Assembly: GCA_017694595.1 (NCBI GenBank)
Contig: JADIMT010000038.1
Location: forward strand, 1-45,185
DNA length: 45,185 bases
Direction: 5' to 3'
DNA from: Candidatus Ornithospirochaeta stercoripullorum
Lineage (GTDB): Bacteria; Spirochaetota; Spirochaetia; Sphaerochaetales; Sphaerochaetaceae
Shown piece by piece: positions 1-45,185 of the stretch. The translations under genes were made by a program, and so were the position numbers. How positions within the stretch are numbered: position 1 is the stretch's first letter; the number at the start of each line of letters is the position of its first letter. Under the pieces are notes generated by a model. The model worked only from the letters and a program-made list of their open reading frames with translations. It had not been told where the DNA came from and ran no database searches.

Positions 1-281
1 CTCTCAGCTTTCACGAGGTATGGCTCTCCGGGAAGATAAAGCACAAAGCAACCCTGTTTAACAGTCGCAGCAGCAGTCACTTCCTTTGAGTCAGGACTCT
101 CCCTCCAGGTAGTTGCTGCGGTGATAGCTCCACTTTCCACTGTAAAAAGCAATGTATGATCTTTATCAACCATAAAGTCTCTGAACACTGGAAGATCTTC
201 GACATGAAGAGATCCAAGCGATGCAAAACTTTCTGAAAGTGTCCTGTATTTGCTGAGATTCGCAAGAGCATCAACGACCAT
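1..281 (-). CDS. YhcH/YjgK/YiaL-family protein, N-terminal part, cut by window edge
   Basis: The frame is open from an ATG at 281 to the left edge (93 codons), so the C-terminus lies outside the window. The opening MVVDALANLSKY resembles the MIVDxLxNLxKY start of the YhcH/YiaL/DUF386 cupin-like family, and the later stretch GCFVLYLPGEPY matches the family position where a Phe-x-Pro-x-Asp type strand precedes metal or sugar binding. Family members are linked to sialic acid and other sugar-acid catabolism; the substrate here is unknown. No Shine-Dalgarno is visible; a TATAAT hexamer ends 7 bases before the ATG, so the mRNA may be leaderless. It is divergent from the P-type ATPase gene. The family call is by similarity of motifs only. 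Confidence 0.6.
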   Translation of the reverse strand, partial: MVVDALANLSKYRTLSESFASLGSLHVEDLPVFRDFMVDKDHTLLFTVESGAITAATTWRESPDSKEVTAAATVKQGCFVLYLPGEPYLVKAE

Positions 282-288
282 AGTCCCA

Positions 289-317
289 ATTATAGCTGAA
301 AGAAGCGCTAAGAGTCA
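289..317 (-). promoter_or_regulatory. promoter of the YhcH-like gene (leaderless)
   Basis: On the minus strand TATAAT (289-294) lies 7 bases before the ATG at 281; a weak -35 TGACTC (312-317) is 17 bases upstream. The predicted transcription start falls on or next to the start codon. Confidence 0.5.
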
Positions 318-339
318 CGCCGCTCTTTATTAAGTATTG

Positions 340-367
340 TTTGAATGTTATTCTTTCAAAGTACACT
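340..367 (+). promoter_or_regulatory. promoter of the P-type ATPase gene
   Basis: TTTGAA (340-345), 16-base spacer, TACACT (362-367). The predicted start is near 374, just before the AGGAG ribosome site at 374-378. Confidence 0.4.
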
Positions 368-384
368 TTTTTCAGGAGTTTGCA

Positions 385-3033
385 ATGAAGGAATATCTTC
401 AGACTCAAGACGAAGTAATTTCGTCTCTACACTCCTCTCGTGAAGGTTTAAGCGCAGAGGAGTCCAAAAAGAGGCTTTCGGAATATGGTCCGAATAAGCT
501 CGAGGAGAAAAAGAAAGACAGCATCATCAAGAAGTTCTTCGAAGAACTCTCCGATCCAATGCTTATCATCCTCATGATAGCAGCTGTGCTTTCCGTTCTC
601 ACATCATATGCCTCTGGTGAACCAGAATGGTCAGATGCCATCATCATCCTCATCGTTGTTCTAATCAATGCCGTGCTCGGTGTTGTGCAGGAATCAAAGG
701 CAGAGAAAGCAATCGAAGCTTTGCAATCAATGTCGAAAGCGAAATCAAAAGTCAGGAGAGGCAGCGAGATCATCACTGTCGAGAGCGAAGAGCTTGTCCC
801 TGGCGATGTGATTGAGCTTGAAGCTGGAGATAGCGTCCCGGCAGATGCAAGAATCCTCCTCTCTGCTTCAATGAAAGCTGAAGAAGCTGCTCTCACAGGA
901 GAATCAGTACCTGTAGACAAGACCGCTGATACACTCACAGGGAATGAAATCCCGCTTGGTGACAGAAGAAACATGGTCTACATGGGTTCTACAATAGTCT
1001 ATGGCCGTGGCGAAGCTGTCGTCGTCTCTACTGGCATGAAGACGGAAATGGGCAAGATTGCTACTGCCCTCTCCGATGCTGCCGATAACGAGACACCGCT
1101 GCAGAGAAAGCTCAACCAGCTTTCGAAGGTTCTGACATGGCTTGTACTTGGCATCTGTGTCATCATGTTCGGCGTGAACCTAATCAGAATGGCTATCCAG
1201 GGCGATATCCACCTTGCTGGCGTCCTCGACACATTCATGATTGCAGTCTCGCTTGCAGTTGCTGCTATTCCAGAAGGCCTTGCAGCTGTTGTAACGATTG
1301 TCCTTTCTATCGGTGTTACGAAGATGAGCCGCAAGAAGGCTATCATCCGTAAGCTCACAGCTGTAGAAACACTTGGATGTACAGAAGTCATCTGCTCCGA
1401 TAAAACTGGTACGCTGACACAGAACAAGATGACAGTCGTAGACTCTTTCGGAGATGACAAGAAGCTTCTGGCTGAAGCTATGGCACTCTGCTCAGATGCA
1501 CGACTCAACAGTGAGCTGAAAGCGGAAGGAGAGCCTACTGAAGCCGCACTTGTAAACTGGGCCGCCTCGATGGAAATCAACAAGAATGACCTGGAAATGG
1601 GCCCGTTCAAGAGAGTTGGAGAAGCTCCATTCGATTCTGAAAGGAAGATGATGAGCACAATCCACACAACTCCGGAAGGCGGTTATGTACAATTCACGAA
1701 AGGCGCTCCAGATGTGCTTCTTTCAAAGTGTACGAAGATATACTCTGCAGGAAAGGTCAGAGAGCTTACAGACAAAGACAGGGAGATGATCCTTGAAGCG
1801 AACAAGAAGTTTGCAAACAATGCGCTCAGAGTGCTTGCAGGTGCTATGAAGAAGCATGACAGCATCCCTGCAGACCAGTCTCCAGCCTCTCTTGAGCAGG
1901 ACTTGGTTTTCCTTGGCCTTACTGGAATGATTGACCCTGTACGTCCTGAAGTCAAAGATGCAATCAAAGAGTGCCGCAGCGCTGGCATCCGTCCAATCAT
2001 GATCACAGGCGACCATATCGATACTGCAGTTGCAATCGGCAAGGAACTTGGAATCGTCAAGGACAGAAGCGAAGCTATCACAGGAGCGGAGCTCGACAAG
2101 CTTTCAGATGAAGAATTCCAGAAGAGCATCAAGAAGTACTCCATCTACGCACGTGTCCAGCCAGAGCACAAAGTAAGAATCGTCAAAGGCTGGCAGCAGG
2201 CTGGCATGATCACAGCAATGACTGGCGATGGCGTAAACGATGCACCTTCCATAAAGAATGCTGATATCGGAGTCGGAATGGGCATCACTGGAACTGATGT
2301 CACAAAGAATGTCGCTGATATGGTTCTTGCAGATGATAACTTCGCAACCATCGTTGTTGCTGTCGAGGAAGGAAGAAAGATCTACGACAACATCCGCAAA
2401 GCCATCCAGTTCCTCCTCTCTTCCAACCTTGCAGAGGTTATCGCAGTCTTCGTCGCTTCCCTTATGGGTGTCACGCTGCTGCAGCCTACGCATCTTCTGT
2501 GGATCAACTTGATCACCGATGCATTCCCCGCAATCGGCTTGGGTATGGAACAGGGTGAAGCTGATATCATGCAGCGCCCACCACGCTCTTCAAAGGAAGG
2601 CCTCTTTGCTAACCGTCTTGGCGTGAACTGTGTGATCCAGGGTGCTGCGCTTGCAATCATCACGCTTGTATCCTACATCATCGGAGAGATCTTCGAGAAC
2701 GGAGCTTTCCATTTCGGAGCCTCCAGCGAAGATGGAATGACAATGGCATTCCTCACGCTCTCAATGGCGGAACTCTTCCAGTCATTCAACATGCGCTCGC
2801 TCGATAAGTCGCTTTTCAGGACAAAGGGTCATAACAAGATTCTTTACTGGACACTCATCGGAGCTTTCGTGCTGACACTGGCGGTTCTCTACATACCGTT
2901 CCTGAGCAATGCTTTCGGCTTTGCTGAAATCTCTCTTCCAGAGTTCCTGATTGCTCTTATCATTGCAATCATGATCATACCTATTGTAGAGATCCAGAAA
3001 GCAATACAGAGAGCTGTCTCAAAAAAGAACTGA
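385..3033 (+). CDS. Calcium-translocating P-type ATPase (type IIA/PMCA-like)
   Basis: An 882-residue P2-type ATPase that pumps cations, most likely Ca2+, out of the cytoplasm using ATP. It has an N-terminal cation-ATPase domain, the actuator TGES loop (about residue 171), the phosphorylated Asp in DKTGTLT (D339), and the hinge motif TGDGVND (about 613). Ca2+-site residues of SERCA-type pumps are conserved: PEGL in M4, SSNLAE in M5, and NLITD in M6. The start at 385 is preferred over the upstream ATG at 337 because AGGAG lies 7 bases before it and MKEYL begins the conserved N-terminal domain. An intrinsic terminator follows directly, so it is probably monocistronic. The exact ion cannot be proven from sequence. 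Confidence 0.93.
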   Translation: MKEYLQTQDEVISSLHSSREGLSAEESKKRLSEYGPNKLEEKKKDSIIKKFFEELSDPMLIILMIAAVLSVLTSYASGEPEWSDAIIILIVVLINAVLGVVQESKAEKAIEALQSMSKAKSKVRRGSEIITVESEELVPGDVIELEAGDSVPADARILLSASMKAEEAALTGESVPVDKTADTLTGNEIPLGDRRNMVYMGSTIVYGRGEAVVVSTGMKTEMGKIATALSDAADNETPLQRKLNQLSKVLTWLVLGICVIMFGVNLIRMAIQGDIHLAGVLDTFMIAVSLAVAAIPEGLAAVVTIVLSIGVTKMSRKKAIIRKLTAVETLGCTEVICSDKTGTLTQNKMTVVDSFGDDKKLLAEAMALCSDARLNSELKAEGEPTEAALVNWAASMEINKNDLEMGPFKRVGEAPFDSERKMMSTIHTTPEGGYVQFTKGAPDVLLSKCTKIYSAGKVRELTDKDREMILEANKKFANNALRVLAGAMKKHDSIPADQSPASLEQDLVFLGLTGMIDPVRPEVKDAIKECRSAGIRPIMITGDHIDTAVAIGKELGIVKDRSEAITGAELDKLSDEEFQKSIKKYSIYARVQPEHKVRIVKGWQQAGMITAMTGDGVNDAPSIKNADIGVGMGITGTDVTKNVADMVLADDNFATIVVAVEEGRKIYDNIRKAIQFLLSSNLAEVIAVFVASLMGVTLLQPTHLLWINLITDAFPAIGLGMEQGEADIMQRPPRSSKEGLFANRLGVNCVIQGAALAIITLVSYIIGEIFENGAFHFGASSEDGMTMAFLTLSMAELFQSFNMRSLDKSLFRTKGHNKILYWTLIGAFVLTLAVLYIPFLSNAFGFAEISLPEFLIALIIAIMIIPIVEIQKAIQRAVSKKN

Positions 3034-3038
3034 TTGCC

Positions 3039-3063
3039 AGGCCCTCCTCGCGAGGGCCTTTTC
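3039..3063 (+). terminator. intrinsic terminator of the P-type ATPase gene
   Basis: An 8-bp stem AGGCCCTC/GAGGGCCT with a 5-base loop is followed by a short T-rich tract. Confidence 0.85.
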
Positions 3064-3092
3064 CTTCCCTTTATTTTCCCATTTTTTCTGTG

Positions 3093-3098
3093 TATTAT
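3093..3098 (+). promoter_or_regulatory. -10 element of the MATE gene
   Basis: TATTAT ends 9 bases before the ATG at 3108. No convincing -35 or Shine-Dalgarno is visible. A leader of only about 2-3 bases is predicted. Confidence 0.4.
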
Positions 3099-3107
3099 CC
3101 CACTGTC

Positions 3108-4451
3108 ATGAACAGAGATTTGACTACAGGGAACATAAGAGGCCAGATTTGGAGATTCACGCTTCCACTTCTGGGTTCCATGCTATTCCAGCAGCTGTAC
3201 AATATCGCGGACAGTCTGGTCGCTGGCAGATTCATCTCAGCAGAAGCGCTGGCTGCTGTTGGCAACTCATATGAAATCACATTGATCTTCATTGCTTTTG
3301 CTTTCGGCTCAAACATGGGTTCATCAGTTGTCGTCTCCCAGTACTTCGGCGCGGGGAGAAAGAAGGAGATGAAGTGCGCAATCAGCACGACATTCATCGC
3401 GGCTTTCATTCTCTCTATTGTCCTGACAGTCCTGGGACTGCTTTTCACAGATCTCCTTCTTGAAGCGATAAATACGCCAGCTGAACTTCTGGAAATGAGC
3501 GCAGAGTATCTCGACATCTACATACTCGGCCTGCTCTTCCTCTTCTTCTATAACATTGCAACTGGAATCTTCACTGCGATGGGAGACAGCAGGACACCAT
3601 TTATATTCCTAGCATTCTCTTCCACTGCAAATATCGGAGTGGATATCCTCTTCGTCACACTCTTCGACATGGGAGTTGCAGGAGTTGCATGGGCAACTTT
3701 CCTCTGCCAAGGAATCAGCAGCATACTTGCTGTAGCGGCGCTTATTGTAAGACTGAAGCAAATTGGAGAGACGAAAGAGAAAGCACCCCTATTCTCTTTT
3801 CACATTCTCAAGCAAATTACAATCATCGCTATACCATCGATTCTGCAGCAATCATTCATCTCGATTGGAAATATCCTTGTGCAAAGCGTTGTCAACAGCT
3901 TCGGAGCTGCTGTCATGGCAGGCTATGCCGCAGCGATAAAGCTCAACAACATGGTAATCACATCTATCACGACTATAGGCAATGGCATCTCAAGCTTCAG
4001 CGCTCAGAACTTCGGAGCCGGAAAAAACGATCGAGTAAAAGAAGGCAGAAAAGAAGGACTACTGATTTCAATCGCATTCAGCGTGATAGCTTCCTTGCTC
4101 TTTGTCCTTCTAGGAAGATACATACTGTTGCTCTTCATGAAATCAGATGAGACGGATGCCATCAGAGAGGGAATCAGATTCCTGAAAATCGTCTCACCAT
4201 TCTACGCATTGATTTCAATAAAGCTCATTACGGATGCTGTACTGAGAGGTTCAGGCGACATGCTTCCATTCATGATCTCAACATTCTCCGATCTGATCCT
4301 CAGAGTTGCGCTTGCTTTTATTTTATCATGGCTTCTCGCTTCCGCCGTTGGCATATGGCTTTCATGGCCAATTGGCTGGATTGTCGGAACTGTCATCTCG
4401 CTCATATTCTATCTGAGCGGGCATTGGGAAAAAAGAAAAAGACTTAGCTGA
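3108..4451 (+). CDS. MATE-family multidrug/cation exporter
   Basis: A 447-residue, 12-helix membrane protein of the multidrug and toxic compound extrusion family (DinF/NorM-like branch), expected to exchange Na+ or H+ for organic cations at the inner membrane. The opening DLTTGNIRGQ and the following PLLGSMLFQQLYN match the family's hallmark first helix, and a second copy of the same fold starts near residue 235 (PSILQQSFISIGN). The start at 3108 is chosen because family proteins begin 1-4 residues before DLTTG; the upstream ATG at 3090 would add six residues inside the -10 element. The histidine phosphatase gene follows after 11 bases, so the two are probably cotranscribed. Confidence 0.92.
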   Translation: MNRDLTTGNIRGQIWRFTLPLLGSMLFQQLYNIADSLVAGRFISAEALAAVGNSYEITLIFIAFAFGSNMGSSVVVSQYFGAGRKKEMKCAISTTFIAAFILSIVLTVLGLLFTDLLLEAINTPAELLEMSAEYLDIYILGLLFLFFYNIATGIFTAMGDSRTPFIFLAFSSTANIGVDILFVTLFDMGVAGVAWATFLCQGISSILAVAALIVRLKQIGETKEKAPLFSFHILKQITIIAIPSILQQSFISIGNILVQSVVNSFGAAVMAGYAAAIKLNNMVITSITTIGNGISSFSAQNFGAGKNDRVKEGRKEGLLISIAFSVIASLLFVLLGRYILLLFMKSDETDAIREGIRFLKIVSPFYALISIKLITDAVLRGSGDMLPFMISTFSDLILRVALAFILSWLLASAVGIWLSWPIGWIVGTVISLIFYLSGHWEKRKRLS

Positions 4452-4462
4452 AGGATGGACAC

Positions 4463-5014
4463 ATGAAAATATTCCTTGTCAGACACGGAGAGACCGAATG
4501 GAACGCAAAGCGCAAAGTATGCGGCATGCTTGAAGCAGATCTCTCGGAAAACGGCAGAATGCAGGCACAGCTTCTTGCTGATTACATTGCAAAACACAAA
4601 GATGAACTTAAGATTGAAGCTATATACACATCTCCTCTTAGAAGAGCAAGAGAAACAGCGCTTCCAATTGAAAAGGCATTAGGGCTTGAGGCAACAGTCG
4701 AATATGACCTGCACGAAGTCAACTTCGGAGAAAAAGATGGCACAGACTGGGATGATCCGGAATTCAAGGCATTCAAAGCTGAGCCTTTCAAACGTTTTCC
4801 TGGAGGAGAATCTGCCTCAGATGCAGTACAAAGAAGCTACAACCTCCTCGATGGGCTTAGACGCAAGCATAGCGGGAATATCCTTCTTGTAGCACACGCT
4901 ACGATAATAAGGATCATGGACACATATTTTCATAGCCGCACAATGGAAGAATACAAAGCATTCCGTCCTGCCAACTGTCAAATGATCGAATATGAGACAA
5001 CACAACTCAAATAA
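4463..5014 (+). CDS. Histidine phosphatase (phosphoglycerate mutase-like) family protein
   Basis: A 183-residue phosphohistidine phosphatase. LVRHGETEWN at residues 5-14 carries the catalytic His, SPLRRARETA is the second substrate-binding block, and HATIIRIM carries the second His. This subgroup includes CobC-like, GpmB-like and broad phosphatases, so the substrate is not assignable. An AAGGATGG ribosome site precedes the ATG, 11 bases after the MATE stop codon, which indicates translation as the second gene of that operon. Confidence 0.85.
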   Translation: MKIFLVRHGETEWNAKRKVCGMLEADLSENGRMQAQLLADYIAKHKDELKIEAIYTSPLRRARETALPIEKALGLEATVEYDLHEVNFGEKDGTDWDDPEFKAFKAEPFKRFPGGESASDAVQRSYNLLDGLRRKHSGNILLVAHATIIRIMDTYFHSRTMEEYKAFRPANCQMIEYETTQLK

Positions 5015-5086
5015 GCAATTGGCTTAAACATCATCTGGAGAAAAAAAGAGGATAATCGACAGGCGGTAAATCTTCCCTCAATAAGC

Positions 5087-5100
5087 CCCGACACTTCGGG
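5087..5100 (+). other. hairpin in the toxin 5' leader
   Basis: CCCGA (5087-5091) and TCGGG (5096-5100) form a small stem that ends 4 bases before the GGGAGG ribosome site. Such leader structures limit translation of type I toxins; the role here is an inference. Confidence 0.35.
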
Positions 5101-5119
5101 CCAAGGGAGGTGATATCTG

Positions 5120-5188
5120 ATGCGTGATTACGAAATCATAATGATCGTGCTTACGGTCATTGGTCTCCTGATTGCTGTAGTAAGATAA
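5120..5188 (+). CDS. 22-residue holin-like (Hol-Tox/TxpA-BsrE type) membrane toxin
   Basis: This tiny gene encodes MRDYEIIMIVLTVIGLLIAVVR. It has a strong GGGAGGTGAT ribosome site 5 bases upstream. The pattern M-x-x-YE-x-x-M followed by one hydrophobic helix and a basic end matches the putative holin-like toxins of Firmicutes type I toxin-antitoxin loci (TxpA, BsrE, BsrG relatives), though those are usually 28-35 residues. The product would insert in the inner membrane. A strong terminator begins at the stop codon, giving the compact mRNA expected for such a toxin. No antitoxin protein is visible; a candidate antisense promoter lies downstream. The family is mostly Firmicutes, so transfer is likely. 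Confidence 0.65.
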   Translation: MRDYEIIMIVLTVIGLLIAVVR

Positions 5189-5226
5189 ACCGCCCTTATA
5201 GCTTTTCGCAGAAGCTGGGCGGTTTT
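5187..5226 (+). terminator. intrinsic terminator of the toxin mRNA
   Basis: The stem AAACCGCCC/GGGCGGTTTT, with an inner AGCTT/AAGCT helix, starts inside the stop codon and ends in four T residues. It may also be the site of pairing with an antisense RNA. Confidence 0.8.
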
Positions 5227-5284
5227 CGCTCTTAAAAACTTCTTGGGAAGCTTGCCTTCTATCGGCAGTGCCCTTTCTATAACA

Positions 5285-5313
5285 ATTCTCATAATCCATG
5301 CATAAATAGTCAA
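5285..5313 (-). promoter_or_regulatory. candidate antisense-RNA promoter facing the toxin gene
   Basis: On the minus strand TTGACT (5308-5313) is followed by a 17-base spacer and GAGAAT (5285-5290). Transcription from here would cross the toxin terminator and coding region. The match is suggestive, not strong. The rest of 5227-5445 holds no gene I recognise. Confidence 0.3.
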
Positions 5314-5445
5314 GGAAAACCGCACCTGTTTCCAGATTTCGCCTATATTCTACATCTTGCAGAAGATGGAAACTGCACAGGCTTTGTTCTGCAAACTCGC
5401 TTAGAAAAGCTATCAAGGATTAATCAACTTAAGCATGAACCAGTT

Positions 5446-8424
5446 TCAGTAATTAAGGATAATCACTTCATCGGATTCTGCATCTCTGTCCTTGATATGA
5501 TAATTCGAGTTTGAATAATCCCGCTTTACATGTATCACCCGATACTCTGGATGCTTTTCCAGCCAGGAAATGAGGAATGTATTCTCTCTGCCACGGCTTC
5601 TAAGAGTATTTGACAGTGCAAACCTGATGCCACGTGCTGTCAGATTCTCCAGAATCTCATGGAGCGAAGTCTCATCATTCTCTGTCCAGCCCTTCCTCTC
5701 ATTGTACGTTGCTGTCGTTACAAGATAAGGAGGATCCGCATAGACAAATGAACCGGATGGAATCTGGACTGTGCGGAAATCTGCATCCAGGAAGACCGCA
5801 TCAAGCTCTTTAATCCTATCAATGAAGATGGATAGCTTCTCTTGCATACGGCTGTTGAAGTCCCTCTTTCCAACGGGGAGATTGAAGGCTCCGTCATCAT
5901 TGAATCTGATCTGATTATTGAAGCCATATATGATAAGCACATAGAGCATGACAGCCCTCATATGCTCATCGAAAGAGCGTGAATTATAGTCCTCTCTGAG
6001 CTTATTGTATGCAGCTTTGTTCACATCCCCCAACCCTTTCGATGAATCTGCATGATAATATCCATATCCATGCACATCGCTTTGAGAAAGGCCATATGAT
6101 TTTATCACCTGCTTGATATCCTCAATGAAGCGATCCTTATCTGAACGCCTCATCTCTCTCAGGAGCGCTATAAGCCTAGCATCAGAATCATTGAAGATAA
6201 CGCGGCGGCAAGGGGCATTCACGCCTACAGTACAACCACCTGCAAAGAGATCCACAAATGTATCTATCTCAGGCGGAAACGCATCGAGCAAATCTGTGAT
6301 GATTCTGCCTTTGCCTCCTATATAATTCAATGGCGACTGTATGTAGCTTGTTTTTCTTGTTCTCTTCTGTCTGACGGCACAGAGGAAAACACGCTCCTCA
6401 TTGTCTTCTATATGGCTTTTACCCGCTGAAAATGCCCTGTGCTGGGTTGAGTAGACAGAGACCTCGCCTTTCTCTGAAAGCACTGAAAGTATAGTCTCAT
6501 CCGAGATTTTCGCATTGGAACGGCTGTCACCTTTATCGTGCATATTATTGTAGGAAAGGAGAATGTATTTAGCATCGATTGACGCAATAAGAGCCCGGAA
6601 AGCATCTTCAGCTTTAGATGTAGAATAGAGGCTCTTTATACATTTCCTGTCCATCTTCCCAGCCTTTCCTTTTACATCTGGCTTCTCCCATCTCGCGACA
6701 TTCTCAAGCAGGTGGTAGGCATCTGAATACTGGCGTGAGTTGTAAGGAGGATCGATATAGACAACATCCGCCTTGATACGTTTAACAAGCGCATTCGCAT
6801 CAGCGCAGAATATCTCATTGCTGCAATTATTTGTCTCATCCGCATCCAGCATCCGCATACATAGCACAGCGCTGAGATCCGCCCCTTCCCTATATGCATC
6901 ATAATGGCCACATGTCGCGGCAATCCTGTCCATGGCATAGAGAAGCGATACGATGAGAACAGCCCGCTCCCTGGCATTGAGCTCCCCTGTACGGAATCTG
7001 CGTTCTATATCCTCTCTGACAGCCCCTATCTTCCTGCAATTCTCACGAGAGAAATACGTGTCAGAGAAGTTATCGGACATATAGTTCTCTTCATCGGCAG
7101 CCATGCTGTTGTATTCATCTATCAAGCGCTCAAGCTTAGACTTGTCAAAGCTCTCAGGGGAGAACCAAGCGAGATTAGCCAGATAATTCGAATACAGAAA
7201 GTCATTGAGTATAAGCTTCTTGTCTCTGAAAGCATAGGAAACGGAACCGGTGCCGGAGAAGATATCAGCAAAGGAATCAAACGGCTGACAATGTTCATCC
7301 GCTATCTCCCTGATGAATCTCGTAATCCGGAATTTATTGCCAAGATATCTTCGGTTATTGATGGAGAAAAGCTTTCTATCCTCTCTCTTCTCTGCACTTC
7401 CCTCCTCTTTGCTTTCTTTTGGACCTATTACAGGCCATGAGCCGAACTCATGCTCTTCATAGCCTTTGAGAAGCCTGGCATCTTTCCGGATCTTTATATC
7501 GCTCAGCCTAGACAAGGAAGATACGCCATTTTTCTTCTCAGCAAACCAGATCTCATCGCGTCGTAGCATCGATATATCCATCAGTGTGATATCCTGCGAA
7601 GAAAAGAGAAAAGCAGCGCCATTCCTGTTGTATTTTCTATCCGTGAAAAGAGAGAGAATGAACCTGTGCAAAGCAGGATGGAGAGAAGGAAGGAAATCAT
7701 CACAGACGAGCATCTTTCCCCCATCAATGGCAGAAAAGAAGGATGGAAGGAATGCATACAGAGAAGCTAAGCCAGAACTCATCTCTTTCCTTGAAAGCTC
7801 AGCCTCCTCGAACCCCATGCACAGAAGCATGGCTTTTACTCTGCTATCGCAAGGAAGAGAAAGATTCACATCAGCAGAGGGGAAGATCAAGCACTCCGAA
7901 AGCCCTCTATATGCTTCGCTTATGACAGGGTTATCGGGATGTTCTGACATCATAACAGTCAAAAGAGGAACACACAGAGGCACATCACCGGCTCCTATCG
8001 ATTTCACCTGCCCATGATAACTCACCTCATTCTCAGTCCTGTTAAAGAGCAGAGAGGAACGCTTTTCACCAGAGAGCTTTTCAAGTCTTTCTTTCGCTAT
8101 CTCATCCCCTGAAATGGAAATCATGTATCTATAGACATTGCCAGCTGAAGAATATTCAAGCGTGAATGTACTCCCGTTCTGTTCTCTTAGCGATAGCGGG
8201 ATTGAAGCAGAGAGCAATGGCAGCGAGATAAATTCTACCACGCCTTTCAACGCTTCCAGCAAACTGCTCTTGCCGCTGCTGTTGGGGCCAAAAAGCGCAG
8301 TAACAGGCAGATACCCCCCATCATTAAGCGTTTCCTGGTTCTCTGTAAGCTGTGAACTTCTGAAAGAGATTGTGACAGGCTCTTTGAACGAACGAAAACC
8401 AGCGAGAGAAAAACTGTAAAGCAT
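5446..8424 (-). CDS. AAA15-type ATPase fused to two D12-class adenine-specific DNA methyltransferases
   Basis: This 992-residue protein has three parts. Residues 1-330 match COG1106 AAA15 ATPases: Walker A GPNSSGKS (46-53), a signature-like SSGL (216-219), Walker B-like LVCDD (239-243) before PSLHP, and the family's LRRDEIWF block. Residues 352-690 are a D12 N6-adenine methyltransferase of the COG3392 type: RRYLGNK, FSGTGS for SAM binding (389-394) and catalytic DPPY (558-561). Residues 693-992 are a Dam-like COG0338 methyltransferase: YIGGK, FAGG (727-730) and DPPY (897-900). Tandem D12 domains recall M.FokI, where each modifies one strand of an asymmetric site. I know of no described fusion with an AAA15 ATPase. 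No restriction nuclease is nearby. TTTGGAGG lies before the ATG. Confidence 0.88.
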   Translation of the reverse strand: MLYSFSLAGFRSFKEPVTISFRSSQLTENQETLNDGGYLPVTALFGPNSSGKSSLLEALKGVVEFISLPLLSASIPLSLREQNGSTFTLEYSSAGNVYRYMISISGDEIAKERLEKLSGEKRSSLLFNRTENEVSYHGQVKSIGAGDVPLCVPLLTVMMSEHPDNPVISEAYRGLSECLIFPSADVNLSLPCDSRVKAMLLCMGFEEAELSRKEMSSGLASLYAFLPSFFSAIDGGKMLVCDDFLPSLHPALHRFILSLFTDRKYNRNGAAFLFSSQDITLMDISMLRRDEIWFAEKKNGVSSLSRLSDIKIRKDARLLKGYEEHEFGSWPVIGPKESKEEGSAEKREDRKLFSINNRRYLGNKFRITRFIREIADEHCQPFDSFADIFSGTGSVSYAFRDKKLILNDFLYSNYLANLAWFSPESFDKSKLERLIDEYNSMAADEENYMSDNFSDTYFSRENCRKIGAVREDIERRFRTGELNARERAVLIVSLLYAMDRIAATCGHYDAYREGADLSAVLCMRMLDADETNNCSNEIFCADANALVKRIKADVVYIDPPYNSRQYSDAYHLLENVARWEKPDVKGKAGKMDRKCIKSLYSTSKAEDAFRALIASIDAKYILLSYNNMHDKGDSRSNAKISDETILSVLSEKGEVSVYSTQHRAFSAGKSHIEDNEERVFLCAVRQKRTRKTSYIQSPLNYIGGKGRIITDLLDAFPPEIDTFVDLFAGGCTVGVNAPCRRVIFNDSDARLIALLREMRRSDKDRFIEDIKQVIKSYGLSQSDVHGYGYYHADSSKGLGDVNKAAYNKLREDYNSRSFDEHMRAVMLYVLIIYGFNNQIRFNDDGAFNLPVGKRDFNSRMQEKLSIFIDRIKELDAVFLDADFRTVQIPSGSFVYADPPYLVTTATYNERKGWTENDETSLHEILENLTARGIRFALSNTLRSRGRENTFLISWLEKHPEYRVIHVKRDYSNSNYHIKDRDAESDEVIILNY

Positions 8425-8483
8425 GTGGCCTCCAAAGCTGTATTATGAGAAATTTTCTCACAAAACATGACAATTCACAATGC

Positions 8484-9233
8484 TTAACCGAAAATTCCAT
8501 CCAAAAGCATCATCAGTGCAAATCCAAGCGCGGCACCGACAGTCCCCACATTTGAATGATCCCCTTCAGAAGCTTCAGGAATCAGCTCCTCGACGACAAC
8601 ATAGAACATCGCACCTGCTGCAAATGCCAGCAGAAATGGAAGGAGAGAGGACAGCATGGAGACAAAGGCAAATGCTGCAATCGCTCCAACAGGCTCTACG
8701 ATACCTGAGACTGTTCCTTCCAGAAAAGCCCTTCCCCTGCTCTTTCCAGCTTTGTAGAGAGGGAGCGCAACAATCAGGCCTTCAGGGAAATTCTGCAAAG
8801 CAATACCAATGGAAAGCGCTAACGCAGATGAGTAGCCTATGCTCTCTCCCGAGGCAGCAGCCGCGGCACCAACAGCCATTCCCTCTGGAATGTTGTGAAG
8901 AGTGACAGCCAGCATCAGAAGCATCGATTTCGAGAGTCCTGATGCCTTTCCTTCAGCCTTTTCAGCTGTCACATGAATATGAGGGACGATAGTATCAAGG
9001 ATTAGAAGGAAAACAATTCCGCAAAGAAAGCCGAAAGCTGCCGTATAATACGAAGAGTCCTCTATCGCTGGCAACAACAGCGACCAGACAGAAGCTGCTA
9101 TCATCACGCCGCCAGCAAAGCCCGTAATCGCTTTGCCTGTCTTTTCGCCTATTTCCCCGCGGAGCACTGCAACAGCGGCAGATCCTAATACAGTTCCCAA
9201 GAATGGAACAATGAAGAGCAATGCAATTGACAT
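8484..9233 (-). CDS. ZIP-family divalent metal transporter
   Basis: A 249-residue inner-membrane protein with about eight helices that imports Zn2+ or related divalent metals. The two metal-binding motifs of the ZIP family are intact: HNIPEG (113-118, helix IV) and QNFPEG (147-152, helix V). The histidine-poor loop after helix III retains PHIH. The start codon has no Shine-Dalgarno, and an extended -10 sits 6 bases upstream, so a leaderless mRNA is predicted. It ends 59 bases before the methyltransferase fusion on the same strand and is divergent from the patatin gene. Confidence 0.9.
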   Translation of the reverse strand: MSIALLFIVPFLGTVLGSAAVAVLRGEIGEKTGKAITGFAGGVMIAASVWSLLLPAIEDSSYYTAAFGFLCGIVFLLILDTIVPHIHVTAEKAEGKASGLSKSMLLMLAVTLHNIPEGMAVGAAAAASGESIGYSSALALSIGIALQNFPEGLIVALPLYKAGKSRGRAFLEGTVSGIVEPVGAIAAFAFVSMLSSLLPFLLAFAAGAMFYVVVEELIPEASEGDHSNVGTVGAALGFALMMLLDGIFG

Positions 9234-9239
9234 AATGCA

Positions 9240-9248
9240 ATCGTATCA
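9240..9248 (-). promoter_or_regulatory. extended -10 promoter of the ZIP gene (leaderless)
   Basis: Minus strand TGATACGAT: TACGAT (9240-9245) preceded by TGn. The hexamer ends 6 bases before the ATG at 9233. Confidence 0.45.
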
Positions 9249-9289
9249 CAACCAGCAGCATCAAATCTTCTCCCCGGACTGTTTTTGCA

Positions 9290-9318
9290 TTGTTGCAATC
9301 GGAATGCGATGTTAGAAT
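9290..9318 (+). promoter_or_regulatory. promoter of the patatin gene, very short leader
   Basis: TTGTTG (9290-9295), 17-base spacer, TAGAAT (9313-9318). Transcription should start near 9325, leaving about 8 bases before the ATG at 9333 and no Shine-Dalgarno. Confidence 0.5.
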
Positions 9319-9332
9319 CCTCTGGATTGATT

Positions 9333-10169
9333 ATGAAATATGCATTGATAGACATAGGTGGTGGCATGAGGGATGCTTTCGGGACAGGCGTCCTCGATTA
9401 CCTTCTTGACCAGAATATAGAGATTGATACGCTCATTGGCGTCTCTGCAGGGACCTCAAATCTTGCTAACTATATTTCAAGACAGAAAGGCAGAGTGCTC
9501 CGTTTCTATACAGAATATTCACAGAGGAAAGAATACATGGGACTCAGGGAGTTCATTCTCCATGGTTCCTATCTGAACATGGAGTATATCTATGAGGAAC
9601 TCTCATTCCCAGGAAAGGAAGATCCTTTTGATATCGATGCCTATACAAAAGCCGAGAAGGACTTCACTATAGTCGCAACCGACGCAAGAACTGGAGAAGC
9701 TGTATACTTCCCAAAGTCTTCAGTCAAACCTTTTTATATGAAGACCATAGAAGCCTCTGGCACAATACCACTGCTTTGCCGTCCCACATTCGTCAACGGC
9801 ATCCCCTATTTCGATGGTGGGATATCAGAACCGATACCCTGGAGGAAAGCCATAGAGAAAGGATGCGAGAAGCTTATCGTGATCATCACGAAAAGAAAGG
9901 ATGACTTCCGTTCCCCAGATAAAGACAAGCTGGCTGTAAAACTCCTGTCCAAGCGCTATCCACAGCTTTCAAAAGTCCTTTCTAAAAGAGCGGAGACATA
10001 CAACAGGGAACTTGAGGAAATACTGCAGATGGAGAGAGAAGGAACAGCACTGATTATAGCCCCAGATGACACATGCGGAGTGACCACGACAAAGCACAAC
10101 GAGGATGATATCAGAAGGCTTTATCGAAAAGGCTATGAGGCAGCTTCTGAAATAAAAGTTTTTTTGTGA
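9333..10169 (+). CDS. Patatin-like phospholipase, YjjU-type
   Basis: A 278-residue cytosolic serine acyl hydrolase of the patatin fold. The oxyanion motif IGGGMRDAFGTG (residues 8-19), nucleophile elbow GVSAGT with the catalytic Ser, and catalytic Asp in FDGGISEPIPW are all present. The layout follows the COG4667 (YjjU) group, which hydrolyses esters of phospholipids. The start at 9333 is used rather than the upstream ATG at 9285 because the conserved domain begins at MKYALIDIGGG and the predicted transcript starts after 9285. It converges on the V-ATPase operon. Confidence 0.88.
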   Translation: MKYALIDIGGGMRDAFGTGVLDYLLDQNIEIDTLIGVSAGTSNLANYISRQKGRVLRFYTEYSQRKEYMGLREFILHGSYLNMEYIYEELSFPGKEDPFDIDAYTKAEKDFTIVATDARTGEAVYFPKSSVKPFYMKTIEASGTIPLLCRPTFVNGIPYFDGGISEPIPWRKAIEKGCEKLIVIITKRKDDFRSPDKDKLAVKLLSKRYPQLSKVLSKRAETYNRELEEILQMEREGTALIIAPDDTCGVTTTKHNEDDIRRLYRKGYEAASEIKVFL

Positions 10170-10172
10170 GAT

Positions 10173-10204
10173 AAAAAAAGCTGCAGAGGGAAGCCCAATG
10201 CAGC
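10173..10204 (-). terminator. terminator of the V-ATPase operon
   Basis: On the minus strand GCTGCA/TGCAGC flanks an inner CCC/GGG pairing and is followed by a run of seven T. It sits between the convergent patatin and atpK genes. Confidence 0.75.
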
Positions 10205-10226
10205 CTATGATCAATGATGAAGCTAA

Positions 10227-10661
10227 TCAGAGCGCCAGAAGCGAGAAGACCAGCGTGAAGAGCGCTACAGTCTCTGTGATACCAATGACGATGAAGTAGT
10301 TAGCTGTACCTTTTCCTGTCTCTGAAAGCGCGTCAGCCGCAGCCGCTGCAACCTTTCCCTGGAACCATGCAGAAAGCCCTATTGCAAGACCACCAAGCAT
10401 ACCTACTGACAGACACAGCAAGTATGAAGAAGGATCTGCCTTGGCTGATCTTATGAATGTCATCAGCAGAAAGCCATAGATTGTCTGCGTAAGCGGTGCG
10501 CCAGCAAAAGCAACCAGAATGAATGGTGCTGGCTTACCTGCCGCATAGCATTTCTTCCAACCGCCGACGGCGCTCTGTCCAGCGACGCCGGTACCGAAAC
10601 CAGATCCCAGTGCGGAAAAGCAGAGTGCACATGCCATTCCGAGATAAGCGAGATTTTCCAT
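10227..10661 (-). CDS. atpK: V-type ATPase subunit K (proteolipid)
   Basis: A 144-residue membrane-rotor subunit with four helices, made of two fused c-type hairpins. The ion-binding carboxylate Glu130 is in the last helix (GITETVAL); the first hairpin has no carboxylate, as usual in V-type rings. TQ at 58-59 and Gln101 resemble the Na+-coordinating Thr64/Gln65 and Gln110 of the Enterococcus hirae NtpK ring, which suggests Na+ coupling. It is the last gene of the seven-gene operon, 9 bases after atpI. Confidence 0.92.
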   Translation of the reverse strand: MENLAYLGMACALCFSALGSGFGTGVAGQSAVGGWKKCYAAGKPAPFILVAFAGAPLTQTIYGFLLMTFIRSAKADPSSYLLCLSVGMLGGLAIGLSAWFQGKVAAAAADALSETGKGTANYFIVIGITETVALFTLVFSLLAL

Positions 10662-10670
10662 ATCCTCTCC

Positions 10671-12527
10671 TCAGCTGTTATCTGCAGCTTTATTATCGTT
10701 CACCATTTTCTTGAATGGTTCGTAATTGTATCCAGTCCACTCCATACCGAGCGCACCGGAGAATTCCAGAAGATTGAGTCTGACGCCATGGACGACAACA
10801 GACAGAATACCCATGACAAGATTCAAGAGATGCCCAATTGCTATCACAGCAATGCCAAGAGGCAGCGTGAATCCTGAAAGCAGCCCTTCAGCCATGCCAT
10901 TGAATGACTGTGCAATAGCCAATGAAGCCATACCTACTGCAAAGAGCCTTATGTAGCTCATGATGTTCGAAAAGCATGAGATAGTATCCAGGAAGGTAGT
11001 AAAGAAGCCTCCCAGACTAGCTTTAAGACCATCAGAGAATTTAATGCCAGGACCTTGGGCTGAGAAGCAGCACACAAGCACAAAGCCTAGTGCGATACCA
11101 CCTATGATGATACCAAATGGCACTGCCTCACCGATTACAAGATAAAGAGCCATCATGTAGAGCATGACGACATCTATGAACCATCCAGCTTCAGCAACAA
11201 GTGAAAGATCCCTTTCCTTGGCTTTCCTGATGATATTCATCACTCTTGCGAGCCCAAGCTGGACAGCGCCGAGAATGAAGCAGAATTTCATCAGCATGTT
11301 CTGAGCCCAGGTAGCATCTACTCCAACAGCATCTGGGAAGTTCGTTATAGCAGGCACAATGAAATTCTTCAGGAACGGCAGATGCTCAAGGACAGCTTCA
11401 GAACCGAACCATGTACCTGTCAAAGCACCCCAGATTATCGTGACGACAGACAGTACATATAGCAGTATGTTGATATCCGAAGGCTTCTTGCTCTTTACAT
11501 GCATGAAGATTGCGACAAGCAAGAAGACAATGCCGTAGCCGCCATCGCCTATGATCATCGCAAAAAAGAGCGAGAAGAAGACTAAAAAGAGCGATGAGAT
11601 ATCATACTCCCTATAGCCTGGAACAGTACCAAGAATATCAAAAATCGGTTTGACGATCCTTGTCACTCTCGTATATCTCACCAATGTCGGCGGATTATCC
11701 TCATCGCCAGGATCTGATATCATATAAGCAAATGATTCTGATTCGGCAAATGAGCGGAACTTCTTCTCATCCTTTGCCGGCACATAGCCAGAAAGGTATA
11801 TGACATCGGAGCCACCGACTGTAGCGCTGACACGCTCGAATGTGATTTTCTCATCCCAGACTTTGAGAATAGCCTCATATGATGGGATATATCTAGCACC
11901 AAGCGTTATTGTCTTTGAAAGCTCAGCAAGTTCTGCTCTGTCTGCCAAGAGCGCAGCATCAAGCTCTGCCAGGCTCCTTTCAGGAATCTTATACTCCTGA
12001 CAGGAAATGCCTTCTGGCATAGGAGTGTAGAGAAGCGCGACAGCCCTGCCCTTTCCACTCCAGCGGAGAGGTACGAATCTGACGCGATCATCGCTTCTGA
12101 GAATCTCTTCCTCCTTCTTCCCGACAGAGTAGATGTAGACAGGTATGCCTTCATCTCTCAATGCTTTTATATCATCAGGATTGAACTCACCGAATGGAGC
12201 TATGCGCTCTCTTTCATTCTGCAGCGCTATAACCTCATCTTTCAGCTCAGCCTCTCTCCCGATTGCTTTCACAAGGGAAGCATGGACACTCTCAAATTCA
12301 GATCCGCTTATAGAGATGCGATCTTTATCTGATTTATCCATTCTCTCCTTAAGAGTCTGCAGCACTTTCGCATATGCACTCTTTTCGCTTTCAAGACTAT
12401 CAGCAGAAGGAGAGCTATGTACCATGTCAGTGATGTGCATCACACCATTCTCCCTCAGCGAAAGAAGAAGCTTCTTTCTGCTTGACGAGGAAGCAAGTAT
12501 GACGACTTTCTTCATTTTCTCTATCAT
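10671..12527 (-). CDS. atpI: V-type ATPase subunit I (a-subunit, ion half-channel)
   Basis: A 618-residue stator protein. The N-terminal half (about 1-310) is a soluble coiled-coil arm; the C-terminal half has about seven membrane helices, beginning with FLVFFSLFFAMIIGDGGYG, a block conserved in all V-type a-subunits. It forms the ion path against the K ring. Its start overlaps the atpD stop by one base (TGATG), indicating coupled translation. Confidence 0.92.
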   Translation of the reverse strand: MIEKMKKVVILASSSSRKKLLLSLRENGVMHITDMVHSSPSADSLESEKSAYAKVLQTLKERMDKSDKDRISISGSEFESVHASLVKAIGREAELKDEVIALQNERERIAPFGEFNPDDIKALRDEGIPVYIYSVGKKEEEILRSDDRVRFVPLRWSGKGRAVALLYTPMPEGISCQEYKIPERSLAELDAALLADRAELAELSKTITLGARYIPSYEAILKVWDEKITFERVSATVGGSDVIYLSGYVPAKDEKKFRSFAESESFAYMISDPGDEDNPPTLVRYTRVTRIVKPIFDILGTVPGYREYDISSLFLVFFSLFFAMIIGDGGYGIVFLLVAIFMHVKSKKPSDINILLYVLSVVTIIWGALTGTWFGSEAVLEHLPFLKNFIVPAITNFPDAVGVDATWAQNMLMKFCFILGAVQLGLARVMNIIRKAKERDLSLVAEAGWFIDVVMLYMMALYLVIGEAVPFGIIIGGIALGFVLVCCFSAQGPGIKFSDGLKASLGGFFTTFLDTISCFSNIMSYIRLFAVGMASLAIAQSFNGMAEGLLSGFTLPLGIAVIAIGHLLNLVMGILSVVVHGVRLNLLEFSGALGMEWTGYNYEPFKKMVNDNKAADNS

Positions 12528-13141
12528 CAGCCCACCTTCACCAGTTTCTTCTTGGCAATCTTGCCCCTGACGACAGCAGACGTCTGCTGATCCTGGAGAT
12601 AGATGCCAATCATCCTTATATTCTCCTTCGTCTCAGGTATCTTTACCTTCTCGAAGAGATTGACGCGCTGCGTTGTCGTTCTCAGCTCAGCAGAAAGGAG
12701 CTCAATCCTCTCTTCAAGCGTAGCAATCAACGCATCATATTCTGCAATAGACTTCAGCCCATCAAGCGCTTTATCGACCCAGAGCGGATAGTATGAGAGA
12801 TCATACTCAACGCGTTTGAACAGAAGCTCCTTGAAGACAGGGACCTCCACCCCCGCGATATTCCCCCTATCTTTCTCGATTCTATCAATCTGGACGAGTG
12901 TTGAGATGGAAGCATCTGGAGGAAAGGATGCGTTACCACCGTAGACTGCAATCCAGCCTGACAGTGCATCAACAGCTTTCCGCTGCTCCTCTTTCAACTT
13001 CTCTATCTCGCGCTGCGATTCCCTGATCACAGTCTGGAGCTGCTGCTGCTTAAGCTGAAGCGTTGGCAGATAACGCTGATACTGCCTCAGCGCATCTTTC
13101 TGCTTTTTCTGCTCATTTTTCGTCAGCTTTACAGCCATCAC
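12527..13141 (-). CDS. atpD: V-type ATPase subunit D (central stalk)
   Basis: A 204-residue, largely helical coiled-coil protein that forms the rotating central shaft inside the A3B3 head. The N-terminal helix is rich in Lys/Gln and the overall length fits the V-type D family. It overlaps the end of atpB by four bases (ATGA). Confidence 0.9.
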
Positions 13142-14436
13142 TTCTCCTTCGGCCAGTACTCTTCAATCAGCTCTGTCCTCAGCCCTGTCTCATTGGGCTC
13201 AAAGCATTCTGAAAGAATCTTCCAGCCTTCATCGAGAGCTTCCTCTAGAGGGATATTAACGGAAAGGTCCATCAGTCTTGCTTCGAAAAGCGCACCATAT
13301 TTCAAAAGTTTCTCATCCCAGTCCGACATCATGAAGCCCATTGAGCGCTTTTCCAGAGAGTCTTTGTAAGCAGCATAGAGCTTGATCATAGCATCCATCA
13401 ATGAGCGATGATCAGAACGAGTGCTCTTGTTGACATTCTGCTTAAGTCTCGAAAGCGAGCCAAATGGTTCAATACGTCCATTGCGAAGATAATACTGCCC
13501 TTCTGTGATGTAACCAGTGTTATCTGGAACAGGGTGAGTGACATCATCACCTGGCATTGTCGTTACACCAAGAATAGTGACAGAACCAGCTCCTTCGAAG
13601 CTGACAGCCTTCTCATAGCGGGATGCGAGAGTTGAGTAGAGATCTCCAGGATAGCCTCTGTTTGATGGAACCTGGTCCATCGTGATTGCCATCTCTTTCT
13701 CGGCATCGCAGAAGTTTGTCATATCAGTGAGAAGCACAAGTACTTTCTTTCCCTGCAATGCAAAGCGCTCCGCGACAGCCAGTGAGAGGTCCGGGACGAG
13801 CGTGCACTCTACAGTCGGATCGGAAGCTGTATGGATGAACATGATAGTTCTCGACATAGCACCCGATGCTTCCAGCTGGTTGCGGAAGAAGAGATAGTCA
13901 TCATACTTCAAGCCCATACCGCCAAGAACGATGATATCGACATCAGCTTGCATAGCAATCCTTGCGAGAAGCTCGTTATAAGGTTCACCAGAGATGGAGA
14001 AGATAGGAAGCTTCTGCGACTCTACAAGCGTATTGAAGACATCAATCATCGGGATTCCGGTACGGATCATCTTGTCTGGAGTGATTCTCTTCGACGGATT
14101 TACCGAAGGACCACCGATATCAATCATGTTCTCTGTCAGCTCCGGACCATTGTCACGAGGTTTTCCGGCACCATCGAAGATGCGCCCTAGAAGATCATCA
14201 GAGAAGCTTACACGCATCGGAACACCGAGAAAGCGTACACTGTCACCTGTCGAAACACCCTGGCCTCCCTTGAAGACCTGCAGCGAGACTTTATCGCCAT
14301 CTAGCTTGATGACGTTAGCATACCCTTTTCCCTCTCTGGTGGTGATCTCCGCCAGGTCCTGGTTCCTCACCCCTTCAGCGCGTACAGTGATGACGTTGCC
14401 GACAATCGATTCTATCTTCGTATAGACTTTCTGCAT
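13138..14436 (-). CDS. atpB: V-type ATPase subunit B (non-catalytic)
   Basis: A 432-residue head subunit. It has the N-terminal beta barrel, [15 protein letters not shown] and the degenerate P-loop [12 protein letters not shown] typical of the regulatory B subunit, then the conserved [20 protein letters not shown] block. It alternates with subunit A in the hexameric head. It starts at the base after the atpA stop codon. Confidence 0.95.
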
Positions 14437-16161
14437 TTACTTCCTCCTCTCCTGATAGAACGAGACAACAGCCTGCTTTCTCTCATCAAATGCACTATCG
14501 CTTTCGGCTGTGCTGTTCCAGTCTAGGAAGCGCTGCCTCAGCTCGTTGAAGAATGCTCTGACATCCTTCTTGTCAGCAAGATTGAAACTTGATGTGAGTA
14601 TGTCATAGAGAATTGAGAATGCAAGGCGCTGCCTATCGACAGAGACCATCGCATCAACAGGGTCGAAGGAGTTCTGCTGCAAATAGACTGAGTCGATGAA
14701 CTCGCCTTTCTGGTAGACGATATAATCCTCAAGGCTTGTTCCCTCCTCGCCTACAACTTTCATCATCTGCGACACTTCATTGCTTCTTCGGAGGAAGGAA
14801 TAAGCTTCATCGACTTTTTCTTTCTCTATGATTCCATTGTATTTTGACCAGGAATCAAGAGAGTCGATAGCTGGATACTTTCTAGCATCCGAACGCTCTC
14901 TCGAAAGACCATGGAAAGCTCCTACGACTTTCAGCGTTGCCTGCGTCACAGGCTCTTCAAAGTTTCCGCCAGCCGGGGAGACTGTACCGCCGATCGTGAC
15001 AGAGCCAAAACTGCCATCTGCAAGCCTTACTTTACCAGCTCTCTCATAGAATCCAGCAATACGTGACTCAAGATATGCGGGGAACGCTTCATCGCCAGGA
15101 ATCTCCTCCAAGCGTCCAGACATCTCTCTCATAGCCTGAGCCCATCTGGAAGTTGAGTCAGCAAGAAGCAGGACATCAAGGCCCATGTTCCTGTAGTACT
15201 CAGCCATTGTCACAGCTGTATAAACACTAGCCTCTCTAGCTGCAACAGGCATCGAAGACGTATTGCAGATGATGATGGTCCTCTCCATCAAGCTTCTGCC
15301 AGTCTTTGGGTCTGTCAGCTCAGGGAACTCTTTGAGGACTTCGACAACCTCTCCAGCACGTTCTCCGCAAGCTGCGATGATTACAATATCGACATCAGCA
15401 TTTTTAGACGTAAGGTGCTGAAGAACAGTCTTGCCGGCACCAAATGGACCCGGAGTGCAATATGTACCACCTTTCGCGACAGGAAGGAATGTATCGATTA
15501 CTCTGATTTTAGTAACCATAGGCTCATCAGGGAGCACTCTTTCCTCATAACCACCAATAGCGACCTTCACAGGCTGAGTTATGATCATCGAAAGCTCTTT
15601 CGTATTGCCATGCTCATCTTCAATCACGCAGACTGTCTCATGGGATCTGTGCATTCCAGCATTTGCAATTGACTTGACTGTCCAATCACCTTGAAGCGTG
15701 AAAGGCACTGTGATCCGATGTGTAAAGAGACCTTCGGGAACAGTTCCGAAATAATCACCAGCGGAAAGCCTATCTCCAACTTTCTTCAAAGGTGTGAAAT
15801 CCCATTCCTTATCTGGAAGAGGCTCTACATAAACACCGCGCTCTAGGAAGAATCCACACTTCTCAGCCAGTTCAGGAAGCGGATTCTGCAAGCCATCAAA
15901 AACCTGTGTAAGAAGTCCGGGGCCAAGCTCAACACTGAGCATCTCGCCCGTGAAATCCACTTCATCGCCGACTTTGATGCCACCAGTCATCTCATAGACC
16001 TGCATACTGGCTATTCCGTCAGTGATTCTGATGATTTCACTCTTGAGTCTTGTATCTCCGACGGAGATATACCCGACTTCATTCTTTATAACCTGGCCAT
16101 CAAAAGCCACATTGACCATGTTGCCATTGACGCCCGTTACATGTCCTTTCGATACTGACAT
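14437..16161 (-). CDS. atpA: V-type ATPase subunit A (catalytic)
   Basis: A 574-residue catalytic subunit. The P-loop GPFGAGKTV, the A-type non-homologous insert in the N-terminal half, and DSTSRWAQAMREMSGRLEEIPGD (positions around residues 330-350) are all present and identify the family. It hydrolyses or makes ATP. It follows the DUF2764 gene after 9 bases. Confidence 0.95.
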   Translation of the reverse strand: MSVSKGHVTGVNGNMVNVAFDGQVIKNEVGYISVGDTRLKSEIIRITDGIASMQVYEMTGGIKVGDEVDFTGEMLSVELGPGLLTQVFDGLQNPLPELAEKCGFFLERGVYVEPLPDKEWDFTPLKKVGDRLSAGDYFGTVPEGLFTHRITVPFTLQGDWTVKSIANAGMHRSHETVCVIEDEHGNTKELSMIITQPVKVAIGGYEERVLPDEPMVTKIRVIDTFLPVAKGGTYCTPGPFGAGKTVLQHLTSKNADVDIVIIAACGERAGEVVEVLKEFPELTDPKTGRSLMERTIIICNTSSMPVAAREASVYTAVTMAEYYRNMGLDVLLLADSTSRWAQAMREMSGRLEEIPGDEAFPAYLESRIAGFYERAGKVRLADGSFGSVTIGGTVSPAGGNFEEPVTQATLKVVGAFHGLSRERSDARKYPAIDSLDSWSKYNGIIEKEKVDEAYSFLRRSNEVSQMMKVVGEEGTSLEDYIVYQKGEFIDSVYLQQNSFDPVDAMVSVDRQRLAFSILYDILTSSFNLADKKDVRAFFNELRQRFLDWNSTAESDSAFDERKQAVVSFYQERRK

Positions 16162-16170
16162 ACCGACTCC

Positions 16171-16695
16171 TTACCTCTTTATTTTCCCTTCTATATCGCT
16201 ATAAAGCTTGTCAAATTCAGCCCTTCCCTTCTCTCTATCGAACGCATTGGAACGCTCAAGAATCTGCAGCTTCAGTGCGTAAATCATCAGCTGAGAGGAA
16301 GAGAACGGCGAACCAGTCTCTCTGGAGGAGAGGAAATCGAAGCAGAGCGAGAGCATTGCCCGTTCTCCCTCTAGAGGATTCATATCTACTATCTCATGCG
16401 CTTTTGCATCCATTTCCTTGTCGCTTCCGCATTCCCATCCAGAGAATCCAAGCCTTTCCGCTCTTGCTTTGTTCACAGCTCTCTGAAGCCTGGTCGTAAA
16501 GCTTTGCCAATCACGGACAATAGGAAGAGATGCCTTCTCCTCTGAAGGAGAGAAGACTGCCAATTGCAGATCTTTATAATCCCTCGGAGAGAGATGCTCA
16601 GCGGCCTGCGACATAAAAGCCTTATAGCTCATAGGCACAGCTCTATCCATCCTGAGCATTGGAAGTGAAGCTGCAAAGTAATAGTACTCTGACAT
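16171..16695 (-). CDS. DUF2764 protein, V-ATPase operon-specific subunit
   Basis: A 174-residue protein of the DUF2764 family that in spirochaetes and Bacteroidetes lies between the E and A subunits of V-ATPase operons. It begins MSEYYYFAASLPML, the family hallmark. The start at 16695 overlaps the atpE stop (TAATG) and is preceded by AAGGAG; an upstream in-frame ATG at 16752 lies inside atpE. The operon has no recognisable C/d subunit, so this protein may replace it as link between head and rotor; that role is inferred from position and size class. Confidence 0.8.
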   Translation of the reverse strand: MSEYYYFAASLPMLRMDRAVPMSYKAFMSQAAEHLSPRDYKDLQLAVFSPSEEKASLPIVRDWQSFTTRLQRAVNKARAERLGFSGWECGSDKEMDAKAHEIVDMNPLEGERAMLSLCFDFLSSRETGSPFSSSQLMIYALKLQILERSNAFDREKGRAEFDKLYSDIEGKIKR

Positions 16696-17279
16696 TAACC
16701 GAGAATCTCCTTGATTGATGAGGAAAGATATGGCATCAGAAGCTTTGTGCACTCATCATCGGAAATATCGATATAAGCTGAACCATCTTTCTCAACGACT
16801 CTGAAGCCTGAATGCAATGATGTGGACTCTTTTACTTCCAGTCCTTCTTTTATCAGAAGGGCGAACTTCTCCGAAAGAGAACTTCTGAGAGCCTGCATAT
16901 CCTCTTTTGCAATTTCAACAGCTTTGCCGGAAACATCGTCAGAAAGCACTGTCTCTATCATTGAATAGAGTTCAGGTCCCTTCATCACGCCAGCGATTGC
17001 ATCGCGGAGAATGGATGAATACATTGCTTCGATGCTCTTCTTCACAGAAAGAGAGAGATCGCGTGCAGCCTGTTTCAGCGTTGCCTCTCCAGATGACTTT
17101 GCAAGCGCAGCATCACTTTGTGCCTTTGCAATGATCTCGTCCCTTTTCTTCTCTGCGGAGACTACAATCTCCTCAGCTTCTTTCCTGGCATCTTCGACAA
17201 TCTTGGCGCTTTCGGCTTTAGCTGTCTCAATGCCCTCCTTTCTGATGGAGTCAATTAGATCCTGAATCTGCTGTTCCAT
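16695..17279 (-). CDS. atpE: V-type ATPase subunit E (peripheral stalk)
   Basis: A 194-residue stator protein. Residues 1-110 are a long charged helix with the repeating Ala/Lys/Glu pattern of the E stalk; the C-terminal third (SGFRVVEKDGSAYIDISDD) is the globular domain that binds the head. AAAGGAAT precedes the ATG. It is the first gene of the operon E-DUF2764-A-B-D-I-K. Subunits F, G and H are not seen here. Confidence 0.88.
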   Translation of the reverse strand: MEQQIQDLIDSIRKEGIETAKAESAKIVEDARKEAEEIVVSAEKKRDEIIAKAQSDAALAKSSGEATLKQAARDLSLSVKKSIEAMYSSILRDAIAGVMKGPELYSMIETVLSDDVSGKAVEIAKEDMQALRSSLSEKFALLIKEGLEVKESTSLHSGFRVVEKDGSAYIDISDDECTKLLMPYLSSSIKEILG

Positions 17280-17342
17280 GACTATTCCTTTGAAAAACCA
17301 TTATTCAGTTTACCCTACTATTATCAGTAAAGCAAACAAGGA

Positions 17343-17371
17343 TTGTGTTTAATGCATGATTTCCATATGAT
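17343..17371 (+). promoter_or_regulatory. leaderless promoter of the GIY-YIG-like gene
   Basis: TTGTGT (17343-17348), 17-base spacer, TATGAT (17366-17371), then exactly 6 bases to the GTG start at 17378. There is no Shine-Dalgarno. Confidence 0.6.
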
Positions 17372-17377
17372 TAAATT

Positions 17378-17686
17378 GTGGACATTGAAGATATTTTCTC
17401 ACGACCGGAAGCTGTGAGAGGAATAATAGCGATAAAAAACCTGAAAAATAACCGAATCTATCTTGAGAAGACAGAAGATGCCATCGCATCTTTCAAAAAA
17501 GAGAGATTCAACCTCGATTTATCGATGCATCCTGCGCGTGAGCTGCAAGAGGAATACACAGCTCTGGGCCTTGAGCTTTTCACTATCGAGCTGGAGAGAG
17601 AAGCGAACCAGGACGAGGATCTCGATTCGCTTCTCCAAGAGTGCAAAGACTATTACATAGCAAAAGGATGCAAGCTTTACTGCTGA
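17378..17686 (+). CDS. Small GIY-YIG-like protein, catalytic motif degenerate
   Basis: A 102-residue protein starting with GTG. The segment [19 protein letters not shown] aligns in spacing with the GIY-x10-YIG core of the small GIY-YIG nuclease-like family found in Bacteroides and Firmicutes, and the later [10 protein letters not shown] and [11 protein letters not shown] match that family's H-LQxDW and F-x-FE-I-L blocks. GIY has become GII and YIG has become YLE, so nuclease activity is doubtful; related proteins of this size are also usually degenerate. It overlaps the end of the convergent udp gene by 10 bases. Similarity is at motif level only. Confidence 0.5.
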
Positions 17687-18459
17687 GCTTTGTCTTTAGC
17701 AATCAGCTTCCTGATAGCCTCAACAGCCACATCAATCGCTACGCCTGTATCATGGACAATAGGATTATCCATACCAGCTTTCTCCCGCTCCTGATTGCCA
17801 ACAACCAAGAAGACGGATCCAGCTCTGGCACCTAAGCGGGCTGCGACGGTAAAGAGCGCAGCGCTCTCCATCTCGGATGCGAGCACTCCCAGCCTCTTCC
17901 AGGCTTCCCATTTGTTGATAAGCTCATAGCTTACAGGCATCTCGCCAGGATCATGCTGGCCATAGAATGAATCCTTGCATTGGACAACTCCGAGATGGGC
18001 ATGTTTACCCATGGAGACAGCAGAATCATATAAAGCTGCAGTGACGAAGAAATCAGAGACTGCAGGAAATTCAATCGGAGCGTACTCGCGGCTTGTCCCC
18101 TCCATCCTTACGGCTCCAGTTGCAATGACAACATCGCCACCAATCACAGGAAGAGCTATGCCGCCACAGGTGCCTACTCTTATGAAAGTATCTGAACCGC
18201 ATTTGTAGAGCTCTTCCATAGCAATCGATGCGGAAGGACCTCCAATGCCTGTGGATGTGACAGACACTTTAACACCATCAAGCGTGCCTGTATAAGTCAG
18301 GAATTCACGGTTATCAGCGACGAGACGGGCATCATCAAGTCTTGAAGCAATGATTGGCACTCTCTTAGGATCGCCTGGAAGAATCACATAGCGTCCTGTA
18401 TCACCTTTCTTTGTATGAATATGATACTGAATTCCTGTTCCATCTGTATAATCAGTCAT
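17677..18459 (-). CDS. udp: Uridine phosphorylase
   Basis: A 260-residue nucleoside phosphorylase of the PNP/UDP family, converting uridine and phosphate to uracil and ribose-1-phosphate. The phosphate-binding LPGDPKR near the N-terminus, [14 protein letters not shown], and RVGTCGG are in place, and ASEMESAA carries the ribose-binding Met-Glu. Length is close to E. coli Udp (253). GGAGG lies 6 bases before the ATG. It may share transcription with tnpB-side RNA entering from upstream. Confidence 0.9.
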
Positions 18460-18496
18460 AAGCCCTCCGAGAAAATCGTGTCTGCTCCCTTATAAC

Positions 18497-18531
18497 AAAG
18501 ACTCGCTATAGCCGAAGATCACAGAGTCTTT
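18497..18531 (-). other. hairpin upstream of udp, possible terminator or element end
   Basis: AAAGACTC and GAGTCTTT form an 8-bp stem around a loop that contains the GCTATAGC palindrome. On the minus strand it is followed by TTTGTTAT. It could terminate read-through from tnpB or be a transposon-end hairpin. Confidence 0.35.
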
Positions 18532-18775
18532 TGGACTACAGCTGACGCCCAAAGCATCTAAGGAAGGACAGTCTGCCTCCCTGTTTATTCACTTTTACCA
18601 TGCTTTCATTCCATCTGCAAGCAGCGCACGCTTACATCAGCTATCGCAGCTCTCTTCTTCCTGTGAGAGTACCCCTAGCAAGGCCATCGACAAAGTGACA
18701 GTACCATCTAGGCAAGCCTAGAGGCTTCCATGGAGCATCCATGGGCATTTTCCTCGTTCACTGATGCCTTGCTTC
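18532..18775 (-). ncRNA. putative TnpB omega-RNA (reRNA) and right end of the element
   Basis: The 244 bases after the tnpB stop contain no ORF worth calling but two perfect palindromes: CCATGGA/TCCATGG (18728-18744, 3-base loop) and TCTAGGC/GCCTAGA (18707-18722, 2-base loop). In IS200/IS605 elements the guide-bearing omega-RNA spans the tnpB 3' end and this flank. The exact RNA end and guide cannot be fixed from sequence alone. Confidence 0.4.
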
Positions 18776-19948
18776 TTAGGTGCATTGCTGCACGGTCGTC
18801 CACATTGGGCATCTCCGGAGGCTTAACTTCGCCAGCGTCCCTGCTAGAGCCTTCAGGCCAAAGGATTCAAGATTCAGAGCCGCATTCCAGTCCCGATCAT
18901 GCCTGGTATGGCACACGGGGCATTCCCACTCCCTGTCACGGAGCGTGAGGCCTTCATTGTGCCAGCCGCAGTTATGGCAAGTCCTTGATGAAGCAAAGAA
19001 CCTGTCTGCTGTTATCAGCGTCTTCCCATACCAGAGACATTTGTATCCAAGCTGCCTCCTAATCTCGGAGAATGACGCATCCTGTATGTGCCTCGAGAGA
19101 TTATGGTTCTTTAACATCCCGGATACATTCAGGTCCTCGATGACTATAGCATCTGCTTGGCTATCGCAGACGATGCTCTTCGTCATCTTATGTATTGCAT
19201 CCTTCCTGATGTTGGCTATCTTCTCATGAAGCGCTGCTATCTCTGTCTTCAGCTTCTTCCAGTTCTCAGAGCCTTTGCTCTTCTTCGCCAGGAGCTTCTG
19301 CTTGCGCTTTAGGCGCTTCCCATAATGCCTCAGCGTTCTTGGATTCTCGTACTCTGTACCGTCCGAGCATACAGCGAGACGCTCAAGGTTGAGGTCGATG
19401 CCAAACACCTTCGGCTTATCCGGCACGGTAGGTGCAGGAAGCTCAGCGCCGTCATCGAAGAGGCATGAGGCATATACTGCACCTGATGGGGTCATAGTCA
19501 CAGTGATGTTCTTGAGCTTTCCTACGGGCTTCCTGTGTATGACGGCATCCACCCAGCCTACGCCCTGTACGTAGACGCGGTTATTGCCAACATCCACCTT
19601 TCCCCTCTGCGGGGTCCTGTAGCTCTTCTTCGAGCAGTGCTTTGTCTTGAATCTTGGGTACTTCGCATTCCCCCTGAAGAATGCCTTGAATGCTGAGATC
19701 AGATCTGCCGATACGCACTGCAGCGTCTGGGCAGGCGCATCTGAGAGCCATGGGAAAGCCGGCTTGAGGATATGCGCAATGAAATTATTGAGGTCAAATG
19801 CCGTATGGCTCTCCCCACGACTCCTATAGGACTTGGAGCAGTATTCCAGAAGGCGGTTCCAGACAAAGCGGCAGCAGCCGATGATGCGTGTCATCATCTG
19901 CCTCTCGTCATCTGTTGGATTAAGCCTGTAGCGGTACGCCTTCTGCAT
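18776..19948 (-). CDS. tnpB: TnpB, RNA-guided endonuclease of an IS200/IS605-family element
   Basis: An intact 390-residue TnpB. It has the N-terminal helix-turn-helix domain (YRYRLNPTDDERQ), the split RuvC site with D185 (GIDLNLERL), E271 (VIEDLNVSG) and D353 (RDWNAALN), and a zinc finger with Cys324, 327, 343 and 346. All catalytic residues are kept. No tnpA (Y1 transposase) lies within the window, so the copy is either non-autonomous or moved in trans. A TATAAT sits 6 bases before the ATG. A TTCGTAT/ATACGAA inverted repeat upstream may be the left-end hairpin. Confidence 0.93.
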   Translation of the reverse strand: MQKAYRYRLNPTDDERQMMTRIIGCCRFVWNRLLEYCSKSYRSRGESHTAFDLNNFIAHILKPAFPWLSDAPAQTLQCVSADLISAFKAFFRGNAKYPRFKTKHCSKKSYRTPQRGKVDVGNNRVYVQGVGWVDAVIHRKPVGKLKNITVTMTPSGAVYASCLFDDGAELPAPTVPDKPKVFGIDLNLERLAVCSDGTEYENPRTLRHYGKRLKRKQKLLAKKSKGSENWKKLKTEIAALHEKIANIRKDAIHKMTKSIVCDSQADAIVIEDLNVSGMLKNHNLSRHIQDASFSEIRRQLGYKCLWYGKTLITADRFFASSRTCHNCGWHNEGLTLRDREWECPVCHTRHDRDWNAALNLESFGLKALAGTLAKLSLRRCPMWTTVQQCT

Positions 19949-19954
19949 GAATAT

Positions 19955-19960
19955 ATTATA
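19955..19960 (-). promoter_or_regulatory. -10 element of tnpB (leaderless)
   Basis: Perfect TATAAT ending 6 bases before the tnpB ATG at 19948; no convincing -35. Confidence 0.45.
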
Positions 19961-19975
19961 CCGCAGGATATGGGA

Positions 19976-19998
19976 TTCGTATGGCTTTGCTATACGAA
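19976..19998. repeat. inverted repeat, candidate left-end hairpin of the tnpB element
   Basis: TTCGTAT (19976-19982) and ATACGAA (19992-19998) with a 9-base centre. IS200/IS605 left ends carry such subterminal hairpins for TnpA; the element border itself is not defined. Confidence 0.35.
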
Positions 19999-20164
19999 AT
20001 CAGTCAGTTTTCTCCTCATTCAGACACTATGCGAGCATAAGGGGGTATCTGCGGAAATTTTTATATCTTCTCCTTCGCTACCTAAGCTGGATTCTCAGGT
20101 TAACTTATTAACTATGCATTTACTTTGCGAATGAACAAACAATCAGGGCATAATCTTGGGTATC

Positions 20165-20193
20165 TTGTGAATTCACTATTTCGGTTATAAGAT
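20165..20193 (+). promoter_or_regulatory. promoter of the lipoprotein gene
   Basis: TTGTGA (20165-20170), 17-base spacer, TAAGAT (20188-20193). A leader with a GGAGG ribosome site follows. Confidence 0.4.
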
Positions 20194-20217
20194 TATTCAG
20201 TAAATGGAGGATTTGGT

Positions 20218-21522
20218 ATGACGAGATTTGTTCGTGGATTATTTTTGCTGTTGCTTTGTGCTTCCTTGTTATTTTCATGTGCACCTGCTCCTAATCATAG
20301 CGGCAGCGTCTCTCTTATAAATACAATGTCTGTTACTGGCAATGAAGCGATAAAACTTACCAATCTCAAAGCCGGTGAGCTTTATATGCTTTATACGAAT
20401 CCTGACAATGTACGTGGATCATCAGGCGTCATGCGTACAGCCAACCCTTCGTCAATAGGCAGTAATTCATATGTATTCGTTGTTCCAGAAGGAACCAGGG
20501 AGCTTGAACTTGATCCAGCTGAGCTTGGACTTTCAGATGGTGGGGAAATCAGAATATGTGAAGTGGAGGCTCCTGAGTTCAGTTACGCCGATGCTGCAGA
20601 AGGAATGTCTATGGGAGAGGGCATTACAGAGCCAGTCTTTGTTGAAGATGATGGAACTGCCGTCTATGAAGAAATCTATCGTCTGGACATAAGTTCGATA
20701 CCAAATCCTGAAACGATGATACTCCTTTATACGCATGAAGCTTCGTCTGCTACTGTTAACCACTACTTCGGCTTCATTGATGAGGATGGCAATATAATTT
20801 CCGACAGTTCTGTGGAAGCGATTCTGGATCTCAGTTCATATGATTATGTTTATGTTTTCATGCACTTCGATGTAAAAGATTCTGCAACGCCTGCAACTGC
20901 AACGTTATATACAGTCTCTCCTGAGATAGTATCCAATGGCGTGGAGATTCGTTCTCCATCTGTGTATCTTCTGGAACCTTCATCTTCCCCGATGTATCTT
21001 TTTCTCTCCAAACCTTCTGGAAGTACAATTTCTAATACAGGACTACTTAGAGAATCGGGTGCAAGATATGCTTCTGATGGCAAGAGATTCCCGGATTTCT
21101 TCCCAATCCAGGAAACAGCAGAGGCCATTGTAATGAATGTTGATGCACATGAAGGTGCGGTCCTTTTTGATTACGGTTCTGGCTGCAATCTTACAGCAGA
21201 GCTTAAAAGAGCTGATGGTTCTATCCCTGTCGAGCGCATGGGAAAAGAAAGCAGAACATTCACAATACCTGAAGGTGTGACTCTCTTCCCGATTAACTTT
21301 GATACTCTCTCTGATGTCAAAGTAAGCTACAATTCTGACTCCTCTGATGCCGGAACACTGTTCCTTCGCTCTGGGCATGCCAATGAATATGGCTATTCAA
21401 TTAGAAGCATACATCCAGGAGAAACAGCTGATGTAGAAGCACATCATACACTTGAGAGTGGCTTCATAGTACGCCATGGCGAGAATCTTCCTTCGATTGA
21501 TGTCACTGTGTCAATCGAATAG
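20218..21522 (+). CDS. Unrecognised lipoprotein
   Basis: A 434-residue protein that I do not recognise. It has a signal peptide with lipobox LLFS-C (Cys about residue 21), so it should be anchored in a membrane facing the periplasm or surface. The mature part is rich in Ser, Glu and Asp, without membrane helices. At least three stretches follow a similar plan of a hydrophobic strand of the type M-x-LY-T or MYLFLSKP, an Asp/Ser-rich loop, then an aromatic YVFV strand and an acidic turn (starting near residues 57, 165 and 258), which suggests a repeated beta-sandwich. TGGAGG precedes the ATG. It sits between the tnpB element and the iscB remnant, so it may be accessory cargo. Confidence 0.8.
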   Translation: MTRFVRGLFLLLLCASLLFSCAPAPNHSGSVSLINTMSVTGNEAIKLTNLKAGELYMLYTNPDNVRGSSGVMRTANPSSIGSNSYVFVVPEGTRELELDPAELGLSDGGEIRICEVEAPEFSYADAAEGMSMGEGITEPVFVEDDGTAVYEEIYRLDISSIPNPETMILLYTHEASSATVNHYFGFIDEDGNIISDSSVEAILDLSSYDYVYVFMHFDVKDSATPATATLYTVSPEIVSNGVEIRSPSVYLLEPSSSPMYLFLSKPSGSTISNTGLLRESGARYASDGKRFPDFFPIQETAEAIVMNVDAHEGAVLFDYGSGCNLTAELKRADGSIPVERMGKESRTFTIPEGVTLFPINFDTLSDVKVSYNSDSSDAGTLFLRSGHANEYGYSIRSIHPGETADVEAHHTLESGFIVRHGENLPSIDVTVSIE

Positions 21523-21599
21523 AAACTGAAGCAAAAGGAAAGCGCGGAAAGATAGTCTATCCAAGCATCTCTCTACGCATTAGGATATTCATCAAATTC

Positions 21600-22260
21600 T
21601 GGCCGAGGATACTCCATCCGCTTCAGGGTGAAGAGGAATCGGCTTCCTTCTGTCTATAAGTCTTGTATTTACCCGCCAAACAAGCGCAAGATTCCGGTGA
21701 ATATTCGTTCCATCTGGTTTTCTTATATCGAAGTATCAGGAGTTTCTTCAGTGGATATAGCAGACACTTCCCCATAGCTGGCGCTGTCGAAGAGCCCGAT
21801 GCCTACCATATAGTTCTCCTCCCTTATTCCGTCCTTGAGAATCGTATCCTTGTGGATCGTCCTGTTATGGCTCCTGAGCTTCCGTATTTAATGCCATTCC
21901 CCATTTGAGGACACTTCAGGATGACCTGCGATGCATCTGGCATCGATGTGGCGCGATTTCTCAAGCTTATGGGTAATCCCTGCAATCTTATAATACGCCC
22001 GTTTCCTTGCCATATAGTGCCATGAGTCTTGTAAGAGTATGATGGACATCATGGTCTCCGCCTTGAACTGCAGAGCATTCCTGAGTCCGGCTTTACCGTC
22101 CGTTCCCTTATGCATGCCATCGTGGCAGTGGCTGCAGAACGGCATGAGGTTGCTATGACTTTGCCTGCACATTCCTTCAGGTTCCACATCGCGATGGTCA
22201 CACTTGGTATTCAGCTAGCAGTAAGCACTGCAACTCCCGCAGAGGTCTTTCACCATTCTA
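21600..22260 (-). pseudogene. decayed iscB-type HNH nuclease (C-terminal half)
   Basis: Read on the minus strand, frame from 22255: CGSCSAYC, an in-frame TAG, then KCDHRD and LMPFCSHCHDGMHKG, which is the zinc-binding HNH core; THKLEKSRHIDARCIAGHPE is the IscB block that carries the last RuvC residues. That frame stops at 21898. The rest continues in other frames: RSHNRTIHKDTILKDGI (around 21870) and FDIRKPDGTNIH (around 21720) are the characteristic C-terminal blocks of gut-bacterial IscB proteins. At least one stop and two frameshifts are present, and the N-terminal RuvC and bridge-helix parts are missing, cut off at the tRNA terminator. The product cannot be functional. Confidence 0.72.
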
Positions 22261-22289
22261 GATACGTGACATACATCAGCCACACAATT

Positions 22290-22326
22290 AAAAAAGTCCT
22301 ATCCTCTTATCACAGAAGATAGGACT
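22290..22326 (-). terminator. terminator of the five-tRNA operon
   Basis: Minus-strand stem AGTCCTATC/GATAGGACT followed by six T, directly after tRNA-Gly. Confidence 0.85.
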
Positions 22327-22328
22327 AG

Positions 22329-22400
22329 AGCGGAAAACGGGACTTGAACCCGCGACATCCACCTTGGCAAGGTGGAGCTCTACCACTGAGCTATTTCCGC
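22329..22400 (-). tRNA. tRNA-Gly (GCC)
   Basis: Cloverleaf with acceptor GCGGAAA/TTTCCGC, D-arm, anticodon loop with GCC, and T-loop GGTTCAAGTCC. CCA is not encoded. Last tRNA of the array. Confidence 0.95.
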
Positions 22401-22432
22401 ATATGCCGTATGCCCGCCAAGCTTAGGTTTCG

Positions 22433-22512
22433 TGCGAGAGGCGGGACTCGAACCCGCACACCGAAGTACTAGTTCCTAAGACTAGCGTGTATACCAGTTT
22501 CACCACTCTCGC
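22433..22512 (-). tRNA. tRNA-Leu (TAG)
   Basis: Acceptor GCGAGAG/CTCTCGC, anticodon TAG, and T-loop GGTTCGAGTCC. A short extra arm is consistent with leucine. Confidence 0.93.
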
Positions 22513-22519
22513 GGTGCTC

Positions 22520-22592
22520 TGAGCCGCAAAGGGATCGAACCTTTGACCCACAGATTAAGAGTCTGCTGCTCTACCAGCTGAGCTAGCGGCCC
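22520..22592 (-). tRNA. tRNA-Lys (CTT)
   Basis: Acceptor GGGCCGC/GCGGCTC with one G-T pair, anticodon loop CTCTTAA with CTT, and T-loop GGTTCGATCCC. Confidence 0.93.
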
Positions 22593-22598
22593 ATTCTT

Positions 22599-22671
22599 TG
22601 CGCCCTGTAGGACTCGAACCTACAACCTGCGGATTCGAAGTCCGACGCTCTATCCGTTGAGCTAAGAGCGC
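22599..22671 (-). tRNA. tRNA-Arg (TCG)
   Basis: Acceptor GCGCTCT/AGGGCGC, anticodon loop CTTCGAA with TCG, and T-loop GGTTCGAGTCC. Confidence 0.93.
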
Positions 22672-22694
22672 TCTTCCTCCATCGGAGGTAGTAG

Positions 22695-22767
22695 GGTGGA
22701 AGAAGGGGATCGAACCCTCGACAAGCAGATCCACAATCTGCCGCTCTACCGCTGAACTACTTCCACC
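22695..22767 (-). tRNA. tRNA-His (GTG)
   Basis: Acceptor GTGGAAG/CTTCCAC with the extra G(-1) opposite C73 that marks histidine, anticodon GTG. First tRNA of the five-gene array. Confidence 0.93.
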
Positions 22768-22812
22768 ATTAAGCGAAAGCGAGGCGTGCACCTAGCAATT
22801 TCAACGTCGACA

Positions 22813-22841
22813 ACTATGTCAGAAATAGAAAAAATTGTCAA
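22813..22841 (-). promoter_or_regulatory. promoter of the tRNA array
   Basis: Minus strand TTGACA (22836-22841, perfect -35), 17-base spacer, CATAGT (22813-22818). It drives His-Arg-Lys-Leu-Gly. Confidence 0.75.
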
Positions 22842-22894
22842 CACTTTTTCAAGAATATAATCACAAAATTTTTAATTGCTTTTCACGCAAAGAA

Positions 22895-24601
22895 TTATAC
22901 TTCCTTGAATAATTCAATCACATCGCTCCTTTTAACTTTCTTTGTACTCGTCATAGGCAACGGAGAATAAGAAACAGTAACTTTTGTTATCCTTTTGTGC
23001 GAAGCTGCACCTCTATTAACTGTATCGACGATATCATTCATATGTTTTTCTATTACAGCCTTATCATTACCTACGCTATCCATATAAGACTGAGAAGGAA
23101 CGATGATGATTCTAATACCTTCCTTTTTCAATGCTTTATCGGCCATGTACCCAATAACACAGACTTGATCAATATCGTTATAAAGCTGGAAAGGATCCTC
23201 AACTTCTTCAGGGAAAACATTCTTGCCACCTTCAGTGACTATCACATTCTTTGCTCTACCAGTCAGATAAAGATACCCATCATCATCCTGGTGCCCGACA
23301 TCTCCCGTATTGAGCCAGCCATCGGAAGAAAGAACTTCCCTAGTAGCTTCAGGATTATTGTAATAGCCTTTCATAACCATTGGCCCCTTGATGAATATCA
23401 CGCCATTTCCATCACTATCTGGATTTACAATCTTCACCTCTTCTGCAGGAAATCTCTTACCGACAGATTCGACTCTGAAAGCCTCGATAGGATTTACATG
23501 TGTAACAGGAGATGCTTCTGTAAGACCATAGCCCTGAACAAAATCGATACCAAGTTCGTTGAACATGCGGAATGTAGAAGCCGGAAGAGGACCTCCACCG
23601 CTTATGCAGATCCTAATGTTCTCAAATGAAATCTTCTGTAGCAGTGAACCAAAGAAATTCTTTCCAAAGTTCTTGCCAGTAACATGCTTCACCGCTCCTG
23701 AAAGTTTCATCAGACATTTGACAATACCATAAACAATAACACCTTTTTTCTTCACGCCATCCATCAAAGCTGCAATTATTTTATTATAAAGCATTGGAAC
23801 AGACATGAAGATAGTCACCTTACCTTCCCTCAGCTCCCTGAATATATGGCTCATTGCCAGCTTACGGCCAAATACGACAGCTCCACCAGTACTGAAAGTC
23901 AAATACACGACGGCCATCATTGTATAAGAATGGTGCAAAGGCAGAATCGCATAACTTACATCAGTCGGTCTCATATCCAATACCGTATGTATCTGCAAGC
24001 AATCAGTGACAAGATTATTATGAGTGAGCATTACACCTTTAGGAATACCAGTTGTACCAGATGTAAAAAGTATCGCAGCGATATCCTCACCGTTACGTAC
24101 AGGAAAAGGAACTTCAGGCCCATCCATCTCCTCAATCTTACCTAGATTATATTTCTTCAGCCCTAGCCTTCCATCTTTATCAATAGAACCAATCCGTTCA
24201 TCGGTCAGGAATATACCTTTCACAGATCCGAATGTGATAAAGTGCTCCATCTCCAAGTCTTTGAGCGATGAATCGAGTGGGACAATAATTCCGCCCATCC
24301 ACAAAACAGCAAAGTATGCAATGACCCAACGGCAAGAGTTATATCCCGAAACTGCTATCTTATCGCCTGGCATAAAGCCATCAGCTACCAGTTTTCTAGC
24401 AACTGCTCTAATAACATTCGCAGCCTCTTTATATGTATATTTCTCTTCTGGATCGAATGCCTGAAAACAAAGATTATTGGGAAAGCGCAATTCAGAAATA
24501 TGAAAAAGCTGTGGCACTGTCGGCCACTCCCCTTCAAATTCCTTTCCTCTATAGTCATCAAGGAAGTTCCAAACTCCTTCCCTGTACCCAACTGTTTTCA
24601 T
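22895..24601 (-). CDS. AMP-forming long-chain acyl-CoA synthetase family protein
   Basis: A 568-residue adenylate-forming ligase that activates a carboxylate, probably a fatty acid, with ATP and CoA. The P-loop-like LFTSGTTGIPKGV, the A5 motif GYGLTEASPV, and the hinge GWLNTGDVGHQDDDGYLYLTGR block (motif A7-A8) are present. The C-terminal lid ends with the conserved TKKVKR lysine region. The gene is visibly richer in A+T than its neighbours. GGAGGG lies 7 bases before the ATG. It is divergent from the helicase gene. Confidence 0.88.
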   Translation of the reverse strand: MKTVGYREGVWNFLDDYRGKEFEGEWPTVPQLFHISELRFPNNLCFQAFDPEEKYTYKEAANVIRAVARKLVADGFMPGDKIAVSGYNSCRWVIAYFAVLWMGGIIVPLDSSLKDLEMEHFITFGSVKGIFLTDERIGSIDKDGRLGLKKYNLGKIEEMDGPEVPFPVRNGEDIAAILFTSGTTGIPKGVMLTHNNLVTDCLQIHTVLDMRPTDVSYAILPLHHSYTMMAVVYLTFSTGGAVVFGRKLAMSHIFRELREGKVTIFMSVPMLYNKIIAALMDGVKKKGVIVYGIVKCLMKLSGAVKHVTGKNFGKNFFGSLLQKISFENIRICISGGGPLPASTFRMFNELGIDFVQGYGLTEASPVTHVNPIEAFRVESVGKRFPAEEVKIVNPDSDGNGVIFIKGPMVMKGYYNNPEATREVLSSDGWLNTGDVGHQDDDGYLYLTGRAKNVIVTEGGKNVFPEEVEDPFQLYNDIDQVCVIGYMADKALKKEGIRIIIVPSQSYMDSVGNDKAVIEKHMNDIVDTVNRGAASHKRITKVTVSYSPLPMTSTKKVKRSDVIELFKEV

Positions 24602-24708
24602 TCATATCCCTCCTTACGATGTCATATAGCGTATATATACCACGCTGAGAAAATCAAAAAAAGATGTCCTTGTGTTTTCTTCATGATTGCAATTTCCGTA
24701 AATGGCTG

Positions 24709-24737
24709 TTGTTGAAAATTCTTTTGTTCGTCATAAT
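24709..24737 (+). promoter_or_regulatory. leaderless promoter of the DEAD-box gene
   Basis: TTGTTG (24709-24714), 17-base spacer, CATAAT (24732-24737), then 7 bases to the ATG at 24745. Confidence 0.55.
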
Positions 24738-24744
24738 CCAGAAT

Positions 24745-26580
24745 ATGGCATTGGATGAATTCAGAGAATTAGGACTCGGAGAAGAGTCCATCAAAGCATT
24801 AGCAGAAAAAGGCTTCGAGGAACCAACTGAAATACAGAAGCGCGCAATTCCGCTTCTTCTTCAAAAAGGCACAGAAATTGTAGGCCAAGCCCAGACAGGA
24901 ACGGGAAAAACAGCCGCATTCGCACTTCCTATACTTGAAACAGTAAAACCAAATTCGAACAGCGTCGAAGCACTCATACTTGTTCCAACCAGAGAGCTGG
25001 CAAGCCAAGTCAGCGAAGAGATCAGCTCACTGCGTGGCAAACGTAAGATTGAAATTGCTGCAATTTATGGTGGAGCCAGTATGGCCCAGCAGCTGAAAAG
25101 GCTGAAAAAAGGAATCACGATCGTCGTGGGAACACCTGGTAGAATTCTTGATCATATCAGAAGGGGCTCTCTAGACCTCTCCAATCTGGAATTCCTTGTC
25201 CTCGACGAAGCTGACGAGATGCTTGATATGGGCTTTATAGATGACATTGAAGCAGTTCTAAGAGCTGTACCAGACAATAGAAGAATGCTCCTCTTCTCTG
25301 CTACAATGCCTCCACAAATCATGAAACTCGCAGAGAGCTTCATGGAACATCCTGAGATAATCCGTACACAGAAGCGTGATACAGCTGCGCTTTCAACCGA
25401 TCAGATCTACTATGAAGTCAGGGAAGGAGACAAGCTGGAAGCCCTGACAAGAATCATCGATAGAGAACCAGATTTCTATGGTGTCGTCTTCTGCCGTACA
25501 AAACTTCAATGCGATGAAATCGGACAGAAGCTGCACGATAGGGGGTACGATGCGGCCTCGCTGCATGGAGACCTCTCACAACGAGAAAGGGAACAGATTC
25601 TCAGGAGAATGAAAGAGCATCAACTTTCCATACTCGTCGCAACTGACGTAGCGGCCAGAGGCCTTGACATCCAGGATCTTACACATGTCATCAACTACTC
25701 CATTCCACAGGATCCCGAAGTCTATATACATAGAGTCGGACGTACTGGAAGAGCCGGCAAGAACGGTACCGCTATCACATTCATAACCCCATCCGAGTCA
25801 AGAAAGTTCGCTTATATACGCAAGGCAGCACGCTCTGAAATCCGTAAAGAAGAAATCCCTGGAGCGGAAGAAGTTATCGCAAGAAAGAAAGAAAGAATCA
25901 AGAACGAAATACTCGATGCTTTGGCGATAGAACCTAAAGAAGAATATCTTGAAATCGCTAGAAGCGTATTGTCTGGAAGAGATAGCGAAGAGGCTTTTGC
26001 TTCCCTTCTCTCTTCAATCTACAAGAACGAATTAGATGCTTCACGCTACCATGAGATAACCTCAATCACATCTTACAGGGAAAGAGAAAAGAGCAGGCGG
26101 GAAAAGAGAGATGAAGCCAGAAACAGAGGACGCTATGATAAAGTCAAAGCACCATCTCTCGATGATAAAGGAACTACAAGACTATTCATTGCCAGGGGCA
26201 GAAAGGATGGCCTGACGAAATCCATGCTGATCAATATCATCATGGATCAGGCAGGTGTTAAAGATGAAGATATAATGGATGTGGAAATAAACGACACATC
26301 ATCATTCATCTCAGCACCTTTCTCTGTGGCTGAGACAATTCTCAAAGCATACTCAGAGCGAACAATGAAGGGCAAGCCAATCGTCATGAAAGCAAAACCG
26401 GAAAGCGGTTCTCGAGAAACGCGTAAAAAAGCCGCGGGAAGAAGAGAAGCATTCATGGGCAAAGGCAAGCGCAGAAAGAAGTGGGAAGATGATTATCAGC
26501 CATATGGCCGCGATACGACAGATGGCAACGATGGCAGATATACATTCCCTGACAGGAAAAGAAAGAAGAAAAGAAAATAA
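24745..26580 (+). CDS. DEAD-box RNA helicase with DbpA-type RNA-binding domain
   Basis: A 611-residue ATP-dependent RNA helicase of the DeaD/CsdA group. It has the Q-motif (PTEIQKRAIP), AQTGTGKT, PTRELA, DEAD, SAT, RGLDI and HRVGRTGRAG in order over residues 1-370. A helical dimerisation-like region follows. Residues of about 470-550 form a DbpA-type RNA-binding domain (TTRLFIARGRKDGLTKSML), and the tail is a Lys/Arg-rich extension. It probably remodels rRNA or mRNA in ribosome assembly or cold response. The start at 24745 is chosen because the promoter's -10 ends at 24737, excluding the ATG at 24664. Confidence 0.93.
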   Translation: MALDEFRELGLGEESIKALAEKGFEEPTEIQKRAIPLLLQKGTEIVGQAQTGTGKTAAFALPILETVKPNSNSVEALILVPTRELASQVSEEISSLRGKRKIEIAAIYGGASMAQQLKRLKKGITIVVGTPGRILDHIRRGSLDLSNLEFLVLDEADEMLDMGFIDDIEAVLRAVPDNRRMLLFSATMPPQIMKLAESFMEHPEIIRTQKRDTAALSTDQIYYEVREGDKLEALTRIIDREPDFYGVVFCRTKLQCDEIGQKLHDRGYDAASLHGDLSQREREQILRRMKEHQLSILVATDVAARGLDIQDLTHVINYSIPQDPEVYIHRVGRTGRAGKNGTAITFITPSESRKFAYIRKAARSEIRKEEIPGAEEVIARKKERIKNEILDALAIEPKEEYLEIARSVLSGRDSEEAFASLLSSIYKNELDASRYHEITSITSYREREKSRREKRDEARNRGRYDKVKAPSLDDKGTTRLFIARGRKDGLTKSMLINIIMDQAGVKDEDIMDVEINDTSSFISAPFSVAETILKAYSERTMKGKPIVMKAKPESGSRETRKKAAGRREAFMGKGKRRKKWEDDYQPYGRDTTDGNDGRYTFPDRKRKKKRK

Positions 26581-26916
26581 TCAGATATGAAGATGATCAT
26601 CATATCTTTCAGAGAGAAGGCGGTGCATGAAGCCGTCTTCTTTTTTCAGCATCTTTGAACCTCTTGTAATCTTGCACAATGACAGTTTTCTGGCCTCAGC
26701 AATCTCTCTCTGAGGCTTTCCTTTATACAGATCATCCATCAGAAGCCATCTTGTAATAAGATCCTTGACTTCAGATGCTGTAAAAAGATCATCGAAAAGA
26801 GCTCTCATCTCCTCTTCTTCTGTAGTGGAACAGAATACATTGATAATATCCTGAAAAGCGCTCTGCTCTTCTTTTGCCATTTCCTCAGTTGTGTTGCTTT
26901 TCTTTGATCTACTCAT
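26581..26916 (-). CDS. TrpR/YerC-family transcriptional regulator
   Basis: A 111-residue DNA-binding protein. LFDDLFTASEVKDLITRWLL is followed by the helix-turn-helix GKPQREIAEARKLSLCKITRGSKML, the pattern of the Trp repressor superfamily (TrpR and YerC/YecD). No tryptophan gene is nearby, so ligand and target are unknown. It ends one base from the stop of the convergent helicase gene. Its promoter lies in the space after the cardiolipin synthase gene. Confidence 0.85.
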   Translation of the reverse strand: MSRSKKSNTTEEMAKEEQSAFQDIINVFCSTTEEEEMRALFDDLFTASEVKDLITRWLLMDDLYKGKPQREIAEARKLSLCKITRGSKMLKKEDGFMHRLLSERYDDHLHI

Positions 26917-26924
26917 ACTTAAGT

Positions 26925-26953
26925 AAGGTACAGGGCAAAGAGCTGGAGGTCAA
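26925..26953 (-). promoter_or_regulatory. leaderless promoter of the TrpR-like gene
   Basis: Minus strand TTGACC (26948-26953), 17-base spacer, TACCTT (26925-26930), 8 bases to the ATG at 26916. Confidence 0.5.
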
Positions 26954-26960
26954 GAAATAA

Positions 26961-28484
26961 TCAGAAAGCAGGGGAGAAGAGACGGAGGAAATACCTTATG
27001 AATCTTCGTATAGGACCATGCACTGTCACAGAAGCTTCGTCGACAGCAGCTGAAAGCTCGAATGTCTTCTCAAAGTCCTCCTTCACAGAATTTATGACAG
27101 AGGAAGATAAAAAGAGAACAGAAAGCTCGAAGTGCAAATAGAAGGAACGGTAATCAATATTAGTCGTTCCAACCACAGCAGCCTCATCATCTGCAATGAA
27201 TGTCTTGGAGTGCATAAATCCTGGCATGTATTCATAAATCTTCACACCAGCTTTCAGCAGCGGTATATAGTTTGAACGCGAAACTTCAAAAACTGTCTTC
27301 TTGTCTGGAATATGAGGTGTGATGATCCTCACATCCACTCCCGATTCTGCAGCAATCTTCAAAGCTCCCATCATCTGGTCATCTGGTACAAGATACGGCG
27401 TTGTTATCCAGACATAACGTTTTGCATTGGCAATTATCTGGATATAAACATCCTCTGCGGTACATCTATCATCAAACGGATTATCTCCAAATGGCTGTAT
27501 AAAGCCATCGGAGGAAGCAGAGGCAGTAGGGACAAAGCTCGCGAGGTTATCATTGCTATCCCACACTCCTGTCCACATCTCCAGAAACATATATGTGAAA
27601 TTCCATACAGCTGCACCCTTGAATTTCACAGCATTATCCTTCCAGTAGCCAAACCTGATCTCATCATTGGCATACTCATCAGCCAGATTGAGACCACCTG
27701 TATAACAGACATTGCCATCAATGTCGAAAATCTTCCTATGATCCCTGAAGTTAAGACGCGGATTTATATGCAACTTCACACGATTGAAAGCAACAGCTTT
27801 GATTCCATAGCTACAAAGCGTGTGGTCATATCGGTTGGGAACTGAGTTGATAGACCCCATATCATCATAGATAAGACGCACATCCACTCCTTCTTCAACC
27901 TTCTTCTTCAGCTCTTCAAGGATTCTGGACCACCATTTTCCTTCTCCGATTATAAAATACTCTATGAAGATAAATCTCTCAGCTTTTCTTATCTCTGAAA
28001 GCACATCCAGAAAGAATTCCTCATTGTAATAAAAATACGTGCACTCGGTATTTCCCCAGGCCGGCAATCCTGTTGTATTCTTTATGTAGCGAGATATATG
28101 GCTATACCCAGGCTCAGCGGAATCAAGCACTTTGTCAGCGCTTCTTTCGGGAAAGGATGACTCATCAGGCAGAGACTTCAAGAATTTCTGCATCTTCTTT
28201 CTTGAGAAATATCCCGGTTTTTTGTTTGCCATAAGTACGTAAAGCACACCACCAAATACAGGGATTATTCCAATCAGGAACATCCATACCAATTTATAGG
28301 CAGGCTTTTCCGATCTGGTAAAGACAGCGAAAAGCGAGATTATCGAGAGCATATAGAATGCAATGAAGAAACCCTTCTCATAGCTTGCCCAAAGCACTAT
28401 ATAAAGCAAAAACAGAAACTGTACAGCAATGAAAACAGCGAACCAGAACAAACGCCGAGTCAGAATGGAAAGTATCTTACGCAT
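26961..28484 (-). CDS. cls: Cardiolipin synthase (phospholipase D family)
   Basis: A 507-residue membrane enzyme joining phosphatidylglycerol units to cardiolipin. Two to three N-terminal helices (about residues 10-90) precede two HxKx4D catalytic motifs: HRKIFDID and HSKTFIAD, each followed by the GG/GT-N-x2-D/E run of the PLD family. Length and layout fit bacterial Cls. The ATG overlaps the end of queH by 8 bases, so the two are coupled. Confidence 0.93.
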   Translation of the reverse strand: MRKILSILTRRLFWFAVFIAVQFLFLLYIVLWASYEKGFFIAFYMLSIISLFAVFTRSEKPAYKLVWMFLIGIIPVFGGVLYVLMANKKPGYFSRKKMQKFLKSLPDESSFPERSADKVLDSAEPGYSHISRYIKNTTGLPAWGNTECTYFYYNEEFFLDVLSEIRKAERFIFIEYFIIGEGKWWSRILEELKKKVEEGVDVRLIYDDMGSINSVPNRYDHTLCSYGIKAVAFNRVKLHINPRLNFRDHRKIFDIDGNVCYTGGLNLADEYANDEIRFGYWKDNAVKFKGAAVWNFTYMFLEMWTGVWDSNDNLASFVPTASASSDGFIQPFGDNPFDDRCTAEDVYIQIIANAKRYVWITTPYLVPDDQMMGALKIAAESGVDVRIITPHIPDKKTVFEVSRSNYIPLLKAGVKIYEYMPGFMHSKTFIADDEAAVVGTTNIDYRSFYLHFELSVLFLSSSVINSVKEDFEKTFELSAAVDEASVTVHGPIRRFIRYFLRLFSPAF

Positions 28485-29010
28485 TGCTATCTCTTAATGA
28501 AAATTCACATCCGCACCACTGCTGTCTATACAGTCCAAGTTCTTTTGAAAGAACAATTGAACGATTGAAGCCATCTTTCTTCTTGAAGTCGATTTCCACG
28601 AAACCTGGGAAGTTATCACCTTCTGCGAAAATCTTCTTGCTGGACTTGAACCGTGAAACTGTCAGTGTCGTAGTGAACTCTTCGATTCCCAGTTCCTTCG
28701 CTTTACGATAAGCCCGTTCCAGATTGAAATGGAAGCAGATTGAACATCTCTCTCCATGTTCTTTATCACTCTCATGCCCCTTTACAGCCTCCAGCCACTC
28801 CTGATGATCCCAGCTATCAAGGATAACCGGAAGCGAGTAATGGGAAGCTACTATCAAAAGATTCTCATATCGTTTGATGAATTCCTCATGAGGGAATATA
28901 TTGCTGTCAGAAAAGAACAGCACAACCTCATATCCTTCTGCTAGAAGTCTTTCGATAGACGCTGTTGAGCACGGTCCACAACAGACATGGAGCAATATCC
29001 TCTTTCCCAT
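28477..29010 (-). CDS. queH: Epoxyqueuosine reductase QueH
   Basis: A 177-residue iron-sulfur enzyme that makes the last step to queuosine in tRNA, the non-B12 alternative to QueG. HVCCGPC near the N-terminus, GERCSICF in the middle and WCGCEFS near the end supply the conserved cysteines of the family (formerly DUF208). The start MGKRILLH is chosen because family proteins begin a few residues before LLHxCCGPC; an ATG at 29031 is also possible, and it too lacks a clear Shine-Dalgarno. First gene of a queH-cls pair. Confidence 0.9.
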   Translation of the reverse strand: MGKRILLHVCCGPCSTASIERLLAEGYEVVLFFSDSNIFPHEEFIKRYENLLIVASHYSLPVILDSWDHQEWLEAVKGHESDKEHGERCSICFHFNLERAYRKAKELGIEEFTTTLTVSRFKSSKKIFAEGDNFPGFVEIDFKKKDGFNRSIVLSKELGLYRQQWCGCEFSLRDSNA

Positions 29011-29070
29011 AAACAATGAGGATGCTAGCATAACGGTAAAGCTATCGCAACAAGGAAGGTTTATTATAAA

Positions 29071-30135
29071 ATGAAAGGGAAATATAGATACGTACCTGGA
29101 ACAATACTGCTTTGTCTCGCTCTTATCGGATTCATCACTGAGCAAATTCCTGGCTGGATGTCATTTCTTCTGCTAATCGCTTCCTGTATCCAGATGATTT
29201 ATGCTAGCCGTGGTACAGGCATCTATAACAAAGCAATTAAGCTAATCAACAAAGGCAACATGACAGAAGGCGTCGCACTGATGAAAAAAGCCCTTATTGC
29301 GGGACTTTCAGATTCTGATGCCGTAGTCGCTGCAGCGTTAGTATTGCAAAATGATGATGCTGAGCTGGCAAAAGAGACTCTGGAAAGACTGACAAAAGCT
29401 TCCGATGGGAAAATCGCGGGAAGCGCGCTCGCATACCTCTCCATGTACTATTGGATGCAACAGGATTACAGCCAAGCTATAGCTCTATGTGAGAAAGCAA
29501 AAGCAAACGGCTACTCTTCAAGGAATCTGCAAGTAAACCTTCTCACCTATTACCTAGCAGCAGGCAAGACAAAAGAATTCTCCGCTCTTGTCGATGAGAT
29601 TGGAACCAGTGGTGCCTCATCCCCTGCTATCGTAGATTTCATCGCTGTACGTGAAATGCTTCGTGGAGGCTGGCTACAAGCTGGCACATATCTCCAAGCG
29701 TTATGCAATGAAGCAACTCCTGCTTTTCCAGATCCCTATGTGCATTTTGCACAAGTCTATCTGCACTATGGTGACTTAGAGAAAGCCAGAGAAGCGTTGA
29801 AAAAAGCAGAAATCAAGGAATACGCAAAATACTCTGTCTACAAAAGAGAGATGGTCTCCGAAATGCTTAGGATCATATCAGATTCAAAGGAATGTGTACC
29901 ATTCACACAGGCTGCTAACAGAGACAACAAAGCTATAGTGAAGATTGCAAATGGACAGATTCCAGCATATACCCCAAGCGAGGAAGAATTCCTGCTCCCA
30001 GTCATTCCAGGATACCCCGCTGAGCCCGATTTCTCCGCTACTCTAAAACAAGAGGAGTCCCTGGACGATGAAAGAGAAATCTCAACAGACCTTACAGCGT
30101 CAGATGAGGAATGGCTGAAAAAGCATCATGAGTGA
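29071..30135 (+). CDS. TPR-repeat membrane protein, unknown function
   Basis: A 354-residue protein with two membrane helices at residues 8-45 and then a cytoplasmic or periplasmic part made of helical pairs of the TPR/Sel1 type (for example AIKLINKGNMTEGVALMKKAL, and the stretch around residues 225-250 with GDLEKAREALKKAE). The last 70 residues are acidic and probably disordered. Likely a scaffold for protein contacts; no specific partner can be named. Its end overlaps the patatin-barrel gene by 10 bases (convergent). GGAAGG lies 12 bases before the ATG. Confidence 0.75.
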   Translation: MKGKYRYVPGTILLCLALIGFITEQIPGWMSFLLLIASCIQMIYASRGTGIYNKAIKLINKGNMTEGVALMKKALIAGLSDSDAVVAAALVLQNDDAELAKETLERLTKASDGKIAGSALAYLSMYYWMQQDYSQAIALCEKAKANGYSSRNLQVNLLTYYLAAGKTKEFSALVDEIGTSGASSPAIVDFIAVREMLRGGWLQAGTYLQALCNEATPAFPDPYVHFAQVYLHYGDLEKAREALKKAEIKEYAKYSVYKREMVSEMLRIISDSKECVPFTQAANRDNKAIVKIANGQIPAYTPSEEEFLLPVIPGYPAEPDFSATLKQEESLDDEREISTDLTASDEEWLKKHHE

Positions 30136-32129
30136 AACTTCAGCGTAAATAGGAATGAAGACACGAAGCTATTAGCCAGCGAATCATATCCCAATCTTAT
30201 TCTCAGCGGAAGCTTTGTCAGACCAAGCATTGAGATTGCGATCTGGGCTTCAGCTCCCGTTGAGAACGATACAGCAGCATCGTGGAAGAGCACATCGCAA
30301 TACAAAGAGACTTCCATATCTTCGAATAGAAGGAACTCGCTTGCTGTCGGCGTCTGTGGAAAATCATAGCCAATGCTGAAACTGAGAATGGTATTATGGT
30401 AATCGGATAGACGGGCATATCCACTGCCTGTCCCCAATGCTGTGCTAGTATATCCATCGGACAGGAAGAGCGGAACATCACCTTTTCCATCAATAGCTAT
30501 ACGGGAAAAAACACCAAGATCGGCAAACCACTGTGTTGCTACAGGTACTCTGAAACGTGTAGAAGCGGATAGCTCAAGATAATTATGCATTGACCAGAAA
30601 GCAGTATCATCGGAAGTAAGAAGATAGCCCAGTGTCGCATAGATATCAAAATACCAGATAGAGTATGAACCATCAGCTACAAGCGAGAATGTCATAGCCG
30701 TATTGTTCTGGGCAAATCCAGTACTAAGCTCTAAAGCTTGCTTGAGCCTGAGATCATACAAATCCCTACTATGCATTATGACCCAGTCAAATCCCTGCCT
30801 AAGATAGACATTCGGAATGTACCAAGGGTCATGGCAAAGTGTTACTGACATATCAAGAGTCAGGCGAAGCATATCCAGTGGATAGTACCTGAAGAAACCA
30901 CCTACAAGTGGATAAGCCGCTGCGACAGCATGTGTAGAGAGATCGAAAGCAACTCCAACGTCAGCACCCGTCTCAATTCCGTCCTTCCTGAATTCATATT
31001 CCAGCGTCAGGTCAGCAGTATCATTCAGATAGCTTCTATACTTGCCGCCCTGATCGGAATCGAAGGAGAATGTAAGGCTCTGCTGTACAGAAGCCGCATC
31101 GATACGGTTGAAATACTCAAGATCACGGATAGCTGACTCGATTTTATGATCAAGCTGTGCCCTTTTTGAAACAAGGTTATCAGCAAGTCCTGAATGATAC
31201 ACGTCCTGAAGTTCTTCGCTATGTTCTGCTGCACTTCTGTATCCAATACTCTTCATCAAATCAGCCTTACCGAAATCCATGAATGAGAAATCCTCGACCG
31301 CACAGCGAATCCAGATAAAATTCTCATATTTCTTCAGCGCGTCCGCAGTCTTCTGGCTTTTTCCGATATCAAAAGAAGTGTTCAGAACTGTTATTGCATC
31401 TTTCAAGTTCACATCTGCCGCATTGTAGAACGATGTAGAAACTATAACTGTGTCCGTATACTCATACGCAGCCTCCAGCGGCAACAAAGAGATAACTCCT
31501 CCATCTATGAGAAGATGTCCCTTATATTCCCTAGGAGGAAAATAGAAAGGAAGCGCGAAAGATGCTAGAAGTACATCTGTAAAATCACCTTCCGTGATTC
31601 TCACCTCACGCTTAGTGACTAAATCATCACAGACAACCATAACAGGAATGTCCAAGTCTTCAAGCCGTGTGTCAGGTCCAACGATTGCCTCAACCAGCGC
31701 TTCAAGACCTGAAGGAAGAATCATTCCACCCTCCAGCGGAAGTGTTAGACTGAAAAGAGTGGAAAGGTCTGATGATATCAGAAGTTCAATAATCTGGTCA
31801 GGAGTCAAACCCGCTGCATACAGCATTGCAATAATCGATCCCATAGAGTTCGAGATGATGAAATCAGGAACTATGCCATTCTCTTCCAGATACTCAAGCA
31901 CACCCAGATGAGAAAGCGCCCTTGCGGAACCTCCAGTAAGGACAAGCCCTATCGGATCCCGGCTTCCACCTGTTTTTTCCAATATCCTTTCTCTAAAGCC
32001 TTCATCACCATAAGTAATGGGTATATCTGAAACGATTACATCCGCACCGAGTCCGGGGACATCGGAAGCCGCAACTGAAAAAGCAAATAGAATAGAGGCA
32101 AAAATAACTGTAAACAAGCGCCTGAGCAT
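30126..32129 (-). CDS. Secreted patatin-like protein with C-terminal outer-membrane beta barrel
   Basis: A 667-residue protein. A signal peptide (about residues 1-21) leads to a patatin domain (about 35-270) and a C-terminal region (about 350-667) of alternating amphipathic strands typical of an outer-membrane barrel, so the lipase domain would be periplasmic or surface-exposed, as in the PlpD type Vd group. Catalytic Ser sits in ISNSMGS and Asp in LIDGGVISLLP. The nucleophile elbow is S-N-S-M-G instead of G-x-S-x-G, and the oxyanion motif is GGSARA instead of GGGARG, so activity may be altered. The start at 32129 fits the promoter and signal peptide; the ATG at 32165 would add 12 residues before it. 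Confidence 0.85.
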   Translation of the reverse strand: MLRRLFTVIFASILFAFSVAASDVPGLGADVIVSDIPITYGDEGFRERILEKTGGSRDPIGLVLTGGSARALSHLGVLEYLEENGIVPDFIISNSMGSIIAMLYAAGLTPDQIIELLISSDLSTLFSLTLPLEGGMILPSGLEALVEAIVGPDTRLEDLDIPVMVVCDDLVTKREVRITEGDFTDVLLASFALPFYFPPREYKGHLLIDGGVISLLPLEAAYEYTDTVIVSTSFYNAADVNLKDAITVLNTSFDIGKSQKTADALKKYENFIWIRCAVEDFSFMDFGKADLMKSIGYRSAAEHSEELQDVYHSGLADNLVSKRAQLDHKIESAIRDLEYFNRIDAASVQQSLTFSFDSDQGGKYRSYLNDTADLTLEYEFRKDGIETGADVGVAFDLSTHAVAAAYPLVGGFFRYYPLDMLRLTLDMSVTLCHDPWYIPNVYLRQGFDWVIMHSRDLYDLRLKQALELSTGFAQNNTAMTFSLVADGSYSIWYFDIYATLGYLLTSDDTAFWSMHNYLELSASTRFRVPVATQWFADLGVFSRIAIDGKGDVPLFLSDGYTSTALGTGSGYARLSDYHNTILSFSIGYDFPQTPTASEFLLFEDMEVSLYCDVLFHDAAVSFSTGAEAQIAISMLGLTKLPLRIRLGYDSLANSFVSSFLFTLKFHS

Positions 32130-32135
32130 GGTTAT

Positions 32136-32165
32136 ACAATACTCTGAAGTTGATTGAAAACTCAA
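32136..32165 (-). promoter_or_regulatory. leaderless promoter of the patatin-barrel gene
   Basis: Minus strand TTGAGT (32160-32165), 18-base spacer, TATTGT (32136-32141), 6 bases to the ATG at 32129. Confidence 0.5.
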
Positions 32166-32172
32166 TATTCTC

Positions 32173-32202
32173 TTGCGCTTGAATATACTATTCTGCTAAT
32201 AT
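32173..32202 (+). promoter_or_regulatory. promoter of tRNA-Leu (CAA)
   Basis: TTGCGC (32173-32178), 18-base spacer, TAATAT (32197-32202), 11 bases before the mature tRNA. Confidence 0.45.
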
Positions 32203-32213
32203 TCGATAGAAAT

Positions 32214-32295
32214 GCTGGTATGGTGAAATTGGTAGACACAGCAGACTCAAAATCTGCCGGGTTCGCCCTTGCCAGTTCGAGTCTGGCTACCAGCA
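32214..32295 (+). tRNA. tRNA-Leu (CAA)
   Basis: Acceptor GCTGGTA/TACCAGC, anticodon loop CTCAAAA with CAA, long extra arm and T-loop AGTTCGAGTCT. CCA is not encoded. Confidence 0.95.
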
Positions 32296-32300
32296 ACTGA

Positions 32301-32344
32301 ATCAGGTATTTATTTCGAGATGTAATAAATACTTGATTTTTTTA
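32301..32344 (+). terminator. terminator of tRNA-Leu (CAA)
   Basis: A 14-bp, nearly perfect stem ATCAGGTATTTATT/AATAAATACTTGAT with a 9-base loop, ending in seven T. The following stretch to 32528 shows no gene. Confidence 0.85.
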
Positions 32345-32528
32345 TAAATATTGCCGCAGAAAAAACCAGACAGGCTTGTCCTGAATGTCGTTGAAGTGTC
32401 TCATAATATCATTCCCGCATCTAATTCAGAATCACAAGAGGCCTTTATAGCGGCATAGTGAATCTTAACCAGACATAATTTAAAGTAGTAAAAGCCAGCT
32501 ATTTCCGCAAATTAGTCAGAATATGCTT

Positions 32529-32557
32529 TTTACAATCACCTCTTGCTTATGTAACGT
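32529..32557 (+). promoter_or_regulatory. leaderless promoter of the hemolysin-III gene
   Basis: TTTACA (32529-32534), 17-base spacer, TAACGT (32552-32557), 6 bases to the ATG at 32564. Confidence 0.5.
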
Positions 32558-32563
32558 GAATGC

Positions 32564-33226
32564 ATGGGAACATGGATTTCAGAAAACATCACACTACCAC
32601 TTGCCGTCACAATCTCAGAAGAGAAGGAGAATGCCATCTCACACTTCATCGGACTTATCCTTGCTCTTCCTGGCGTGTTGCTAACAGTACTCTCATCATC
32701 ACCTGAGGGTCATCCATATGCAAAAGCTGGCATGATCATATTCGCCATCACAAATGTCATTCTCTATGCTTCTTCCACGCTTTATCATTATCTGAAGCCC
32801 GGAACGCTGAAGAAATTCTTCAGAGTCATGGATCACTCCAGCATCTATATTCTCATTGCTGGTTCCTATACACCGATTCTCTTATATATCGGATCACCTG
32901 TCACAAAATGGTATGCAGTTGGCATCTGGGCTGTAACTGTTCTTGGCATCTTCCTTACAATACGCTTCTGGGGAAAGTTCTATGCCATCCATGTAGCGCT
33001 GTATGTAATCATGGGCTGGTCAGTGTTATCAATCTACAATAGTGTCTTCCCCTTCATTCCCGATGGGCTTTTCCCATATGTCCTCAGTGGAGGTCTAGTC
33101 TATACATCGGGACTATTCTTCTACGCAGTGAAGAGAATACCCCATCATCATCTTCTCTGGCATATATTCGTACTTGCAGGAAGCGTGCTATTCTTTATCG
33201 GCTACTATCTCACACTTCTTGCCTGA
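32564..33226 (+). CDS. Hemolysin III/PAQR-family membrane protein
   Basis: A 220-residue, seven-helix protein of the YqfA/HlyIII branch of the PAQR superfamily. Conserved residues are visible: EKENAISHFIG at the first helix, SSTLYH, FRVMDHSSIYILIAGSYTP, and the C-terminal HHHLLWHIFVLAGS with the histidines that bind zinc in this family. The superfamily includes ceramidase-like hydrolases; the bacterial function is not settled, and the name hemolysin should not be taken literally. Confidence 0.88.
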   Translation: MGTWISENITLPLAVTISEEKENAISHFIGLILALPGVLLTVLSSSPEGHPYAKAGMIIFAITNVILYASSTLYHYLKPGTLKKFFRVMDHSSIYILIAGSYTPILLYIGSPVTKWYAVGIWAVTVLGIFLTIRFWGKFYAIHVALYVIMGWSVLSIYNSVFPFIPDGLFPYVLSGGLVYTSGLFFYAVKRIPHHHLLWHIFVLAGSVLFFIGYYLTLLA

Positions 33227-33254
33227 ACCTCACGCTAAGTGTGAATATTACTAT

Positions 33255-33719
33255 ATGAAAACCAATGCAATGAGAATCCTGGAAAGCCTCTCCATCTCTT
33301 ATACAGTCCATACATACGAATGGGATGAAGAGCACTTGGATGCATTACACGCTTCAGAAGCCGCTGGCCTGGATAAGGAGTGCGTATATAAAACAATTGT
33401 CATGATGAATAGCGACAAAGAGCTATTCGTCTTCTGCCTTCCTGCAGAATTCTCTGTCTCGCTCAAAAAAGCCAGAGCTGTCACAAACAGCAAGGACATC
33501 GATCTGCTGCCATTATCAGAATTGCAGAAATACACAGGATATATCCGCGGAGGCTGCTCCCCTCTCGGCATGAAGAAGCATTATCCGACATTCATCTCCG
33601 AACTAGCTGAGCTGGAAGAGACAATCTATGTCAGTGCAGGACAGAGAGGTATGCAGCTATCGCTCAAGCCAGATGATTTGCTCAAAGCCACCAATGGCAC
33701 TTATGCGGATTTCATCTGA
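33255..33719 (+). CDS. ybaK: YbaK/EbsC-family Cys-tRNA(Pro) deacylase
   Basis: A 154-residue editing protein that removes cysteine from mischarged tRNA-Pro. The family blocks VYKTIVM, KKARAVTNSKDIDLLPLSELQKYTGYIRGGCSPLGMKKH and QRGMQLSLKPDDLLKAT are all present, with the conserved Lys of KT and KKA. The start at 33255 matches the usual family N-terminus; the ATG at 33174 lies inside the upstream gene. Its end overlaps the nitroreductase gene by 8 bases. Confidence 0.9.
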   Translation: MKTNAMRILESLSISYTVHTYEWDEEHLDALHASEAAGLDKECVYKTIVMMNSDKELFVFCLPAEFSVSLKKARAVTNSKDIDLLPLSELQKYTGYIRGGCSPLGMKKHYPTFISELAELEETIYVSAGQRGMQLSLKPDDLLKATNGTYADFI

Positions 33720-34233
33720 CAAAGTAGACTCTTCCTGGTTTTCTATCACTGGCTTTCTTTGGTAAATCTTCAGCATAGCCAAGAATGCAATGTCCTATGC
33801 CGATATAATCTCCAGAGATTCCCCACGAAGCAAGCATAGCCTTGCCTTCTGCTGTTTCGAATTCCTCATAAGCCCTATTGATCCAGCAAGAACCAAGGCC
33901 CAGCGAATGCGCAGCATTCATCATATTCCCTAAAGCCAAGCTTCCATCCTGTATTGCATTCCTGTTTTCTCTGGCACACAGCACAATAATCACAGTCGGG
34001 GCACCATAAAATGGATCCTTATCGCTATGCATGATTCTTGCATTCAGTGCGCTTAACTTCGCAATGTCATCTTTATTCTGCAATACAATGAAGATGGGGC
34101 TCTGCCTATCCATAGCGGAAGGAGCATAGAGAGCAGCTTCAAGTATTGCATTCAAATCGCTGTCAGAAATCTGTTTGTTGCTGAATAGTCTGGAACTTCT
34201 TCTTTCAATAAGATTCTTGATAACATCTGTCAT
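33712..34233 (-). CDS. Nitroreductase-family flavoprotein
   Basis: A 173-residue FMN-dependent oxidoreductase. The N-terminal IERRSSRLFSNKQISDSDLNAILEAALYAPSA is the hallmark FMN-phosphate binding segment, and GLGSCWINR and GIGHCILGYAED match the second binding part. Substrate is unknown. The gene is transcribed from a leaderless extended -10 promoter just past the terminator of tRNA-Pro. Confidence 0.9.
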   Translation of the reverse strand: MTDVIKNLIERRSSRLFSNKQISDSDLNAILEAALYAPSAMDRQSPIFIVLQNKDDIAKLSALNARIMHSDKDPFYGAPTVIIVLCARENRNAIQDGSLALGNMMNAAHSLGLGSCWINRAYEEFETAEGKAMLASWGISGDYIGIGHCILGYAEDLPKKASDRKPGRVYFVR

Positions 34234-34239
34234 AAAGCG

Positions 34240-34248
34240 ATTGTATCA
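34240..34248 (-). promoter_or_regulatory. extended -10 promoter of the nitroreductase gene (leaderless)
   Basis: Minus strand TGATACAAT, with TACAAT at 34240-34245 ending 6 bases before the ATG at 34233. It touches the T-tract of the tRNA-Pro terminator. Confidence 0.5.
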
Positions 34249-34249
34249 T

Positions 34250-34272
34250 AAAAAAAGAATCCTGACGGATTC
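34250..34272 (-). terminator. terminator of tRNA-Pro
   Basis: Minus-strand stem GAATCC/GGATTC with a 4-base loop, then seven T. Confidence 0.8.
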
Positions 34273-34278
34273 CCTTAA

Positions 34279-34351
34279 TCGGGCAGAGAGGATTTGAACC
34301 TCCGACCCCTTGGTCCCGAACCAAGTGCGCTAGCCCCTGCGCTACTACCCG
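34279..34351 (-). tRNA. tRNA-Pro (CGG)
   Basis: Acceptor CGGGTAG/CTGCCCG, anticodon loop TTCGGGA with CGG, and T-loop GGTTCAAATCC. CCA is not encoded. Confidence 0.94.
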
Positions 34352-34386
34352 TAAAACACGGGAGATTATAAACACTTGAAACAGCC

Positions 34387-34415
34387 TTGTCCACACTAAG
34401 AGGAAAGAATATCAT
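34387..34415 (+). promoter_or_regulatory. leaderless promoter of the RluA-family gene
   Basis: TTGTCC (34387-34392), 17-base spacer, TATCAT (34410-34415), 6 bases to the ATG at 34422. Confidence 0.55.
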
Positions 34416-34421
34416 CTCATT

Positions 34422-35663
34422 ATGCTTAGTTTCCTTGAAACAGACGAAGTAAGAGAAGAAGCAAAGAAGATGGCTACAGCTATCAAAAACAATGCATCCG
34501 TTTCTTTTCCACCTTCTCCAGACTTCCCGCTCTCTATAATCTCACCATCAACGACTTTCGCATTGCTAATAGCACTTCCACCATCGCAGAAAGACTATAG
34601 GATACTTAGGGGTTTTTCTGGAACACCTGGTGGACATTTGACTATTCCAGGCTATGTTCCCCCATGCTTCTCAGCATCTGCATGGGCACGTACTGCACTG
34701 AAACATGACAACGAAATACATAAGCTGACAGAAGAGATAAACAATGGACATATAAACAAGGAAGCTGAGCGCAGGCAATTGACGAAAGAGACAATGGATG
34801 AGCTTACCGCGCTATATAGCTTTTCCACATGGGATGGGAAAAGGATCCCGCTCATACAGAATGCTCCATGGGGGACTGGAGACTGCGCGGGACTTAGAAC
34901 AATCAACATGGCACTCAGACGTGGATGGGAAATTATCGCCATGGCTGAATTCAGGATCCAAGAGGATGGAAGTTTGTCTTTCCACTCTCCTTGCGAAGAA
35001 CGCTGTGGATTGCTCCTTCCCGAAATGCTTGGCCTTGATTATCTCTACGCTGATGAGGACATAGCTGTCATAAACAAGAAAGAAGGAATGCTTTCAGTTC
35101 CTGGCAGAGGAGATGACAAAAAAGATTCTGCGGCTTACCGATTCCACGCGCTTTTTCCCCGCACTCCTGTCGAATGCACTTGCCATCGTCTTGATATGGA
35201 CACATCTGGCCTTTTAGTTCTTGCTTTCACGAAAGAAGCGAAACGGAGACTATCAATGGCATTCGAGAACAGGGAAGTGAAGAAAGAGTATGAAGCCCTG
35301 CTCGAAGGTCTTCTGATGGAAGAGGAAGGCACTATAGATATTCCTATCAGGCTCGATGTTGATAACAGACCTTACCAGATCAAAGATCTCGAGCATGGCA
35401 AGAAAGCCGTCACATACTGGAAGCGACTGGGAGTGGAGATTATCGACGGAAATAAGTATACACGTGTCAGATTCTTCCCACATACGGGCAGAACCCATCA
35501 GCTTAGAGTGCACTCAGCACTAATTGGCCATCCCATAAAAGGAGACAGGCTCTATGGAACAAGGAAAGAAGGAGAACGCTTGATGCTGCATGCAGCTAGA
35601 ATCGAGTTCGCTCATCCACGAACAGGGAAGACCGTGGTCTTCACATCTCCTGCCCCATTCTGA
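34422..35663 (+). CDS. RluA-family RNA pseudouridine synthase with long N-terminal extension
   Basis: A 413-residue protein. Residues from about 210 onward are an RluA-type catalytic domain: LDYLYADEDIAVINKKEGMLSVPG opens it, CHRLDMDTSGLLV has the catalytic Asp, and GRTHQLRVHSALIGHPIKGDRLYG closes it. It isomerises uridine in rRNA or tRNA. The first 210 residues are not an S4 domain; they contain a helical, charged stretch (about residues 95-125) and the segment NAPWGTGDCAG, a layout known in RluA paralogues of some proteobacteria. Its end overlaps the convergent PHP gene by 23 bases. Confidence 0.88.
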   Translation: MLSFLETDEVREEAKKMATAIKNNASVSFPPSPDFPLSIISPSTTFALLIALPPSQKDYRILRGFSGTPGGHLTIPGYVPPCFSASAWARTALKHDNEIHKLTEEINNGHINKEAERRQLTKETMDELTALYSFSTWDGKRIPLIQNAPWGTGDCAGLRTINMALRRGWEIIAMAEFRIQEDGSLSFHSPCEERCGLLLPEMLGLDYLYADEDIAVINKKEGMLSVPGRGDDKKDSAAYRFHALFPRTPVECTCHRLDMDTSGLLVLAFTKEAKRRLSMAFENREVKKEYEALLEGLLMEEEGTIDIPIRLDVDNRPYQIKDLEHGKKAVTYWKRLGVEIIDGNKYTRVRFFPHTGRTHQLRVHSALIGHPIKGDRLYGTRKEGERLMLHAARIEFAHPRTGKTVVFTSPAPF

Positions 35664-36408
35664 ATGTAAGAGGATAGAGAGAAGCTGGTTCAATGAGGCT
35701 AAGTCCCAAATCTCTGGCAAAACCATGAAGGAAGTCAAAAGGCTTTGCTAAATCCTTCGTCTGATGTGCATCGGAAGACAGCAATGGATGAATACCGCGA
35801 TTTCCAGCCCTCTTCCAGAACTCTGCAGATGGATAACCTCTGCCTTTCAGATATCCATTGCCATTCAGCTCTAGAGGTATGGCGAATGAGACAGCTGCAT
35901 CCAGGATTATCTCAGTAGCCCTTTCCGCTGTTTTGCCAAATTCATATGAGGACAAGAAAACATCAGGATGTGCAAAGAACGAGAAAAGACCTGAAGCAAT
36001 AGCCTCCGCAGCTCTATCAGCATAACGTAGGATATCATCTTCAGAGAGATGCTTTCCAAATACAGATGCCATAGTCCCATCCTGACGAAATATGAAGTGA
36101 GTCGCTCCGATAAGATAATCCACACGCTCAGACAACGCTTTGAAATAATCAATACGCGCGGGCATGTAATCAACTTCATACCCCAAGAGTACGGGAATAT
36201 CACTTCTTAGAGAACGTACATCATTTTCATACACTTCCATCTCCCAGTATCCCATACGTGAACGTGAGAGAAAAGAATCAGGGAATGGACAATGCTCTGA
36301 AAAGCCAAGAAGCCCAAACCCGTTCCTCTCTGCTTCTGACAGATACTCAGAGAGCTTTCCACTTCCATGTCCGCAATAAAATGAATGTGTATGCAAATTA
36401 TATTTCAC
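35641..36408 (-). CDS. PHP-domain histidinol-phosphatase (HisJ/HisK type)
   Basis: A 255-residue metal-dependent phosphoesterase. Metal ligands are visible at NLHTHSFYCGHG (HxH), FSEHCPF, GYEVDY, GATHF, FAHPD and SSDAHQ, matching the PHP fold in order. HisJ-type enzymes dephosphorylate histidinol phosphate; no other his gene is near, so the substrate may differ. It overlaps the coiled-coil gene upstream by 4 bases (ATGA). Confidence 0.85.
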   Translation of the reverse strand: MKYNLHTHSFYCGHGSGKLSEYLSEAERNGFGLLGFSEHCPFPDSFLSRSRMGYWEMEVYENDVRSLRSDIPVLLGYEVDYMPARIDYFKALSERVDYLIGATHFIFRQDGTMASVFGKHLSEDDILRYADRAAEAIASGLFSFFAHPDVFLSSYEFGKTAERATEIILDAAVSFAIPLELNGNGYLKGRGYPSAEFWKRAGNRGIHPLLSSDAHQTKDLAKPFDFLHGFARDLGLSLIEPASLYPLTFRMGQEM

Positions 36409-37436
36409 AGTCCTAACCTTTCAATTCTGATACGAAGAGACTCGATTTCTTTCTTTATCTGGGCAATCTCTCTTTCAATACGTTCTTTTTCCTTCTCAAG
36501 CACAAGGATCTTTCCCTCTTCGCTTTCTATCAGGGCCCTGTAATCATCAGCCCTGCCCTCTCGCTCTATCCTCTCCTTCTCTGCAGTCAGCGACTCCTGC
36601 TCGCGATGCAGCTTCAGCAGCTCTTCTATGATATCCAGCAAAGATGAAGGTGTATCTTTATCAATCCAGTTCTGTCCTTTATCGTAAAGATAGCTGCCAT
36701 ATCTTACAAAAGCCTCCTCCTCGCTTTTTTTCAATCCTCTGATTCTCTCGGCATGAAAACTGATAGAGCGCTCCGCAGCTTTGCCTTTTTCCCGTTCACC
36801 CTTCAATTTCTGAACAAATGAATTCTTCGCACTCTCCTTCTCTTTCTTTTCCTCATCAAGCTGTCTTAGAGATGAAAGCATGGCAAGCGCATTCTCGCTG
36901 GAAAGCGGAGAAGAGGACTTGAGCGCTAAATCAGCATAAGAGATGAACCTGGATTCCTCTCCAAGCTTCCTCATCTTCGCCTTGCCCGATCCAAGTATTC
37001 TTGCAAAGAACGGTGTATCTTCCGACATTTCCAGCTTTCTATCCTCATCGATATCATCATAGACGATACGATAAGCTTCTTTATCGAGCAGGGAGAAAGA
37101 GCACTGCTCATAAATCATGGCACCAAGCCTGATTGATAGATTTCTTATATCCTCGCTGATCCCCTTGATTTTCTCTATACTCTCAGAAAGCTTCTCCTCA
37201 TCTTCACGCCAGATCGCAAGAATCTTCTCAGCTTCTTCCTCCTCTCTCTCGGCTTCACTTACATTTTTAGATGCCGAAAGCGCCTCTTCAAGCAATTTAC
37301 CACCTAAAGGAATGGAAAGAACTTCATGATTCTTCGCAGCTGCAATGCCTAATTTCAGCTCAACGCAGCGTATGCTCTCCCTCAGAGCCTCCTCTCGTTC
37401 AGCTATCTCATTCAAAAGTTCTTCTGCACCATTCAT
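36405..37436 (-). CDS. Coiled-coil protein of unknown function
   Basis: A 343-residue protein without a signal peptide or membrane helix. It is almost entirely charged heptad-like helix, rich in Glu, Lys and Arg, with strong coils at residues 1-110, 190-240 and 265-343. The middle (about 110-190) is less coiled and may be a small globular insert. I do not recognise a family. It is cotranscribed with the PHP phosphatase (ATGA overlap) from a leaderless promoter. Confidence 0.75.
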   Translation of the reverse strand: MNGAEELLNEIAEREEALRESIRCVELKLGIAAAKNHEVLSIPLGGKLLEEALSASKNVSEAEREEEEAEKILAIWREDEEKLSESIEKIKGISEDIRNLSIRLGAMIYEQCSFSLLDKEAYRIVYDDIDEDRKLEMSEDTPFFARILGSGKAKMRKLGEESRFISYADLALKSSSPLSSENALAMLSSLRQLDEEKKEKESAKNSFVQKLKGEREKGKAAERSISFHAERIRGLKKSEEEAFVRYGSYLYDKGQNWIDKDTPSSLLDIIEELLKLHREQESLTAEKERIEREGRADDYRALIESEEGKILVLEKEKERIEREIAQIKKEIESLRIRIERLGL

Positions 37437-37442
37437 ATTCTT

Positions 37443-37470
37443 AGTTTAGCAATTTCCTCTTGGTTGACAA
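37443..37470 (-). promoter_or_regulatory. leaderless promoter of the coiled-coil gene
   Basis: Minus strand TTGTCA (37465-37470), 16-base spacer, TAAACT (37443-37448), 6 bases to the ATG at 37436. Confidence 0.5.
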
Positions 37471-37593
37471 AGAGAGTAGCAAAATCTATCCTTTTTTTGC
37501 CTATGTCAGTCCGCATGTTAATCGGAAACAGCATAGATGTGCCCAGAAGGGCATATTTTCACGCCCATATATCGGGCAAATTTGGAGCTTATA

Positions 37594-38133
37594 ATGGAAG
37601 AAAGAACCAGTACTCCGCTCTCCGGGGATGCAATGGAAAGGAAGATTGATGAGCTTCTTCAGGCAGTGAGAAGCGCAGATCCAGCCGAACTCGAGAGTAT
37701 CAAAAGCCTCATCAGAAAGAAAGTGAAGTTCTTCGACAGAATGTCACTAGCGGCTATACTCCTCAAAACAGTATCAGAAGGCAGGAAAAGAGAAGAGCGA
37801 GCTGAAAGAAAGCCTCGCCAGGAAAAAAAGCCTATCCAGCCTGTTCCACCAGAGAGAGAGGAGCAAAAAGAAAAGGTAGAAAGAGTCTTTCCTGAAGGTG
37901 CGAAGACACTCTATCTGAATATCGGGAAGATGAAGCATCTCTATGCAAAGGATCTCTCAAAGCTCTTGCAGACAGAACTTGGAATCACTCGTGACGATAT
38001 CTACCAGATTCGGGTACACGACAAATATTCATTCGTCACAATGAGCGAAGAGAACTGCCAGAAAGCTATCGACAAGCTAAATAATCAGACAATCAATGGC
38101 AGAAATGCAAAAGTCACATACTCCGAGAAATGA
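37594..38133 (+). CDS. Stand-alone DbpA-type RNA-binding domain protein
   Basis: A 179-residue protein. Residues 1-65 are helical, 70-105 are a charged Lys/Glu/Pro-rich linker, and 108-179 are an RNA-binding domain of the DbpA-helicase C-terminal type (KTLYLNIGKMKHLYAKDLSKLL, then FVTMSEENCQKAIDKLN). The same domain class ends the DEAD-box helicase at 24745-26580, but here there is no helicase. GGAG lies 8 bases before the ATG at 37594; the ATG at 37537 has none. It overlaps the MBL hydrolase gene by 4 bases. Confidence 0.8.
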   Translation: MEERTSTPLSGDAMERKIDELLQAVRSADPAELESIKSLIRKKVKFFDRMSLAAILLKTVSEGRKREERAERKPRQEKKPIQPVPPEREEQKEKVERVFPEGAKTLYLNIGKMKHLYAKDLSKLLQTELGITRDDIYQIRVHDKYSFVTMSEENCQKAIDKLNNQTINGRNAKVTYSEK

Positions 38134-38774
38134 GAATACAGCCATTTGTCCTGGGTCCATACGGAACAGCATGTTACATAGTTTATGAATACAATGGAAA
38201 TGAGTGCGTCATCATAGATGCACCATTTCCTTTTTCAAAGGCACTTGCATTTGTCGCCTCCAATGGCCTTGAGCCAAAAGCTGTCTACCTCACGCATGGA
38301 CATTTTGATCACATCTTTGGACTTGGAGAGATAAGAGAAGCTTATCAGTCAATTCCAGTTTATGTCGGAAAGGATGACTTGTATTTATTCGAGAATGGAT
38401 ACCAGAACACACTCAAGCTTCTCAGCGTTTTCGATCCTATGTTTCTCTCACGCTATGCTTACCCAGCGCTCAACGCAATGCCGAATGATATAACAGCATA
38501 TGGAAAAGAAGCAGAGCCATTCACAGTAATTAACACACCAGGCCATACAAAAGGCTCAATATCCCTCTACTCTGAAAGAGAGCATGTGATTTTCACTGGG
38601 GACACGCTTTTCCATCAGAGCGTCGGAAGAACGGATCTTGACGGAGATGCTGCAGACATGATGCAATCACTCTCCATTCTCAAAGCACTTCCAGACAATA
38701 CAGACGTATTTCCAGGACATGGAGTGATAACAAAAATAGGGACGGAAAAGCTTTCCAATCCCTATATGCGTTAG
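38130..38774 (+). CDS. MBL-fold metallo-hydrolase (glyoxalase II-like)
   Basis: A 214-residue zinc hydrolase. THGHFDHIFG is the HxHxDH metal motif, NTPGHTKGS and FTGDTLF supply the third His and bridging Asp, and FPGHG the last His. It falls in the group of hydroxyacylglutathione hydrolase-like proteins; the physiological thioester is unknown. Its ATG overlaps the stop of the RNA-binding gene, and its last codons overlap the convergent dksA-like gene by 4 bases. Confidence 0.9.
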   Translation: MRIQPFVLGPYGTACYIVYEYNGNECVIIDAPFPFSKALAFVASNGLEPKAVYLTHGHFDHIFGLGEIREAYQSIPVYVGKDDLYLFENGYQNTLKLLSVFDPMFLSRYAYPALNAMPNDITAYGKEAEPFTVINTPGHTKGSISLYSEREHVIFTGDTLFHQSVGRTDLDGDAADMMQSLSILKALPDNTDVFPGHGVITKIGTEKLSNPYMR

Positions 38775-39127
38775 ATACCGTTTCTTTCGTTCTGCGACTT
38801 GCAATCAACGCAGAGCACTGCTTCAGGTATAGCCCTCAGCCTTCCTTCAGGAATCTTCTTGCCACATTGCAAGCAATAGCCATATTTACCATCACTTATT
38901 CGCTTAAGCGCATTCTCTATAGCTTTGAGCTTCTTAGCATCCATAGCATTCAAGGCTTCCATCTTGCGATACACACCCTCATCAGAAGCGAGATCTGACG
39001 AATCGCCACGACCAGAAGAGGCTTGCGCTTCATTGCGGAAGTCATCTTCCTCTGAATTGAGCTTCTTCATCAGCTCATCGCGCGCGGCTAGCAGTTTTTC
39101 CTCCATTTCTTTTGTGAAATCATCCAT
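38771..39127 (-). CDS. DksA/TraR-family C4 zinc-finger protein
   Basis: A 118-residue RNA-polymerase-binding type protein. A coiled-coil pair (about residues 1-75) leads to the zinc finger YGYCLQCGKKIPEGRLRAIPEAVLCVDCK with four cysteines. Related proteins bind the secondary channel of RNA polymerase and act with ppGpp. GAGAGGGG lies before the ATG. A perfect palindrome lies in the promoter region. Confidence 0.88.
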   Translation of the reverse strand: MDDFTKEMEEKLLAARDELMKKLNSEEDDFRNEAQASSGRGDSSDLASDEGVYRKMEALNAMDAKKLKAIENALKRISDGKYGYCLQCGKKIPEGRLRAIPEAVLCVDCKSQNERNGI

Positions 39128-39169
39128 TTCAAACCCCTCTCTTTTTAGTAGAGTTCGCCATTAAATCTG

Positions 39170-39185
39170 CACAAAGAACTTTGTG
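39170..39185. repeat. palindrome upstream of the dksA-like gene
   Basis: CACAAAG-AA-CTTTGTG, a perfect 7-bp inverted repeat. On the minus strand it overlaps a possible -35 TTGTGC of the dksA-like gene (with TACTAA 18 bases on) and lies 3' of the small membrane-protein gene. It has no T-run, so it looks more like an operator than a terminator. Confidence 0.4.
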
Positions 39186-39221
39186 AAGTCAATAGAGAAA
39201 TGCATAAATCACGTGTAGTTT

Positions 39222-39419
39222 TCACTTTTTGAGCGTACTGAGGTAGCGTTTAGAGAAACGGATAGTCATTGCGGTAATAAAGAGATAAACAACAAAAACA
39301 ACAACTTTAACCCAGACAGGACCTGTATAGACAATGCTCAAAAGCAAGAAACCAATAGTCATGCCAGAAATAAGCATGACTATCGAAACAATGAAACTAG
39401 CTTTACCCTTCTCAGCCAT
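39222..39419 (-). CDS. Small two-helix membrane protein, unknown function
   Basis: A 65-residue protein with two hydrophobic helices (about residues 8-30 and 36-55) and a basic C-terminus. The start at 39419 (MAEKGKASF) lies inside the end of the thrH-like gene with an 8-base overlap, a common coupling pattern here; an upstream ATG at 39467 would bury more of that gene. No family recognised. Confidence 0.6.
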   Translation of the reverse strand: MAEKGKASFIVSIVMLISGMTIGFLLLSIVYTGPVWVKVVVFVVYLFITAMTIRFSKRYLSTLKK

Positions 39420-40017
39420 TGATGAATGCCTTAATCTTTTCGAGAAGGTCATCATACTCAGTAACAAGAGAAAGATCCCGCTCGCTTTTCAATATGTTCT
39501 CAGGAGCCCTGAATAGACACCCACCATCAGCTTCCCGGATCATTGCGAGGTCATTATAGCTATCGCCTGAAGCAAACACGCGGAACCCGATAGCTTTCAA
39601 AGCTTCTACAGCCTTTTTCTTGCCATTCTCGGTTCTCATACGGATATCAGAGAGCATACCGGATTCATCAATAACAAGACTATTGCAGAAAATCGTTGGA
39701 TAACCTAACTGTCTCATCAGCGGAAGTGCAAATTCAGAAAAAGTGTCAGAAAGAATGATAACCTGCGTGAGCTCTCTCAGTTTATCCAAGAATTCCTTAG
39801 CTCCTTCGAGCGGCTTAATATTTGCAATAACATTCTGGATATCGCTAAGCTTAAAGCCATGTTCCCTGAGTATATCCATCCTGTACTGCATCAAACGGTG
39901 ATAATCAGGTTCATCCCTTGTAGTACGCTTTAGCGCTTCTATTCCGCTTTTCTCTGCGAATGCAATCCAGATTTCAGGTACAAGAACACCTTCCAAATCC
40001 AGTGTGACTATCTCCAT
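39412..40017 (-). CDS. thrH: ThrH-type phosphoserine phosphatase / homoserine phosphotransferase
   Basis: A 201-residue HAD-superfamily enzyme. The nucleophile motif is LDLEGVLVPEIW, where ThrH proteins have DxEG instead of the usual DxDG, and ILSDTF and SGDSYNDLAM are motifs II and IV. Pseudomonas ThrH transfers phosphate from phosphoserine to homoserine. It follows the AI-2E-type permease gene after 20 bases on the same strand. Confidence 0.88.
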   Translation of the reverse strand: MEIVTLDLEGVLVPEIWIAFAEKSGIEALKRTTRDEPDYHRLMQYRMDILREHGFKLSDIQNVIANIKPLEGAKEFLDKLRELTQVIILSDTFSEFALPLMRQLGYPTIFCNSLVIDESGMLSDIRMRTENGKKKAVEALKAIGFRVFASGDSYNDLAMIREADGGCLFRAPENILKSERDLSLVTEYDDLLEKIKAFING

Positions 40018-40037
40018 AAATTCTACTCCTATCTATC

Positions 40038-41201
40038 TTATATTTCCTCGTGGAAATCTGGCATTTCGATATCATCATGCTCCTCGCTATCCGTGTGGCG
40101 TTTACGTCGCTTCGATTTCTCGAAACGCCTACGGTAATCGCGGCCTTCGGAAAGCATGATTGCAACAGGCTTCAAAGCTGGCACATTAGCTGAAATAATT
40201 TGAATAATCGATGTCAATGGAACAGAAAGGAACATGCCAGCAATACCCCAGATATACCCCCATATAGCCAGCGATACAAGGATTACAAACGGCGAAATAT
40301 TGAGCTGTACGCCCTGAAGTCGAGGATCGATGATATTTCCAAGCACCATCTCTATGGAAATCATCAGAAGCGATATATAAATAACATATCCCCAATCAGG
40401 CGAGAACTGAATGATTGCCATGATGATAGTGCCGGCTGTGCAGACGATTGAACCAATTGTAGGTATGAAGTTCAGGATAACTGCCAACACACCCCATACA
40501 AGCGCGAAATCCAAGCCTGTGATGACTGAAGCAAAATAGAAGAAAAAGCCTGTCGCGACGCTGATGACGACTTTGATCAGCAAGTACTTTGACATCTGCC
40601 TGTTCATTCTCGAGACCATCTGCCCAGCTCTTTGCGCTTTGCCTCTCGGGAACGCTTCAAGCAGTTTCGGGAAGACAGTCTTCCTCTCCATTATAATGAA
40701 AAGCAAATAGACATAAACAAGCAGCGCATCGGAAAGAATGCTGATGAATTTTCCAGATATCGAGGTGAGGGAAGCCATCAGAATCCCATACCAGTCTATA
40801 TTCAAGAAACTAAGAAGCGAAAATGAGGCGGGATCCACATCAAGGTACTTCGCAAGCATGCTCGACAGATATCTATCAAAAGCCTGTACACGTGGTGCAT
40901 ATGCAGGAATTCCTTCAGGCTGTATCAGCATGTTAACCATCATGAAGAACACATAGAAAAAAAGCACGAATACAACCAGCACCAGCACCATGACAATCAC
41001 AAGCGAGAGAACGCGTGGCACATGCATCCTATCAAGACGCGAGAGTATCGGACTGACAAGGACAAAGATGAAGAATGCGATGACAATGGGCAAGATAAAA
41101 TCAGCACACACCTTCAGAATGAAAAGAAACAGAACGGCAGCCATGAAGGCCAATATGTTCCTTATCTGTTTTTTTAGAGTATCTTGCGGGCCCGAATTCA
41201 T
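40038..41201 (-). CDS. AI-2E family transporter (PerM/YdiK type)
   Basis: A 387-residue membrane protein with about eight helices in the family pattern: two helices, a soluble segment of about 60 residues, then a helical block containing GVLAVILNFIPTIGSIV and a C-terminal ISPFVILVSLAIWGYIWGIAGMFLSVPLTS. Members export autoinducer-2 or act as Na+/H+ antiporters; the substrate here is unknown. The tail is highly basic. The start at 41201 sits 6 bases after a -10; an ATG at 41309 would lie upstream of it, inside the divergent gene. Confidence 0.88.
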   Translation of the reverse strand: MNSGPQDTLKKQIRNILAFMAAVLFLFILKVCADFILPIVIAFFIFVLVSPILSRLDRMHVPRVLSLVIVMVLVLVVFVLFFYVFFMMVNMLIQPEGIPAYAPRVQAFDRYLSSMLAKYLDVDPASFSLLSFLNIDWYGILMASLTSISGKFISILSDALLVYVYLLFIIMERKTVFPKLLEAFPRGKAQRAGQMVSRMNRQMSKYLLIKVVISVATGFFFYFASVITGLDFALVWGVLAVILNFIPTIGSIVCTAGTIIMAIIQFSPDWGYVIYISLLMISIEMVLGNIIDPRLQGVQLNISPFVILVSLAIWGYIWGIAGMFLSVPLTSIIQIISANVPALKPVAIMLSEGRDYRRRFEKSKRRKRHTDSEEHDDIEMPDFHEEI

Positions 41202-41207
41202 ATCCGG

Positions 41208-41237
41208 ATTGTACTCCACTATGGCAAAAACAGGCAA
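41208..41237 (-). promoter_or_regulatory. leaderless promoter of the AI-2E-family gene
   Basis: Minus strand TTGCCT (41232-41237), 18-base spacer, TACAAT (41208-41213), 6 bases to the ATG at 41201. It overlaps the divergent trmJ promoter. Confidence 0.5.
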
Positions 41238-41242
41238 TATGT

Positions 41243-41248
41243 TATACT
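41243..41248 (+). promoter_or_regulatory. -10 element of trmJ (leaderless)
   Basis: TATACT ending 7 bases before the ATG at 41256. The -35 (TATGGC, 41220-41225) is weak. Confidence 0.4.
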
Positions 41249-41255
41249 CCTCTCT

Positions 41256-41993
41256 ATGGAAACAGATGGCTATCTTGAACGTATCAGAATCGTTCTTGTA
41301 GACACACAAGATGGAGCGAATATAGGCTCAGTGTGCCGTGCAATGAAAACAATGGGCATTACAGATCTCGCTATTGTTGGCGACAGGAAATATGATGAAG
41401 ACAGAGTTCGTACACTAGCTTTGCATGCCAGTGATGTATGGGAGAATGCAAAACGATTTCCAACACTATCAGAGGCCTTAAGTGACAGCATCTTCACAGT
41501 TGGAGCTACTAGACGAAGAGGAAAATTCAGAAAACTTAGCGCATACTCGCCTGAGCAGCTTTCAGAGAAAGTCTCGGCCCTGCCAGAAGGCAGGATTTCA
41601 ATTGTATTCGGCAGAGAATCAGATGGTTTAAGAGACGATGAAGTACAGCAATGCGCTGCTATAGTCACTATTCCCACATCAGATGCTTTCCCGTCCCTCA
41701 ACCTCTCTCAAGCCGTGCAGATTATCTGCTATGTCCTATTCAACAGTGCTTTGGTCTACAAACAAGGAATGGTTCCTGTCTCTCACGAGAAAGCAAGGGA
41801 AAGCGCTGAAGAAATTTCATCACATTTGCAGAAAATGGGTTACTACAAGCTAGCAGATGAAGAGAAATGGACCCAACAGCTTATCGGCGACATCATTGAA
41901 AGAGCAGCTCTCTCAGGAGAAGAACTCAGACGTTTCGAGAAGATATTCCGCAAAGCTGAACTCATTGCTTTGCACAAGAAGGATAACAGTTGA
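41256..41993 (+). CDS. trmJ: TrmJ-type tRNA 2'-O-methyltransferase (SPOUT)
   Basis: A 245-residue SPOUT methyltransferase. RIVLVDTQDGANIGSVCRAMKTMG is the N-terminal family signature, FGRESDGLRDDEV and IPTSDAFPSLNLSQAVQIICY are the SAM-binding knot motifs 2 and 3. TrmJ modifies position 32 of tRNAs. The last four bases overlap the glycerophosphodiesterase gene (ATGA). Confidence 0.9.
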   Translation: METDGYLERIRIVLVDTQDGANIGSVCRAMKTMGITDLAIVGDRKYDEDRVRTLALHASDVWENAKRFPTLSEALSDSIFTVGATRRRGKFRKLSAYSPEQLSEKVSALPEGRISIVFGRESDGLRDDEVQQCAAIVTIPTSDAFPSLNLSQAVQIICYVLFNSALVYKQGMVPVSHEKARESAEEISSHLQKMGYYKLADEEKWTQQLIGDIIERAALSGEELRRFEKIFRKAELIALHKKDNS

Positions 41994-42796
41994 TGACTCA
42001 CGCATTTCTCACCCCGCTGCCACGCATAGTGGCACATAGAGGAGATTCAAAATATTACCCAGAGAATACACTACCGGCATTCATCTCAGCCGCAGAACTT
42101 GGTGTTGATGTAATCGAGACAGATGTCCATCTGACTAAAGATGGGAAGATTGTAATCTGGCACGATCCAACACTAGACAGGAATACAAACGGAACTGGAA
42201 CGCTGGAATCACATACACTCGAAGAGCTTAAAGCCCTCGATGCCGGCTATACATTCACAACGGATGACGGGAAAAGCTACCCATTCCGAGGCAAGGGCAT
42301 ACAGTTGGCAACCCTTGATGAAGTACTGAAAGCTTTGCCTGAAGCCAGATTCAACATAGATTTGAAAAGTAAGGATACAGAAATCGTAGAACATTACATC
42401 GAAGTGATAAGATCCAACAAGGCTGAAGACCGAGTCTGTACAGCTTCTTTTCACCTGGAAAATCTGAAACGAGTCAGAACATTAGCACCAGACCTGCTTA
42501 CATCAATAACGACTGTCGAAGTCGTACCTTTGGTCTTCAGACAGAAATTGCACATTCTTCCATCTGCGTTCAAGCGAAAAACAATCTTCCAGATTCCAAC
42601 CAAGCAATGTGGTATAAGAATCATCACTCCATCATTTGTGAACGATATGCATAAACGAGATGCTATTATCATGGTATGGACTATCAACCAAAAAGAAGAT
42701 ATGAAATACCTTTATTCAATTGGCGTTGATACAATAATGACAGATGATCCTCGATTACTGATTGAAACAGCAACAGAGATGGGAATAAAAAAGTGA
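41990..42796 (+). CDS. Glycerophosphodiester phosphodiesterase
   Basis: A 268-residue cytosolic GDPD-family enzyme (UgpQ-like) that cleaves deacylated phospholipids to glycerol-3-phosphate and an alcohol. VAHRGDSKYYPENT, ETDVHLTKDG and IWHDPTLDRNTNG supply the catalytic His residues and metal ligands; MVWTINQ is the conserved end block. It lies between trmJ and the DUF362 gene in one operon. Confidence 0.92.
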   Translation: MMTHAFLTPLPRIVAHRGDSKYYPENTLPAFISAAELGVDVIETDVHLTKDGKIVIWHDPTLDRNTNGTGTLESHTLEELKALDAGYTFTTDDGKSYPFRGKGIQLATLDEVLKALPEARFNIDLKSKDTEIVEHYIEVIRSNKAEDRVCTASFHLENLKRVRTLAPDLLTSITTVEVVPLVFRQKLHILPSAFKRKTIFQIPTKQCGIRIITPSFVNDMHKRDAIIMVWTINQKEDMKYLYSIGVDTIMTDDPRLLIETATEMGIKK

Positions 42797-42803
42797 GGAA
42801 ACT

Positions 42804-43907
42804 ATGGCAAGTGATGTCTTCTTTACAGATTTAAGGACAGGTTTCAACAATTCACTTCTCGATAAACTGAGAAGAGTAATAGAAAGAGCAGGAATCGGAA
42901 ATATCGATTTCGAAGATCATTATGCAGCAATCAAGCTGCATTTCGGCGAGCCTGGAAACCTGGCTTTTCTTCGTCCGAACTGGGCTAAGACGGTTGCAGA
43001 TATCATCAAGGAAAAAGGCGGCAAGCCCTTTTTGACTGATTGCAATACCCTCTATGTTGGTGGAAGGAAGAACGCTCTGGACCATATGGATACCGCAATG
43101 GTTAACGGCTTCTCCCCTCTTTCTACCGGCTGTCAGATCATAATAGCAGATGGACTCAAAGGAACTGACGATGTAGAGGTTCCTGTAGATGGGAAATATG
43201 TAAAAGAAGCGAAAATCGGCAGAGCCATCATGGATGCAGATATCATCATCTCCCTATCGCACTTCAAAGGTCATGAAGCCACAGGCTTCGGTGGAGCGCT
43301 GAAGAATATTGGAATGGGTTCTGGTTCTAGAAGAGGCAAGATGGAAATGCATGCAGCTGGAAAACCAAATGTAATTACAGACAAATGCATTTCATGCCAT
43401 CGCTGTGAGAAAATCTGTGCACATGGAGCTCCAGAGTTTTCCAGTGGCAAATGCGTGATCAACCACGACAAATGTGTAGGATGTGGACGTTGTATCGGAG
43501 TGTGTCCGAAAGATGCAATAGTCGAAGGCACAAGCAATTCCAACGAAATACTAAATTGCAGAATGATGGAATATGCAAAAGCCGTATTACAGGATAGGCC
43601 ATCATTCCATATAGCTATTGCAGTAGATATCTCACCTAACTGTGACTGCCATGCTGAAAATGATGCCCCAATTGTCCCCAATATCGGAATCTTCGCATCA
43701 TTTGATCCAGTTGCGCTAGATCAAGCAGCTGCCGATGCAGTAAACAGAATGCCGATTAATCCTGGTACAATGCTAAGCGAAGCGGAGCATACACACCATG
43801 ACCACTTCGATGACGTACATCCAGATACTAATTGGAAGCAGGGCCTAGAATATGCAGAATCAATTGGGCTGGGAACACGTAAATATAACTTGATCGTCGT
43901 CAAATAA
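42804..43907 (+). CDS. DUF362 protein with two 4Fe-4S ferredoxin clusters
   Basis: A 367-residue protein. Residues 1-185 and 255-367 form the DUF362 fold (KLHFGEPGN, SHFKGHEATGFGGALKNIGMG, and FASFDPVALDQAAADAVN), split by a ferredoxin insert with two CxxCxxCxxxC motifs (CISCHRCEKIC and CVGCGRCIGVC). It is expected to carry electrons; its partner is unknown. SD-like GAGGAAAC precedes the ATG, 7 bases after the previous gene. Confidence 0.9.
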   Translation: MASDVFFTDLRTGFNNSLLDKLRRVIERAGIGNIDFEDHYAAIKLHFGEPGNLAFLRPNWAKTVADIIKEKGGKPFLTDCNTLYVGGRKNALDHMDTAMVNGFSPLSTGCQIIIADGLKGTDDVEVPVDGKYVKEAKIGRAIMDADIIISLSHFKGHEATGFGGALKNIGMGSGSRRGKMEMHAAGKPNVITDKCISCHRCEKICAHGAPEFSSGKCVINHDKCVGCGRCIGVCPKDAIVEGTSNSNEILNCRMMEYAKAVLQDRPSFHIAIAVDISPNCDCHAENDAPIVPNIGIFASFDPVALDQAAADAVNRMPINPGTMLSEAEHTHHDHFDDVHPDTNWKQGLEYAESIGLGTRKYNLIVVK

Positions 43908-43925
43908 TGCTCTTCAACGACAAAC

Positions 43926-43970
43926 ACCCTTTGCTATGGTTAAAGCTCCAATGGCAAAGGGTATTTTCTT
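43926..43970 (+). terminator. terminator of the trmJ-GDPD-DUF362 operon
   Basis: The stem ACCCTTTGC/GCAAAGGGT with a 19-base loop ends in a T-rich tract. Confidence 0.75.
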
Positions 43971-44010
43971 ACAAATGAATTAGAAATCGACTTAGGCTTT
44001 CGTAATACTT

Positions 44011-44041
44011 CCCTCAGATAGTTCAATGTCCTACTTGAGGG
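44011..44041. other. hairpin between the convergent DUF362 and nagB genes
   Basis: CCCTCA and TGAGGG ends with further imperfect pairing inside. It has no T-run on the plus strand and only AT-rich sequence on the nagB side; it may protect or end the nagB transcript. Confidence 0.3.
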
Positions 44042-44058
44042 AAATATATTTTAAAATT

Positions 44059-44868
44059 TTACAGCGTATTAGGATCAAGATTAGCCTGCTCAATATCCTT
44101 GAAATATCTATAAGTAGATACTTTAAGCTCATCACAAGCACTCTCATCGCATACGATAATTGCCCTACGATGCATCTGGATTGCAGAGCAAGTCCAAGCC
44201 TGCGACACACCCTCTTCAACTGTGTGCTTAAGAGCTCTGGCTTTATTATGCCCGTTCACCAGAATCATTACTTCCTTTGCATCCATTACAGTCTGGACAC
44301 CTACAGTAAGCGCGGTAGATGGAACAGCTGAGATATTGCCGCCGAAGAAGCGTGAGTTCATTACTTTTGTATCATAAGTAAGTGTCTTTACACGTGTACG
44401 CGAAGAAAGAGAACTGAACGGCTCATTGAAAGCGATATGACCATCTGCTCCGATTCCTCCGAGGAAAAGATCAATACCACCATATGAAGCTATCTTCTCT
44501 TCATAACGCTGACATTCAGCCTCGGGATCCTCTGCATTGCCATTCAAGATATTGGTATTCTCTGGCAGGATATCAATATGGTCGAAAAAATTTGTGTGCA
44601 TGAATGTGTAATAGCTCTGTTCATGATCGCGTGGCAAACCTACATACTCATCCATATTGAATGTCACAACATTCTTAAATGAAATATATCCAGATTTATT
44701 GAGCTTAATCAGTTCCTTATATGTCCCTAACGGAGATGAACCTGTTGGTAACCCAAGAATGAATGGACGATCCTCCCCTTTCCTTTCATGCTCCTTGATT
44801 TTCGCTGCAATATATCTTGCAGCCCACTGTGAAAGCTTTTCATAGTCGCTCTCGATAATAACTCTCAT
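44059..44868 (-). CDS. nagB: Glucosamine-6-phosphate deaminase
   Basis: A 269-residue enzyme that converts glucosamine-6-phosphate to fructose-6-phosphate and ammonia. [11 protein letters not shown] is the phosphate-binding loop, [17 protein letters not shown] has the catalytic Asp, and [14 protein letters not shown] the catalytic His-Glu pair. Length fits NagB (266). The start at 44868 (MRVIIE) follows AAAGGAGG; the ATG at 44895 lies upstream of that site. Confidence 0.95.
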
Positions 44869-44885
44869 ACATCCTCCTTTTTCAG

Positions 44886-44914
44886 AGAATACCATTCATT
44901 GCCATACTACGCAA
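44886..44914 (-). promoter_or_regulatory. promoter of nagB
   Basis: Minus strand TTGCGT (44909-44914), 17-base spacer, TATTCT (44886-44891), about 17 bases before the ATG with a Shine-Dalgarno in between. This is a conventional leader, unlike most others here. Confidence 0.5.
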
Positions 44915-44966
44915 ACATGAATAGCATCAATCGCATATTCGGTACAATCATTCCAAACAAGGATTT

Positions 44967-45185
44967 CTATGTAATAATACCAGAAGCAACTACCATGTCT
45001 GAATCATAGACAACAGCGCTCTGCCCTGGCGCAGCACCCCGCACGTAATCCAAAAAGCGTACTTTAAAGCCATTTGCGGTTTTTTCGACATTCGCAGATG
45101 CTGCAGTTGCCATGCTTCTAATCTTAACGCTATACATCTTTTCTGCATCGAAACCTTCAGCTGCACCATACACGACATCACAAGC
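44967..45185 (-). CDS. mnmA: tRNA 2-thiouridylase MnmA, C-terminal domain only (cut by window edge)
   Basis: The frame is open from the right edge to a stop at 44967 (72 codons). MYSVKIRSM, VRFLDYVRGAAPGQSAVVYD and the final VVASGIIT match the C-terminal beta-barrel of MnmA, which thiolates the wobble uridine of Lys, Glu and Gln tRNAs; the PGQxAVxYD block is diagnostic. The catalytic part lies outside the window. Confidence 0.8.
   Translation of the reverse strand, partial: ACDVVYGAAEGFDAEKMYSVKIRSMATAASANVEKTANGFKVRFLDYVRGAAPGQSAVVYDSDMVVASGIIT

Follow-up and report, generated by a model that had tools for sequence, protein, structure and literature searches.

M.FokI carries tandem D12 methyltransferases of an asymmetric site. 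In AlwI-type Type IIS systems, according to a review, a single chain contains two methyltransferases, one acting on GGATC and the other on GATCC (PMC4081073); a second paper assigns GAGTC/GASTC and SfaNI-like members to the same family (PMC9799307). AbiL/RloA-RloB systems pair an AbiLi-type ATPase with a TOPRIM-like AbiLii protein. AAA proteins that partner TOPRIM nucleases are regarded as antitoxins (PMC10440598), and the related ATPase AriA forms a hexamer that holds the nuclease AriB (PMC11455837).

Parts of two such systems are joined in one gene of Candidatus Ornithospirochaeta stercoripullorum. The window—the whole 45,185-nucleotide stretch of contig JADIMT010000038.1 that was analysed—contains, on its minus strand, a single open frame of 992 residues with an ATG start and a base composition similar to that of the surrounding DNA. 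Its features, and its conserved neighbour, are as follows.

5446..8424, minus strand: fusion gene, 992 aa, RloA/AbiLi-type ATPase domain and two D12 N6-adenine methyltransferase domains (Pfam, PADLOC)
8429..8433, minus strand: GGAGG, probable ribosome-binding site, lying 4 nt before the ATG of the fusion gene
7375..8424, minus strand: ATPase domain, residues 1–350 (AAA_21, AbiLi model, tree position beside same-genus RloA)
8266..8289, minus strand: Walker A GPNSSGKS, residues 46–53 (sequence)
7696..7716, minus strand: Walker B KMLVCDD, residues 237–243, with Asp243 where the catalytic Glu is expected (alignment with homologues)
7594..7596, minus strand: H-loop position, Gln277 instead of His (alignment with homologues)
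7549..7563, minus strand: RRDEI motif, residues 288–292, retained from the RloA family (alignment)
6367..7365, minus strand: methyltransferase domain 1, residues 354–686, DPPY at 558–561 (Pfam, PADLOC, motifs)
5449..6342, minus strand: methyltransferase domain 2, Dam/T4 Dam-like, residues 695–992, DPPY at 897–900 (T4 Dam match, TIGR00571)
5863..5913, minus strand: presumed target-reading stretch of domain 2, residues 838–854 (alignment with T4 Dam)
8484..9233, minus strand: ZIP-family transporter gene, directly upstream, a conserved neighbour outside the claimed function (annotation)

The three-part composition reported in a preliminary description of this DNA, made from the sequence alone, is borne out by Pfam and PADLOC. 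The PADLOC AbiLi model spans residues 1–350 (E 7.9e-56) and one tandem methyltransferase model spans residues 354–992 (719.6 bits); Pfam MethyltransfD12 matches in two stretches (218.4 bits). Walker A lies at the residues that the description had named, and both methyltransferase domains are complete, as it had claimed, each with its own DPPY and SAM-type motif (FADIFSGTG at 385–393 in domain 1; FVDLFAGGC at 723–731 in domain 2). Domain 2 matches T4 Dam (1yfj_A, E 9e-43) and TIGR00571 (175.6 bits). The earlier term AAA15 ATPase survives as far as a P-loop ATPase is meant (Pfam AAA_21, 63.1 bits against a cut-off of 27), but AAA_15 itself scores 25.5 bits, below its cut-off of 32.1. Both DPPY motifs and RRDEI are invariant in an alignment of 10 fusion proteins, and no effector domain was found in the fusion protein.

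The ATPase half has the defence-type ancestry proposed for it, being closest to RloA/AbiLi by both PADLOC and tree. In the ATPase tree, the 14 untruncated fusion domains group together (100/100), and their sister group consists of seven accessory RloA proteins from the same genus (99/97); L044, being truncated, was left out of this tree and of the mean identities. These seven all possess the Walker B Glu and the H-loop His, within intact DELDAKLHP and TSHD motifs, and each adjoins an RloB match (by coordinates, with Pfam for one). The fusions have diverged at these positions: all 15 have another residue instead of the Walker B Glu (an acidic Asp in the window protein), the H-loop His persists in L039 but is lost from the other 14, and L043 and L044 also lack the Walker B Asp. 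The P-loop Lys is kept in 12 of the 14 fusions having this region, with Arg in L042 and L043; RRDEI is retained in 14 of 15 (RRDGI in L040) and RKDAR in all 15. In a PDB profile search, the ATPase alignment weakly matched ABC-type ATPases, those of OLD and retron systems among them, as well as more distant P-loop proteins.

Across eight pairs of fusion genes, with dS near saturation, dN/dS is 0.13–0.31 for the ATPase part versus 0.04–0.13 for the methyltransferase parts; for the pair L041/L042 the values are nearly equal (ATPase 0.14, methyltransferase domain 2 0.13). The ATPase domain is still under purifying selection, and its dN is 2.4–4.7 times that of the methyltransferase parts. The 15 fusion contigs are all free of RloB matches. 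At genome level, seven of the 15 carriers have a single RloB match and eight have two or more, and thus an accessory RloB is not required.

The genus has a second RloA-type ATPase, found in 48 of 48 genomes (seemingly in pieces in G006 and G066, each with two matches). Examples are G000:C48:10032-11372 (L252) and L236, L241, L243, L244, L246, L247 and L248. It always stands beside an RloB match on the same contig; 46 of the 48 genomes have an RloB match that exceeds the family cut-off. The seven sequences that we read have degenerate motifs (IDDF for DE, DCN for SHD), and the genus-wide pair looks domesticated. The accessory RloB match in the window's own genome, G000:C26:6918-7448, has one TGA inside the match.

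For the methyltransferase half, 293 relatives were confirmed in named genomes, and we fetched the 80 best: 14 fusions from the genus and 66 outside sequences, with many Clostridia among the latter. These 66 outside relatives have the two methyltransferases in one chain (646–783 aa) or as two genes (L075, for example), with the same domain order as the fusion and 50–56% identity over the best segment. Using our own HMM (E ≤ 1e-8), an AlwI-family endonuclease was located within the fetched stretch at 59 of the 66 loci, two of the 59 being fragments of less than 100 aa; six representatives were confirmed as Pfam PF09491 (E 1e-66 to 1e-79). The comparison with M.FokI made in the preliminary description agrees in the two-domain architecture and in nothing further that we found; the nearest relatives are linked to AlwI-family endonucleases.

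The same HMM search detected no AlwI-family endonuclease at the fusion loci, and none in any of the 48 genus genomes; the genome search gave no match in 14 standard control genomes and did match G058, G129 and G403 of the class. In its descent and in the lack of a cognate nuclease in these searches, the fusion has the marks of an orphan methyltransferase, although some nuclease from a different family may be present. That no nuclease is visible within 5 kb, as first described, agrees with the named neighbours and with a PADLOC search of six neighbouring ORFs, which returned no match. In the methyltransferase tree, which left out the outside relatives with separate methyltransferase genes, the fusion proteins form one clade (SH-aLRT 100, 15 rows), which a long stem of about 1.0 separates from the AlwI-linked enzymes. 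Many outside AlwI-linked methyltransferases have about 70 extra residues at the N-terminus, where the fusion has its ATPase.

By eye, this extension (for example, in L060:5845-7974) resembles a helix-turn-helix; two that were scanned had no Pfam match. Three Lachnospiraceae loci (L091, L099 and L105) have methyltransferase relatives and no AlwI-family nuclease in the stretch fetched (only 3 kb for L105). They have a common neighbour cluster, including a short-chain dehydrogenase by Pfam in L091, and are perhaps an independent orphan lineage. The stretches of L092, L097, L098 and L108 are likewise without an AlwI-family nuclease.

Aligning domain 2 with T4 Dam places R840, N842, P850 and R854 opposite R116, N118, P126 and R130, which we take to be the T4 Dam residues that read GATC; Q838 aligns with T4 Dam M114. 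The four residues are invariant in 10 fusions and at least 90% conserved when 18 outside methyltransferases are added. On its own, this alignment only suggests a GATC core for domain 2. Taken together, the AlwI kinship and the conservation of the T4 Dam-aligned residues make GGATC/GATCC the best guess, and the pair probably modifies one strand at GGATC and the opposite one at GATCC. A change of target is conceivable, given the long stem that separates the fusion methyltransferases from the AlwI-linked ones and the other targets known in the AlwI family. Among 5-mers, GGATC is weakly enriched in the fusion clade (z 1.94); this statistic is confounded, coming from one clade with overlapping loci in both sets, and is not counted as support.

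Within the genus, the methyltransferase half is present in 15 of 48 genomes, always inside a frame of 869–1,050 aa with no internal stops (the 869-aa frame, in G030, is cut by a contig end). Such uninterrupted frames in 15 genomes from independent assemblies exclude the frameshift or assembly artefact that had been named as a possible refutation. An rpoB tree (quick method, midpoint root, long branches for G011 and for the group G013, G022, G031 and G060) was built for 46 of the 48 genomes, leaving out G002, which has no rpoB, and G005, which has a fragment. The 15 carriers and one non-carrier, G006 (87% complete), make up one group (SH-aLRT 99), so that the gene occurs in 15 of 16 members of that group versus none of the 30 other rows. 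This distribution needs two changes on the tree, and none of 500 shuffles did as well.

The domain order and the conserved neighbours were looked for in genomes, as had been proposed. The ZIP gene is upstream of the fusion in 13 of 15 genomes (12 loci read directly, G069 from coordinates), with a small ORF between the two in G029. In G061 V-ATPase genes come first and ZIP is on another contig; in G030 the contig ends at the place where the ZIP gene would stand. On the opposite side, MATE, histidine phosphatase and/or P-type ATPase genes are found in 13 of the 14 loci read, sometimes beyond an extra ORF, and were not seen in the stretch fetched for G064. Fifteen regions from non-carriers have the ZIP gene; the gene next to it is something other than the fusion in 14, and the contig ends there in G035. 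The named neighbours in the window are P-type ATPase, MATE, histidine phosphatase, ZIP, patatin and V-ATPase subunit genes; a 112-aa ORF at 5078-5416 has no Pfam match. The fusion has a single origin and has been inherited by descent in one clade, in one chromosomal neighbourhood. A mobile defence island was considered and finds no support in the common neighbourhood or the rpoB tree.

Outside the genus, none of the 65 loci with a visible N-terminus among the best 80 of the 293 confirmed relatives has the ATPase fusion (the N-terminus of L078, the 66th outside locus, is cut by the contig start); the remaining 213 relatives may still include one. In 394 genomes of the class, a sample of a larger group, 27 non-genus genomes matched at E ≤ 1e-40, in frames of at most 731 aa. 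Two loci on viral contigs matched, in the ATPase part only, and phage records had no place covering 80% of the query. Plasmids provided 63 records with kindred methyltransferases (at least 80% of the query covered), all less than 60% identical.

Four other features of the window are recorded here.

18776-19948, minus strand: IS605 OrfB/TnpB-type gene (OrfB_IS605, Cas12f1-like TNB domain; PADLOC Cas12f-like matches)
9285-10169, plus strand: patatin-like gene with DUF6363, adjoining the ZIP gene
30126-32165, minus strand: second patatin-domain gene
22328-22766, minus strand: five-tRNA cluster (Gly, Leu, Lys, Arg, His)

We consider the protein to be, with reasonable though not strong confidence, a nuclease-free bifunctional N6-adenine methyltransferase of AlwI type, carrying a former RloA/AbiLi ATPase in front as a scaffold and laying down a mark used by the host. 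Its two methyltransferase domains would each act on one strand of a single asymmetric site, with GGATC/GATCC the likeliest. Judging from the motif pattern, the ATPase part would still bind ATP in most species and would lack efficient ATP hydrolysis. As a scaffold it would oligomerise, dock on DNA or respond to nucleotide, and would set the position of the methyltransferases or hold back their activity. By analogy, the AriA hexamer and the antitoxin role of AAA partners make a binding rather than a motor role plausible for this descendant. The methylation could serve the host in epigenetic regulation, in replication or repair marking, or as standing protection; an epigenetic role is possible and is the reading that we favour.

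Were standing protection the whole story, the genome would be pre-methylated as a vaccine against AlwI-type systems of invading elements or gut neighbours, with the ATPase as a scaffold. In favour of this, AlwI-type systems with kindred methyltransferases are common among the genomes fetched (59 of 66 loci), many of them gut Clostridia, kindred methyltransferases are also found on plasmids (the 63 records), and the 48 genus genomes yielded no AlwI-family nuclease. We nevertheless judge it unlikely, as it leaves the selection on the ATPase domain unexplained and there is no sign of the clade meeting AlwI-type systems more than others do. Alternatively, the ATPase part might be a leftover with only a folding task, tolerated before an active orphan methyltransferase. 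Its faster divergence (the 2.4–4.7-fold higher dN over eight pairs), the Arg for P-loop Lys in L042 and L043 and the lost Walker B Asp in L043 and L044 would fit such a relic. The domain is, however, present in 15 of 15 fusions (that of G030 being cut by the contig end only), with dN/dS well under 1 and with the P-loop Lys (12 of 14), RRDEI (14 of 15) and RKDAR (15 of 15) retained, which makes this an improbable account.

The preliminary description had gone further, inferring an all-in-one modification and sensing protein, possibly of an undescribed defence or epigenetic system; on the defence reading, infection would be sensed by the ATPase and self DNA marked by the methyltransferases. RloA/AbiLi ATPases do belong to abortive-infection pairs (PADLOC AbiLi; PMC10440598), and motifs are retained in both methyltransferase domains. 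Against a single-protein anti-phage system stand the lack of an effector domain in the fusion protein, of a known nuclease among the named neighbours (some small ORFs in congeners are without annotation) and of an RloB match on the 15 fusion contigs. The hydrolysis-associated residues are lost, and one housekeeping neighbourhood with descent in one clade is unlike mobile defence genes. Active all-in-one defence is not supported, and we think it quite unlikely. It is very unlikely that the ATPase part retains the antitoxin role of RloA/AbiLi, restraining a trans-encoded RloB-type TOPRIM-like nuclease (an RloB match occurs in 48 of 48 genus genomes) that hypomethylated DNA, or loss or inhibition of the enzyme, would release, with the fused methyltransferases tying this restraint to methylation of the host's DNA; if true, this would be a one-protein guard of epigenetic integrity.

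Each part of the fusion is of a known kind, and the combination is one for which we found no description: a literature search of titles and the starts of abstracts, with most subscription papers out of its scope, returned no publication describing an ATPase–twin methyltransferase fusion. The apparent evolutionary step is the merging of parts of a restriction system and of an abortive-infection ATPase in one gene, with the cutter gone, the conserved catalytic residues of the ATPase worn and the product now a stable chromosomal gene of a spirochaete clade. The fusion predicts a clade-wide methylation mark, and it offers a concrete case for studying the part that a hydrolysis-deficient defence ATPase plays when attached to a DNA methyltransferase.

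Set beside AlwI-type Type IIS systems, the fusion shares tandem D12/Dam-like methyltransferases in one chain with SAM and DPPY motifs, and AlwI-linked methyltransferases (59 of 66 loci) are the closest homologues of its methyltransferase half. It differs in having no PF09491 endonuclease at its locus or in the 48 genus genomes searched, and in bearing an ATPase domain in place of the extension of about 70 aa. To AbiL/RloA-RloB it is related through a homologous ATPase domain, including the P-loop and the RRDEI- and RKDAR-type motifs. Unlike those pairs, it has no adjacent RloB/AbiLii, is joined to methyltransferases and has the Walker B Glu in 0 of 15 and the H-loop His in 1 of 15. With M.FokI, compared by architecture alone, the likeness is that a single chain has two D12 domains; the closest relatives that we found for the fusion methyltransferases are AlwI-linked instead. 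An extra domain on a DNA methyltransferase is also described for Ecl18kI, EcoRII and SsoII, where it is a repressor helix-turn-helix rather than an ATPase-fold domain (PMC12707154). Cran1, an OLD-class ATPase, is an archaeal ATPase-nickase without a methyltransferase (PMC12796447); as here, a lineage has conserved a defence-type ATPase class and apparently employs it for something other than antiviral defence.
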